Assembly (NCBI GenBank): GCA_938034905.1
Contig: CALHLF010000041.1
Span: forward strand, 1 to 55,927
Length of the DNA stretch: 55,927 bases
Reading direction: 5' to 3'
From: an uncultured bacterium
GTDB lineage: Bacteria > Dictyoglomota > Dictyoglomia > Dictyoglomales > Dictyoglomaceae
Below the pieces are notes generated by a model. The model did no database searches and was not told the origin of the DNA. It was given only the letters and a program-made list of their open reading frames with translations. The position numbers and the translations under genes are program-made. Each line of letters starts with the position of its first letter. Position 1 is the stretch's first letter. Of the stretch, positions 1 to 55,927 are shown piece after piece.

Positions 1-129
1 CATGGCAACTTCTAAGGTTTTTTCTAATCCATATTTTGTGCTTCTATTTGAATAATTAAAAGAAATTTCCCTCTCTAAAATTTCTTTTAAACCCTTAAGG
101 ATTTTTATAGATTTTGTTTCAGAAATCAT
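1..129 (-). CDS. recG: Start of a gene, probably ATP-dependent DNA helicase RecG (partial, 5' end)
   Basis: An open frame begins with ATG at 129 and runs off the window edge after 43 codons. Its ATG overlaps the stop codon of fakA (ATGA), which indicates translational coupling. The visible part is a charged helical stretch (LKGLKEILEREISFNYSNR) resembling the N-terminal extension of some RecG proteins, but no helicase motif is inside the window. The RecG call rests mostly on the common asp23-fakA-recG gene order in bacteria, so it is an inference. Any other downstream partner of fakA is possible. Confidence 0.45.
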   Translation of the reverse strand, partial: MISETKSIKILKGLKEILEREISFNYSNRSTKYGLEKTLEVAM

Positions 130-1775
130 TCTAAGCCTAAATAATAATAATAATAAGGTTGTCCCCCATAGATTAATTCTATAGAAAGGGATGGATATTT
201 TTGAGAGACCAAATTACACAATTTTTGAGCTTCTTCTTTACTTATATCTTGTCCATAATAAATTGTTAGAATTTCCTCTTTCTCCTTAAAAAGTCTTTCT
301 AGTAAATTTAATACTACTTCATTAATATCTTTACCTACATAAGCAATTTCATCATTAATTAATCCTAAAATATCTCCTTCAAAAATCTCAAACCCATTTA
401 TAGATGTATTTCTTATTGCCTTTGTTATTTCCCCAATTTTTATTTTCTCCTTTCCCTTCTCAAATTTTTCCTTCATTTGTTCCCAGGAATCCTTTGGATT
501 AAACTCAACCAATGCTCTAATACCTTCCAAAACATGCCTTGTAGGAATTATTATTACTTTATCTTTATAAAGCTTTTCCACTTGTTGTGCTGCTAAAATA
601 ACATTTTTATTATTTGGAAAAAGAAAAACTTTTTCTGCATTTATTTTTTCTACAGCATTTTTTATATCTTCCACACTGGGATTTAAAGTTTGTCCCCCAT
701 TTATTACAAAATCTACTGAAAAACTATTAAAGATTTGATTCAATCCTTCTCCCCAAGATACCACTACAAAACCTACACTCTTTTTGGGAGATAGGTTTTC
801 AACAGATGATTCCATTTCTTTTCTTAATCTTTCTTCGTGCTGTTCTGTCATATTATCTATCTTTATTTGAGATAGACTTCCTAGTTCTAAAGCCCTATCT
901 AAAATCTTACCAGGATTATTAGTATGAATATGAACCTTTAACATTCCTGTTGCTTCTGCAGTAACAATACTATCTCCCTGAGAATAAAGCCAATTTTTAA
1001 ATTCTGAGAAATCTGTAGTTTCTTGAGAAACTATGATAAACTCAGTACAATATTGATAAGTAATTATATGCTTCTCTATTACTTCCAATTCAGGTCTATC
1101 CCTCAGAATGCTTACCTCTTCTTTAACTTCTATTTTCTTTCCTAAAAGGCCATTTAAGAATCCTTCCCAGAAATAGACTAAACCTTGCCCACCAGCATCA
1201 ACAACCTGAGCTTCTTTAAGTATAGGTAGAAGATTGGGAGTGTTAGCTAATGCCTCTTTTGCCTTATCAAGCATTCTTTTGGTTATAACTAATATATCCT
1301 TTGACTCCTTTAAAGATCGAGTTGCCTCCCTTACTCCTTCCCTGAGAACAGTGAGAATGGTTCCCTCTGTAGGTTTTAAAACTGCTCTATATGCAACTCT
1401 CGTTGCTTCTTGCCATGCCTTTACCCAAATTTCTGCATCAATTTTATTTTTATCCTTTATATATTCCGCAAAACCTCTAATAATTTGAGAGAGAATCACT
1501 CCTGAGTTTCCCCTTGCCCCCATAAGAGAACCTTTTATTGATGCTTCAGCTATATTTTTTATACTTTTATCCCTTTGTTTTTTTATCTCTGCTAAAGTGG
1601 ATTGCAATGTATATAACATATTTGTTCCTGTATCGCCATCGGGAACAGGGAATACATTCAAAAGATCAATTTCTTCTTTATGAATTTTCAATTGATATAA
1701 TGCATGTTCAAAAAGATTTTCTAGTACTTCTCCATTTAACTCTTGAATCTTTTGCAAAACTAAACTTCCTCCCAA
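126..1775 (-). CDS. fakA: Fatty acid kinase catalytic subunit, DAK/YloV family (FakA-like)
   Basis: 549 residues, the usual length for FakA/YloV. An N-terminal DAK2 (DhaL-like) ATP-binding domain is marked by PVPDGDTGTNM at about 43-53 (the Asp residues bind Mg-ATP) and ARGNSG at about 87-92. A middle region and a C-terminal DegV-like domain follow. The family phosphorylates fatty acids held by a FakB (DegV) carrier, feeding phospholipid synthesis; no fakB is in the window. It overlaps asp23 upstream by 16 bases and the next gene downstream by 4, so all three are probably one transcript. The ATG at 1775 is the only sensible start. Confidence 0.9.
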   Translation of the reverse strand: MGGSLVLQKIQELNGEVLENLFEHALYQLKIHKEEIDLLNVFPVPDGDTGTNMLYTLQSTLAEIKKQRDKSIKNIAEASIKGSLMGARGNSGVILSQIIRGFAEYIKDKNKIDAEIWVKAWQEATRVAYRAVLKPTEGTILTVLREGVREATRSLKESKDILVITKRMLDKAKEALANTPNLLPILKEAQVVDAGGQGLVYFWEGFLNGLLGKKIEVKEEVSILRDRPELEVIEKHIITYQYCTEFIIVSQETTDFSEFKNWLYSQGDSIVTAEATGMLKVHIHTNNPGKILDRALELGSLSQIKIDNMTEQHEERLRKEMESSVENLSPKKSVGFVVVSWGEGLNQIFNSFSVDFVINGGQTLNPSVEDIKNAVEKINAEKVFLFPNNKNVILAAQQVEKLYKDKVIIIPTRHVLEGIRALVEFNPKDSWEQMKEKFEKGKEKIKIGEITKAIRNTSINGFEIFEGDILGLINDEIAYVGKDINEVVLNLLERLFKEKEEILTIYYGQDISKEEAQKLCNLVSQKYPSLSIELIYGGQPYYYYYLGLE

Positions 1776-2188
1776 TTAAAGGATTCCTTTTTTTCTTCCA
1801 TTAAGCGAATTCCCCAAATATTTACATTTATCTCTTTCACTGTAAGTCCTGTGATTTTTTCTAAATTCCACTTCACTCGTTCCATGACATTATGAGCAAC
1901 TTCAGGAATTCTCACACCATAAGCAACAATAATGTAAAGTTCTATTGTTAATCCATTTTCATCAAGACGCACTTGAACTCCCTTTCCCAACTCTTCTCTA
2001 TGAAGAAGTTCTGAAATACCATCAGCGATACTTCTTGCTGCCATTCCAATAACCCCATAACTTTGAAGAGCAGATAGACTTGCTAAGGTTGCGATAGCAT
2101 TCTCAGAAATTTCTACCCAACCAATACCTGTAAAGTATCTCTGATGGGATTTCTCTTGTTTAAATATAAAGTCTCGGATCCAACGCAT
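1760..2188 (-). CDS. Asp23/Gls24 family envelope stress protein (DUF322, YloU-like)
   Basis: 142 residues, typical for Asp23/YloU proteins, with the conserved ISENAIATLASLSA segment and a C-terminal GLTVKEINVNIWGI strand. Family members are small cytoplasmic or membrane-associated proteins linked to envelope homeostasis; their biochemical role is unsettled. The gene sits directly before fakA, the order seen in many Firmicutes (yloU-yloV). The ATG start lies 29 bases inside oppC. A purine-rich stretch (GGGGATGG) lies about 8 bases before it, so the overlap may be genuine; no later ATG precedes the conserved domain. Confidence 0.8.
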   Translation of the reverse strand: MRWIRDFIFKQEKSHQRYFTGIGWVEISENAIATLASLSALQSYGVIGMAARSIADGISELLHREELGKGVQVRLDENGLTIELYIIVAYGVRIPEVAHNVMERVKWNLEKITGLTVKEINVNIWGIRLMEEKKESFNWEEV

Positions 2189-3041
2189 CCCTTAATCCAT
2201 CCCCTAACAGGTTAAACCCAAATACTACAATCATGATCACAATACCTGGAAAAACAGGATACCACCAAGCACTTCTCATATATGCTAAACCAGCTTGAAC
2301 CATAGAACCCCAACTGGGAGTTGGTGCTTGAACTCCTAATCCTAAAAAGCTTAAACCTGCTTCTAACATTATCATTCCGCCCATTCCAAGAGTAGCTTCA
2401 ATAATTATTGGAGAAAGGGCATTGGGTAAAATGTGCTTAAATAGAATTCTCAAAGTTCCTGCCCCCACTGCCCGAGCACTTGCAACAAAATCTCTCTCCC
2501 TCAAACTCAATACCTGTCCTCTAACAATACGAGAAACTCCTGCCCATCCAATAAGGGCAACTGCAAGATATAAATTTTGAATTCCTGGCCCAAAAACTGC
2601 AACTACTGCAATTACAAACAAAAGAAAAGGAAAGGCAAAAAGTATTTCAACAATCCTCATAATTACGTCATCAACCCAACCCCCATAAAATCCAGCTAAA
2701 AGGCCAAGAACTGTTCCAAGGGAGATAGAAATAACTTGAGCAAAGAAACCAATTTGAAGAGAGACACGTGCTCCAAATATGATTCTACTTAAAATATCCC
2801 TCCCAAATTCATCCGTTCCCAATAGATGCTCCCTACTGGGAGGTAATAAATATTTTGAAAGATCAACTTTTAAAGGATCATAAGGGGCAATATAATTAGC
2901 AAATATTGCAATAAAAATAATTATAAGTACTATACTAAGTCCAACAAGAGCAAGCCTGTTTTTTACAAGTCTTTTCCATGCTATTTTCCATAAACTTCTT
3001 GGTTTTCTTATACTTTGTTGTAAAATAAGTTCATCGGCCAC
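2160..3041 (-). CDS. oppC: ABC transporter permease, OppC/DppC type
   Basis: 293 residues. It has the N-terminal OppC_N segment with one transmembrane helix (about 29-51), then the BPD_transp_1 core with about five more helices and the EAA-type loop (ASARAVGAGTLRILFKHILP), which contacts the ATPase. It forms a heterodimeric inner-membrane channel with OppB. The substrate cannot be read from sequence: in thermophiles the Opp family often imports oligosaccharides as well as peptides. The gene follows oppB by 12 bases. No OppD/OppF ATPase genes are in the cluster. Confidence 0.92.
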   Translation of the reverse strand: MADELILQQSIRKPRSLWKIAWKRLVKNRLALVGLSIVLIIIFIAIFANYIAPYDPLKVDLSKYLLPPSREHLLGTDEFGRDILSRIIFGARVSLQIGFFAQVISISLGTVLGLLAGFYGGWVDDVIMRIVEILFAFPFLLFVIAVVAVFGPGIQNLYLAVALIGWAGVSRIVRGQVLSLRERDFVASARAVGAGTLRILFKHILPNALSPIIIEATLGMGGMIMLEAGLSFLGLGVQAPTPSWGSMVQAGLAYMRSAWWYPVFPGIVIMIVVFGFNLLGDGLRDALDPRLYI

Positions 3042-3053
3042 AATCTATACCTC

Positions 3054-3983
3054 CTATTCATATCTAATCCTTGGATCAATAAGAGCATAAGAAAGATCAA
3101 CTACCAAATTTGCTATTATATAAATAAAGGCAATAAAAATAACAGTCCCCTGAATTACTGGTAAATCTCTATCAAGAATTCCTTGAACTGTTAATCTTCC
3201 TAATCCTGGCCATGCAAATATTGTCTCTGTAAGGACAGCTCCTGTTAGAAGATCACCAACAACCATTCCTGCATAAGTTGCAACAGGAATAAGGGCATTT
3301 CTTAAAGCATGCTTAAAAATAACTAATTTTTCTGGTACTCCTTTTGCTCTTGCAGTAATTATATATTCTTGTCTTATTACTTCTAACATTGAGGATCTCG
3401 AAAGACGAGCAAAATATGCTGCAGGTCTTGTTCCAAGAGCTATTGCAGGTAACACAACTGCCTTTAATCCATATTCTGATATATATCCCCCAAGGGGGAA
3501 CCATCCTAACTTAAAACCAAATATTAATAAAAGTATAATTCCTATCCAATAAACAGGAGCAGAAACACCAAGAAGTGCTATCACCATAGCAGAGTAATCA
3601 AAAATCGAATATTGCTTAACTGCAGAGATTATTCCCGCAGAAACGCCAATTCCTACTGCTATAATAAAGGAAAATAATGCCAAAACAGCTGTTGCCTTTA
3701 ATCTCTCCAATATAGATTCTAAAACTGGTATATTGGTTTTAAAAGATCTACCAAAATCAAGTCTAACTATCCTTCCTAAAAATTTTATATATTGAACATA
3801 CCAGGGTTGATCTAAACCCCAGGATTTTCTAATTTGAGCTAATACCTCTGGATCTGCCCTTTGTCCTGCAATTAACCGTGCAGGATCACCAGGAGCTATA
3901 TAGAATAAGGCAAAAGTGATTAAAGATACCCCTATAAACACAGGAATCATCTGTATCAATCTTCTTATAAAATATCTATACAA
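3054..3983 (-). CDS. oppB: ABC transporter permease, OppB/DppB type
   Basis: 309 residues. The start (MYRYFIRRLIQMIPVFIGVS) is typical of DppB/OppB: a short basic N-terminus, a first transmembrane helix, then a periplasmic segment with the GDPARLIAGQ motif. The EAA loop is TARAKGVPEKLVIFKHALRN. It pairs with OppC downstream. A strong ribosome binding site (GGAGGAG) precedes the ATG. The gene is separated from oppA by a stable hairpin (4019-4044) that probably lowers permease expression relative to the binding protein. Confidence 0.93.
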   Translation of the reverse strand: MYRYFIRRLIQMIPVFIGVSLITFALFYIAPGDPARLIAGQRADPEVLAQIRKSWGLDQPWYVQYIKFLGRIVRLDFGRSFKTNIPVLESILERLKATAVLALFSFIIAVGIGVSAGIISAVKQYSIFDYSAMVIALLGVSAPVYWIGIILLLIFGFKLGWFPLGGYISEYGLKAVVLPAIALGTRPAAYFARLSRSSMLEVIRQEYIITARAKGVPEKLVIFKHALRNALIPVATYAGMVVGDLLTGAVLTETIFAWPGLGRLTVQGILDRDLPVIQGTVIFIAFIYIIANLVVDLSYALIDPRIRYE

Positions 3984-4018
3984 CTTAACTTATCTCCTCC
4001 TTCTTACTAAAAAATTAT

Positions 4019-4044
4019 GGAGACAAGGCTTAAGCCTTGCCTCC
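4019..4044 (-). terminator. Stable hairpin between oppA and oppB (attenuator or RNA-stabilising element)
   Basis: On the minus strand GGAGGCAAGGCTT pairs with AAGCCTTGTCTCC, an uninterrupted 13-bp self-complementary stem if one G-U pair is allowed, followed by a T-rich stretch (TTTTTT after TAA). It sits just after the oppA stop and before the oppB ribosome binding site. Such hairpins after binding-protein genes commonly cause partial termination or protect the upstream mRNA. Which applies here is inference. Confidence 0.75.
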
Positions 4045-4053
4045 ATTAATAAT

Positions 4054-5616
4054 TTATTTTGATAGCCAAACCACTCTATATCTTACACCAGAAAGTCCTG
4101 TTAGTGGATCTACATACAATCCATGTACCCAAGGCTGATGTATAGGCTGAGATACATAATAGAATATTGGGACTATAGGTGCGTCTTCTAAGATTAATTT
4201 CTCTGCTTCATTATAATATTTTACTCTTAAATTCCAGTTTGATACTTTTCTTGCCTTATTTGTTAACTCATCAACCCTTGCATTCTTATAGAAAGAATGA
4301 TTTCCTGCCTCACCAAAATTACCAGAATTAAATAGTACCCATAAGAAGTTATCTGGATCGATATAATCTGCGACCCATCCTAATCTGAATATAGGAAGTT
4401 CACCTTTATCTAGTAGATCAAGATATACTGCCCAATCATAGTTTTGGAGTTTTGTCTTTATCCCAATCTCTGCTAAATTAGCCTGAATTGCTTCCATTAT
4501 TCTTTGATGAGCTCTACTTGTGTTATAAAATATTGTCAACTCTGGAAGCCCTTTTCCACCAGGATAGCCTGCCTTTTCAAGGAGTTTTTTCGCCTCTTCT
4601 AAATTATAACTTAGATTTTCTTTTGCCCAATTATATATACCCTTGCTAAATCCGGGCATATTTGGTGGAAGAATCGTATATGCAACTTCAGCTCTATTCC
4701 TTCTAATAACTCTTACTATTTCTTCTTTATTGATAGCTCTTGTAATTGCCCATCTAAGATACTTGTTATCTAATGGCTTCTTCTGAACATTAAATCCTAA
4801 ATAATAAATTCCAAGAATAGGCTTACTAATAATATATGGTTTATACTTTGGATCATTACTAACTCTATCCCATTCGGTATCAGGAATACCAGTTATATCT
4901 AATAATCCTTTTTCAAAATTCAGAAAATCTACTTGCTCGTCAGGAATAATTGCCCATTCAATGGCATCGGTATATGGTCTTCCTCTAAAATACTTAAGAT
5001 TTGCTTTTACCCTTACCTTTACATCATGTTTCCATTCTTCAAATATATATGCACCAGTCCCTACAGGATTTGTAGCAAAATCCTTTCCTAATTTTTCCAC
5101 AACCTCCTTGGGAACAACCCAAAAACAGGAATAAGTTAAAGTAGATAAGAATGGGGCAAAAGGTTCCTTTAAAGTAATTTCTAATATATATTTACTTTTT
5201 GCCTTTATATCTTTGATGGGATCAGCAAAATTTGCCCGAGGAGAAGCTGTCTTTGGATCCATAACTCTTTTTATAGAATATACAAAATCCTCTGCTGTAA
5301 CCTTTCTTCCATTATGGAAATACACATCATCCCTTAAATAGAAGGTATAAGTAAGACCGTCTTTAGAAATACTCCAACTTTTTGCAATTACTGGAACAAC
5401 TTTTCCCTCTGGATTGTACTCTACTAAACCATCAAAGATCTGTCTTGCAACCTCATCAGAAGCAGTATCAGTAATCATTGCAGGATCTAAGGTTGGTGGA
5501 TCATTTATTAAGCTTCTTCTTAAAACTCCTCCATATCTAGGAGTTTGAGCTAAAGAAGCTCCCGATAGTAAAGTGATTAGTAAAATTAATAAAAGAATAG
5601 TCGTAAAACGCCTCAT
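4054..5616 (-). CDS. oppA: Extracellular solute-binding protein, family 5 (OppA/DppA type)
   Basis: 520 residues. An N-terminal signal peptide (MRRFTTILLLILLITLLSG) ends in ASLA-Q, a type I cleavage site. There is no lipobox cysteine, so the mature protein should be soluble in the periplasm rather than a lipoprotein. Family SBP_bac_5 features follow: GGVLRRSL, DPPTLDPAMITDT near the mature N-terminus and the DDVYFHNGRKVTAEDFVYS segment. It delivers peptides, or in this kind of organism possibly oligosaccharides, to OppBC. An AAAGGAGG ribosome binding site precedes the ATG. Confidence 0.93.
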   Translation of the reverse strand: MRRFTTILLLILLITLLSGASLAQTPRYGGVLRRSLINDPPTLDPAMITDTASDEVARQIFDGLVEYNPEGKVVPVIAKSWSISKDGLTYTFYLRDDVYFHNGRKVTAEDFVYSIKRVMDPKTASPRANFADPIKDIKAKSKYILEITLKEPFAPFLSTLTYSCFWVVPKEVVEKLGKDFATNPVGTGAYIFEEWKHDVKVRVKANLKYFRGRPYTDAIEWAIIPDEQVDFLNFEKGLLDITGIPDTEWDRVSNDPKYKPYIISKPILGIYYLGFNVQKKPLDNKYLRWAITRAINKEEIVRVIRRNRAEVAYTILPPNMPGFSKGIYNWAKENLSYNLEEAKKLLEKAGYPGGKGLPELTIFYNTSRAHQRIMEAIQANLAEIGIKTKLQNYDWAVYLDLLDKGELPIFRLGWVADYIDPDNFLWVLFNSGNFGEAGNHSFYKNARVDELTNKARKVSNWNLRVKYYNEAEKLILEDAPIVPIFYYVSQPIHQPWVHGLYVDPLTGLSGVRYRVVWLSK

Positions 5617-5629
5617 AGCTTGACCTCCT

Positions 5630-5661
5630 TTTAAGTTTTAATTTGGAGAGATAAACTTAAA
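5630..5661. repeat. Inverted repeat in the secG-oppA gap
   Basis: TTTAAGTTT (5630-5638) and AAACTTAAA (5653-5661) are perfect 9-bp arms around a 14-base spacer. In the minus-strand transcript the 3' arm directly abuts the oppA ribosome binding site. It has no U-run and looks more like an RNA hairpin or operator than a terminator. It is AT-rich and may be chance. Confidence 0.4.
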
Positions 5662-5673
5662 TTTCACCTCACA

Positions 5674-5892
5674 TCAGACTAAAAATAATAATGTAGAGGT
5701 TAATATAAAAAGTATTGCTAAAATAATTGTGATCTGCTTTAAAGTTTTTTCCATTCTTCTTTTTGCTTTATAAAATATTGATTGACCACCACCAATAAAA
5801 CCCAAACCCTCTCCCACTTCGGATTGAAAGAGTATTACCGCAATTAATCCCACAGAGATTAAAAAATGAAAAATTAAAAGAACTATATACAT
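5674..5892 (-). CDS. secG: Preprotein translocase subunit SecG
   Basis: 72 residues with two hydrophobic helices (about 1-22 and 50-71) joined by a glycine-rich loop (EGLGFIGGGQSIFYKAKRR), the hallmark of SecG. It is the accessory subunit of the SecYEG channel in the inner membrane. It lies between tpiA and oppA. The pgk-tpiA-secG neighbourhood is widespread in bacteria, and it probably belongs to the pgk transcript. Confidence 0.93.
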   Translation of the reverse strand: MYIVLLIFHFLISVGLIAVILFQSEVGEGLGFIGGGQSIFYKAKRRMEKTLKQITIILAILFILTSTLLFLV

Positions 5893-5926
5893 AATCTTCT
5901 CTCCTTTATTAAATTTTTTCTTCTAA

Positions 5927-6676
5927 TTAAATTCTGACTATTTCCCAGAAAGTTTGAGGATTTAAACTTGCACCTCCTACCAATGCACCATCTATTTCAG
6001 GTTGGGATAAAAATTCAGAAATATTCTTAGGATTTACACTTCCTCCATATTGAATTCTAATCTCCTGAGCTACTACTCCTGAGTATTTTTTCTCAATTAT
6101 TTCTCTAATTAAAGAGGCAACTTCATTAGCATCCTCTCCCCTTGCAGAATGCCCTGTTCCAATAGCCCAGACTGGCTCATAGGCAATAACAAGTTTTTTA
6201 ACATTTTCTTTATCTAATCCTTCTAATGCTCCATTTATCTGTTTTATAATAATATCATTTGTCTTTCCTTTTTCTCTCTCTTCCCATTTTTCCCCAATAC
6301 AAAGAATAGGAATAAGACCATTATCAAAAGCAGATTTTAATTTTTTATTTACAATTTCATCATCCTCACCAAAATATTGTCTTCTTTCCGAATGCCCTAT
6401 AATTACATATTCACATCCTAAATCCCTTAACATAATAGGAGAAATCTCTCCAGTATAAGCTCCTTCCTTTTCCCAAAAAAGATTTTGGGCCCCTAATTTA
6501 TAAGGAGTATCTTTTATATATTCTCTTACCAAGAAAAGAGAAGTAAAAGGGGGACAAATAACTACTTCTTTTTCAGTATAATTATTTGACAAGGATAAAA
6601 ATTCCCTTAAAAAATTTTCAGCATCCTTTATAGTTTTATACATTTTCCAATTTGCAGCAATAATTTTTTTTCTCAA
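5927..6676 (-). CDS. tpiA: Triosephosphate isomerase
   Basis: 249 residues, the normal length. Catalytic residues are visible: Asn/Lys in AANWKMY near residues 8-14, His in IIGHSERR (about 95), and the catalytic Glu in AYEPVWAIGTG (about 165-170, which also holds loop 6). The phosphate-binding GG comes from GALVGGASL. It interconverts dihydroxyacetone phosphate and glyceraldehyde 3-phosphate in glycolysis. It lies 13 bases after the Roadblock gene in the pgk operon. Confidence 0.97.
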   Translation of the reverse strand: MRKKIIAANWKMYKTIKDAENFLREFLSLSNNYTEKEVVICPPFTSLFLVREYIKDTPYKLGAQNLFWEKEGAYTGEISPIMLRDLGCEYVIIGHSERRQYFGEDDEIVNKKLKSAFDNGLIPILCIGEKWEEREKGKTNDIIIKQINGALEGLDKENVKKLVIAYEPVWAIGTGHSARGEDANEVASLIREIIEKKYSGVVAQEIRIQYGGSVNPKNISEFLSQPEIDGALVGGASLNPQTFWEIVRI

Positions 6677-6689
6677 TTTCTCTTCCTCC

Positions 6690-7046
6690 TTATAATATTC
6701 TCATTAATTTATATACTCCCTTTTTCAAACTATTCCTTATTCTTCCCAAATTTGCTCCTGGAGTTGATACTGCAACTAATACAGCAGGTTTTCCTTCCAA
6801 AGGCATTAGGAAAATTGCTCCCTCATCATAAATAATAAGAATTTCTCTTGTATTACCCTTAACTAAAGTTTGTCCAATCATCGAAGCTACCTTCAACCCT
6901 CCAGAAGCTATACCTGCTACCTCTTCTGTATCTGTAGAGTCCTTAGCGATTCCTTCTATAGTTAATCCATCTTCACTCACTAAAACAGATACTTGAATCC
7001 CTTCTGTTTTGATAATCTCTTCTAAAACCTCTTTTATATCAGCCAA
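6690..7046 (-). CDS. Roadblock/LC7 domain protein
   Basis: 118 residues, a single Roadblock/LC7 (MglB-like) domain: VSVLVSEDGLTIEGIA, then a helix with AGIASGGLKVASMIGQTL, then LVAVSTPGANLGRIRNSLKKG. Family members dimerise and usually act with small Ras-like GTPases (MglA) or as scaffolds. No GTPase gene is nearby. It is inserted between pgk and tpiA with about 22- and 13-base gaps, so it is almost certainly co-expressed with glycolytic enzymes. What it does there is unknown. Confidence 0.85.
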   Translation of the reverse strand: MADIKEVLEEIIKTEGIQVSVLVSEDGLTIEGIAKDSTDTEEVAGIASGGLKVASMIGQTLVKGNTREILIIYDEGAIFLMPLEGKPAVLVAVSTPGANLGRIRNSLKKGVYKLMRIL

Positions 7047-7068
7047 AATTCCTCCCCCTAAAATTATA

Positions 7069-8262
7069 TTACTTTTTCTCTAACAGAACAGCTATGCCTG
7101 GTAAAATCTTTCCTTCTAAGAATTCTAAAGACGCTCCCCCACCTGTAGAGATATGGGTAAACTTATCTTCTAAACCCAATTTAGATATTGCAGAGGCAGT
7201 ATCTCCACCACCTACAATACTTACACAATTTTTATTATTAGCTATAGCTTTTGCTATTTCTTTTGTACCCTCTGAAAATTTATCTATTTCAAAGATACCC
7301 ATTGGTCCGTTCCATATTATCGTTTTTCCTTGAGCTATCTCTTTTACAAACTTCTCTATAGACTTAGGCCCAATATCTACTCCTATATCATCAATTTCAA
7401 ATTCCCCTTTACCTTTTATTTTTGTCTCTGCAGTCTCAGAAATTTCTTTAACAACCACAGCATCATCAGGTAGGAGAAGTTTTACTCCTTTTTCTTCTGC
7501 AGTTTTAATAAATTTTTTAGCTATTTCTATCTTATCTTCTTCTAATATTGATTTTCCTATCTCAAATCCCTGAGCTTTCCAAAAAGTAAACATCATTCCT
7601 CCACCAATAATTAAGGTATCAACCTTTTCTAAAAGATTTTCAATAACTCCAATTTTATCAGACACCTTCGCACCACCAAGGATACAAATAAAAGGTCGCT
7701 CAGGCTTTTCTAAGGCACTCCCCATAATTTCTATTTCTTTTTTAATTAGGAGACCTGCATAAGAAGGTAAATATTGAGCAACTCCTGCGGTAGAAGCATG
7801 AGCTCTATGAACTGTACCAAAGGCATCACTTACATAAATATCTCCAAGTCTTGCTAATTTTTTAGCAAATTCTGGATCATTAGCTTCCTCCTCTTTATGG
7901 AATCTTAGATTTTCAAGAAGTATTATCTCTCCTGGTTTCATGTTTTCTACTTCTCTTTCAACTTCTTCTCCGATACAATCATTTAATTTTTTAACTTTTT
8001 TCCCTAAAAGCTCGCTTAATCTTTTAGCGATAGGATCTAATCTTAAATCTTCTTGAATTCCCTTTGGTCTTCCCAGATGGGACATTAATATTACTTTTGC
8101 CTTTTTTTCTATTAAATATTGAATTGTCGGTAATGCTTCCCTTATTCTTTTATCATCAGTAATTACTCCATTTTTTATAGGAACATTAAAATCAACTCTT
8201 ACTAAAACCCTTTTATTCGCCAAATCTTCTTCCTTTAAATCTAAAATACTTAATTTTGCCAT
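7069..8262 (-). CDS. pgk: Phosphoglycerate kinase
   Basis: 397 residues, standard for PGK. N-domain substrate residues are in [11 protein letters not shown] (about 22-32), HLGRPKG (about 62-68) and [12 protein letters not shown]. The C-domain has the nucleotide site in [12 protein letters not shown] and GGGDTASAI. It makes ATP from 1,3-bisphosphoglycerate. It is the first gene of a long minus-strand operon with a clear promoter and an AAAGGAGG ribosome binding site just before the ATG. Confidence 0.98.
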
Positions 8263-8286
8263 TTTCTTTCCTCCTTTCTTCTAAAT

Positions 8287-8314
8287 ATTATAAAATTACA
8301 TAATTTTTTGTCAA
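8287..8314 (-). promoter_or_regulatory. Sigma70-type promoter of the pgk operon
   Basis: On the minus strand TTGACA (8309-8314) and TATAAT (8287-8292) are separated by 16 bases, both perfect consensus boxes. Transcription would start near 8280, giving a leader of about 18 bases before the pgk ATG at 8262. Confidence 0.88.
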
Positions 8315-8370
8315 ACCTAAAATAGAAACCATCTGAAAAATTATAATATTCTCAAAATATAGGTTTTAAG

Positions 8371-9330
8371 TTATTTAATAAAATTATTTAATATAAATTC
8401 TGCTACTTTATCTGCATCATGCCTAACTAAGTTAGTCTCACTTATGAAATTTCCAGTTAAAACTTCTACATTAAATTTTTTAAAATTATCTAAATCAACT
8501 TCAACAATATTTGCTCCTGAACTTCTATACTTATTCAAAAGTTCCTTCCTTGGAACTTTTGTATTTACAATTACATAATCCACAGGAACAAAACCTAAAT
8601 GTTCAACTATTACTGATAGATGACTAGATGCAGAAAACCCAATAGTCTCATAGGGTTGAGTCATGACATTACATATATAAATTTTAGGAATCTTTAATTT
8701 TTTTATAGTATTTTTAATTTCCTCTATTAATAAATTAGGAAGAATACTTGTAAAAAGGCTTCCAGGTCCAATAATTAGTAAGTCAGAATTTTTAAGAGCT
8801 TCTATAGCTTCCGGAGTTGCAGTTATTATAGGAGAAGAAGAGACAAGAGATAACCTTCTAATCCTTCCTTCTTTATATGAGGAAATAGCAGTTTCTCCAA
8901 TAATTTCTACACCATTATCAAAAACTGCTTTTAATTTTACTTTACACAAAGTAGAAGGAAAAACCTGTCCTTTGATTGCTAATACTTTACTTGCCTCTTT
9001 AATTCCTAAAAGAAAATCTCCAAGAATTGAGGACATTGCCACCAAAAAAATATTCCCAAAGGAATGTCCCTTTAAATCTCCATTAGTGAATCTATATTGG
9101 AATAGTCTTGTCATTAATGCTTCTTCATCAGCTAATGCAACCAAACAATTTCTCACATCTCCAGGAGGTAAAACATCTAAATCTTTACTTAATCTTCCAG
9201 AACTTCCTCCATCATCACTTACTGTTACAATGGCATTTAATTTTAGAGGATATTTTTTCAAACCTCTAAGGATTGTAGAAAGTCCAGTCCCGCCACCAAT
9301 AACCGTAACAACAGGATATTTTTTTTCCAT
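8371..9330 (-). CDS. yvcK: Gluconeogenesis factor / GlmR (YvcK, CofD-like family)
   Basis: 319 residues. N-terminal GGGTGLSTILRGLK (about 12-25), then TVSDDGGSSGRL and LPPGDVRNCLVALA, are the signature of the YvcK/CofD fold. In Bacillus YvcK/GlmR binds UDP-GlcNAc and helps route carbon to peptidoglycan on gluconeogenic growth. It begins one base after rapZ ends, the usual rapZ-yvcK pairing; the whiA gene that often follows is absent here. A PBP gene lies divergently on the other side of rapZ. Confidence 0.92.
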   Translation of the reverse strand: MEKKYPVVTVIGGGTGLSTILRGLKKYPLKLNAIVTVSDDGGSSGRLSKDLDVLPPGDVRNCLVALADEEALMTRLFQYRFTNGDLKGHSFGNIFLVAMSSILGDFLLGIKEASKVLAIKGQVFPSTLCKVKLKAVFDNGVEIIGETAISSYKEGRIRRLSLVSSSPIITATPEAIEALKNSDLLIIGPGSLFTSILPNLLIEEIKNTIKKLKIPKIYICNVMTQPYETIGFSASSHLSVIVEHLGFVPVDYVIVNTKVPRKELLNKYRSSGANIVEVDLDNFKKFNVEVLTGNFISETNLVRHDADKVAEFILNNFIK

Positions 9331-9331
9331 A

Positions 9332-10216
9332 TTACAATATATCTTTCATAATATCTCTATGAAAAACCTTAACAGGATATTTTGGAGAAAGATATTCTGC
9401 TAATACATTTGCAATTACTACTGCCCTATGCCTACCCCCTGTACATCCTATTGAAATATTTAAATAACTTTTTCCTTCTTCTTGATATAAAGGAATAAGA
9501 AAGTCCAAGAAATTTTTCATATATTTTAAAAATTCTTGAGCTTCTTTACGACTCAATAAATACTCTTTAACTTGAAGATCTTCTCCTGATAAAAATCTCA
9601 ATTCTTTCTCGTAGTAAGGATTAGGTAAAAATCTTACGTCAAAAATAAGATGGGAATCTAAGGGAATTCCATATTTAAATCCAAAGGAGTATATAGTTAT
9701 AAATAAATGATTCTTAGAAACATAACTTAATCCTTCTATAAGTTCTAAAATCTTATCTCTTAATAATTTTGGGGTTAAATTGCTGGTATCCAAAATATAA
9801 GTAGCTAAGTTTCTTATTTTCTCAAGTCTTTGCTTTTCCAAACTAATACTTTCTAAGATTCCTTTCCCTTCTTTTGCAAGGGGATGTCTTCTTCTGGTTT
9901 CATTATACCTTCTTACTAAGGTTTCCTCGTCTGCTTCTAAAAACAAAAGCATATAATTTATATAATATTTTTTAAGGCCTTCAAATACATTCTCAAAATT
10001 TTGTAAAAATTCTTCACTTCTAATATCAGTTACTAAGGCAATTTTTGAGATTTTTCCATCAGTATTTATACACAATTCTATTAAGGTGGGTATTAGATTA
10101 GGAGGAAGATTATCTACACAAAAGAAACCAATATCCTCCAGAATATGTAAAGCTTGTGATTTTCCTGCACCAGATAAACCTGTTATAATTATAAGTTGAA
10201 AGTTATCTTTTTTCAT
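9332..10216 (-). CDS. rapZ: RNase adapter / nucleotide-binding protein RapZ (YvcJ)
   Basis: 294 residues from the ATG at 10216. A longer frame reaching 10309 would run into the divergent PBP gene, lacks homology-like sequence, and is rejected. The P-loop is ITGLSGAGKSQAL near the N-terminus. The C-terminal domain carries the family motifs FDVRFLPNP and IGCTGGRHRAVV. RapZ/YvcJ proteins bind GTP/ATP and, in enterobacteria, sense GlcN6P. There is no Shine-Dalgarno; a TATAAT sits 7 bases before the ATG, so the mRNA is probably leaderless. Confidence 0.92.
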   Translation of the reverse strand: MKKDNFQLIIITGLSGAGKSQALHILEDIGFFCVDNLPPNLIPTLIELCINTDGKISKIALVTDIRSEEFLQNFENVFEGLKKYYINYMLLFLEADEETLVRRYNETRRRHPLAKEGKGILESISLEKQRLEKIRNLATYILDTSNLTPKLLRDKILELIEGLSYVSKNHLFITIYSFGFKYGIPLDSHLIFDVRFLPNPYYEKELRFLSGEDLQVKEYLLSRKEAQEFLKYMKNFLDFLIPLYQEEGKSYLNISIGCTGGRHRAVVIANVLAEYLSPKYPVKVFHRDIMKDIL

Positions 10217-10223
10217 GAGTTTT

Positions 10224-10229
10224 ATTATA
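10224..10229 (-). promoter_or_regulatory. -10 box giving a leaderless rapZ mRNA
   Basis: Minus-strand TATAAT ends 7 bases before the rapZ ATG (10216), so transcription should begin at or next to the start codon. No good -35 box is seen at the right distance (TTTATT at best). Confidence 0.55.
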
Positions 10230-10272
10230 CAATAAAAATAACACAAAATAAAAGATAACATTGGAGGGTTTA

Positions 10273-12222
10273 ATGAGAAAAAAATTTGTAAAGGAGATAC
10301 CTTTAACAAAAAGGGAAAGACTTATTTTTAAAATTTTAAAGTTTTTTCTCCTTTCCTTTACGATATTATTACTTTTGGGTATTTCTATTTTCGTATCCTA
10401 TGTGATGACCGCAATTAAAGAAGCTCCTCCTATTGATAAATGGATGGAGCTAAGACCGAGCGAAACTACTTTTATATACAGCAGTGATAATAAAATCCTA
10501 GGAAAATTATATACAGAAAACAGAATAATAGTACCTCTTCATAAGATCTCTGCCTATCTACAGAAGGCAGTGATCGTTTCAGAAGATGAGGGTTTCTACA
10601 CCCATTCAGGTATAAGTTTAAGGAGAATTATTGGAGCTATTTGGAATGATATCTTGGCAATAAAAGATCCCAATAGGAATATTCAAGGTGGAAGTACCAT
10701 AACTCAACAAGTAGCAAGATTACTCTTTCTTTCTTTAGAAAGGACAATAAAAAGAAAAATCCAAGAGATTTATATAGCTTTTAAATTGGAAAAATATTAT
10801 ACCAAACAAGAAATTTTAGAGATGTATCTTAATTTAGTATATTGGGGAAATGGAGCCTATGGGGCAGAAGCAGCAGCTCAAACATATTTTGGGAAATCTG
10901 CAAAGGATTTATCTTTAGAAGAAAGTGCTCTATTGGCTGGAATACTTCCAGCTCCAGAAATATACAATCCATATAGGAGTCTAGAAAGGGCCAAATTGAG
11001 AAGAGATATGGTTTTGAAAAAATTATATGATAAAGGATATATAAATGAAAAGGAATTCAATAAAGCTTATAATTCCCCTATAAAAGTTATCCCTAAAAAG
11101 AATTCAAGTTATAGTGCTCCATATTTTTTAGACTATGTAATAAAAGAGTTAATTGAAAGGTTTGGGAAAGATACAGTATATCGAGGGGGATTAAAGGTAT
11201 ATACCACCATAGACTTAAATTTACAAAAATTAGCAGAAGATTCGTTAAGAAAAATCATTCAAAAATATGGAAAGGATTATAATATTTCTCAAGTAGCATT
11301 GGTTAGTATAGAAACCTCCACAGGTTATATAAAAGCATGGGTAGGAGGATTAGATTATTCCAAAAGTCAATTTGATAGAGTTAGTCAAGCCATGAGACAA
11401 CCAGGCTCCTCCTTTAAGCCTTTTGTTTATCTTACTGCATTACAAAGAGGTTTTAAGCCTTCTGACCTTATAGAAGAAAAAGAGATTTCATATAAATTTA
11501 ATAATAAAATTTGGAAACCTAAAAATTATGACGAAAAATTACACGGAACTGTTTCTTTAGAGGATGCTCTAAAATACTCTTATAATATTGCCACTATAAT
11601 TCTTTTAGAAGAGATTGGGGTTGGTGACGTAATAAAAAATGCGAAGAGAATGGGAATTGAAAGTGAACTTGAGCCAAGTTTAGCCTTAGCCCTAGGAACT
11701 TCAGTGGTTACTCCCTTAGAACTCACTCGTGCCTACACTGCCTTAGCAAATGGAGGATTTCGAATAACTCCAATTGCTATATTAAGAGTTGAAGATAGCA
11801 AGGGAAATATTTTATTAAATAATGAACCCCAATTGGTTCCTATTTTAGATAAAGATGTGGTAGCTTCATTAGTAAGAATAATGAAGAAGGTTATACAAGA
11901 GGGAACAGGAACAAGGGCAAACATTGGGAGACCCTGTGCAGGAAAGACTGGAACAACTGATGACTATAGGGATGCTTGGTTTATTGGATTTACCCCCGAA
12001 TTATGTACAGGAGTTTGGGTAGGAAATGATGATTATTCCAAAACAAAAAAAGTTGTGGGTGGATTTATTCCAGCGATGATCTGGAAAGAATTTATGTCCA
12101 ATGCTTTAAAGGATAAACCTATTAAAGATTTTGATTTTCTCTACCAACCAACATATAGTGAGTCGACAATAGAAAAAACTAAAACTCCAACAATTGAAAC
12201 TACAGAGACTTTAACTCCATAG
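10273..12222 (+). CDS. Class A penicillin-binding protein (transglycosylase/transpeptidase, PBP1A type)
   Basis: 649 residues from ATG 10273, chosen over an in-frame TTG at 10261 because GGAGGG lies 6 bases upstream of the ATG. A cytoplasmic basic tail and one membrane anchor (about 25-45) precede the GT51 domain, with catalytic Glu in [11 protein letters not shown] (about 103) and [11 protein letters not shown]. The transpeptidase domain has SxxK in PGSSFKP (about 378), SxN in YSYNIA and KTG in AGKTGTTDD (about 557). It polymerises and crosslinks peptidoglycan. The tail is Thr/Pro/Glu-rich. Its last 23 bases overlap hisIE on the other strand. Confidence 0.95.
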
Positions 12223-12838
12223 CTTTTTTATGCCTTCTTATTAACTCTTCCATAACATCTCTAAAGGATAAATTTTTAAAAATTAAGGCAACTAAAAGAT
12301 GATACATAAGATCTGAGACTTCATATGTAAAATTATCATTTATATCTTTAATACCCGATATAATTACTTCTATAGATTCCTCGCCAACTTTTTGTATTAT
12401 CTTTTCTAATCCCTCTTTAAAAAGACTTGTAGTATAGGAATTCTCTGGAAGTTTTTCTTTTCTTTCTTTAATTATATCTTCTAAATAAAACAAAAAATTC
12501 TCAGGTAGATCATTTACACTTCTATAAAAACAAGAATAGTTTCCTGTATGACACGCATTTCCAATTTGTTCAACAATCAGTAAAATAGTATCACCATCGC
12601 AGTCTATTTTTATATCTAAAACCTTCTGAATATTTCCTGAAGTTTCTCCTTTATGCCATAATTCTCCTCTACTTCTGCTCCAATACCAAGCTTGTTTTGT
12701 CTCTATAGTTTTTCTTAATGCCAATTCATTCATGTATGCCAACATTAAAACTTTCCCTGTTTTATAATCTTGCACGATCACAGGGATAAGCCCCTTCTCA
12801 TCAAATTTAATACTTTTTAACAATTCCAATATTTCCAT
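12200..12838 (-). CDS. hisI: Bifunctional phosphoribosyl-AMP cyclohydrolase / phosphoribosyl-ATP pyrophosphatase (HisIE)
   Basis: 212 residues in two domains. HisI (about 1-110) has the zinc/magnesium motifs [12 protein letters not shown] and [12 protein letters not shown]. HisE (about 120-205) has [10 protein letters not shown] and the [11 protein letters not shown] helix. It catalyses steps 2 and 3 of histidine synthesis. It is the last gene of the his operon; hisF ends at its ATG (shared base 12838). Its 3' end overlaps the convergent PBP gene by 23 bases, with no terminator visible between them. Confidence 0.96.
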
Positions 12839-13596
12839 TATACTCTCCTTACCAATATATTTTTACTTGCCAAGTAATTTTTAACATCATTAATGGTATA
12901 TTTTTCATAATGAAAAATTGATGCAGCAAGAACTGCATCCACACCAACCTTAAAAGCATTATATAAATCTTCAAGACTTCCCGCGCCCCCTGATGCTATA
13001 ATTGGAATATTTACTAAGGAAACAGCATTTTCTAAAAGTTCTAAATCATATCCTCTTCTATGTCCATCTGCATCTATACTTGTAAGAAGAACTTCTCCTG
13101 CTCCTCTTTTTTCTACCTCCAATATCCAATCTTTAAAATCAATTCCTGTTTTTTCTTTTCCACTTTTAATATATACTTCCCACTTATTTTTAAAAACTCT
13201 TTTTGCATCTATTGCAACAACCAAACATTGACTACCAAATTCCTTTGCAACTCTATTTATTAGCGATGGATCTTTAACTGCGGAAGTATTTATAGAAATT
13301 TTATCTGCACCTGCTCTTAATAGTTCCCTTACATCTTCTACACTTCCAACTCCACCCCCAACAGTTAAAGGAATAAAAAGTTCCTTTGCTACTTCTCTTA
13401 CCAATTTTAGAAAGGTCTTTCTGGACTCCAAAGTTGCAGTTATATCTAAAAGGACTAATTCATCTGCACCTTCCCTTTCATACCTCTTAGCAAACTCTAC
13501 TGCAGGTCCTATAACTTCAAGATTTTCAAAACTTCTTCCCTTAACTACATTATCCTTTATAGTATCTAAGCAAGGAATAATCCTTTTAGCTAACAT
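12838..13596 (-). CDS. hisF: Imidazole glycerol phosphate synthase cyclase subunit
   Basis: 252 residues, a (beta/alpha)8 barrel. The N-terminus [12 protein letters not shown] carries the catalytic Asp (about 11), and [14 protein letters not shown] carries the second catalytic Asp (about 130 in the family). Phosphate sites are [10 protein letters not shown] and [11 protein letters not shown]. With HisH it forms IGP and AICAR. It overlaps hisA by 7 bases. Confidence 0.97.
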
Positions 13597-14318
13597 ATAA
13601 TTTTTTCTGCCTCCTTTAGATCTATTCTCCCCTCTAATAAAGCTCTTCCAATAATAACTCCCTTAATCCTATTATATCTATTATTTAACTCCTTAATTTT
13701 TATTAAGTCGTCTAAGGAACTAATACCCCCAGCAATCCATAGATTAAAATTAGTGTTTTCTAAAATAAAGGAGATGAGATTTATATTAACACCTGAAAGG
13801 GTTCCATCCTTTGTTATATCTGTAAAAATAATTTCTTCAAAATCTGAATTCTCCAACTTTTCTTTGATCTCTTCCCATGAAACTTCTTCCTTCCATCCCC
13901 TTATTGATACTTTTCCATTTCTCCAATCTATACTGGGAATGATTTTTTCTTTAAATTTTTCTCTTAAATTCTTAATAAAATTTAAATCCTCTTTTAAAAA
14001 ACTACTTATAATTACCCTCCATGCTCCAAAGGATAAAATTTTTTGAATTTTCTCTATAGAACGAATTCCTCCGCCCACCTCCACAGGAATTGGAATATTT
14101 TTTACAATTTTTTCTATAATATCCATATTTGTTTCTTCTTCTCTAATTGCTCCTTGGAGATCAATAAGATGAATTGCCCTCGCACCCTCTTTATACCAAA
14201 AAAGGGCTAAATCATAAGGATTATCTATTTGAAGGACAATTTTTCCTTCTTCTCCCCTCTCCATTCTTACAACTTTCCTTTGGAACAGATCAATAGCAGG
14301 AAGAATAATCATAGGCAT
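13590..14318 (-). CDS. hisA: ProFAR isomerase (HisA)
   Basis: 242 residues. The half-barrel repeat typical of HisA is visible: LPAIDLFQRKVVRM with the catalytic Asp, VEVGGGIRSIEKI, FTDITKDGTLSGVN with the second Asp, and IAGGISSLDDL. It performs the fourth histidine step and is homologous to HisF. The start could be ATG 14318 or the second ATG at 14312; both lie inside hisH, so the genes overlap by 23-29 bases. Confidence 0.96.
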   Translation of the reverse strand: MPMIILPAIDLFQRKVVRMERGEEGKIVLQIDNPYDLALFWYKEGARAIHLIDLQGAIREEETNMDIIEKIVKNIPIPVEVGGGIRSIEKIQKILSFGAWRVIISSFLKEDLNFIKNLREKFKEKIIPSIDWRNGKVSIRGWKEEVSWEEIKEKLENSDFEEIIFTDITKDGTLSGVNINLISFILENTNFNLWIAGGISSLDDLIKIKELNNRYNRIKGVIIGRALLEGRIDLKEAEKIIC

Positions 14319-14907
14319 AATCTAAGAAATTTCTTAATAGTTTTAACCCCCAAAAACTACTTTTTTCAGGATGAAATTGAACTCCAAAGATAGAATTTTT
14401 TTCGATCACTGATGGAAAATTCTCTTCATAGAAGGTTTCTCCAACAATAATATTTCTATCCACAACATCTACATAAAAGGAATGAACAAAATAAAAAAAA
14501 GAATTATCCTTAATATCTTTAAAAAGAATCGAATCCCTTACTATTTTTACTTGATTCCATCCTAAATGAGGCAATTTTTTACTTTTTAATCTTAATACCT
14601 TTCCTAAAAAAATGTTAAAACCTTCTTTACCTATTGCTTCTTCGCTCTCTCCAAAAAGAATCTGCATACCCAAACATATCCCTAAAAAGGGCTTAATTTT
14701 TATTAAATTTTTCAATATTTCCATCTTATTATCTTCTCTCAAATAATCAATAGCTTGAGAGAAATTTCCTTGTCCTGGAAATATCAATGCCCTTCCCTTT
14801 TCCCATACCTTTGGATCTGATGATGCTATAGCCTTTACATTTAAAAAATCTAAGGCTTTTAATATACTAAAAAGATTTCCTCCACCATAATCAATTACTA
14901 CTATCAT
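14290..14907 (-). CDS. hisH: Imidazole glycerol phosphate synthase glutamine amidotransferase subunit
   Basis: 205 residues, class I glutamine amidotransferase. The nucleophile Cys is in LGICLGMQILFGESE (about 79), the His/Glu pair in GVQFHPEKSS (about 178), and the oxyanion strand PGQGNFSQA near 48. It supplies ammonia to HisF. It overlaps hisB by 4 bases (ATGA-type junction). Confidence 0.97.
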   Translation of the reverse strand: MIVVIDYGGGNLFSILKALDFLNVKAIASSDPKVWEKGRALIFPGQGNFSQAIDYLREDNKMEILKNLIKIKPFLGICLGMQILFGESEEAIGKEGFNIFLGKVLRLKSKKLPHLGWNQVKIVRDSILFKDIKDNSFFYFVHSFYVDVVDRNIIVGETFYEENFPSVIEKNSIFGVQFHPEKSSFWGLKLLRNFLDYAYDYSSCY

Positions 14908-15464
14908 AATATTTTACCTTTAGTTGAAGATATTCTTTCTTCAATTCTTGTTGCTTCTTTTAAGGATAAACCTAAAGCTTTAAATATTGCTTCCTGAATA
15001 TGATGGAGATTTTCTCCTGAAATTATATTGACATGTAATGTTATCTTAGACTCATTTACAAAAGCCTTTAAAAATTCTTTTATTAAATCATGCCCATCTC
15101 TTTTAATATCTTCCTTCCATTTTAAATAAGGTCTTCCACTAATATCAATTGCTAATAAAACTAAAGCCTCATCCATAGGAAGTATTTGGTGGGAAAATCT
15201 CTTAAAATTAGTATTAGATAATGCATCCCTTAAGGCCATTCCAATAGTTAAGCCTAAATCCTCTACAAGATGATGCTCATCGACCTCAATATCTCCTTCT
15301 GCATAAACCTCTAAATCAAAGGAAGAATAAAATACGAAGGTTTCCAAAAGATGTCTCCAATAAGGAATAGGAATTTTTCCTTTTAATTTTCCCTCTCCAT
15401 CTAAATCTAAAATTATCTTTATTTTTGTCTCCTTTGTTTCTCTCTCAACTTCTGCCCTTCTCAT
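14904..15464 (-). CDS. hisB: Imidazoleglycerol-phosphate dehydratase (divergent HisB)
   Basis: 186 residues, monofunctional IGPD. Both HHxxE metal motifs are present (DEHHLVEDLG and NLHHIQEA), as are LPMDEALVLLAIDISGRPYL and the C-terminal STKGKIL. Departures from the usual sequence: the FLDHML motif reads YWRHLL (His kept), the following HGxF reads YSSF, and the usual EHFF segment reads KEFL with the nearest His in GHDLIKEF. It is probably active but belongs to an unusual subfamily. No histidinol-phosphate phosphatase domain is fused. Confidence 0.93.
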   Translation of the reverse strand: MRRAEVERETKETKIKIILDLDGEGKLKGKIPIPYWRHLLETFVFYSSFDLEVYAEGDIEVDEHHLVEDLGLTIGMALRDALSNTNFKRFSHQILPMDEALVLLAIDISGRPYLKWKEDIKRDGHDLIKEFLKAFVNESKITLHVNIISGENLHHIQEAIFKALGLSLKEATRIEERISSTKGKIL

Positions 15465-16515
15465 TTAGCACCTCATATAAACAATTTAAAAATTTTTTGT
15501 TCTCATATTCACTTCCCACTGTAACTCTAATAGTATTTTCTAAAAGTATTTCCTTACTAAAATCTCTTATAGCAATTCCATTCTGATTTAAGAATTTTTC
15601 TATATCTTCCTTTAGAATACTTCTTATTAGAAGAAAATTAGTTCTTGAAGGATATACCTTTATATTGGGGATTTTAATCAATTCCTTATATAAATATTCC
15701 CTCTGTTCTTTTATAATATTAATCCTTTCTTTTAATATATTCCAATACTTTAAAACTACTTCTCCAGCAATTTGGGAAAAGATATTTAAATTAAAAGGAA
15801 GTCTATAGTTTTCTAAATATTCTATTACTTCAGGACTTGCTATAAGATATCCTAATCTTATCCCTGCACAAGAAAAGGCTTTGGAAAAGGTTCTTAAGAT
15901 TAAAAGATTTGGAAAGTCCTTTAAAAACTTTAAGAAGGTTATTCCAGAAAACTCATAATAGGCTTCATCTATAAGAATAAAACCTTGAAAATTTTTAAAT
16001 TTCTCCATATCATCAAAACTAAGAAGCAAATTACCTGTAGGATTATTTGGATTGCAAAAAACTATTAATTTTATATCTTCATTAAGATAATTTTCAAAAT
16101 CTTCCCAGGAAAAACTAAAATCTTCTTTATTTAATGTGATTTTTATCAGATTTATATCCCTTTGAAGGAATATTTTTTGATAAAGAGGAAATGTTGGTTG
16201 AGGTAAAACCACCTTATCTCCTGGCTTTAAAAGAGCATTTGCCAGTATACTTATTACCTCTCCTGAGCCATCTCCAAAAAGAAAATATTCCTCTCCAATT
16301 CCTATAAATCTTGCTAAAGTCTTTCTTAGATTTACTGCCCTGCTATCAGGGTATCTATTCCAAGGAGTATCCCTTAATCTTTCGAGAATTTCTCTTTTTG
16401 CTTCCTCAGGTAAATCATAAGGATTTTCATTTCTTGCAAGACATATAGGTAATTCTTTAACCTCTACTTTATACCCTTTATATTCATTCTTTATGACATC
16501 TTTCCACATTTTCAT
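15445..16515 (-). CDS. hisC: Histidinol-phosphate aminotransferase
   Basis: 356 residues, fold-type I PLP aminotransferase. LARNENPYDLPEEA near the N-terminus, the cofactor-contacting FCNPNNPTGNLL, and the Schiff-base Lys in LRTFSKAFSCAGIRLGY (about 215). It converts imidazole acetol phosphate to histidinol phosphate. It overlaps hisD by 4 and hisB by 20 bases. Confidence 0.96.
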   Translation of the reverse strand: MKMWKDVIKNEYKGYKVEVKELPICLARNENPYDLPEEAKREILERLRDTPWNRYPDSRAVNLRKTLARFIGIGEEYFLFGDGSGEVISILANALLKPGDKVVLPQPTFPLYQKIFLQRDINLIKITLNKEDFSFSWEDFENYLNEDIKLIVFCNPNNPTGNLLLSFDDMEKFKNFQGFILIDEAYYEFSGITFLKFLKDFPNLLILRTFSKAFSCAGIRLGYLIASPEVIEYLENYRLPFNLNIFSQIAGEVVLKYWNILKERINIIKEQREYLYKELIKIPNIKVYPSRTNFLLIRSILKEDIEKFLNQNGIAIRDFSKEILLENTIRVTVGSEYENKKFLNCLYEVLNEKGRS

Positions 16516-17777
16516 TCTCCATAGTTTCTTAGACTTTTCTCATGCATAGGAAAACCCTCTTCCTTAGCAATAATACTTCCAAAAATAAAGATATTTTTAA
16601 TATCTTTTTCACTTAATTTTACAAAACTTATTCTCTTTATAAATGTATTTACACATAAACCAGATGAGAATATAGCTCTTCCCCCTGTAGGTAAAATGTG
16701 GCTGGGACCTGCGATGAAATCACCAAAAATTGAGGAGTGATTAATGAAAATAGCACCCGCATTTCTAATAAAAGGAAGATATTTTTCTGCATCTACACAT
16801 ATTATCTCTAAATGTTCTGGACCTATCTCATTTATTACATCTATTGCTTCCATCTCCTTAGCTATGATAATAAAACTATTTTTCAAAGAACTCTCAATAT
16901 ATTCTCTACGAGAAGAATATTCTATTTCCCTTTCTATTCCCTCTAAAATTAATGGTATTTTATCTTTTTCCTCTAATATTATCCATCCCCTATCCTTAGG
17001 TGAATGTTCTATCTGAGCCAAGAAATCACAAATAATTTTCTGAATATTAAATTCCTTATCCTTTATCCAAATGGCAATCTCACTGGGACCATTTATTCCA
17101 TCTATTCCTACATCTCCAAAGACTAATTTTTTTGCAATGGCAACATAAATATTTCCCGGCCCTACAACTAAATCTACCTTTGGAATTGACTCTGTCCCAT
17201 ATGCAAAGGCAAAAATAGCTTGTGCACCACCTATGGTAAAAATCTCATTTATATTTAAAATTTTTAAAGTATATAAAAAACTTTCATTATATTTTTCCCT
17301 TGGGGGAGTTGCTATATAAATCTCCTTTACCCCTGCAATTCTTGCTGGAATAACAGACATTAAAATTGATGAAGGATAACTTGCCCTTCCTCCTGGAATA
17401 TATATTCCAACCTTCTCTATTGGCCTCAAGATTTGTCCTAATATACTTCCATCATCATTTATAAAAAACCAAGAATTCATAACTTCCCTATTGTAATATT
17501 CCTCAACTCTTTTTGCCATTTCCCTTATTGCCCTTTTAAACTCTTCATTAACTTTTTGTTCCTCAAAATTTACCTCTCTTAAATCCAATTTAAAACCCTT
17601 ATTACTCAAATCTACTCCATCAAATTTTCTTGTTAATTCTAAAAGAGCTTTATCCCTTTTCTCTTTAATTTCTCTTAATATAACTTTTAATTCTCCTTCA
17701 ACTTTTTCTTCCTCTTCTTTAATTATCTCTTTTATATTGCTTCTTTTAAATTCCTCATAGGTTATTACCTTTATCAT
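16512..17777 (-). CDS. hisD: Histidinol dehydrogenase
   Basis: 421 residues. Signature regions are PGGRASYPSSILMSVIPARI, TIGGAQAIFAFAYGTESIP, VGPGNIYVAIAKK, the zinc/substrate segment GINGPSEIAIW and AQIEHSPKDRGWIIL, and the catalytic Glu-His in IGPEHLEII. It oxidises histidinol to histidine with two NAD. It overlaps hisG by 23 bases. Confidence 0.97.
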   Translation of the reverse strand: MIKVITYEEFKRSNIKEIIKEEEEKVEGELKVILREIKEKRDKALLELTRKFDGVDLSNKGFKLDLREVNFEEQKVNEEFKRAIREMAKRVEEYYNREVMNSWFFINDDGSILGQILRPIEKVGIYIPGGRASYPSSILMSVIPARIAGVKEIYIATPPREKYNESFLYTLKILNINEIFTIGGAQAIFAFAYGTESIPKVDLVVGPGNIYVAIAKKLVFGDVGIDGINGPSEIAIWIKDKEFNIQKIICDFLAQIEHSPKDRGWIILEEKDKIPLILEGIEREIEYSSRREYIESSLKNSFIIIAKEMEAIDVINEIGPEHLEIICVDAEKYLPFIRNAGAIFINHSSIFGDFIAGPSHILPTGGRAIFSSGLCVNTFIKRISFVKLSEKDIKNIFIFGSIIAKEEGFPMHEKSLRNYGE

Positions 17778-18402
17778 ATCTTTCCTCCAAATATTCTATC
17801 TGATCTAAAAACTCTAAAATCTCAGATTTTTTCCAAACAAAACTGACTTCATTTGCAATTAGATATGCTGATGATTCAAATAGAACTTCTTTTATAACTA
17901 AATTATTCTCTCTCAGTGTATTTCCAGTTTCTACTAAATCTACAATACATGAGGAAATCTTTACTAAAGGAGCAAGCTCTATAGAACCATTTAATTTCAC
18001 AATCTTAAAATTAACTCCCTTCCATATTTCTTTTAAATATTTCTCAGTGACATTGGGGTATTTTGTAGAAACGTATATTGTTTCATTCTTTGACAATTCC
18101 CAGTGAGGATAACTTGCTATAACCATCTTACATTTTCCAAAGTTTAATCTCTTTAAAATTGCGACTCTATTCATCTTCTCTTCTATAATATCTCTTCCTA
18201 CAATTCCCAAATCAGTAATTCTTTCCTCCACGTAAGTAGGAATGTCTAATGGTTTAACCAAAAGTATCTCAAATTTATCTCCTCTAAATATTAGTCTTCG
18301 AGATACCTGAGATGGTTCAGGCAAACCCCTATCAAAATTTCTTAAAAAATTCAGTCCCTCCTCAAGTAATCTTCCTGTTGGGATGGCTATTTTTAAATTC
18401 AT
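17755..18402 (-). CDS. hisG: ATP phosphoribosyltransferase catalytic subunit, short form
   Basis: 215 residues, the short HisG form that lacks the C-terminal regulatory domain and needs HisZ. MNLKIAIPTGRLLEEGLNFL at the N-terminus and the PRPP-binding loop in CIVDLVETGNTLRENNLVI (about 165-183) are diagnostic. It catalyses the committing step of histidine synthesis. The hisZ gene immediately upstream overlaps it by 4 bases, consistent with an octameric HisG-HisZ enzyme. Confidence 0.96.
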   Translation of the reverse strand: MNLKIAIPTGRLLEEGLNFLRNFDRGLPEPSQVSRRLIFRGDKFEILLVKPLDIPTYVEERITDLGIVGRDIIEEKMNRVAILKRLNFGKCKMVIASYPHWELSKNETIYVSTKYPNVTEKYLKEIWKGVNFKIVKLNGSIELAPLVKISSCIVDLVETGNTLRENNLVIKEVLFESSAYLIANEVSFVWKKSEILEFLDQIEYLEERYDKGNNL

Positions 18403-19388
18403 TCTAAAAATTTAACCTCTCCCTTTAATTCAGCTATATTTAGATTCTCAGAATAGGGGATAAAAACCGCTTTATTCCCCTTTCTTCTTTCTTCTGCTAG
18501 TGTTTCATAATATTCCAAATACCTCTCTTTATCTCCTATAAATATCTTTATATCATTATTAAGATCACTCAATACAGAAGTTAACTTCTCCTCTATAAAG
18601 GCAAACCCAATTCCGAAGATTTTTTCTCCCTTTTTATTATATTGAATATAACTTCCTCCTCCTCCTAAGGGAGTTTTTAATTCCTTCAGATAGACTTGAA
18701 AGATTAAGCCATTATAGTAATTAAATGGTCTAAATAATAAAGGAGAAATCATAATCTTATTTTTATCTATCCCAATCTTCTCAAGTTTTCTTTTAAGATC
18801 ATATAATTTTTCTATTTCAAATTTCAATTCTAAATTTCTAATTTCAACCTTGGGATAAAAGATTAAACTTTTAATATCTTCAATTACTCTCCTTTTTTCC
18901 CTTGAAATCTCATCAATTAAACTCACATAATCTCTTTTTATCAAATATTTTCTTAATTTATCGATTTTTTCCTCCTCAAAATTCTTCCAAATATTTTCCC
19001 AAATCTCTGTAGTATTTATTTCTACAATAAATTCTTCTATATTTAACTTTGATAGAATGTTAAAAATTATACTTAATCCTTCAATATCTCTCCATTCATC
19101 TTGAGAATTAATAAGCTCCCATCCAATTTGAAAATTTTCTTTAACTATACCATCTTCTAAAGAAAAAATTGGCCCCATATAATATACTCGAACAGGAATT
19201 TTATTATAACTTATGTTTTGAATCACTAAAGAAGTGATCTCAGGTCTTAATGCAAAAATTCTTCCTTTTCCATCTATGATCTTTACAATATTATTCTCTT
19301 TCCAAAGAGAAGGCTCTCCTAATATTGGAACTTTAATTTCTCTATATCCCCATTCTTCTAAAAGATTTCTTATAATTTTCTCAATCAT
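18399..19388 (-). CDS. hisZ: ATP phosphoribosyltransferase regulatory subunit HisZ
   Basis: 329 residues, histidyl-tRNA-synthetase-like catalytic fold without a tRNA-binding domain. Class II motif 2-like segment is VRVYYMGPIFSLEDG, preceded by ALRPEITSLV; the glycine-rich GGGGSYIQYNK corresponds to the third motif. It provides histidine feedback control for the short HisG. It is the first gene of the his operon, with an AAAGGAAAG ribosome binding site and a consensus promoter upstream. Confidence 0.9.
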   Translation of the reverse strand: MIEKIIRNLLEEWGYREIKVPILGEPSLWKENNIVKIIDGKGRIFALRPEITSLVIQNISYNKIPVRVYYMGPIFSLEDGIVKENFQIGWELINSQDEWRDIEGLSIIFNILSKLNIEEFIVEINTTEIWENIWKNFEEEKIDKLRKYLIKRDYVSLIDEISREKRRVIEDIKSLIFYPKVEIRNLELKFEIEKLYDLKRKLEKIGIDKNKIMISPLLFRPFNYYNGLIFQVYLKELKTPLGGGGSYIQYNKKGEKIFGIGFAFIEEKLTSVLSDLNNDIKIFIGDKERYLEYYETLAEERRKGNKAVFIPYSENLNIAELKGEVKFLE

Positions 19389-19425
19389 ATCTTTCCTTTA
19401 TCACTTTAAAGTATTAATGAGTTAA

Positions 19426-19453
19426 ATTATAAACTAAAAAATTTTTCTGTCAA
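19426..19453 (-). promoter_or_regulatory. Sigma70-type promoter of the his operon
   Basis: Minus strand TTGACA (19448-19453), 16-base spacer, TATAAT (19426-19431). Predicted start near 19419 gives a leader of about 31 bases to the hisZ ATG, too short for a T-box or a histidine attenuator. Confidence 0.87.
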
Positions 19454-19487
19454 GGATAAAAATCTTCCTCATTTTTCTTCCTTGACA
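19448..19487. promoter_or_regulatory. Perfect 9-bp inverted repeat covering both divergent -35 boxes (hisZ / rsmG)
   Basis: TGTCAAGGA (19448-19456) and TCCTTGACA (19479-19487) are exact inverted copies with centres 31 bp apart, about three helical turns. Each contains the -35 box of one divergent promoter. The extra AGG/CCT beyond the -35 consensus suggests more than coincidence, perhaps a shared operator. Confidence 0.5.
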
Positions 19488-19510
19488 ACTATTTTCAATT
19501 TTTTTAGACT
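19482..19510 (+). promoter_or_regulatory. Promoter of rsmG (nearly leaderless)
   Basis: TTGACA (19482-19487), 17-base spacer, TAGACT (19505-19510). The rsmG ATG is at 19520, so the 5' leader is only about 3 bases. No Shine-Dalgarno is present. Confidence 0.65.
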
Positions 19511-19519
19511 GAAGAAGTA

Positions 19520-20257
19520 ATGGAAAGAGAAGAATTTTCTGAAATCCTTTCAGAGAAATTAAAAGATTTTGGAATTTCTTTATCTTTATCTCAAGAAGAG
19601 ATGTTTTATAAATATTTGGAAAACCTGATTTTATGGAATAGAAAAGTAAATTTAACATCCATCGAGAAAGAAGAAGAAATTATTTTAAAACATTTTATTG
19701 ATTCCTTAACATGTAGTTTAGCTCTTAGGGAAGAAAAAATTGAAAAAGTAATTGATGTGGGAACAGGAGCTGGCTTCCCTGGAATTCCTTTAAAAATAAT
19801 TTTCCCCTCTTGGAAATTGACTCTATTAGAATCTCAAAAAAAGAAGATAGAATTTCTTAATGAATTAGTATATATTTTAAAATTACAAGATGTAGAAATT
19901 ATTTGGGATAGAGCGGAAAATCTTGCTAAGAATGAGAATTATAGGGAAAATTTTGATTTAGTTTTAGCAAGGGGGGTAGCAAAACCCAATATAGTTTTAG
20001 AGTATACAATACCCTTTGTAAAAATTGATAAAATTTTTTTAGCCCAAACAGGGGAAAAAAACTTTTCGGAATGGGAAAAGGTAGTTAAGATCTCTGAAAT
20101 TTTAGGAGCAAAATGGGACAAAACAATAAGATTTAAGTTAGATGATTGGAACAGGATACTTATTATATTTAGAAAAATTAGGAATACACCTAAAAACTAT
20201 CCTCGAAGACCTGGAATACCAGAAAAAAGACCTTTAAACTCTGACAGGATTTTATAA
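19520..20257 (+). CDS. rsmG: 16S rRNA (guanine-527 N7) methyltransferase RsmG
   Basis: 245 residues. The SAM-binding motif is VIDVGTGAGFPGIPLKI (about 76-92), with family segments LWNRKVNLTSIEKEEEIILK before it and VLARGVAKP, then a C-terminal YPRRPGIPEKRPL, typical of RsmG/GidB. It modifies 16S rRNA. It is divergent from the his operon and followed 15 bases later by a dehydrogenase gene. Confidence 0.94.
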   Translation: MEREEFSEILSEKLKDFGISLSLSQEEMFYKYLENLILWNRKVNLTSIEKEEEIILKHFIDSLTCSLALREEKIEKVIDVGTGAGFPGIPLKIIFPSWKLTLLESQKKKIEFLNELVYILKLQDVEIIWDRAENLAKNENYRENFDLVLARGVAKPNIVLEYTIPFVKIDKIFLAQTGEKNFSEWEKVVKISEILGAKWDKTIRFKLDDWNRILIIFRKIRNTPKNYPRRPGIPEKRPLNSDRIL

Positions 20258-20272
20258 TATAGGAGGTTTTTT

Positions 20273-21310
20273 ATGAAGGGTTTAAGAATTATAGTCCCTA
20301 AAGAGTATGAAGTTATTCTTGAAGAATTTGAAATTGAAGAGAATAAAATTAAAGAAGATGAAGTCTTGGTAAGAAATATTTATACAATGATAAGTCCTGG
20401 TACGGAGCTTTCTATCTATACAGGAGTAGATCCTGAGGTTTATATTCCTACATCTTGGTGTCATTATCCCTTTAAGCCTGGCTATATTGGTGTAGGAAAA
20501 GTTATCAAAGTAGGTAAAGAAGTTAAGGATTTAAAAGAGGAAGATATCATTTATTATTTTTCAAATCATTCTTCTCACTCAATAATAAAAGCAGGAAATA
20601 CAAATGATAAAAGCTTTTTTATTAAAGTTCCATCAGGTATAGATTTAAAATTAGTCCCAATTACAAGATTTGGGACTATTGCTCTTACATCCTTAAGAGT
20701 CTCCTCCTTTGATTCAGGAGACAGAGTGGCAATAGTGGGTTTGGGACTTGTTGGAAATTTAGCTTCTCAAATTTTTAAAATTGCAGGAGGAGATGTGATT
20801 GGGATCGATCTATCTAAGAGAAGAATAGATCTTATGAAAGAAGCTGGAGTTGAAAAATTAATTAATTCGTCAGAGTTAGATTGGAAAAAAGAATTAATAA
20901 AATTTACTGATAATGAAGGAGTGGATATTGCTATTGATGCTGTGGGAGAGTCAAAGATAGTAGTTGAAATTGCAGAATTTGTAAAAGAGATGGGAGAAAT
21001 AATTTTACTTGGTACTCCCAGAAGAAGTTATGAGACTAATATTACATCATTATTAAGGACTGTCCATTTAAGATGGGTAACTATAAAAGGCGCTTTAGAA
21101 TGGTGTTTCCCTTTGTACAAATCTATAGGAGTTAAATTTTCTTATGAGAAGAATTCTCTATATATTCTTGATTTAATTAGAGAAAAGAAATTAATAGTAG
21201 ATAATTTAATAACGCACATTATAAAACCCCAGTATTTTAAAGATGCATATGATGGACTTATTAACAAGAAAGATGAATACCTTGGGGTTTTAATAGACTG
21301 GAATATTTAG
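20273..21310 (+). CDS. Medium-chain (MDR) zinc-binding-type dehydrogenase, BchC/sorbitol dehydrogenase-like
   Basis: 345 residues. An N-terminal GroES-like domain with MISPGTELSIYTG and PGYIGVGKVIKVGKEV, then a Rossmann domain with VGLGLVGNLASQIFKIAG (about 158-175) followed by GIDLSKRR, which suggests NAD preference (Asp after the second strand). The usual GHE zinc motif and the four-cysteine structural zinc lobe are absent, as in the BchC-like branch. The substrate is not predictable. An AGGAGG ribosome binding site precedes the ATG. It is probably co-transcribed with rsmG. Confidence 0.8.
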   Translation: MKGLRIIVPKEYEVILEEFEIEENKIKEDEVLVRNIYTMISPGTELSIYTGVDPEVYIPTSWCHYPFKPGYIGVGKVIKVGKEVKDLKEEDIIYYFSNHSSHSIIKAGNTNDKSFFIKVPSGIDLKLVPITRFGTIALTSLRVSSFDSGDRVAIVGLGLVGNLASQIFKIAGGDVIGIDLSKRRIDLMKEAGVEKLINSSELDWKKELIKFTDNEGVDIAIDAVGESKIVVEIAEFVKEMGEIILLGTPRRSYETNITSLLRTVHLRWVTIKGALEWCFPLYKSIGVKFSYEKNSLYILDLIREKKLIVDNLITHIIKPQYFKDAYDGLINKKDEYLGVLIDWNI

Positions 21311-21346
21311 TTAGTGACTCTGTTATAAAAAGTTAAAGAAGAGTTA

Positions 21347-21355
21347 TGGTATAAT
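21347..21355 (+). promoter_or_regulatory. Extended -10 promoter before the YghO/GNAT-like gene
   Basis: TGG directly followed by TATAAT (21350-21355), an extended -10 element with no clear -35 box. The gene starts 37 bases downstream behind an AAAGGGAG ribosome binding site. Confidence 0.6.
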
Positions 21356-21391
21356 TGATTTACAAAATATTTTAGAAAGGGAGAAAAATAT

Positions 21392-22510
21392 ATGAATATT
21401 GTAGAGGTTAAAAATAAAAAACAGAAAAAGGATTTTATTATGTTTCCCTTTAGGTTATATAAAAATGATCCTTTATGGGTCCCTCTATTAATTAGAGATA
21501 TGAAGAAAATTATTGAGGGAACAGGAAGTCTTCTTTTTCAAAGTGGCCCCCATACTTTTCTCTTAGCTTATGAAGGAAAAGAAGTTGTTGGAAGATTGGC
21601 AGTGGGAATTGATGAAAAATTAAATAAATTAAGAAATAAAAAAGAGGGATATATTACTCTCTTTGAATGTGTTAATGATAAAAAGATAGCCTTTAGCTTA
21701 TTAGATACCGCTATATCATGGTTAAAAGATAAGGGAATGAAGTATGTATCGGGCTTTGTTTCTCCAACAAATGGGGATGATTTTAGAGGAATGCTTGTGG
21801 AAAATTTTGAGGATCCACCTTTAATTTATACAACCTATAATCCTCCTTATTACGTAGATTTTTTTGAAAATTATGGATTTAAAAGGGATCATGTATTCTT
21901 AGCCTTCAAATATAATTTAAAATCTCTTCCCTTAGATGATGCTATAAAAGCTATTGAGTATGCAAAGAAAAAATTCGGATTTATAACAAGACCTGCAGAT
22001 TATTCAAAAGTTGAAAGAGAAGCAAAGGCCTTACAATACATTATTGAAAGAGCAGAAATTCCCCTGGAATATGATTATCTTATTCCTCCAACTCAGGAAG
22101 AAATGCTTTCCTTAGCTAAGGAATTAAAAAATTTCATACCTCCAAACTTTGTTCAACTTGCCTGGGTAAAAGATGAACCTGTTGGCTTTGCAGTAGCTAT
22201 CCCTGATTATAATCAAGTTCTCAAGAAATTAATGGGAAGATTATTCCCTTTAGGATTTTTAAAATTTTTATGGTACAAAAGGAAAATAAATAGAGCAAGA
22301 GTTTTTTTATCCTTTGTTTTACCAGAATACCAATCAAAGGGCATTCCCGCTGCTCTTTTTGTGGAACTTTTGAAATATGCAAGAAGCTTAGGTTATGAAT
22401 TTGCAGAGGGATCCACAATAAATATAAATAATGTGAAGATGTGCAAAGAGGCAGAGGGTGCAGGAGGAATTCCTTACAAAAAATTTGCTATTTATGGAAA
22501 AGATATTTAA
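21392..22510 (+). CDS. YghO-like protein with C-terminal GNAT acyltransferase domain
   Basis: 372 residues. The N-terminal half (FRLYKNDPLWVPLLIRDMKK, then GRLAVGIDEKLN, then GFVSPTNGDDFRGMLVENF) and the C-terminal half (FLSFVLPEYQSKGIPAALFV, an acetyl-CoA pyrophosphate-loop-like motif) match the two-lobed GNAT-related family that includes E. coli YghO. No substrate is known for the family. It is flanked by its own extended -10 promoter and, downstream, by the arsR-type promoter. Confidence 0.7.
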   Translation: MNIVEVKNKKQKKDFIMFPFRLYKNDPLWVPLLIRDMKKIIEGTGSLLFQSGPHTFLLAYEGKEVVGRLAVGIDEKLNKLRNKKEGYITLFECVNDKKIAFSLLDTAISWLKDKGMKYVSGFVSPTNGDDFRGMLVENFEDPPLIYTTYNPPYYVDFFENYGFKRDHVFLAFKYNLKSLPLDDAIKAIEYAKKKFGFITRPADYSKVEREAKALQYIIERAEIPLEYDYLIPPTQEEMLSLAKELKNFIPPNFVQLAWVKDEPVGFAVAIPDYNQVLKKLMGRLFPLGFLKFLWYKRKINRARVFLSFVLPEYQSKGIPAALFVELLKYARSLGYEFAEGSTININNVKMCKEAEGAGGIPYKKFAIYGKDI

Positions 22511-22511
22511 C

Positions 22512-22539
22512 TTGACAAATACTTATCTTATCTTATACT
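22512..22539 (+). promoter_or_regulatory. Promoter with CTTAT tandem repeat before the ArsR-type gene
   Basis: TTGACA (22512-22517), 16-base spacer, TATACT (22534-22539). The spacer holds three perfect tandem CTTAT units (22522-22536) followed by ACTAT. This position between -35 and -10 is typical of an autorepressor site. Confidence 0.7.
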
Positions 22540-22584
22540 ATACAAAGTTATTAAAAAATTATAAAAAAGAGGTGCAGAAAGGAT

Positions 22585-22899
22585 ATGGGTAAAGAAAAGA
22601 CGTTTTTAACACCTGAGGAATGTGAAGGTCTTGCTGATATTTTTAAGTCTCTTTCAAGCTCTGTGAGAGTTCACATTCTTTGTACTCTTTCCGATAGCGA
22701 AAAAAGTGCAGGAGAAATTGCAAAGGAAGTTAATGCATCTTTTGCAAATACCTCTCAGAATTTAAAAGACCTTTATAACTTAGGTCTTTTGAAGAAAAGA
22801 AGAAGTGGGCAACATGTATATTATTCCCTTGCCAGTGATGATGTAATAGAATTATTGAGATTAGTTTATAAAATTCGATATAGAACGCCAGTAAAATAA
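22585..22899 (+). CDS. ArsR/SmtB-family HTH transcriptional regulator
   Basis: 104 residues. A winged helix with the ArsR pattern: LADIFKSLSSSVRVHILCTL, recognition region SAGEIAKEVNASFANTSQNL and wing LLKKRRSGQHVYYSL. The classical alpha-3 metal site (ELCVCDL) is absent, since that segment reads SAGEIAKEV, so it is not an obvious arsenic/cadmium sensor. AAAGGAT precedes the ATG. It probably represses its own promoter; other targets are unknown. Confidence 0.88.
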   Translation: MGKEKTFLTPEECEGLADIFKSLSSSVRVHILCTLSDSEKSAGEIAKEVNASFANTSQNLKDLYNLGLLKKRRSGQHVYYSLASDDVIELLRLVYKIRYRTPVK

Positions 22900-22912
22900 T
22901 TTATTTTTTGAA

Positions 22913-22944
22913 GAGGGACCGGAAAAGGAGCAAACCGGTCCCTC
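22913..22944. terminator. Hairpin between the convergent arsR-type and OMP genes
   Basis: GAGGGACCGG (22913-22922) pairs perfectly with CCGGTCCCTC (22935-22944) around a 12-base loop. It stands between two convergent genes and probably ends both, although neither side has a long U-run. Confidence 0.75.
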
Positions 22945-22954
22945 CTTTAGATTA

Positions 22955-24253
22955 TTAGAATTGGATGGAGCCAGAGAGAGAAGCAACTAAGGGCATAGTA
23001 TTCTGAATTGTTTCCACAATGGAACCTACTGCTTCATATCCAAGTCCTAAATCTAATCTAAAAAGTAACAGATTTACTCCTGCACCCAGGGTGTAACATA
23101 ATGGTTGGAAATTGATATCCAATATAGCTCCACCTCTTACTACAAAGAATAGTAATGGTTGTTCTACTCCTAATCTATATAAGGTGGGCTGGAAGTTTTT
23201 ATTTAAATCCACATCAAAGGCAATTCTTGTGGAAAGAACAGGAAGCTTTAATAGGGCTCCTAACTTAAGGTTAAGTTCTGGTGTACCAAATTCTACTTCT
23301 ATATATTCAGGAGGAATAGAACCTGATTCTGAAAAGGAACCATAATTTTTCATATCTATCCCTACCAAATTCCCGCTCTCATAAATAGGGATAAAATATC
23401 CTATCTCCCCTTCCCAACTATATTCTCCACCAATCCATTTTGCGTAAACATTTTGAGCAGAGATTCCAAGGGCAAAGTTTTCTGAAAGCTTTAACCAAGC
23501 CCCAAGATCAATTGCCCAGTTTTTAATATTCAAATTTCCTTTTCCATGTTCTATGTAATCATATCCATAATTACCGTATACACCATATGCAGGTTCTTCA
23601 TAGAGAGATGAATACTCAAGTCCTGCAACATCTACATATGAAACTATATATTCGTGAGAATATAAAAAAGCATTCAATCTTAGGTTTGCCCCAACATTTA
23701 GTTTAATCCTTCCTAGATCAATAACAGGAAGTCCTAAGGTTAATGCACCATTTAGATTTAAAGGTGTATCAAAATATATATCAAAATATACTACTGTTTC
23801 ATCGGGGGTTACTGCACTAAGATTTTTATATTTGTAATATCCCAAATCTAAGCCTGCATCTCCCCAAAGGGTTACTCCAAATCTTCCGATTCCCAAGTTT
23901 GCATATCCTGTTAAAAAGCCATTAAAATCTACTGTATCATTTGGTGGTTCTCCTTGTCCAATAATATCTATGTACTCCATTATTTTGCTAAATTTATTCC
24001 ATTCTGTTTCATCAACTGGCCAAAAGCCAAGTCCTGCTTTTAAAGAGAAACTATTATATTCCCCCATTAAAGCAGGATTAAATATCGCAGATGTAGGGGA
24101 ATCTCCCAATGCAGTCATTGCCCCTGCCATTCCAAGAGCTCTCGGATCCTTTGCCAAGGGAAAGAGAGGATGAAGTGAGACCTCCACAGCATAGGTGTAA
24201 ACAGGAACAAAAAGGAAAATTAAAGTAAGGAGAAGTATTAATTTGTTTCTCAT
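22955..24253 (-). CDS. Outer-membrane beta-barrel protein, TraF/OMPP1-like
   Basis: 432 residues from ATG 24253, which has an AAAGGAGG ribosome binding site 9 bases away; an upstream in-frame ATG at 24292 lacks one. The signal peptide is MRNKLILLLTLIFLFVP, cleaved near TYA-VE. The mature start DPRALGMAGAMTALGDSPTS then AIFNPALMGEY is the shared motif of the TraF_2/OMPP1-FadL-like families. Amphipathic strands fill the rest, and the chain ends in SGSIQF with a terminal Phe, the usual beta-barrel assembly signal. The ligand is unknown. It is strong evidence for an outer membrane. Confidence 0.8.
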   Translation of the reverse strand: MRNKLILLLTLIFLFVPVYTYAVEVSLHPLFPLAKDPRALGMAGAMTALGDSPTSAIFNPALMGEYNSFSLKAGLGFWPVDETEWNKFSKIMEYIDIIGQGEPPNDTVDFNGFLTGYANLGIGRFGVTLWGDAGLDLGYYKYKNLSAVTPDETVVYFDIYFDTPLNLNGALTLGLPVIDLGRIKLNVGANLRLNAFLYSHEYIVSYVDVAGLEYSSLYEEPAYGVYGNYGYDYIEHGKGNLNIKNWAIDLGAWLKLSENFALGISAQNVYAKWIGGEYSWEGEIGYFIPIYESGNLVGIDMKNYGSFSESGSIPPEYIEVEFGTPELNLKLGALLKLPVLSTRIAFDVDLNKNFQPTLYRLGVEQPLLFFVVRGGAILDINFQPLCYTLGAGVNLLLFRLDLGLGYEAVGSIVETIQNTMPLVASLSGSIQF

Positions 24254-24359
24254 TTTCAAAATCCTCCTTTTAAAATTTTTATTAACTCTCATTTTTATTT
24301 TATCAGAATTTCCTTTATTTTTCTCCCATCTTAGAATAAAATTTTGGAATTACCTTGTC

Positions 24360-24398
24360 TGTGATTTTCGTCACATATTTTTTGTGATTTTTGTCATA
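24360..24398. promoter_or_regulatory. Two tandem TGTGA-N6-TCA palindromes (CRP/FNR- or Rex-like operators)
   Basis: TGTGATTTTCGTCACA (24360-24375) is a perfect TGTGA-N6-TCACA dyad. TGTGATTTTTGTCATA (24383-24398) is a near copy, 23 bp further on. The second covers the position of the -35 box of the hsp20 promoter. The dyad matches the half-site layout of CRP/FNR proteins and also that of Rex (TTGTGA-N6-TCACAA). Confidence 0.7.
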
Positions 24399-24403
24399 TA
24401 AAA

Positions 24404-24412
24404 TGATATAAT
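24404..24412 (+). promoter_or_regulatory. Extended -10 promoter of the hsp20-lon operon
   Basis: TGA followed by TATAAT (24407-24412). No good -35 box is present; that region is occupied by the second palindrome, so control by a DNA-binding regulator at this promoter is likely. Confidence 0.65.
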
Positions 24413-24450
24413 CAAATAAAAGAACTCTTTAGAAACTTTGGAGGCAGAAA

Positions 24451-24852
24451 ATGAAAAAGGATGAAATCTTTTTAAAAGAAGACGATTTTTTTAGAAGTCA
24501 AATTTATAGATTAGTAGATTGCTTTTATAGGCAGGGAAGTAAAGTTCCCTTCCAATGGGGAGCTTGGATCCCTGCGGTAGATGTTTATGAAACAGAGGAT
24601 AAGATAGTAGTATTGGTGGATATTGCTGGGGTAAATAAAGAAAATATTGATTTGACTTTTCAGGAAAATAAACTTCTTATTAGGGGTACAAGACCTGTAA
24701 GATCCTATTCTAATCCTGAAATATATTACCAAATGGAAATAAACTTTGGACCCTTTGAAAGAATTATTAATCTTCCTTGTCCTGTTGATGCAGAAAAAGC
24801 AGAAGCAATTTATAAGGAAGGATTTTTGGAAATTGTGCTTCCTAAAAAATAA
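24451..24852 (+). CDS. Small heat shock protein, Hsp20/alpha-crystallin family
   Basis: 133 residues. The alpha-crystallin domain is visible: IPAVDVYETEDKIVVLVDIA, GVNKENIDLTFQENKLLIRG, then FGPFERIINLPCPVDAEKAE and the GFLEIVLPKK end. The protein stops right at LPKK, so it lacks the C-terminal IxI motif that normally drives oligomer assembly. It is an ATP-independent holdase. It lies 21 bases before lon, so the operon couples holding of unfolded protein with degradation. Confidence 0.93.
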   Translation: MKKDEIFLKEDDFFRSQIYRLVDCFYRQGSKVPFQWGAWIPAVDVYETEDKIVVLVDIAGVNKENIDLTFQENKLLIRGTRPVRSYSNPEIYYQMEINFGPFERIINLPCPVDAEKAEAIYKEGFLEIVLPKK

Positions 24853-24873
24853 AAGAGGAAGGAGGAAAGAGTA

Positions 24874-27258
24874 ATGGACGAACAAGAATTAAAAAATATT
24901 GAGAACATCCCTGAGATTCTACCCATCCTTCCCTTAAGGGAAACAGTTGTTTATCCCCAAATGTTAATTCCTTTAGTAGTGGGAAGAGAAAAAAGCTTAA
25001 AGCTTATAGAAGATGCCATTTCAGGGAACAAACTTATTGGACTTTGTATGCAAAAGACTCCTGTTGAAGAACCATCCTATGATGATATACATAGAATTGG
25101 AACCGTTGGAGTTATTGTAAGGATGTTGAGATTTCCTGATAATACTATAAGACTTTTTGTTCAAGGACTTCAGAGAATTAGAATAGAAGAATTTATTCAA
25201 AGTGATCCGTATTTTAAGGCAAAGGTATCACTAATTAGTGAATCCTATGAGAAGGATATTAAGATTGAAGGTGCAATGAGAAATCTTATATCCTTATTCC
25301 AGAAGATGGCATCCTTAATCCCCCAATTTCCCGAGGAACTTTTAATTAATGCAATGAATATTCAGGATCCTGGAAGATTAGCAGATTTTATTGCCTTTAA
25401 CATAAATATAAACGTTAATGAAAAACAGGAGATTTTAGAGACTATAGATATAAAGGAGAGACTACAGAAATTAACATATTTCTTAAATCGAGAGATCGAG
25501 ATCCTTGAAATAGCTAATAAAATTCAAAATGATGTAAAGAATGAAATAGAGAAAAGTCAAAGGGAATATTTCCTAAGACAACAGATGAAAGCAATACAAA
25601 AGGAATTGGGAGAGATTGATCCAAGAGAAATGGAAGTAAATGAGCTCCGCAAAAAACTACAGGAGGCAAATTTACCCCCTGAAGCAATGAAGGAGGCAGA
25701 GAGAGAATTAGAAAGATTAGCACAAATGCCCCCTGCATCCGCAGAATATACTGTAACAAGAACTTATTTGGATTGGATGATTTCCCTTCCTTGGAATAAA
25801 AGTACCTTTGATAATTTAGATATTCAAAAGGCTGCTCAAGTATTAGATGAAGATCATTATGATTTAGAAAAAATAAAGGAAAGAATCTTAGAATATTTAG
25901 CAGTAAGAAAAATGAAGGAAGATATGAAAGGACCTATCCTTTGTTTTGTAGGTCCACCAGGAGTTGGAAAAACATCCCTTGGGAAATCTATAGCAAGAGC
26001 TCTGGGAAGAAAATTTGTGAGAATATCCTTAGGAGGAATTAGAGATGAAGCAGAAATAAGGGGGCATAGGAGAACTTATGTAGGAGCTTTACCAGGAAGG
26101 ATTATACAGGGAATGAGAAAAGCAGAGTCCAATAATCCTGTTTTTATGTTGGATGAAATTGATAAGATAGGGACAGATTTTAGAGGAGATCCTGCTGCTG
26201 CCCTTTTAGAAGTTTTAGATCCAGAGCAAAACAATAGTTTTGTAGATAATTATCTTGGAGTTCCCTTTGATTTATCAAAGGTAATGTTTATTACCACTGC
26301 GAATGTTCTTTATACAATACCTCCTGCCCTATTAGATAGAATGGAAGTATTAGAACTTCCAGGCTATACCGAATTAGAAAAAATTGGAATTGCAAAGGGA
26401 TATTTAATTCCAAGACAGCTTAAGGAGCATGGTTTAGACCAAGATAAATTAGAAATTGAAGAATCTGCTATAAAAAAGATAATTAGGGAGTATACAAGAG
26501 AGGCAGGGGTAAGAAATTTAGAAAGAGAGATTGCAACTATATGCAGAAAAGTAGCAAAGGGATATGCAGAAGGAAGCATAGATGAGAAAGTTATTGTTAA
26601 TGATGAAAATATTAATAAATACTTAGGTCCATCAAGGTACATTTATGGATTAAAGGGAGAGAAGGATGAGGTAGGAGTAGCAACAGGGTTAGCATGGACA
26701 GAAGCAGGAGGAGATGTTCTTTTTGTAGAGGTATTAGTAGTGGAAGGTAAAGGAAATTTAATACTGACGGGTAAATTGGGAGAAGTGATGCAGGAATCTG
26801 CAAAAACCGCATTATCCTATGTAAGATCTAAAGCAAAGGATTTAAATATAAACTATTCAATATTTGAAAATTCCGATGTCCATATTCACTTACCTTCAGG
26901 AGCTATTCCTAAGGATGGACCTTCTGCAGGAGTAACCATTGCTACCGCTCTTGCTTCTGCATTAACAGGAAGACCCGTAAAAAAGGATATAGGTATGACA
27001 GGAGAGATAACATTAAGAGGAAAGGTTCTACCTGTAGGTGGAATTAGAGAAAAGGTTTTAGCAGCTCATAGAGCAGGTTTAACTTCAGTTATTATGCCAA
27101 AAGAGAATGAAAAGGACTTAGAAGAGATCCCAGAACAGGTAAAAAAGGAAGTTAAATTTTATTTTGTGGAGCATGCTGATGAAGTCCTCCAGTTAGCATT
27201 ATTGGAGGTGAAGAAAGATGATTCTAAAAGAAGACTTGAAGAGATTAGGGAGCCTTAA
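24874..27258 (+). CDS. lon: ATP-dependent Lon protease (LonA)
   Basis: 794 residues. N-terminal substrate domain ([19 protein letters not shown]), coiled-coil linker, AAA+ domain with Walker [14 protein letters not shown] (about 358) and Walker [12 protein letters not shown], then the protease domain with catalytic Ser in KDGPSAGVT (about 683) and Lys in [14 protein letters not shown] (about 726). It degrades misfolded and regulatory proteins in the cytoplasm. AAGGAGG lies before the ATG. Its last 41 bases overlap the next gene. Confidence 0.98.
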
Positions 27259-28321
27259 TTTTTCTCCCTTTTTTATAACCTCTTTATATCTCAATATCTC
27301 ACCCTTAGAATATCCAAAGGGTGAATATAGACTTATTTGGAAAAATTTTCAGAGGGAGATAACAAACTTCTTTGTTGAAAATAGAGAAGTGAAAAAATCC
27401 ATTTTAGATGATGCAGAAAGAATTTCAACCTTTCTTGATCGTGAAATAAATATATCTGCAAATACCTTAGTTATCTTTAGCTGTAGCGCTAAGAATTGGT
27501 TTGAGGTCTATCCCCTTTATCCATCTTTAAAATCTAAATTAGTAATAGAAAAGGATCCTCACACAAAACCTCTTATTCGATTAGTAGCATCCCAAAATCC
27601 ATATCTAATAATATTATTGAGTAAAGATAAAGCAAGAATATTTAATTATCATCTTGGAGTACTAAAGGAGGAAGGGGAAGTAAAAAGTGAAGTACCAAAG
27701 AAGCATAAACAAGGAGGATGGGAAGCATCAGATTGGCAAAGGTGGCATGAAACTCATGTTATTTGGCATTTGAAGGATGTTATTGAATATATAAAGAAAT
27801 TTGATGGAGAGAGAAATATTATTATAGGAGGAAATCTTCAGTCTATATCTGAGTTCAAGGAATTGTTACCTAAAAGCCTCCAAGAAAAAATAATTGGGAA
27901 TTTTAATTTTGATGTCACCCCACCCATAAAGGAACTCTTAGATAAAGTTGAGAAATTTATTTACGAATATGAGAAGAAAAATGTGGAAGAATTAGTAGAA
28001 AGAATATTTACAAACACTAAGAAGGGTAAAGACTCCACCTATGGATTAGAAGAAGTAGCTTTTACATTACATGAAGATAGAATTCAAACATTAGTAGTTA
28101 CAGAAAACTTTGAAAAAGAAGGATTTCAATGCCCAAAATGTCTTTATATAAGTCCATACTTAGAGAATTGTCCCTTTTGTAATATAGAAATGGAAAAAAG
28201 AAATGATATTGTAGATGAGATTATAGAGGAAGCTATTAATAAAAAAGCAAAATTAGTATTTATTAAAGATAGTAACTTGGGAGGAAAAATCGAAAATATT
28301 GGAGCAATCTTAAGATTCTAA
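27218..28321 (+). CDS. eRF1-like protein of the bacterial (baeRF/Vms1-related) release-factor superfamily
   Basis: 367 residues. The middle carries KQGGWEASDWQRWHETH (about 163-179), which aligns with the GGQ loop and following basic helix of eRF1 domain 2, but Gln is replaced by Trp. The C-terminal third is eRF1_3-like (VEELVERIF, then GLEEVAFTLHEDRIQTLVV) with a zinc ribbon CPKC...CPFC (about 304-320) and a final EIIEEAINKKAKLVFI segment. This layout fits the bacterial eRF1-like family. A ribosome-associated peptidyl-tRNA release or ribosome rescue role is inferred. It starts inside lon with GGAGGTG ahead of the ATG, indicating coupled translation. Confidence 0.75.
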   Translation: MILKEDLKRLGSLNFSPFFITSLYLNISPLEYPKGEYRLIWKNFQREITNFFVENREVKKSILDDAERISTFLDREINISANTLVIFSCSAKNWFEVYPLYPSLKSKLVIEKDPHTKPLIRLVASQNPYLIILLSKDKARIFNYHLGVLKEEGEVKSEVPKKHKQGGWEASDWQRWHETHVIWHLKDVIEYIKKFDGERNIIIGGNLQSISEFKELLPKSLQEKIIGNFNFDVTPPIKELLDKVEKFIYEYEKKNVEELVERIFTNTKKGKDSTYGLEEVAFTLHEDRIQTLVVTENFEKEGFQCPKCLYISPYLENCPFCNIEMEKRNDIVDEIIEEAINKKAKLVFIKDSNLGGKIENIGAILRF

Positions 28322-28324
28322 AAT

Positions 28325-28343
28325 AGGGGGGAATTTCCCCCCT
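28325..28343. terminator. Bidirectional terminator hairpin between baeRF-like gene and gap
   Basis: AGGGGGG (28325-28331) and CCCCCCT (28337-28343) form a 7-bp G/C stem around AATTT, between two convergent stop codons only 26 bases apart. Confidence 0.8.
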
Positions 28344-28347
28344 CAAT

Positions 28348-29382
<1,035 letters not shown>

Positions 29383-29403
29383 TTAAGATATTTTTCGAAG
29401 CTA

Positions 29404-29412
29404 ATTATAACA
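29404..29412 (-). promoter_or_regulatory. Extended -10 promoter of gap
   Basis: Minus strand TGT then TATAAT (29404-29409), no consensus -35. The predicted start lies about 35 bases before the gap ATG. Confidence 0.55.
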
Positions 29413-29450
29413 TAAGTAAAATCAACCTATATGTTAAAAATTTTTTAAAA

Positions 29451-31880
29451 TCAAATACTCAGACTTAAAAGTTTTCCTGGGACAAAAACTATCTTTTTAG
29501 GATTTTTATTCCCTAAGTATCTTTTAACATTTTCTCTTTGGAGAGCAATTTTTAGAGCTTCTTCTTCAGTAATATTGGCATCAACTTCTACTCTATCCCT
29601 TACTCTTCCATTTATCTGAATAACTAAGGTTACTACCTCCTCTTTTATTAAATCAGGATTATAAGAGGGCCAAGGTTGTAAATGAATACTATATTCATAA
29701 CCTAACTCTTGCCAAAGTTCCTCAGTTATATGAGGAACAAAAGGAGCTAAAAGCAGAAGTAGATTTTTAATGCATTCTTTAAACAATTCTGTTTTTCCAT
29801 AGTTGTTTTTGTAATTTACCAACTCATTTAGGAATTCCATCATTGCAGCAACTGCGGTATTAAATTTAAAAGAAATTATATCTTCTGTTACCTTCTTAAT
29901 GGTTCTATGAAGACTTCTTTCCAATCTCTTATCGTCTTCAGGATTATTCCCTTTAATTTCGCTCTCCTCTAAAACTAATCTCCAAAGTCTATTTAGAAAT
30001 CTATAAGCTCCTTCTACTCCTTCATCACTCCATTCCATATCAACTTCTGGTGGTGCAACAAATAGAATAAAGAGTCTTGCAGTATCCGCACCATAATTCT
30101 CTACCATATAATCTACGGAAACTATATTTCCTAAGGATTTAGACATAATTTGTCCATCCTTATACACCATTCCTTGGGTAAATAATTTTTTAAAAGGTTC
30201 CCTTACAGGACTATATCCTGCATCATACAAAACTTTTGTTATAAATCTTGAATAAAGAAGATGTAAAACTGCATGTTCTATTCCACCAGTATATTGATCT
30301 ACAGGAAGCCAATACTCTGCTTTAGATTTTGAGAAAGGTTCTTTATCATTATGGGGATCAGTGTATCTAAAATAATACCAAGAGGAATCAACAAATGTGG
30401 CAAGGGTATCAGTCTCTCTTTTTGCTTTATCTCCACACTTTGGACATTCTGTATTAACAAATTCCTTTACCTTTGCAAGGGGACTTTCACCTGTTCCTGT
30501 TGGCTCAAAATCAGAGATATCTGGAAGAAGCACTGGGAGATCCTCATAGGGTACAGGAACAGTCCCGCAATTAGGACAGTAGATAATAGGAATAGGTGCA
30601 CCCCAATACCTTTGTCTTGATACTAACCAATCTCTCAATTTATACTGAACCTTTCTTTTTCCAATTCCTAAATCTTCAAATTTATCAATAATTTTCTTCC
30701 AAAAGTCAGAGCTTTTCATCCCATTATATTCAAAAGAGTTTATCATAATCCCTTCTCCTTCATAAGGAAGCTTTGGCTCCTCTTCCCCATATGGGGTAAT
30801 TACAACTTTTATTGGAAGATTATATTTTATAGCAAATTCATAATCTCTCGCATCATGGGCAGGAACAGCCATTATTGCCCCTGTCCCATAAGTATAAAGA
30901 ACATAATCTGCCACATAAATAGGCACTAATTCCTTACTTAGTGGATGAATAGCATAGCTTCCAGTAAATACCCCTGTTTTTTCTTTTTCAAAAGCAATCC
31001 TTTCGAGTTCACTTTTATTTTTCGCTCTTGTAACATACTCTCTCACTTTATCTAAATATTCAGGTTTAGTAATTTTCTCCACCAATGGATGTTCTGGAGC
31101 AAGAACCACAAAGGTAATTCCAAATATAGTATCGGGTCTTGTGGTAAATACATAAATTTTTTCTTTAGAGTCTTTGATTTCAAAATAAAATTCTAATCCT
31201 TCCGATTTTCCAATCCAATTTTTCTGCATTAATTTAACCTTTTCAGGCCAATCCTCTAAGGTATCAAGATCCCTTAAAAGATCCTCTGCATATTCAGTTA
31301 TTTTAAAAAACCACTGCTCCAGTTCCTTTTTCCCTACCTCTGATTTGCATCTCCAGCATTTTCCTTCCACAACCTCTTCATTGGCAAGGACAGTTTTACA
31401 ATTGGGACACCAATTAACTGGAGCCTTCTTTCTATAAGCAAGTCCTCGTTCATAAAGTTTTAAAAATATCCATTGGGTCCATTTATAATAATCTGGAGCA
31501 CAGGCAGTAACTTCTCTATCCCAATCATAAACTACTCCCATTTTAAATAGTTGTTCCTTCATCCTTGAAATATTCCTATATGTCCATTCCTTTGGGTGAA
31601 CTTTATGTTTTATTGCTGCATTTTCTGCAGGTTGTCCAAAGGCATCCCACCCCATGGGATTCAAAACATTATATCCCCTCATAGTATAAAAACGAGCAAT
31701 GAGATCTCCAATAGTATAGTTTCTCATGTGCCCCATATGGAGATCTCCAGAAGGATAGGGAAACATTACTAAGGAATAGAATTTAGGTTTATCTTTACTC
31801 TCTGTCACATAGTAAATTTTATCTTCTTCCCATTTTTTCTGCCACTTTGGCTCTATCTCTTGAGGATTATATTTTTTCAT
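29451..31880 (-). CDS. leuS: Leucyl-tRNA synthetase
   Basis: 809 residues, bacterial LeuRS. HIGH-type motif [15 protein letters not shown] (about 41-55), zinc-binding CPNC/CWRC pair (about 157-180), CP1 editing domain with [12 protein letters not shown] and the editing-site [19 protein letters not shown]-type [10 protein letters not shown] (about 578), an anticodon-binding helical region and a C-terminal domain. It charges tRNA-Leu. There is no T-box leader: its promoter sits about 35 bases upstream. Confidence 0.98.
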
Positions 31881-31920
31881 ATTTCTCCCTCACTTTTAAT
31901 GTTTTTTTAATTTATTGTGT

Positions 31921-31949
31921 ATTATATAAAAAGAAAGGAGAAAGGTAAA
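31921..31949 (-). promoter_or_regulatory. Promoter of leuS
   Basis: Minus strand TTTACC (31944-31949), 17-base spacer, TATAAT (31921-31926). The predicted leader is about 34 bases. Confidence 0.65.
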
Positions 31950-31953
31950 GAGA

Positions 31954-33258
31954 CTAAGAGGCTTTCTTAAATAATTTTTTACCACCAAATCTTAACTTCA
32001 TAGTTAGTACTTTATCTGTGGAGAAAATTCTTGCAGATATAAAGATTAAAATAATAAATACTACAAGCATATAGATTATTCCATAAAATACCAGAGAATA
32101 ATTACCTAAAAGAATATTTGAAGAAGCTAAAAAGGGATGAGAAAAGGGAATTGCTAAAACAAAAATCTTTATAGGTAGAGATAGAGAATTTATATCAGAA
32201 AAAAATGATAAAAAGTAGGGAATCATTATTAAAAAAATTAAAGGCAAAATCATACTTTGAGCACTTTTTAAATCTTCTGCTAAAACTCCCAATATTGTGG
32301 ACAAGGCTAAGGCACATAAAATTGCTAAAAAAAGTGAAATTCCTAAAAGGATATAACCTGAAGTGGTAAGCTTTAAACCTAACTTTTGTATAATTTGAGA
32401 GGTAATTTCCGAAGTTCCTACTTCTCCCATTATTCCTCCCATAAAAGATCTATATCCCAACATATATATCCCAGCAGAAATTATTCCAACGATACCTGCC
32501 CCCATCATTTTTGCTATAACAATTTGTTTTCTACTTATAGGTACAGTAAGAAGAGTCTCTAAGGTTTTATCCTGCTTTTCCATGGCAATTGCAGAAAGGA
32601 CCATTTGAGAAGTAAACATTATGACCATCATTAAAATTATAGGGATAAATATGGATTGAGAATAAATCATACTAATCACTTGAGATGAGGAACCTTCTGC
32701 CAATTTATCTTTAACAACAATAAATTCTTTACTTTTAATGGGATTCTTCAAGACTTCGGGATCTACTTCAGGAAATTTTGATTTTAAAAAATTATTAGAT
32801 ATAAATCTATTTATTGCATCAATAACTTGATTTATTAAAGAGGATCCTATACTGCTTCCCATAGATAAACTTCTTATAAAAGAATATATTTCAACTTCTT
32901 TTGGCTTAAATTTAGATATACTTTTTTCAAAGTCCTTTGGAATTACCATTAAAAAATCTATATTATTTTCCTTAGTATACTTAATAGCAAGATTTTTATC
33001 TTCTTTTTCAATTAAGTCATTAACAAGTTTTATCCTAAAATTTCCAAAAGATAAATTATTTAAAACCTCTGTTGAAAGATTTGATCTATCTAAATCTAAA
33101 ACATAGATATTCCTTTTTTCAAATCCCTTTTTTGCCTCACTTTTTATTAAACTTCCCATAAAATTAAAAAGAATAATCGTAAAAATCAAAGAAACTATTA
33201 ATTGAGCTGTAACAAGCTCTTTAATCTCCTTCTTAAGCAGATTACTAAATTTCTTCAT
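31954..33258 (-). CDS. ABC-2 type exporter permease (NatB-like)
   Basis: 434 residues. One N-terminal transmembrane helix (LIVSLIFTIILFNFMGSL), a large extracytoplasmic domain of about 170 residues, then five to six helices with the ABC-2 segment EKQDKTLETLLTVPISRKQI between them, characteristic of NatB/YhaP-type exporters. The substrate is unknown; family members export Na+, antibiotics or lipids. It overlaps the ATPase gene by 4 bases, so the two form one transporter. Confidence 0.88.
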   Translation of the reverse strand: MKKFSNLLKKEIKELVTAQLIVSLIFTIILFNFMGSLIKSEAKKGFEKRNIYVLDLDRSNLSTEVLNNLSFGNFRIKLVNDLIEKEDKNLAIKYTKENNIDFLMVIPKDFEKSISKFKPKEVEIYSFIRSLSMGSSIGSSLINQVIDAINRFISNNFLKSKFPEVDPEVLKNPIKSKEFIVVKDKLAEGSSSQVISMIYSQSIFIPIILMMVIMFTSQMVLSAIAMEKQDKTLETLLTVPISRKQIVIAKMMGAGIVGIISAGIYMLGYRSFMGGIMGEVGTSEITSQIIQKLGLKLTTSGYILLGISLFLAILCALALSTILGVLAEDLKSAQSMILPLIFLIMIPYFLSFFSDINSLSLPIKIFVLAIPFSHPFLASSNILLGNYSLVFYGIIYMLVVFIILIFISARIFSTDKVLTMKLRFGGKKLFKKAS

Positions 33259-33977
33259 TGAACAACCCTCCTAAAAACTTCTTCTAAATTTCTTGAAGAA
33301 TATCTATTTTTCAGCTCTTCAGAAGTCCCTATTTCAAGTATCCTTCCATTATCAATAAGGGCAACTCTATCAGACAAAAATTCTATTTCCAACATGTTAT
33401 GAGAGGAAAGAAGAACAGTAGTACCTTCTTTTACATATTCTCTTATAATTTCTCTTATTTCTAATGCATTTATTACATCAAGTCCTGAGGTAGGTTCATC
33501 AAGAATAGCAAGAAGAGGTTTTGTCATCAGAGCCCTTGCAATGAGAAGTTTTCGAATCATCCCCTTACTATATGTTCCTACTTTGTCATTTAACCTCTCT
33601 CCTAATCCCGAAATATTAACTGCTCTTTCAATAAAGGTGTTTGCTTCTCTTGAATCCTTAGCGTAAAAATTTGCCATAAATTTTAAATAATCAATTCCCT
33701 TCATATTTTTATATGCTCCTGCTTCCTCAGGTAAATAACTTATATTCTCTCTGACAAAATCAGGATTTTCCCTTATATTTCTTCCCCTAAAGAATACCTT
33801 TCCCTCAGAAGGGGAAATAAGAGTTGCTATAATTCTTAAAGCAGTAGTTTTTCCTGCACCATTGGGACCTATAAGGGCAAAAATTTCTCCTTTTTTTACT
33901 TCAAAACTTATACCCTTTAATGCAGTAATCTTTCCATAATTCTTTTTTAGATTTTCTACCTGAAGAATTATATCCAT
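33255..33977 (-). CDS. ABC exporter ATP-binding protein (NatA-like)
   Basis: 240 residues. Walker A IGPNGAGKTTALRI (about 36-49), Q-loop ENISYLPEE, signature YSKGMIRKLLIARAL, Walker B LLAILDEPTSGLD and H-loop LLSSHNML. It powers the permease encoded directly downstream. An AGGAGG site precedes the ATG. It is divergent from fur, with 155 bases between them, but no metal link is apparent in the protein itself. Confidence 0.93.
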   Translation of the reverse strand: MDIILQVENLKKNYGKITALKGISFEVKKGEIFALIGPNGAGKTTALRIIATLISPSEGKVFFRGRNIRENPDFVRENISYLPEEAGAYKNMKGIDYLKFMANFYAKDSREANTFIERAVNISGLGERLNDKVGTYSKGMIRKLLIARALMTKPLLAILDEPTSGLDVINALEIREIIREYVKEGTTVLLSSHNMLEIEFLSDRVALIDNGRILEIGTSEELKNRYSSRNLEEVFRRVVQ

Positions 33978-34001
33978 TGGGAAAATCTCCTCCTTTCTGT
34001 T

Positions 34002-34031
34002 AAATCATTTTCAATTATTTTACAATGATTT
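34002..34031. repeat. Inverted repeat between the ABC exporter and fur
   Basis: AAATCATT (34002-34009) and AATGATTT (34024-34031) form an 8-bp dyad with a 14-base spacer. AATCATT/AATGATT half-sites resemble Fur-box arms, but the spacing is not the Fur 1-base or 6-base layout. Confidence 0.35.
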
Positions 34032-34068
34032 TTTATAAAAAATGTTAAAAGCATTTTAAAAATTAAAC

Positions 34069-34118
34069 TTGAAAAAATTTTTCAACAAGAATATAATATA
34101 AGTGAAAAAATTTTTTAA
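34069..34118 (+). promoter_or_regulatory. fur-feo promoter flanked by two palindromic operators
   Basis: -35 TTGAAA (34069-34074), 17-base spacer, -10 TATAAT (34092-34097). Site 1, TTGAAAAAATTTTTCAA (34069-34085), is a perfect palindrome around one central base and covers the -35 box. Site 2, GTGAAAAAATTTTTTAA (34102-34118), is a near copy just downstream of the -10 at the transcription start. This arrangement suggests autorepression by the Fur-family protein. Confidence 0.72.
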
Positions 34119-34132
34119 TAAGGAGATCTTAA

Positions 34133-34576
34133 ATGGAAATAAAGAAAACCTTTAAAGATCTCGGATTAAGAATGAGTAAACAAAGAATGGCAGTTTTAGA
34201 GTTCTTTGAAGAAAATAAGGAGGGTCATTTTTCACTGAATGAAATTTATGAAAAGATCTCTCAAAAAAATAAAAATATTTCTTTTACATCTATTTATAGG
34301 GCCTGTAAATTACTTGAAAAATTAGGATTAATAAGACATATTTCTTTTGAAGAAAGACACATACATTATGAGAGCAATTTGACTCCACATCTTCATTATC
34401 AATGTCTTATATGTGGAAAGATTATAGAAGAGAGCCCAGAATGGTTAAGAGAACTGAAAAAAAAGTTAGATATTAAAGACTTTTTAATAACCTCATATAG
34501 GATTCAAATACATGGAATTTGTAAAGAATGCCAGGATAAATATCCTGAAGATATTAGAAGAAAACTAAGGACTTAA
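34133..34576 (+). CDS. fur: Fur-family transcriptional regulator (probably ferric uptake regulator)
   Basis: 147 residues. Winged-helix DNA-binding domain (LGLRMSKQRMAVLEFF, SFTSIYRACKLLEKLGLI), hinge, then the metal-binding dimer domain with EERHIHYESN, HLHYQCLICGK and IHGICKECQDK, giving two CxxC structural zinc pairs. It precedes feoA by 8 bases in what looks like one operon, so iron is the most likely signal. PerR or Zur cannot be fully excluded from sequence alone. The AAGGAG site lies close to the ATG. Confidence 0.9.
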   Translation: MEIKKTFKDLGLRMSKQRMAVLEFFEENKEGHFSLNEIYEKISQKNKNISFTSIYRACKLLEKLGLIRHISFEERHIHYESNLTPHLHYQCLICGKIIEESPEWLRELKKKLDIKDFLITSYRIQIHGICKECQDKYPEDIRRKLRT

Positions 34577-34584
34577 AGATAAAT

Positions 34585-34827
34585 ATGGTAAAAATTTTAT
34601 ATGAGATGAATAAAGGAGAAAAAGGAAAGGTTTTATCAATAAAGGGAGGAGGGGGAAGAATATTAAGATTAGCAGAACTTGGAATAGTTCCTGGAGAAGA
34701 AATAATTCTCATACAAAAAAGTTTTGGACCTGTAATTGTTAGAGTAAAGGATACAAACTTAGCCTTGGGAAGAGGAATAGCTCAAAATATATTAGTGGAG
34801 GTAGAAAATGGAGAAAAAGAAAATTAA
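34585..34827 (+). CDS. feoA: Ferrous iron transport protein FeoA
   Basis: 80 residues, an SH3-like FeoA domain: KGEKGKVLSIKGGGGRILRL, AELGIVPGEEIILIQ, then GPVIVRVKDTNLALGRGIAQ with the conserved final ILVEV. It is a small cytoplasmic partner of FeoB. It overlaps feoB by 20 bases. Confidence 0.92.
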   Translation: MVKILYEMNKGEKGKVLSIKGGGGRILRLAELGIVPGEEIILIQKSFGPVIVRVKDTNLALGRGIAQNILVEVENGEKEN

Positions 34828-36781
34828 AGTTGCTCTTTCTGGAAATCCTAATGTAGGAAAAAGTACTGTATTTAATCTTCTTACTGGATTAAGACAACAT
34901 ACTGGTAATTGGCCGGGTAAAACTGTAGAAAGAAAAGAGGGAATTTATATAAAAGATGATTATATCTTAGAAATCACAGATCTTCCTGGTACTTATAGTC
35001 TTACCTCTCGCTCCCTTGAAGAGATTATTGCAAGAGATTTTATAATAAAAGAAAAACCAGATATTGTCGTAGTTATAGCAGATGCCTCATCCTTAGAAAG
35101 AAATTTGTATCTTCTTGTTCAAATTTTAGAATTACATTCCCAGGTTATTTTAGCCTTAAATATGCTCGATCTTCTTTCTGAGAAAAAATATAAAATAAAT
35201 TTTAAAAAATTAGAGGAGAAATTAGGAATTCCAGTAGTTCCCATGATAGCGAGTAAGGGAATGGGAATTGAGGAATTAGTAAATAAAATTATAGAAGTTT
35301 TTAAAGAAGGACAAAAATCTTTACCAAGGAAAATAGATTATGGTGATTTGGAGGAAATTATTGAAAAAATAGAAAAAAATTTACCAGAGAATTTAAATGG
35401 CTATAATTCTCGATTCGTAGCAATAAAATTATTAGAAGGAGATGAAATTGTAAAGAATTTTTGCAAAGAAAAGATAAATTATTACGAGATTAAAGAATTA
35501 ATAGGAAAAAGAGAAGATACCGCTATACTTTTGGCAAATTCAAGATATAATTGGATCAAAAATATTTTAATAGATACCTTAGAGAAACCAAGAACTCCAG
35601 TTATTACATTTAGTGATAGATTAGACTATTGGTTTACCCATCCCATCTTTGGACTTCCTGTAAGTTTTATTATCTTAGGTTTAATCTTTTGGATAACATA
35701 TACTTTGAATAATTTATTGGCTGACCCTTGGGAGAATTTTTTAGGTTTTTTACAATCTTTCCTTAAAGGACTTTTATTTTTCTTGCCAAATTTTTTGAAA
35801 GAATTTATTTTTAGTGGAATTTGGGAAGGGGTATCTATTTTATTAACCTTTATTCCTCTTATTATCATATTTTTCTTCTTTTTAGCATTATTAGAGGATA
35901 CAGGATATTTAGCTAGGGTTGCCTTTGTTACAGATAGAATGATGCACATCCTTGGACTTCATGGAAAAGCCTTTTTACCTCTGATGATGAGTTATGGATG
36001 TAATGTTCCAGGAATTATGACAGTAAGAACTTTAGAGGAAGAAAAGGACAGAAAATTATTAACTCTTATAGATCCTTTCATTCCATGTGTCCCAAGAATT
36101 CTTGTATCAGCTTTCTTTGCCAGTGTTTTTTTTCCTAAATATGCAAGTCTTGTTCTTCTTTCTCTATATATTATTAGTTTTTTAGCAGTATTTATTAGTG
36201 GAAAAATTATAAGAAGATTCCTTTTGAAAACATCTTTTTCCCCTTTAATTATGGAACTTCCTTTATATAAATTTCCTAATCTCAAGGTTTTAGGATTATA
36301 TGTTTGGGAAAAATTAAAAGCATTTCTGCAAAGAGCAGGTACAGTTATAGTCTTTTTATCTGCTATATTATGGATTTTGGGAAATTTTCCATCAAATAAT
36401 ATAGAGAAATCATTCTTAGCATCTATAGGGAAATTTTTCCTTCCATTATTAAAGCCTCTTGGTTTCAATTGGCAATTACTTTTAGGACTTATTACTGGGT
36501 TTGTAGCAAAAGAAGCAAGTCTCTCTACCTTATCTACTGTTTATCAAGCCAGTGGGGAAAATCTAAAAAATATTCTACTTTCTGAAATTACTTTGCCCAC
36601 TGCGTATAGTTTTATGGTCTTTCAAATCCTTTATATTCCTTGTGTTGCTACCGTTGCAACTATCTATAAAGAAACAAATTCTAAAAAATGGGTCTTATTT
36701 AGTGTTATCTACTCTTTAGTTTTTGCATATTTTGTTTCTTTTATAATATACAGCCTATTGAGAATTATCTTCCATGATTAA
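34808..36781 (+). CDS. feoB: Ferrous iron transporter FeoB
   Basis: 657 residues. N-terminal G-protein domain with G1 GNPNVGKS (about 10-17), G3 DLPGTYSL and G4 LNMLD, then a GDI-like helical domain, then the polytopic membrane part with two Gate motifs, including PLMMSYGCNVPGIM with its conserved Cys and IDPFIPCVPRI. It imports Fe(II) across the inner membrane. It overlaps feoA upstream and feoC downstream (8 bases). Confidence 0.96.
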   Translation: MEKKKIKVALSGNPNVGKSTVFNLLTGLRQHTGNWPGKTVERKEGIYIKDDYILEITDLPGTYSLTSRSLEEIIARDFIIKEKPDIVVVIADASSLERNLYLLVQILELHSQVILALNMLDLLSEKKYKINFKKLEEKLGIPVVPMIASKGMGIEELVNKIIEVFKEGQKSLPRKIDYGDLEEIIEKIEKNLPENLNGYNSRFVAIKLLEGDEIVKNFCKEKINYYEIKELIGKREDTAILLANSRYNWIKNILIDTLEKPRTPVITFSDRLDYWFTHPIFGLPVSFIILGLIFWITYTLNNLLADPWENFLGFLQSFLKGLLFFLPNFLKEFIFSGIWEGVSILLTFIPLIIIFFFFLALLEDTGYLARVAFVTDRMMHILGLHGKAFLPLMMSYGCNVPGIMTVRTLEEEKDRKLLTLIDPFIPCVPRILVSAFFASVFFPKYASLVLLSLYIISFLAVFISGKIIRRFLLKTSFSPLIMELPLYKFPNLKVLGLYVWEKLKAFLQRAGTVIVFLSAILWILGNFPSNNIEKSFLASIGKFFLPLLKPLGFNWQLLLGLITGFVAKEASLSTLSTVYQASGENLKNILLSEITLPTAYSFMVFQILYIPCVATVATIYKETNSKKWVLFSVIYSLVFAYFVSFIIYSLLRIIFHD

Positions 36782-37016
36782 AGAAATAATTGAATATCTT
36801 GAAAAAATTAAAATTGTAAATGAAAAAGAAATAAGAAGAAAGTTTAATCTTTCCCTTGAGGAATGGGAACTTATTCTAATTCAATTAAAAGATTTAGGAT
36901 ACATTAAGGAAAAAGCATCTACCCCTTCCTGTAAATCCTGTCCTTTTCTTAAATCCTGCTCTCAAGTATGTCTGATATCTGACTCCTTATCTCTTGAACC
37001 ACAGAAGAAGGATTAG
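36774..37016 (+). CDS. feoC: FeoC-like [Fe-S]-binding winged-helix protein
   Basis: 80 residues. An N-terminal winged-helix region (IKIVNEKEIRRKFNLSLEEW) and a cluster of four Cys in CKSCPFLKSCSQVC (about 53-66), as in FeoC proteins that bind an oxygen-labile cluster. It is translationally coupled to feoB. Its 3' 68 bases are antisense to the end of pyrF, and two of the four Cys codons lie in that overlap. It may sense iron or oxygen for FeoB. Confidence 0.82.
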   Translation: MIKEIIEYLEKIKIVNEKEIRRKFNLSLEEWELILIQLKDLGYIKEKASTPSCKSCPFLKSCSQVCLISDSLSLEPQKKD

Positions 37017-37677
37017 GATGAGCAGTAATAGGTCTTCCAATCACCAAGTAATCAGAGCCCTTTTCTAATGCTTCTTTTGGTGTCATTATTCTTTTTTGAT
37101 CATCCTTTACATCCTTTGTTAATCTAATTCCTGGTGTTACGATTAATAGCCTTTTTTTAAGACCCCTTCTCAATAACTCTATCTCTTGAGGAGAAGCAAT
37201 AACACCATCTAAACCTGTCTCTTGAGCTAGTTGAGCAAGGAAAAAAACTTGTTCAGGTAAAGAGCGGGACACACCCCAACTTCTTCTAAATCCTTCCTCT
37301 GAAAAACTTGTTAAAACAGTAACCCCTAATAAATATGGAGTTTCTTTTTTGTTTTTAATTCTATAATTTTCTGTAACTTCTACTGCTTTTCTCAACATAT
37401 CTTCTCCTCCTAAAATATGTAAAGTAATCATTATAGGTTCTAATTCTAAAAGTTTTTCTATAGTTCTTCCTACAGTATTGGGTATATCAAAGAGTTTCAA
37501 GTCTATGAAAACTTCTCCTCCCATATTTTTTATTTTTGATACAATCTGAGGTCCTGCAGAAACAAATAATTCTAATCCTACTTTAAAATTTTTTACAAAT
37601 GGTAAAAGGTTTTCCACCATCTTTAAAGCCTGAATTTCTGTAGGAAAATCTAAGGCAACAATTAATGGGTCTTTCAT
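36949..37677 (-). CDS. pyrF: Orotidine 5'-phosphate decarboxylase
   Basis: 242 residues. The active-site FIDLKLFDIPNTV (about 57-69, the DxKxxD motif) and VALDFPTE at the N-terminus, then TPGIR and the phosphate loop YLVIGRPITAHPNP are all visible. It makes UMP, the last step of the pathway. It is the last gene of the pyr operon and overlaps pyrD by 4 bases and, on the other strand, feoC by 68. Confidence 0.97.
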   Translation of the reverse strand: MKDPLIVALDFPTEIQALKMVENLLPFVKNFKVGLELFVSAGPQIVSKIKNMGGEVFIDLKLFDIPNTVGRTIEKLLELEPIMITLHILGGEDMLRKAVEVTENYRIKNKKETPYLLGVTVLTSFSEEGFRRSWGVSRSLPEQVFFLAQLAQETGLDGVIASPQEIELLRRGLKKRLLIVTPGIRLTKDVKDDQKRIMTPKEALEKGSDYLVIGRPITAHPNPSSVVQEIRSQISDILESRI

Positions 37678-38594
37678 AAAGAAACCTCCTTTCTTTTATG
37701 AGCTAAACCTACTAAATCTTCGATCCTTTCTTCTTTAAAATAATTCTCAAGTTCCAATATAATTTCTTTCCCAATATTAGGATTTATGAAATTAGCAGTT
37801 CCAATTTCTACTAAAGATGCACCTGCTAATATATATTCCATTACATCACCAAATTCCATTATTCCCCCACAACCAATTATTGGAATAGAACTTTTTTCGT
37901 AAACTTCCCAAATATATCTTAAAACTAAAGGCTTAATAGCTGGACCTGAAAGACCTGCAAATATTCTTTTAAATACAGGTTTTCTTTCTTTCCAATCAAT
38001 AGCCAAACCCAAAAAGGTATTAAATATAACTACCGCCTCTGCCCCTGCATCTTTTACAAGATTCACCACAGGAATAATTTTTCCCACTTCTGGTGACAAT
38101 TTTACCCAAACTGGTTTTTGGGATATTTTTACAATACTCTTAGTCAATTCATAAAGAATATCAGGATCTAATCCAAATTGTATTCCTCCTCTATCTACAT
38201 TGGGACATGAGAGATTTATCTCTATCCCTGATATATTTAAGTTTTTTAAGTTTTTTGCTAATTCCTGATATTCCTTTATGCTTTCACCTGCTATAGAGAC
38301 AAAAATATTTGTGTTAATTTTTTCCAAAAAGGGCATTTCATAATAAATAAATTCTTCAAGGCCTGGATTTTCTAATCCTATAGAATTTAAAAGACCACAA
38401 TAAGTTTCCCAGATTCTTGGTGGAGGATTTCCCTTTTTGGGTTTTAAAGTTATACTTTTTGTAACAAATCCACCTAATATTTCCAAGGGATAAAATTGAG
38501 ATATTTCTTTCCCAAAACCCGAAGTCCCCGATGCTAATAAAATAGGATTTTTAAATACTAAGCTTCCCACTTGAATTTTTAAATTAGAGTTCAT
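37674..38594 (-). CDS. pyrD: Dihydroorotate dehydrogenase, class 1B catalytic subunit
   Basis: 306 residues. FMN barrel with ILLASGTSGFGKE at the N-terminus, catalytic Cys in EINLSCPNVDRGG (about 130, marks class 1), VWVKLSPEVGKI, and IGCGGIMEFGDVMEY for FMN phosphate. The presence of pyrK next to it marks it as the NAD-linked 1B form. It overlaps pyrK by 4 bases. Confidence 0.96.
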   Translation of the reverse strand: MNSNLKIQVGSLVFKNPILLASGTSGFGKEISQFYPLEILGGFVTKSITLKPKKGNPPPRIWETYCGLLNSIGLENPGLEEFIYYEMPFLEKINTNIFVSIAGESIKEYQELAKNLKNLNISGIEINLSCPNVDRGGIQFGLDPDILYELTKSIVKISQKPVWVKLSPEVGKIIPVVNLVKDAGAEAVVIFNTFLGLAIDWKERKPVFKRIFAGLSGPAIKPLVLRYIWEVYEKSSIPIIGCGGIMEFGDVMEYILAGASLVEIGTANFINPNIGKEIILELENYFKEERIEDLVGLAHKRKEVSL

Positions 38595-39337
38595 TCAAAA
38601 TTTACCTCCACCCCTGAAACTACAGGTCCATCTTTACATATATGTAAGTTTCTTTCCTTTCCAGGAAAAATACATCCTAAACAGATTCCAATTCCACATC
38701 CCATTCTCTCCTCTAAGGAAATATAAAGCTTACTTTTATCTTCTACTCTTTTCCATAATTCTTTTAGCATAGAAATAGGGCCACATGCATAAATCCTATT
38801 AAATTCTTCTAAGTTTTCTATAAAATCTAAAATCTTACCCCTCTCTCCAATACTTCCATCTTCCGTTGTTATTAAAAAGTAATCACTTCTTTCTTCAAAA
38901 TTTTTCCAAAGCTTCTTAGAAACTTTAGTATAAAAACCTATGAAGGAATAAATTTTAACACCCTCAGGTAATAAATCTAAAAGAAAGGATAAAGGAGCAA
39001 TTCCCATTCCTCCCCCAATAATAGTTATCTTCTCATTTTTTTCAGGAAGAGGGAAGTTGGTCCCTAAGGGAGCTAAAATTCTCAATCTATCCCTTTCTCT
39101 TTTCTTGCTTAATAAATATGTTCCTTTCCCCTTAACTTGATATAAGAACTCTATAGTATCTGAAGATATTTTATAAAAACTGAAGGGTCTTAAAAGAAGA
39201 GGATCATAAGAATTATTAATTCGTATCATTGCGAATTGCCCAGGTAATCCCTTAATATAAGGTTCATTTTTTAATTTTAAAACAAATATATCTTTATCAA
39301 TTGAAATATTTTTAACTATCTCAAATTCCCTGAACAT
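38591..39337 (-). CDS. pyrK: Dihydroorotate dehydrogenase electron transfer subunit PyrK
   Basis: 248 residues, ferredoxin-reductase-like. FAD contact RPFSFYKIS, NAD site IIGGGMGIAPLSFLL, and a C-terminal [2Fe-2S] site with Cys residues in GCGIGICLGCIFPG and HICKDGPVV. It passes electrons from PyrD to NAD. It overlaps pyrC by 17 bases. Confidence 0.95.
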   Translation of the reverse strand: MFREFEIVKNISIDKDIFVLKLKNEPYIKGLPGQFAMIRINNSYDPLLLRPFSFYKISSDTIEFLYQVKGKGTYLLSKKRERDRLRILAPLGTNFPLPEKNEKITIIGGGMGIAPLSFLLDLLPEGVKIYSFIGFYTKVSKKLWKNFEERSDYFLITTEDGSIGERGKILDFIENLEEFNRIYACGPISMLKELWKRVEDKSKLYISLEERMGCGIGICLGCIFPGKERNLHICKDGPVVSGVEVNFE

Positions 39338-40634
39338 TTATTATTTTTCCCTCTTTAAAAACTATCTTACCCTTTACTATGGTTAAAACAGGCCATCCCC
39401 TAAGACGCCATCCCTTAAAAGGGGTATTTTTACCTTTTGAAAAGAATTCCAACGGATTTACAACTTTTTCTTTTTTCAAATCAATAACAGTTAGATTTGC
39501 TATATTCCCCTTCTCTAAGGGAATGTAAGGAATATTAAGAATTTTTGATGGATTATAACTTATCTTTTTTAAAAGTTTAGAAAGGTTTAGTTTTCTAGAT
39601 AAATGGCCGTAAGTTATTATTAAAGGAATTATGGTTTCTAAGCCTGATATTCCAAATTCTGCAAGATTATATTCCTTCAACTTGTCATCCTGATGGTGGG
39701 GAGCATGATCCGAAACAATAGCATCAATAATGTCTTCTTCTAAAGCTTTCCATAAAGCTTCTTGATCTTCTTTCGTTCTTAGAGGGGGGTTTACCTTCGT
39801 ATCTGGATCATAGTTTGTTTCTTTAACATAATCTTCAGTTAGAATTAGATGATGAGGGGTTACCTCACAGGTCACTTTAATTCCATATTTCTTTGCCCAC
39901 TTTATCATCTCAATACTCTGCCAACAAGATACATGAGCAATATGTAATTTACCACCAGTCAATTGGGCTAAAAAAATGTCTCTTGCTACAATACTTGCCT
40001 CTGCAGTCCAAGGCATTCCCTTTAATCCTAAAATGGTAGCTGTTTTCCCCCAATTTATTGATCCCTCCTGGGTTAAATTGGTATCTTCACAATGCTCTAT
40101 TATTGGAGTATTAAACATTTTTGAATATTCTAAAGCACATCTTAAAATCTCACTATTCATAACACAATCTCCATCATCAGAGAAACCTACAACACCTGCT
40201 GAATACATGTCTCCCATCTCTGACAATTCTTTTCCTTCTCTTTCCTTTGTAATTGTTCCAATGGGATATATATTAACAAGACCTATTTCCTGTGATCTTT
40301 TATAAATATATTCAATAGAAGATCTCTGATCCAAAGGAGGAGAGGTATTTGGCATGCATGCTATAGAGGTAAATCCACCTGCTACAGCAGACATACTTCC
40401 TGATAACAAATTTTCTTTCCATTCAAAACCTGGCTCCCTTAAATGGGTATGGATATCCGTTAAACTGGGAACTATTATTTTCCCTTCCCCATCAATTATT
40501 TCCTGAAGATCATCAATTTTCAGATTTTCTCCTATATCCTTTATTATTCCATTTTCTATAAAGATATCCTTTTTTTCTTCAAAATCTTTTTCAGGATGAA
40601 TTAAGAGAGCATTACGAATAAGAAGTTTCATCAA
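39321..40634 (-). CDS. pyrC: Dihydroorotase
   Basis: 437 residues, class I type. Metal-binding [16 protein letters not shown] (about 58-73), the later His ligands in IIEHCED and LHIAHVSC, and the catalytic Asp in VSDHAPHH. It cyclises carbamoyl-aspartate. It overlaps pyrB by 23 bases. Confidence 0.96.
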
Positions 40635-41565
40635 TTCTCCCTCCTCCTAATAATAGATAAAGAAGTGCCATTCTTACAACAACTCCATTTCTCACTTGCT
40701 CATTTATGACTGAGTAGATGCTATCTGCAACCTCTGAAGATATTTCTACCCCTCTATTCATAGGACCAGGATGCATAACTAAAACATCTGGCTTTGCTTT
40801 TTTTAGTCTTTCAGGGGTAATTCCAAATAAAAAATGATATTCTCTTAAAGATGGGAAAAGTCCCTTCTTTTGTCTTTCTAATTGGAGTCTTAAAATATAG
40901 ATGATATCTGCATCTTCTAAAACTTTATCAATATCATAATTTATCTCAACTCCTAAGTCTTCTATTCCTGGTGGAATTAATGTACTTGGTCCACATATCT
41001 TTACCTCACTTCCCAAAATTTTCCAGGCATAAATATTAGAGCGGGCAACTCTACTATGCATAACATCTCCTATTATGGCAATTTTTAAATTGTCTAATCT
41101 TTTCTTTTTTTCAAATACTGTAAATACATCTAAAAGGGCTTGAGTAGGATGTTCATGCATACCATCTCCTGCATTAATTACAGAACAAGTCAGGTTTTTT
41201 GCAAGAAAATAAGGAACTCCTGAAGAATTGTGCCTTACAATAAGGGCATCTATTCCCATTGCCTCCAAGGTTTTTACTGTATCCAATAAACTTTCTCCCT
41301 TTTGAACACTACTTACAGAGACAGAGATACTGATAGTATCTGCACTTAAATATTTTGCTGCCAATTCAAAAGAAGACCTAGTCCTAGTACTGGGCTCGTA
41401 GAATAGAGTACAGATGGTTCTTCCTCTAAGAGTAGGTACCTTTTTTATAGTTCTATTTAGAATCTCCTTCATAGAAATTGCAGTTTCTATGATCAATTCT
41501 ATCTCCTCTTTTGTTAAACCCTCTATACATAAAAAATCTTTATATTTCCATACCATATTTATCAC
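40612..41565 (-). CDS. pyrB: Aspartate carbamoyltransferase catalytic subunit
   Basis: 317 residues. Carbamoyl-phosphate site [16 protein letters not shown] (about 54-69), [14 protein letters not shown] and the aspartate-site segment [10 protein letters not shown]. There is no pyrI regulatory gene in the operon. It follows pyrR by one base. Confidence 0.97.
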
Positions 41566-41566
41566 C

Positions 41567-42118
<552 letters not shown>

Positions 42119-42140
42119 TTAAATTTTCCTCCTTTCAATA

Positions 42141-42180
42141 AAAAAGCAGGCTTTACCCTTTTTAGGGTAGCCTGCTTTTT
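42141..42180 (-). terminator. Rho-independent attenuator terminator before pyrR
   Basis: In the minus-strand RNA AAAAAGCAGGCTACCCT and AGGGTAAAGCCTGC pair, followed by TTTTTT. The stem is GC-rich with a U-tail, an ideal intrinsic terminator within the pyrR leader, about 20 bases before the ribosome binding site. Confidence 0.9.
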
Positions 42181-42220
42181 CCCAATTTTATAGAATTTCT
42201 TTATCAACTTTCCTCCCTTT

Positions 42221-42239
42221 TTAGCCTCACAGGGCTAAA
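42221..42239 (-). promoter_or_regulatory. PyrR-binding RNA loop (anti-antiterminator)
   Basis: Minus strand TTTAGCCCTGTGAGGCTAA: stem TTAGCC/GGCTAA with the CTGTGAGG loop closely matching the known PyrR recognition loop (CCxGxGAGGC). It is about 10 bases from the predicted transcription start and upstream of the terminator. Confidence 0.78.
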
Positions 42240-42253
42240 TTAAAGGCCTACAT

Positions 42254-42282
42254 ATTATAGAAGAGATATAAGGTTATGTCAA
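42254..42282 (-). promoter_or_regulatory. Consensus promoter of the pyr operon
   Basis: Minus strand TTGACA (42277-42282), 17-base spacer, TATAAT (42254-42259), both perfect. The leader to the pyrR GTG is about 130 bases and holds the attenuator. Confidence 0.9.
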
Positions 42283-42307
42283 TAAAAAGATATCTGCACC
42301 AAAATGA

Positions 42308-42334
42308 CAAAAAATTCCAAAAAATATCAAAAAT
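42308..42334. repeat. Three A-tracts phased at 10 bp upstream of the sugar-transporter operon
   Basis: CAAAAAAT at 42308-42315 and 42318-42325, and CAAAAAT at 42328-42334, begin exactly 10 bases apart. Phased A-tracts give intrinsic DNA curvature; alternatively the repeats may be direct-repeat sites for the AraC-type response regulator encoded downstream. Confidence 0.5.
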
Positions 42335-42400
42335 TTTATATTAATTTGTAAAAATTTGAGATTTATAGTTTAGGTAAAATTTAATTAAGGAGGGTTTACT

Positions 42401-43653
42401 ATGAGAGCTCTTAAAAAATGTCCCTTCTTTTCCTTGTATTCCTCTTACTTTTTTCTCTCTTTATAGGATCTGCTCAAGAAAAAATTAAGATTAGAGCGGT
42501 AACATATTTCACAGGGGAAGATCCATGGACAAATGTATGGCAAAATGTAATAAAAGAATTCATGAAAAAATATCCAAATGTAGAAATTATTGATGAAGCT
42601 ACACCTACCGCTGGAGATTTAATTAGAACAAAGATGAAAACAGATTTTGCCTCAGGAAATGAACCAGACGTAGCTTTCTTTTTTATAGGAGCAGATGCAG
42701 AGCCTTTGCTAAAGACAGGAAAAGTATACACCTGGGATGAAGATTTAGAAAAAGATAAAGATTGGAGCAAGAATTTTTATAAAGGAGCTTTAGAGTTTGC
42801 AAGATATAAAGGTTCTATAAAAAATTATGATGGAAAAATTTATGCTCTTCCCACTATTGGGTTTTATGAAGGACTATTTGTAAATAAAGATTTGTTCGAT
42901 AAATATAATTTAGAGCTTCCTGTAACCTGGGATAAATTATTAAAGGCTATTAGTGTTTTAAAAGCTAAGAATATAATTCCTATAGCAGGATCTATTCTTG
43001 ATTCCTACTATTTAATTGAAACTTTAATCCTCTCAGCAGGAGGTCCAGAGGGACATAATACCCCCTTCCATCCATCTTGGGAGACAGGTCTAAATTATAT
43101 AAAAAGATTATATCTTCTAAATGCATTTCCAAAAGACTCATTAACTCTTAAAGATGAACAAGCTAGAGAATTATTTTACAATAAAAAAGCTGGAATGATG
43201 ATAAATGGATCCTGGTGTGTGGGGGGATTAAAGGATAAAGTAAATACGGTAATAATGCCTGTACCTGTAATTCTAGGAGGTAAAGCACATCCAACAGATA
43301 TAATTGGAGGATTTGGTTCTGGATGGTATGTAAGTAAAGAACTTAATGAAAAAAAGAATGGTATACCTGTTAAATTTGTAAAATATATAACTTCTCCTGA
43401 GGTTGAAGCAAAATTTATTGCTATAGGCGGAGTTCCTGCTATCAAATGTAAAGTTGAAAATGTATCACCTGCTGCCCAAAGTGGATATGATATGATGGAA
43501 AAAGCAAGAACTGTTTCCATGCCTATAGATGCTCAAATTAATCCTGAAGCTTTTACCTATATAAGAACAAATCTTGCATATGTTGTAACTGGGAAGAAAA
43601 CAGCAAAAGTCTTATTATCCGAAGCAAGAAAAATTCACGAAGAAGCCAAATGA
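42401..43653 (+). pseudogene. Sugar ABC transporter solute-binding protein; start region carries an apparent 1-base frameshift
   Basis: The well-placed ATG at 42401 (AAGGAGGG 6-8 bases upstream) opens a frame that stops after 21 codons. The gene's main frame (-1) begins at an ATG at 42418 without a ribosome binding site and encodes 411 residues. Adding one A to the A6 run at 42413-42418 joins MRALKK to MSLLFLVFLLLFSLFIGSA, a perfect type I signal peptide without lipobox. The rest is an intact family 1 binding protein (VTYFTGEDPWTNVWQNVI, then GKIYALPTIGFYEGLFVNK). The protein may still be made by slippage or internal initiation. Confidence 0.8.
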
Positions 43654-43670
43654 TAGGATGTTAATTAATG

Positions 43671-43697
43671 AAAGGGGTGCCTATAGGCACCCCTTTT
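43671..43697 (+). terminator. Perfect 26-bp palindromic hairpin after the binding-protein gene
   Basis: AAAGGGGTGCCTA (43671-43683) and TAGGCACCCCTTT (43684-43696) are exact inverted copies, then TAAATTTT. It lies between the binding-protein stop and the permease start, mirroring the oppA-oppB hairpin. Probably partial termination or 3' end protection. Confidence 0.82.
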
Positions 43698-43724
43698 AAA
43701 TTTTATCAAAAGGAGGTTTAAAAA

Positions 43725-44594
43725 TTGTTTTCTCAAACAAAAAAATATGTATTGATTTTTTTAATTCCATCGTTAATTTTAATATCTACATTTGTTTATT
43801 ATCCTTTATTTTCTACAATATTTTACAGTTTTTATAATTGGAGAGATTTTTCAAATTTCAGGAAATTTATAGGCTTAGGAAATTATGAAAGATTAATCAA
43901 AGATGTTGCTGTTCATAAAGCAATTATTAATACATTTATTATGTTAATTACTGTTATACTATTTCAGGTGGGATTTGCTCTTATTCTTGCTCTAATGGTG
44001 CATTATTTACAAAAAGGGTATAAATTCTTTAGAACTGTTTATTTTTTCCCTGTAACTATTTCTGGCACAGCTATTGGGCTTATGTTTTATTTGGCATATG
44101 GTTATGAGTACGGATTTTTAAATTCAATTTTAACCTTCTTTGGAAAAGATAAAATAATTTGGATAACAGAAAATTCAGCATTATTTATGGTATTAATTCC
44201 AATAATATGGCAATATGTTGGATTTTATTTTGTTATATTTTTAGCTGCTCTCTCTAAAATTCCTCAAGATTTTTATGACTCTGCCTTAATTGATGGTGCA
44301 TCAAAAATTTATAGTGCAGTATATATTTCTATTCCTCTGATATGGGATGTCATAGCAGTATCTCTCTCCCTTGCAATTGTAGGAACTTTTAAAGTCTTTG
44401 ATATTGTATATGTAATAACAGGGGGAGGACCAATGAATGCAAGTCAAGTTTTAGGAACTTATCTACACAGTGTAGCTTTTACTGGACAAAACCAAGGTTA
44501 TGGTTCAGCAATTGGTACACTGATTATTTTTTTAGGTCTTTTATTATCTGTAATTACTAATAAGTTTTTGAAGAGAGACAGAATAACCTATTAA
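43725..44594 (+). CDS. Sugar ABC transporter permease, MalF/UgpA type
   Basis: 289 residues. Six transmembrane helices, the first at about 8-28, and the EAA loop DSALIDGASKIYSAVYISIP. The start codon is TTG at 43725, supported by AAAAGGAGG 7-8 bases upstream; no in-frame ATG precedes the first helix. It pairs with the MalG-type permease downstream. The ATPase (MsmK/UgpC-like) must come from elsewhere. Confidence 0.92.
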   Translation: MFSQTKKYVLIFLIPSLILISTFVYYPLFSTIFYSFYNWRDFSNFRKFIGLGNYERLIKDVAVHKAIINTFIMLITVILFQVGFALILALMVHYLQKGYKFFRTVYFFPVTISGTAIGLMFYLAYGYEYGFLNSILTFFGKDKIIWITENSALFMVLIPIIWQYVGFYFVIFLAALSKIPQDFYDSALIDGASKIYSAVYISIPLIWDVIAVSLSLAIVGTFKVFDIVYVITGGGPMNASQVLGTYLHSVAFTGQNQGYGSAIGTLIIFLGLLLSVITNKFLKRDRITY

Positions 44595-44606
44595 GGAGGT
44601 TTAATT

Positions 44607-45446
44607 ATGAAAGGAGAAAAATTTTCTATTCTAAATGTTTTATCTTATCTTATATTAATCCTTTGGGCAATATCTACAATATCTCCCTTTTTATGGGTTA
44701 TAAATAATTCCTTTAAGACTACCTCGGAAATTTTATTAAATTCCTTAAGTTTTCCCAAAGAACTCTCCTTTAGAAACTACCAGCAATTGGGCAATTATGG
44801 TAATATAAATATGTTTAAAGGTTTCTTTAATAGCTTTATAATCTCAGGAAGTGTTGTCTTATTAGTTTTATTTATTTCAAGTTTAGCTTCTTTTGTTCTC
44901 TCAAGATTTGATTTTAGAATCAATAAAACATTTAATTCCTTTGCTACTTTAGCAATGTTAGTTCCTACTTTTTCTATTGTTATTCCTGCCCTTATTTTGG
45001 TAAGAAAATTAGGAATAAGTGGCAGTTATCTATCTTTAATTTTACCTCAAACAGCCCTCAATTTACCCTTTGCTATTTTAGTCTTATCAAGCTTTATGAT
45101 AACTCTTCCTAAGGAATTAGAAGAATCTGCTCTTATTGATGGTGCTAATTTTTTAACTATTCTTTTCAAAATTATATTACCCCTCTCCATCCCAGGTATC
45201 GTCACTGTAGCAATTTTCGTTTTTTTATGGTCTTATAATGATTTATTCATGTCCATGATTTTAATCCCAATAAGAGAAAAGCAACCTATATGTGTTCTTT
45301 TGTCCTTAGTATCTAGTATTTATGGTACAAACTATGGAGCAATGATGTCTGCACTTGTTATTACTATTATCCCAGTTCTTATTTTATATATCTCTCTTCA
45401 AGAGTTTGTAATTAAGGGATTGACAGCAGGTGCAATCAAGGGTTAG
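44607..45446 (+). CDS. Sugar ABC transporter permease, MalG/UgpE type
   Basis: 279 residues. Six helices, N-terminal ISPFLWVINNSFKTTSEIL (typical of the MalG branch), EAA loop ESALIDGANFLTILFKIILP and C-terminal EFVIKGLTAGAIKG. It follows the first permease by 12 bases with AAGGAGG ahead of its ATG. Confidence 0.93.
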   Translation: MKGEKFSILNVLSYLILILWAISTISPFLWVINNSFKTTSEILLNSLSFPKELSFRNYQQLGNYGNINMFKGFFNSFIISGSVVLLVLFISSLASFVLSRFDFRINKTFNSFATLAMLVPTFSIVIPALILVRKLGISGSYLSLILPQTALNLPFAILVLSSFMITLPKELEESALIDGANFLTILFKIILPLSIPGIVTVAIFVFLWSYNDLFMSMILIPIREKQPICVLLSLVSSIYGTNYGAMMSALVITIIPVLILYISLQEFVIKGLTAGAIKG

Positions 45447-45477
45447 ACTTTGAAAAGTTTTATAGGGGGATGATAGT

Positions 45478-46257
45478 ATTTTAAAGGTCTTAATCGTTGA
45501 GGATGAACCTATAATTTGTAATGGATTAAAAAAATTCATTAATTGGGATAAATTTAACTGTACATTGGTGGAAACAGCGGAAGATGCTATAGATGGTCTA
45601 TATCTTATAGAGAAATTGAAGCCAGAAATTATAATAACTGATATAGTAATGCCTGGAATGAGTGGATTAGAAATGATTAAAAGAATTAAAAGAAAATCTC
45701 ATAATGGGAAAATAATAGTTATTACAGCATACAGAAATCTTATTTATGCTCAAGAGGCAATTAAACTTGGAGTATTTAGACTACTTTTTAAACCAATAAA
45801 AATTGAGGAATTAGAAGAGAGCATAAAAGATGCCTTGGAAGAAATGAATATAGAGTTAAATTTAAATGATTTGGATTTCAAAGAAAAAATAATTGAAATT
45901 CTAAAATCAGCAACTCATAAAGATAATTTTAGTTTTCTTACAAAAAGAATTATAGAATATACAACTCAAAATTATAACAATAAAAATTTAACCTTGAAAG
46001 ATTTATCAAAAAATTTCTATGTTAGTTATTGGCATTTATCAAAGATTATAAAGAAAGAGTTAAACTTAAGTTTTAATCAGTTAGTTAATATTATAAGAAT
46101 AGAAAAAGCAAAAACACTTTTAACTTTTCCTAAATACAAAATTAATGAGATTGCAGAAATGGTAGGGTATAACGATACTACTTATTTTTGGAAAATCTTT
46201 AGAAAGATGACGGGAAAAACTCCTCGTGAATATAGAGATGAAAAATCTTTACTATAG
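45478..46257 (+). CDS. AraC-type response regulator (YesN-like) with no canonical start codon
   Basis: About 259 residues. A complete receiver domain (LKVLIVEDEP, phospho-acceptor Asp in IIITDIVMPGMSG, Thr in VITAY, Lys in LFKPI) and a C-terminal AraC HTH pair (LTLKDLSKNFYVSYWHLSKI and INEIAEMVGYNDTTYFWKIF). The receiver begins right after a TAG stop at 45463. No ATG, GTG or TTG lies between; the only candidate in frame with a spaced SD (GGGGGA) is ATT at 45478. Alternatively an ATG at 45470 would enter the frame if the T4 run at 45479-45482 had one more T. Confidence 0.78.
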   Translation: MLKVLIVEDEPIICNGLKKFINWDKFNCTLVETAEDAIDGLYLIEKLKPEIIITDIVMPGMSGLEMIKRIKRKSHNGKIIVITAYRNLIYAQEAIKLGVFRLLFKPIKIEELEESIKDALEEMNIELNLNDLDFKEKIIEILKSATHKDNFSFLTKRIIEYTTQNYNNKNLTLKDLSKNFYVSYWHLSKIIKKELNLSFNQLVNIIRIEKAKTLLTFPKYKINEIAEMVGYNDTTYFWKIFRKMTGKTPREYRDEKSLL

Positions 46258-47850
46258 TCTTTCTCTTCGAAATAAACTCTTTATTATCTTCTTTATAATT
46301 ATTCTTGTACCATCTATAGCTTTTATATAGAGGAAAAAGTAGAAGATCTCATAAAATTTACTCAAGAGATACTATATAATGATTTTCTCTATAAAGTTAA
46401 TATTTCTATTTATAATATCTCCTCATCAAATAATATTATCTTTTATGATTTTAAAAGAAAGGTTGAAGAGTTTCTAGGTTCAATACTTTTCTCAAGAAAC
46501 GATATAATATCCATTTCATTCAAATTCTCTTCTAAAAACTTTTTATTTAGTGTTTCCCGTTCCTCTCAATTATTCCCTGAAGAATTAATAAAAACCTTAT
46601 ATTCTCAAAGTTTAATTTTAAAAGGGAAACCATTAATCTATCTCAATATTTCTTCCCTGAAAGAGCCGGAAATTTTTATCTCAAGAATCGTTTATGATAG
46701 AAATACCCTAAGAGAGATAGGTTTATTAATAGTCAAAATAAACTCTTATATAATATTCGATAGTACAAAATTCTTACAGGATATTAATTGTAAGGATATA
46801 ATTTTTTCTAATGAAAATAGAATAATTTTTTCCTCAAATGAGAAAGAAAACATTGGATCTAAAATAAATATAAAAAATACCAAAGATGTCATATCTCTAA
46901 GTAAAAAAATCAGGAATTTAAATTGGTATATTTACTTGTTAATTGATGAAAAACAACTTTTAGCGCAAATTTATCCTATTAGTAAATTATTATTTTTTAT
47001 ATTTATTTTAGTCATTTCTATTCTTTTTGTTATTATTAACTTTATATATAGAGATATACTTTTTCCTATAAATACCCTTATAGAAAGTATGAGAAGGGTA
47101 GAAAAGGGAGATTTAAAAATAAATTTAGAAACTCAAAGGAAAGACGAGTTAGGTTTTCTTATAGAATCCTTTAACAGTGCTATCTCTAAGATAAACAATC
47201 TTATAGATACAGTCTATAAAGCTCAAATTATTGCTAAAGACTCTCAGATTAAAGCACTACAATCTAAAATAAATCCTCATTTTATCTTTAATACTTTAGA
47301 AATGATAAGTTGGAAGGCAAGATTTTCAGGTGCAGATGAAGTTACAGAAATGATAGATGCCTTTTCTAACATACTTGCAGCCCATATGAATAAAGAAGAT
47401 AAACTCCTTATAGAAATTAAAGAAGAAATCAAATATTTAGACAATTATATATATTTAATGTCAAAAAGAGTAAATTTTGAATATATAAAAGAGATTGACG
47501 AATCTTTATTAAATCATAAGATACCTGTTCTTATTATTCAGCCAATAGTTGAAAATGTCTTTAAGCATGCTTTTAAATTTAAAAATAGAAAGATGAAAAA
47601 CATTTTAATAATTAAAGTTTTAAAAGAGAATAACGATTTAGTGATATTAGTGGAGGATAATGGAAAAGGGATAGAAAAGAATAACTTAAATCTTTTAATA
47701 TCCTCCTTAGATAAGGACAACGAGAACAGAGGCTTAACAAATGTCAATAGAAGAATAAAACTACTTTTTGGAGAAAACTATGGTTTAATCATTGATAGTG
47801 AAAAATATAAAGGAACATCTGTAAAAATAAAATTACCTTCTATACAATAG
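46238..47850 (+). pseudogene. Sensor histidine kinase (YesM-like) interrupted by a 1-base frameshift in TM1
   Basis: ATG at 46238 (inside the regulator gene) encodes MKNLYYSLSLRNKLFI and a first transmembrane helix ending SIAFI, then TAG at 46328. One extra T in the T4 run at 46321-46324 joins it to the long frame (YIEEKVEDLIKF...) that runs to 47850. The repaired protein has about 537 residues: sensor domain, second helix near 47000, HAMP (LESMRRVEKGDLK-type), phospho-acceptor His in KINPHFIFNTLEMISW, and the ATPase motifs QPIVENVFKHAF and EDNGKGI. As written, only a TM1 peptide and an N-truncated kinase could be made. Confidence 0.85.
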
Positions 47851-48691
47851 GAAAAGTTTTATAAGGGCCTGGTCTTTTCATTTTTTCAGTAGTTATTTCC
47901 GCTGCTTTCTTCAAGGCTTCTTTATATCCCAAATCTCTATGGATAAGATACGCAGACATACATGTATCTCCTCTTCCTGTTCTTCCCTCTAAGGTCCACT
48001 CTCCAAATTTTTCCTCGTAAATTTCTCCATTTACCCATAGGATTACACCATCCTTATGAGTTAATAAAATTTCCTTTGATCCCCATTTCGATATTAAATT
48101 TATAGCCTTTTTTAAATCCCCCTCTCCTGATAGAATCTCTGCCTCTTTAGAATCTATCTTAAATACATCTATTAAAGGTAAATACTCTTGTTTTTTCTCC
48201 CAATCTTTGTAAATCATTTTTCCGCCTTCATCTATATTTCTTAAGAAACCTTGAGCATCAAGGCCAAGAATCTTTCCTCTCTTTCTTAATTCTTCAATAA
48301 GTTCTTCAGGAAATTCACCATACCAAAGAGGAGTTATATGAATTATTTCCCCTTCGATCTCCTTAATATCTTCTAACTTAAAAGGATGTGATCTTTCCAT
48401 CATTATGCTAATTCTGTCATCGGGATTATCTGAAGGCATAATATTCTTAATAGATGTTGTTCTTTCAGAAGGATACCATATCAATCTTATTCCATAATCT
48501 TCCATTTCCTTAAATATGTTTTTATCTTTTAGATTTACCTTTGTATAAACAGTAGTATCCCAACCATAAGACCTTGCTACAAAGGATCCATAGAAAACTC
48601 CTCCTCCTGGAATAATTTGTTCCTTTCCCTTTATCACATTTATATCCTTAGATACATGTCCTATAAAGATAATGGTTTTTTGTAGACCCAT
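47840..48691 (-). CDS. PfkB-family carbohydrate kinase
   Basis: 283 residues from ATG 48691, which has AGGAGG 7 bases upstream; a longer frame reaching 48790 overlaps the divergent gene and is rejected. Ribokinase-family motifs: GGGVFYGSFVARSYG near the N-terminus and the catalytic EGRTGRGDTCMSAYL (Asp base) near the C-terminus. ERTTSIKNI and LGLDAQGFLR resemble the archaeal/plant inositol kinase branch, but the substrate is uncertain. Its last 11 bases overlap the sensor kinase gene. Confidence 0.82.
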   Translation of the reverse strand: MGLQKTIIFIGHVSKDINVIKGKEQIIPGGGVFYGSFVARSYGWDTTVYTKVNLKDKNIFKEMEDYGIRLIWYPSERTTSIKNIMPSDNPDDRISIMMERSHPFKLEDIKEIEGEIIHITPLWYGEFPEELIEELRKRGKILGLDAQGFLRNIDEGGKMIYKDWEKKQEYLPLIDVFKIDSKEAEILSGEGDLKKAINLISKWGSKEILLTHKDGVILWVNGEIYEEKFGEWTLEGRTGRGDTCMSAYLIHRDLGYKEALKKAAEITTEKMKRPGPYKTFPIV

Positions 48692-48788
48692 GTTTTTTCC
48701 TCCTGACAAATATTTATTAAATTCTAATCTTATATTATAATAAAAATCAAGATCTTTTCTTATTTTTGTATAGTTTTGGAGGTGAAAC

Positions 48789-49559
48789 ATGAAGGAAAGA
48801 AGAGAACCTGTGGTTTTAGAGAATCTGGGACAAAAAATCTTTGGGGTGATTCATATTCCTGAAAAGATTCCTGCTCCCTTTGTGTTATTATGTCACGGAT
48901 TTACTGGAACAAAAATTGAACCCCACAGAATATTTGTAAATACTGCTGAAGCTTTAACAAAAGAAGGTATAGGAGCATTAAGAATAGATTTTAGAGGATC
49001 TGGAGATAGTGAGGGTTCTTTTAAAGACATGACTGTGGAAGGAGAGGTATCTGATGCGATAGTTGCATTAAATTATCTATCCAATAGTGACTTCGTAGAT
49101 AAGGAAAGAATTGGAATTCTGGGATTATCTATGGGAGGTGCAGTAGCAAGTTTGACCTCAGGAAGAAATGACTTAGTAAAATCCTGTGTTCTTTGGGCTG
49201 CAGTATGTCATTTTAATATATTCTTTAATAGATCCCCTGAAGAAATGCAAAAAATAAGAGACTATGGAGATTTTATTGATCTTGGGGGAAATCCTGTGGG
49301 AAAAAAATTCTTGGCAGAAATTATCAATATAAAACCATTAGAAGAGATAAAAAAGAGGAAAATACCTGTGCTTATAATTCATGGAAGTGGAGACTTATTA
49401 GTTCCAATTCAACATGCGTACGACTATTACAATGGACTTAAGGATACTCATAAAGTAGAGTTAGAAATTATAGAAGGAGCAGATCACACTTTCAACTCAA
49501 TAGAATGGGAGAAAAAAGTTATAGAAAAAACGGTAGACTGGTTTAAGAATACTTTATAG
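48789..49559 (+). CDS. Alpha/beta hydrolase (esterase, feruloyl-esterase-like)
   Basis: 256 residues. Oxyanion segment LLCHGFTGTKIEPHR (about 37-51), nucleophile elbow GLSMGGA (about 116), Asp in HGSGDLLVP and catalytic His in EGADHTF. No signal peptide, so it is cytoplasmic. The family includes cinnamoyl/feruloyl esterases that trim plant polysaccharide fragments. A GGAGGTG ribosome binding site precedes the ATG. It is divergent from the PfkB kinase and close to the sugar transporter. Confidence 0.82.
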   Translation: MKERREPVVLENLGQKIFGVIHIPEKIPAPFVLLCHGFTGTKIEPHRIFVNTAEALTKEGIGALRIDFRGSGDSEGSFKDMTVEGEVSDAIVALNYLSNSDFVDKERIGILGLSMGGAVASLTSGRNDLVKSCVLWAAVCHFNIFFNRSPEEMQKIRDYGDFIDLGGNPVGKKFLAEIINIKPLEEIKKRKIPVLIIHGSGDLLVPIQHAYDYYNGLKDTHKVELEIIEGADHTFNSIEWEKKVIEKTVDWFKNTL

Positions 49560-49564
49560 TAAAA

Positions 49565-49590
49565 TTGGGGGAGCAGATATACTCCCCCAA
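49565..49590. terminator. Bidirectional terminator
   Basis: TTGGGGGAG (49565-49573) and CTCCCCCAA (49582-49590) form a perfect 9-bp stem with an 8-base loop, flanked by A-runs and T-runs, between two convergent genes. Confidence 0.85.
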
Positions 49591-49594
49591 AAAT

Positions 49595-50620
49595 TTATAC
49601 TCTTTTCATATACCTTTTTATCCACAAAAGTATTTGTGTGAATATTATCAGAATAGGAAGCTCAATAATAGGTCCAATTACAACTGTTAAAGCAACTAAA
49701 GGATTAGCAGGAAAAGCTGAAACAGCAATAGCTACCGAGGCCTCAGAATTTCTCGCAGTAGTAGTAAAGGATAATAATGCCATATCGCCATAAGGTAAAC
49801 GAAATATTTTTCCCAGTATAAGACTCAGTATAAAAATAGAAAAGAAATATACAATTCCAGGTAGTATCATAACTATAACAATAGATGGATTTTTAGTAAG
49901 AATATTTCCCTGAGAGGCAAACATTGAAATAATAACTACAATTAAAGCAACAAATTTAAGCCAAGACAAAAACGGCTTAAAAGTTTCTTCAAAATAATTC
50001 TGTCTTTTGATTTTAATAAAAAAACTTCGAGTAAGCCTTCCTAAAAGAAGAGGTAAAATTAAGAATATTCCAATACTCTTTAAAATTTGAAAAATATCTA
50101 CTGAGATAATTTTGCCCGCTAAAAAACGAAGATAGACTGGCATCAAAGCAATCTGTAAAATAACATTCCAAGCTAGAAGAGTTATACCTAAAGGGACATT
50201 TCCTCCAGCGAGATCTGTAAAAATAAGATACCAGCCAATACATGGGGTAATCAAATATAAAATTAAACCCACCCAAATATCAGGATAAGACTTTAAAAAA
50301 ATATAACCTAAAAGCCAGGCATAAAGAGGAACTACTAAGAAATTTACTATTAGTGCAATGAGAGTAGTTTTGAGATTTTTAAAAGCTAAAAGAATTTCTT
50401 TGAGTTCTATACCTGTTAAAATACTGTAAATGACTAAAAATATTCCAAAGGAAATCACCCAACCAAGCGATACTGCAAATTTTGGAAAATATCCTGCAAT
50501 AAATAAACCAATAAGAATTGAAAAAATAAGAATCATTGGTTGAATCTTATCTAATAAAGTTAAACCCCTTTTATTTCCTATACTATAATCCCTTCTTTCC
50601 ATTTTTTTCAAGGTATCCAC
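49595..50620 (-). CDS. Arsenite efflux pump ACR3-like / bile acid:sodium symporter superfamily transporter
   Basis: 341 residues with about ten hydrophobic helices. ITPCIGWYLIFTDLAGGNVP, with the ACR3-type conserved Cys, and the TTARNSEASVAIAVSAFP crossover segment support the ACR3-like branch. Start may be GTG at 50620 or ATG at 50602; neither has a ribosome binding site. It follows the DUF438-hemerythrin gene by 62 bases on the same strand. Substrate (arsenite or an organic anion) is uncertain; no arsR or arsC neighbour is present. Confidence 0.72.
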   Translation of the reverse strand: MDTLKKMERRDYSIGNKRGLTLLDKIQPMILIFSILIGLFIAGYFPKFAVSLGWVISFGIFLVIYSILTGIELKEILLAFKNLKTTLIALIVNFLVVPLYAWLLGYIFLKSYPDIWVGLILYLITPCIGWYLIFTDLAGGNVPLGITLLAWNVILQIALMPVYLRFLAGKIISVDIFQILKSIGIFLILPLLLGRLTRSFFIKIKRQNYFEETFKPFLSWLKFVALIVVIISMFASQGNILTKNPSIVIVMILPGIVYFFSIFILSLILGKIFRLPYGDMALLSFTTTARNSEASVAIAVSAFPANPLVALTVVIGPIIELPILIIFTQILLWIKRYMKRV

Positions 50621-50682
50621 AAAAATACTGAAATTGCAGAAGGATTCTTTTATTAATCTCCATTTCCTAAATTAGATTCTTT

Positions 50683-51906
50683 CTACCAATCAAGAAGACG
50701 TTTCTCGCCTTCAAGCCTTTTAATTTCCGTTACATCTTGGGAAACCTCCAACGTTCCTAAATAATTACCATTTTTATCTCTAACAGCAAAATATCTTATA
50801 TATATTAATCTACCATTTAAATTTATCCAGAAATCCGCATGATCTCTTATTCCATTTTTAAATTCCTGAAGAATTCTCTCTACAACATGAATACTTTTTT
50901 GGGGATGACATTGCTGAACTTTCCTACCAATAACAGCCCTCGTTCTTACAAAAATTCTGTCTTTAGTCTCATTAAAATATCTCACTTCATCATTCTTATC
51001 CACAAAAGTTATATCAACGGGCAGAGTATTCAAGACAGCTTCCAATTCTTCTAAAGAAAAATTTCCTGAATGAAGACTAACCATACCTTCCTTTTGAATT
51101 ACCTCTTCTTTTATTTCTTTCTCAATAGGAGTAAGAACTTCTGGAGGAGTAAAGCAACAATAACCTATCTCATCAAATTGAAGTCTAATATCCTTCCATT
51201 CATCTTCAGTAATTACATGAAGTCCCATAGGGAACAAAATATTATTTTCTTTATAGAAGTGAGAAGAAAGCATATCTCCAAGTCCGATAGCTAAAACTTC
51301 AATCTTCCCTATAAATTCATCAAAACTCATATTATTATAGTTATCTACTATTTTATATAAATCCTTTTTTATAGCTCTTATTTTGTCATGCTCCATCCAC
51401 ATGATAGCAGGAGGCTCTTTAATACCGTGCTTTTCCAAGTAGGGAAACAAAACATTTTCTTCTCTTAAATAGTGTTTTTCAGATTCTTTAAAATGTTTTG
51501 CTATATTCTCTATATCTGATAAAATCTGTTTTTTTGTATCGAAATCATTAATAGCTTTCACTTCCTCTATTTTTTTCTTTAATAATTCAGAAAATTCAAT
51601 AAGTTTTTTATGTTCCTCCATAAGTATAGTAACGGGATGCCCCTCCTGAGTCTTAGCTTTTTCCTTTTCCAAAGCCTCTTGAAATACTGCAAGATGCACT
51701 TCGCAAAGTCTCATAACCTCTTCCCTTGGCATTCCCTCTTGAATAAGTTCTTGTTCAATTTGAGCAATCTCTGTTGTGGTAACACTTCCGAAAAGTTCTC
51801 TAAACTCTCTTTTTAATTTTTCTGGATCTTCTCCTCTATGAATTTTTCTAATTAATTCCTTTAACATTTCCTTTCTTTCTATTCTCATACCAAAGAATTC
51901 ACTCAT
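50683..51906 (-). CDS. DUF438 - hemerythrin - PAS domain protein
   Basis: 407 residues in three parts. DUF438 (about 10-75, with KLKREFRELFGSVTTTEIAQ); a hemerythrin HHE bundle (about 90-230) with iron-type ligands in HPVTILMEEHKKLIEF, ESEKHYLREENVLFPYLEKH, MWMEHDKI and SSHFYKENNILFPMGLHV; and a PAS domain (about 290-405, DITFVDKNDEVRYF). Such proteins are thought to sense or scavenge O2 or NO, but no output domain is present. It follows the SHOCT gene by 10 bases. Confidence 0.85.
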   Translation of the reverse strand: MSEFFGMRIERKEMLKELIRKIHRGEDPEKLKREFRELFGSVTTTEIAQIEQELIQEGMPREEVMRLCEVHLAVFQEALEKEKAKTQEGHPVTILMEEHKKLIEFSELLKKKIEEVKAINDFDTKKQILSDIENIAKHFKESEKHYLREENVLFPYLEKHGIKEPPAIMWMEHDKIRAIKKDLYKIVDNYNNMSFDEFIGKIEVLAIGLGDMLSSHFYKENNILFPMGLHVITEDEWKDIRLQFDEIGYCCFTPPEVLTPIEKEIKEEVIQKEGMVSLHSGNFSLEELEAVLNTLPVDITFVDKNDEVRYFNETKDRIFVRTRAVIGRKVQQCHPQKSIHVVERILQEFKNGIRDHADFWINLNGRLIYIRYFAVRDKNGNYLGTLEVSQDVTEIKRLEGEKRLLDW

Positions 51907-51916
51907 AAAAATCCTC

Positions 51917-52168
51917 CTATTCTAATATTATTTTCTTTAGCTTTTCATATTCTTCATAAGTTATTTCACCTAAAGAAAGTCTTTTTTTAAGAGTATCTAA
52001 AAATTCCTCCTTATTATTCCTTATATATCCCTTAGAAAAACTTCTAATAGCATAAACAATTAATAAGATTATACTAATCCAGAAAAATAAGCCCAAAAGC
52101 ATCATAAAGGACATATTCCAAAAACCTCCATTCCAGAAATAGGGAAATCTCCATCCCCAAAAACACAT
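51917..52168 (-). CDS. Small membrane protein with C-terminal SHOCT domain
   Basis: 83 residues. A Trp/Phe-rich N-terminus (MCFWGWRFPYFWNGGFWN), one transmembrane helix (about 20-42), and a SHOCT domain (LKKRLSLGEITYEEYEKL). The function of SHOCT is not defined; it often occurs in small membrane-associated proteins. A ribosome binding site AAAGGAGG is present. It precedes the DUF438-hemerythrin gene, so co-expression is likely. Confidence 0.78.
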   Translation of the reverse strand: MCFWGWRFPYFWNGGFWNMSFMMLLGLFFWISIILLIVYAIRSFSKGYIRNNKEEFLDTLKKRLSLGEITYEEYEKLKKIILE

Positions 52169-52227
52169 ATTATTTACCTCCTTTTCAAAATATTTCTTTT
52201 TTTATTTTATACCATTTTAGTATAAAA

Positions 52228-52737
52228 TCAAGATTTGAAATTTTTTAAAATTTCCCTTTTTATTTCGTAAAAAATTGTATCTCTATTGTTATAGTTTAGA
52301 TAATAAATTCTTCCATATTTCTTAAAAGTTAATACAAAATCTCTATGAAGAGAAGCAATTATATTTCTCTCACTTTCTAAGAAATTAAATATTTCTTTTT
52401 TAAATTTTTCAGAAAAAAATTCCATTTTTCCTATCTCATCAAGAATAAGAATATCTTCATATTGATAAAAAATATGCTTTATTATTTCTTCAAATTTATC
52501 TATATTTAGAAAATATTTTCCAAACTTATAGGGAGTACTTTTATAAATAGATGCAAAATTAAATCTTTCCTCAGTTTTTAGATTTATCAAATCAAAGCCA
52601 ATTCTTTTATTTCCTTCTCTTATCTCTTCAGTAATGAAACCATAAGTTGATATTTTAAGTTCCCTACAAAATTTATTAATCTTTTTAAGTAAAGTAGTTT
52701 TTCCTACACCAGGTTGTCCTGTTATGAAAATTCTCAT
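52228..52737 (-). CDS. THEP1-type nucleoside-triphosphatase
   Basis: 169 residues. Walker A ITGQPGVGKTTLLKK (about 5-19), Walker B ILILDEIGKMEFFS (about 95-108) and the GFITEEIREGNKRIGFDLI strand pair of the THEP1 family (thermophile NTPases first studied in Aquifex). Physiological role unknown. There is no ribosome binding site; an extended -10 (52744-52752) ends 6 bases before the ATG, so the transcript is probably leaderless. Confidence 0.88.
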   Translation of the reverse strand: MRIFITGQPGVGKTTLLKKINKFCRELKISTYGFITEEIREGNKRIGFDLINLKTEERFNFASIYKSTPYKFGKYFLNIDKFEEIIKHIFYQYEDILILDEIGKMEFFSEKFKKEIFNFLESERNIIASLHRDFVLTFKKYGRIYYLNYNNRDTIFYEIKREILKNFKS

Positions 52738-52743
52738 ATATTA

Positions 52744-52752
52744 ATTATATCA
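52744..52752 (-). promoter_or_regulatory. Extended -10 giving a leaderless THEP1 mRNA
   Basis: Minus strand TGA then TATAAT (52744-52749). The ATG follows after 6 bases. Confidence 0.55.
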
Positions 52753-52788
52753 AATATCTCAGTTTTTTTCTGTCTTTTATTTCTTTAC

Positions 52789-52817
52789 TTAACAGAAAAT
52801 TTATGCTAATTTATTAG
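52789..52817 (+). promoter_or_regulatory. Promoter of the DUF554 gene (leaderless)
   Basis: TTAACA (52789-52794), 17-base spacer, TATTAG (52812-52817). Transcription should begin at or next to the ATG at 52823; no Shine-Dalgarno is visible. Confidence 0.5.
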
Positions 52818-52822
52818 ACTAA

Positions 52823-53497
52823 ATGGGAACAATAATTAACAGTATAGCAGTATTTATTGGTAGTATTATTGGTTTAATACTAAAGGGACGTTTCTCAGAA
52901 AGCATGAGAAAATTACTCATGGAAACCTTAGGATTAGTTTGTATTCCTTTAGGATTACAAATGGCTTTAAAAGGGGAAAAATTCCTTCATCTTGTGTTCA
53001 GTCTTGTCCTTGGTGGAGTATTGGGAGAAATGATTAATTTAGATGGAATTTTTAGAAAATTATCTGATAAAGTAGAAGAAAGGTTTAGTAAGGAAAGAGG
53101 TACTTTTGCAAAAGGTTTTTTAACCGCAAGTCTTTTATATTGCATCGGCCCTATGACAATTATGGGATCTATTCAAGATGGTTTAGGACAAATCCCAACA
53201 ATTTTATTAACAAAATCCCTTTTAGATGGGACAGCATCTATCGCCCTTGCATCTGCCTTGGGAATTGGTGTTGCTTTTTCTTCCTTTTCAGTGCTTATTG
53301 TTCAAGGTTTTATAACTCTCTTTGCAAGTTACATTAGTCCGCTACTTACTGAATTTATAATTCAAGAAATGACTTCAGTCGGCGGAGTTTTAATTCTTGG
53401 AATAGCTTTGAATTTATTAGAGATAAAAAATATCAAAGTGGCAAATCTTCTTCCATCTTTAATTTTCATAATTCTCCTTTTAAAGATTTTTCCTTAA
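52823..53497 (+). CDS. DUF554 family membrane protein (YdfK/YqgA-like)
   Basis: 224 residues with about seven hydrophobic segments. Family markers are the N-terminal MGTIINSIAVFIGSIIGLIL, the small-residue FLTASLLYCIGPMTIMGSIQ region with GLGQ next to it, and the repeated glycine-rich helix GGVLILGIALNLLEIK. No function is established for the family. Its last 4 bases overlap the convergent LUD gene. Confidence 0.88.
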   Translation: MGTIINSIAVFIGSIIGLILKGRFSESMRKLLMETLGLVCIPLGLQMALKGEKFLHLVFSLVLGGVLGEMINLDGIFRKLSDKVEERFSKERGTFAKGFLTASLLYCIGPMTIMGSIQDGLGQIPTILLTKSLLDGTASIALASALGIGVAFSSFSVLIVQGFITLFASYISPLLTEFIIQEMTSVGGVLILGIALNLLEIKNIKVANLLPSLIFIILLLKIFP

Positions 53498-54138
53498 AAT
53501 CCTAAATTCTCATTTACTAAAATCACTGTAAAGGGAGTCCTTGAAGGAGGAGCAGTTAAAATAGTAATAATTCTACACATTTTATTAGGAGAATTACATT
53601 CTTCTTCACAATAACCTAACTCTGCACAGGGAACATTTAAATTTAATCTTTTAGCATTTAAAGGAGCAGTAATGTTTTTTATACGCCATAAAGCAGTCTC
53701 TAAATTAACTACAATTTTATTTCTTCCTACTACAACAATAACTTGACCTGGTCCAAAAATCTGTGCTGAAACTCTATTTCCTATCCCATCTATATTTACC
53801 AATTCTCCTGAAAGAGTGATAGCATTGACACTAGATAAAAATACATCAGATAATAATTCCTTTTTCCTTATTTCTAAGTCCTGTTCAAAACTTAGACCTT
53901 CCTTCCAATGATGATATATAATATATCCTCTCTTTTCCAATTCTTCAATTATTCCTATCTGTCTTATAGTTACACTTCCACCTATACCAATAGTTGCTTC
54001 TTTAGGTATAATTTCTAATATTTTGTTTTTTGCTGAATCTTTATCCGAAACTAAAAAGACATTAAATCCTCTCTCTTTTAAAAATTTCTCAACTCTTTGT
54101 AATCTTTTTTCTTCTAACCAATTTTCTAAATCTCTCAT
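53494..54138 (-). CDS. LUD domain protein (LutC/YkgG-like, DUF162)
   Basis: 214 residues. The LUD pattern: EKRLQRVEKFLKERGFNVF, GIGGSVTIRQIGIIEEL, then VSAQIFGPGQVIVVVGRNKI with the four-cysteine tail CAELGYCEEECN...MC (about 170-190). LUD proteins take part in lactate utilisation or act as stand-alone enzymes of unknown role; there are no lutA/lutB genes here. The AGAGGTG site precedes the ATG, 10 bases after guaA, so it is likely co-transcribed with guaA. Confidence 0.85.
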   Translation of the reverse strand: MRDLENWLEEKRLQRVEKFLKERGFNVFLVSDKDSAKNKILEIIPKEATIGIGGSVTIRQIGIIEELEKRGYIIYHHWKEGLSFEQDLEIRKKELLSDVFLSSVNAITLSGELVNIDGIGNRVSAQIFGPGQVIVVVGRNKIVVNLETALWRIKNITAPLNAKRLNLNVPCAELGYCEEECNSPNKMCRIITILTAPPSRTPFTVILVNENLGF

Positions 54139-54148
54139 TTTTTCACCT

Positions 54149-55672
54149 CTACTCCCATTCTATAGTTGCTGGAGGCTTATTAGTAATATCATAAACAACT
54201 CTATTAATACCAGTAACTTCGTTAGTGATCCTCGTTGAAATTCTCTCTAATATTTCATAGGGAACCTTCGTCCATTGAGCGGTCATTCCATCTTCACTTT
54301 CTACAATTCTTATCGCAATGGTATATTCATAAGATCTCTGATCTCCCTTTATCCCTACAGTTCTTACAGGAAGAAGTATAGTAAAAGATTGCCATATTCT
54401 TTCATAATTTTCCCATCTCTTAAGTTCTTCTTGCAAAATATAATCTGCAGATCTTAATATTTCTAACCTCTCTTTGGTAATTTCTCCAATTATCCTTACT
54501 GCTAATCCAGGTCCTGGAAAAGGTTGCCTTTTTATAAAGAAATCAGGAAGTCCTAATTTCCTTCCAATTATTCTTACTTCATCTTTAAAAAGATATCTAA
54601 AAGGTTCTAATATTTCAAAATTTAATTTTTCAGGAAGCCCACCCACATTATGATGAGATTTTATTTTTGATGGCTTTCCTGTAGATGAGTGGGCACTCTC
54701 AATAACATCAGGATAAAGGGTTCCCTGGGCTAAATAATGGAAAGGACCTAATTCTCTTGCTTTCTCTTCAAAAACTTTTATAAACTCATGCCCAATAATT
54801 TTTCTCTTCTCTTCAGGATCTTCTATACCCTTTAATCTACTTAAAAATCTTTCTTCACAATTTAATGTTAAGAGATTTACCCCCAAGCTTTTTAATGCTT
54901 CTTCCACCTCTTCTCTTTCTCCCCTTCTTAATAAACCATGATCTACAAAAATTGCTGTTAAATTATTCCCTATAGCTTTTTGTAAAAATACTGCCAATGT
55001 GGAGGAATCTACTCCTCCACTTACTGCCAAAAGAACCTTTTTATCTCCTACTTTTTCTTTTATTTCTTTGATATTTTCTTCTACAAATTTATCTAAATTC
55101 CAATCTTCTTTTGCCTTACAAATTTTAAAAACAAAATTCCTTAAAATTTCTTTTCCTTTATTTGTATGACTGACTTCAGGGTGAAACTGTAGAGCATAAA
55201 AGGGAAAGATTTTAGATTCTGCAGAAGCAATATAGTTATTCTCTGTATAAGCTAAAGGTATAAACCCTTCAGGAAGAGTCTCTACTATATCTTGATGACT
55301 CATCCATACAATCTCCTCTTCTTCTAATCCCTCAAAGAGAACTGACTTTTCTACTATTCTTATTCTTGTTAATCCATATTCTCCCTTTTCTCCCCTTCTT
55401 ACTCTTCCTCCAAAAATTTTAGCTAATAATTGAAATCCAAAACAAATTCCTAAGATTGGAATTCCCATTCTAAAAATCTCCATGTCTATTTTAAAGTCCT
55501 CTTCATAAACACTACCAGGACCTCCTGATAGGATTATTCCCTTAACTTTATTTCCTTCTAAATCTTTTCTTTTTATACTCGGAGGAAAAATTAAAGAATA
55601 TACATTAAGCTCTCTTAACCTTCTCGCAATTAATTGAGTATATTGAGATCCAAAATCAATTACACAAAACAT
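54149..55672 (-). CDS. guaA: GMP synthase (glutamine-hydrolysing)
   Basis: 507 residues. Glutamine amidotransferase domain with Cys in LGICFGFQLL (about 78) and His/Glu in LQFHPEVSH, then the ATP pyrophosphatase domain with PP-loop AVSGGVDSSTLAV (about 215-227), and the dimerisation domain ending MTAQWTKVPYEIL and NKPPATIEWE. It converts XMP to GMP. AAGGAG lies 9 bases before the ATG. Confidence 0.98.
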   Translation of the reverse strand: MFCVIDFGSQYTQLIARRLRELNVYSLIFPPSIKRKDLEGNKVKGIILSGGPGSVYEEDFKIDMEIFRMGIPILGICFGFQLLAKIFGGRVRRGEKGEYGLTRIRIVEKSVLFEGLEEEEIVWMSHQDIVETLPEGFIPLAYTENNYIASAESKIFPFYALQFHPEVSHTNKGKEILRNFVFKICKAKEDWNLDKFVEENIKEIKEKVGDKKVLLAVSGGVDSSTLAVFLQKAIGNNLTAIFVDHGLLRRGEREEVEEALKSLGVNLLTLNCEERFLSRLKGIEDPEEKRKIIGHEFIKVFEEKARELGPFHYLAQGTLYPDVIESAHSSTGKPSKIKSHHNVGGLPEKLNFEILEPFRYLFKDEVRIIGRKLGLPDFFIKRQPFPGPGLAVRIIGEITKERLEILRSADYILQEELKRWENYERIWQSFTILLPVRTVGIKGDQRSYEYTIAIRIVESEDGMTAQWTKVPYEILERISTRITNEVTGINRVVYDITNKPPATIEWE

Positions 55673-55685
55673 CTTAAGAGACTCC

Positions 55686-55713
55686 TTGAACTTGTGATAA
55701 AATATTATATAAG
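55686..55713 (+). promoter_or_regulatory. Candidate promoter of the small four-cysteine gene
   Basis: TTGAAC (55686-55691), 16-base spacer, TATAAG (55708-55713). It overlaps the region where the divergent guaA promoter (a minus-strand TATAAT at 55704-55709) would lie. Confidence 0.45.
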
Positions 55714-55739
55714 ATTTTCAAGAAAAGGGGGAATAGAAG

Positions 55740-55868
55740 ATGGAAGAAAGAAAATGTAAGAATTGTAAATTTTTTCAACCAAATCCATCGGATCCCAATA
55801 AAGGAATGTGCTTTGGTATTCCAGTAAAAGCAGAGGGTTCTTGTCCTCAATTTGTTCCTAAGTCTTAA
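55740..55868 (+). CDS. 42-residue four-cysteine protein (BssB/HpdC small-subunit-like fold)
   Basis: An open frame of 42 codons starting ATG 55740, with AAGGGGGA about 9 bases upstream. Cysteines sit in ERKCKNCKFF (6 and 9), GMCFG (24) and GSCPQF (35): CxxC-x14-C-x10-C, with FF, PNPSDP and CPQF around them. This pattern resembles the small Fe-S subunits of glycyl-radical enzymes (benzylsuccinate synthase, 4-hydroxyphenylacetate decarboxylase) and their stand-alone relatives. No glycyl-radical enzyme is visible here. It lies divergent from guaA. Confidence 0.72.
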   Translation: MEERKCKNCKFFQPNPSDPNKGMCFGIPVKAEGSCPQFVPKS

Positions 55869-55927
55869 ATACAACATTTTCAAGATTAAAATTAACATTT
55901 TCTACTAAATTTTTAAAGAAATTTTCC
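55858..55927 (-). CDS. End of an unidentified gene (partial, C-terminus)
   Basis: A minus-strand frame enters from the right edge and reaches TAG at 55858-55860 after about 23 codons ending NLVENVNFNLENVVFKT. It would overlap the small four-cysteine gene by 11 bases tail to tail, like other convergent pairs in this window. Too short to identify. Confidence 0.4.
   Translation of the reverse strand, partial: ENFFKNLVENVNFNLENVVFKT

Follow-up and report, generated by a model that had tools for sequence, protein, structure and literature searches.

Why three functionally linked genes should each appear to be one base short, in a stretch of bacterial DNA that otherwise reads cleanly, is the question raised by positions 42401-47850 (forward strand) of the window, i.e. 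of the whole 55,927-nucleotide contig (C41) analysed here. The contig is part of a draft genome (G000; 80 contigs, 1.84 Mb) of an uncultured bacterium of the Dictyoglomaceae, to judge from genome sizes and gene content a Dictyoglomus-like thermophile. Five genes make up the region: one for a solute-binding protein, two for ABC permeases, and one each for a response regulator of the YesN type and a sensor kinase of the YesM type. Together they form an ABC importer of the sugar type that is paired with a dedicated YesM/YesN two-component system. The Pfam domains are complete (SBP_bac_1; two BPD_transp_1; Response_reg with an AraC-type HTH, HTH_18; HAMP, His_kinase and HATPase_c), and gene order and domains match those of the YesM/YesN systems that accompany ABC carbohydrate importers, from which the module differs in that its sensor and binding-protein genes are broken in the G000 assembly. 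A first-pass annotation had located the three missing bases in homopolymers, namely an A6 tract in the binding protein and a T4 tract in each of the regulator and the kinase. The whole module is also present in a congeneric genome, G001, at 72-76% nucleotide identity and with all frames open (418, 289, 278, 262 and 570 aa), so that each claim of a missing base can be tested against an intact ortholog; the binding protein and the permeases are found in a further genome, G005. The three genes turn out to differ, only one of them being short by a single base, and we consider it probable that a recent loss of the binding protein and the sensor stands beside a conserved non-AUG start codon in an undamaged regulator.

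The regulator gene (45478-46257) is complete in frame from an ATT codon at 45478-45480, which would be its non-canonical start and which lies 8 nt after a GGGGG Shine-Dalgarno (SD) sequence (45465-45469). In G001 the same motif is followed, again after 8 nt, by an ATA, and the length from the SD to the second codon is equal in the two genomes, which does away with the lesion proposed for the T4 tract (45479-45482). A spacing of 8 nt falls within the modal range of the lineage (7-9 nt). A gapped alignment (MAFFT-style) places one gap between the SD and the start; the gap-free register keeps the SD and the start column together, and the regulator orthologs from outside the group (Firmicutes) begin at the ATT column, with ATG and in one instance with TTG. 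Had the regulator truly lost a T, its earlier start would be the ATG at 45470, which is out of frame with the gene and which one more T would indeed bring into frame. However, this ATG abuts the SD at zero spacing and the corresponding GTG of G001 sits inside it, so that neither codon can be used for efficient initiation; as G001 likewise has no extra base between the SD and the second codon, and the ATT column is where the outside orthologs begin too, a lost T is very unlikely.

The first canonical codon in frame, TTG 45565, lies 29 codons into the gene. The sequence features expected of a near-cognate (AUU/AUA/AUC) start are found here, namely no usable AUG, GUG or UUG at the homologous start, a strong SD at normal spacing and conservation of the codon; the non-AUG start is kept in two species (ATT in G000, ATA in G001), which provide the only two orthologs of the regulator available in the genus. 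The case is one of position and conservation rather than of codon counts: when the codons next to strong SDs were roughly tallied by class in genes lacking a canonical start, four ATH stood against six TTH codons, which was non-discriminating. The anti-SD was assumed, a search of the G000 draft for the 16S 3' end pattern having returned no match, and the predicted local RNA structure at the regulator start of the window did not exceed chance. On this evidence we infer that ribosomes translate the regulator from AUU, and from AUA in the sister species.

Starts of this type are known, the textbook case being infC, with AUU or AUA; both infC and pcnB start with AUU in E. coli. Initiation of the regulator would be low and probably sensitive to IF3, as it is for infC, and the level of the regulator would be low in turn. 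The likeness to infC and pcnB of E. coli and to infC of S. aureus lies in a near-cognate AUU or AUA codon after a strong SD, with low initiation; the product differs, being neither IF3 nor a poly(A) polymerase, but the response regulator of a sugar importer, for which dependence on IF3 is presumed. In Staphylococcus aureus AUA starts are reported for infC, ccpN and citZ and an AUU start for cvfC1, and three such starts yielded, in reporters and in poor medium, approximately 10% of the AUG output (PMC13009471). The ccpN gene (AUA; PMC13009471) is a parallel in that it encodes a transcriptional regulator, and in that its non-canonical start is likewise conserved and preceded by a strong SD; the regulator family and the phylum differ, and the start described here is known from sequence alone. 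A further precedent is sigR of Streptomyces: its annotated GTG is part of the SD, mutation and N-terminal sequencing have proved a GTC to be the actual start, and the dose of the product is limited by IF3 (PMC5472188). The resemblance is to the annotatable GTG within the SD of G001, with the putative non-canonical start downstream; sigR differs in its codon, GTC rather than ATT or ATA, and in encoding a sigma factor. At the first two bases of the codon IF3 accepts Watson-Crick pairing alone, and at the third it rejects weak pairs (PMC10158994); by these rules AUU and AUA fit as weak starts.

The binding protein is a different matter. In its gene (SBP_bac_1; 42401-43653) the ATG at 42401 is preceded by a good SD (AAGGAGG), but opens a frame that closes after 21 codons, and the conserved body of 411 codons (42418-43653) starts one frame off, from ATG 42418. 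Nucleotide alignment with G001 gives one missing base, with the break falling at the start of the signal peptide; as the orthologs of G001 and G005 run in frame from their SD-linked ATG, the first-pass annotation was right that this gene is one base short. The break lies at an A6 tract (42413-42418) that neither ortholog possesses, and the 1-nt shift could be a base-calling error. Tracts of A or T of at least 6 nt number 232 in the window and more than 1,500 in a 410-kb sample of G000, and are so common in the genome that nothing unusual attaches to the tracts themselves. The binding-protein gene is separated from those of the intact permeases (43725-44594 and 44607-45446, each with BPD_transp_1) by a hairpin followed by a T-run (43673-43697; MFE -22.8 kcal/mol, z -3.7), the inverted repeat of which is present also in G001; it is likely a partial terminator and may set the level of the binding protein above that of the permeases. 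No RNA element was found in an Rfam search of 40000-49500.

The frame of the kinase is also broken, yet not by the loss of a single base from the T4 tract at 46321-46324, as had been proposed. The gene opens at ATG 46238, before that of the regulator has ended, and its 5' fragment (46238-46330) encodes the first transmembrane segment (TM1) before reaching a TAG at 46328. By comparison with G001, 85 nt are missing, i.e. 28 codons plus one base. The loss takes away the last part of TM1 together with the first sensor helix (approximately 28 residues), a segment that the outside kinases possess. The rest of the kinase, with HAMP, His_kinase and HATPase_c, continues in another frame (46325-47850), in which no canonical start is available until TTG 46936. 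The junction (46316-46328) falls at short repeats of the AG(C/T)TTTT type, a pattern that in sequence terms is typical of replication slippage, and the deletion may have occurred as a first, in-frame loss of 84 nt followed by that of a T.

Past the breaks the module is well preserved. The dN/dS values against G001 are 0.048 for the binding protein, 0.085 and 0.038 for the first and second permease, 0.108 for the regulator and 0.18 for the kinase, with dS near saturation, and the copies of the window have diverged from outgroups no more than those of G001. Relaxed selection on the module was considered and rejected on the basis of the low dN/dS and of this outgroup comparison. With purifying selection strong past the breaks, both must be either very recent or errors of the assembly.

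How the module compares with the rest of the genome was assessed in a census of non-overlapping ORFs that covered 410 kb of G000 and approximately 257 orthologs. The earlier statement that the other genes of the window are clean is broadly right, in that none of the 51 ORFs with orthologs in G001 has a confirmed break outside the module, one hit at an edge having been checked. The sampled orthologs as a whole include two other broken genes, only a weak match to the many equal lesions elsewhere that the first-pass annotation had named as refuting its reading: on contig C13 (L166, about 1550) a permease gene has lost 56 nt out of frame by comparison with G001, and on contig C20 (L173, about 12590) the frame is broken at a G8 tract, the sole G run of eight in the sample. 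Five candidates for split genes were found in G001. Two breaks in five module genes, against two in approximately 250 other sampled genes, suggest a linked loss, even though the module was picked post hoc.

That homopolymers tune the module by programmed slippage or phase variation, one of the explanations first put forward, has in its favour only the closeness of the binding-protein break to an A6 tract. A switch of this kind is expected at a long and conserved homopolymer; A6 is absent from both G001 and G005, equal tracts (more than 1,500 in the 410-kb sample) run throughout intact genes, what struck the kinase was a deletion of 85 nt and the regulator is unbroken, so that we regard such a mechanism as highly improbable.

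Two other explanations have to be weighed. In one, both breaks are artefacts of sequencing or assembly, the binding protein and the kinase are intact in the organism and the regulator start alone is a biological oddity. The strength of purifying selection past the two breaks, with no further damage, speaks for it, as do the 56-nt deletion and the G8 break of the same sample and the draft state of an assembly in 80 contigs; however, an 85-nt deletion between repeats shorter than 10 nt is unusual for a base-calling or a repeat-collapse error, and approximately 250 other sampled orthologs are unbroken. A local patch of poor sequence, as invoked in the first-pass annotation, can account for the 1-nt shift, but not easily for the 85-nt deletion, nor for a regulator start that is found in two genomes. 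We would give artefacts somewhat less than an even chance.

In the other, the strain stopped using the sugar, and the binding protein and the kinase were struck in succession. Both genes carry a frame-breaking change that is absent from their orthologs, as expected of pseudogenes; the two breaks are independent and hit one pathway, and the short AGYTTTT repeats at the ends of the kinase deletion are typical of slippage in replication. Against it, dN/dS is not raised and no further lesions are seen, so that only a very recent event would fit, and the clustering is post hoc: five genes would be expected to take approximately 0.04 hits, but the choice was open among many modules. Pseudogenization by these successive steps is put at even odds. 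The earlier suggestion of recent decay is compatible with the state of the binding protein and the kinase, but wrong for the regulator, where a non-canonical start takes its place.

On the preferred reading, that of a recent loss, the binding protein would have been broken by the 1-nt frameshift and the sensor kinase by the 85-nt out-of-frame deletion, leaving the permeases and the regulator intact. The loss of either the binding protein or the sensor would make the other dispensable, and for this reason a very recent loss is consistent with a pathway struck twice. Both breaks would then be present in the cell and not only in the assembly.

The regulator is not the only gene of the lineage to start in this way. 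The start of infC is ATA in all five genomes in which the gene was found (L196-L200), approximately 8 nt after a GGAGG core. A gene of the flavodoxin family (contig C6, L159:9595) starts with ATT in G000 and in G006 (L242), with ATG in G002-G004 and with TTG in G001, and that for a 2-oxoacid oxidoreductase beta subunit (contig C4, L158:19290) starts with ATA within the last part of the alpha gene, its relatives having ATG or GTG. Together with the regulator, AUU or AUA starts amount to about 4 of the approximately 257 sampled orthologs, infC included; the genes lacking a canonical start in this set are the same four, the deleted kinase and one ABC ATPase. The latter (contig C7, L160:13362, reverse strand; L254 and L255) has no canonical start codon in any one of three congeneric genomes, in all of which the gene upstream ends in NTG GGG TAA (GTG, TTG or ATG) with a -1 frame overlap; in two related genomes the ATPase has a separate ATG. 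A -1 frameshift fusion or a restart of translation is possible in this case.

The start of the regulator is the only part of the module with wider interest; the two breaks are nothing out of the ordinary, being either lesions of recent date or errors of assembly. A regulator gene that seems frameshifted can instead carry a weak start codon that is conserved, and the response regulator described here joins the few bacterial genes known to start with AUU or AUA. It is tempting, but rather doubtful at present, to extend this to the lineage as a whole, which would use such starts unusually often beyond infC, setting low or IF3-responsive protein levels lineage-wide, with gene finders missing them or mis-calling them as frameshifts; in deep-branching thermophiles, counts of AUU and AUA starts may be too low.
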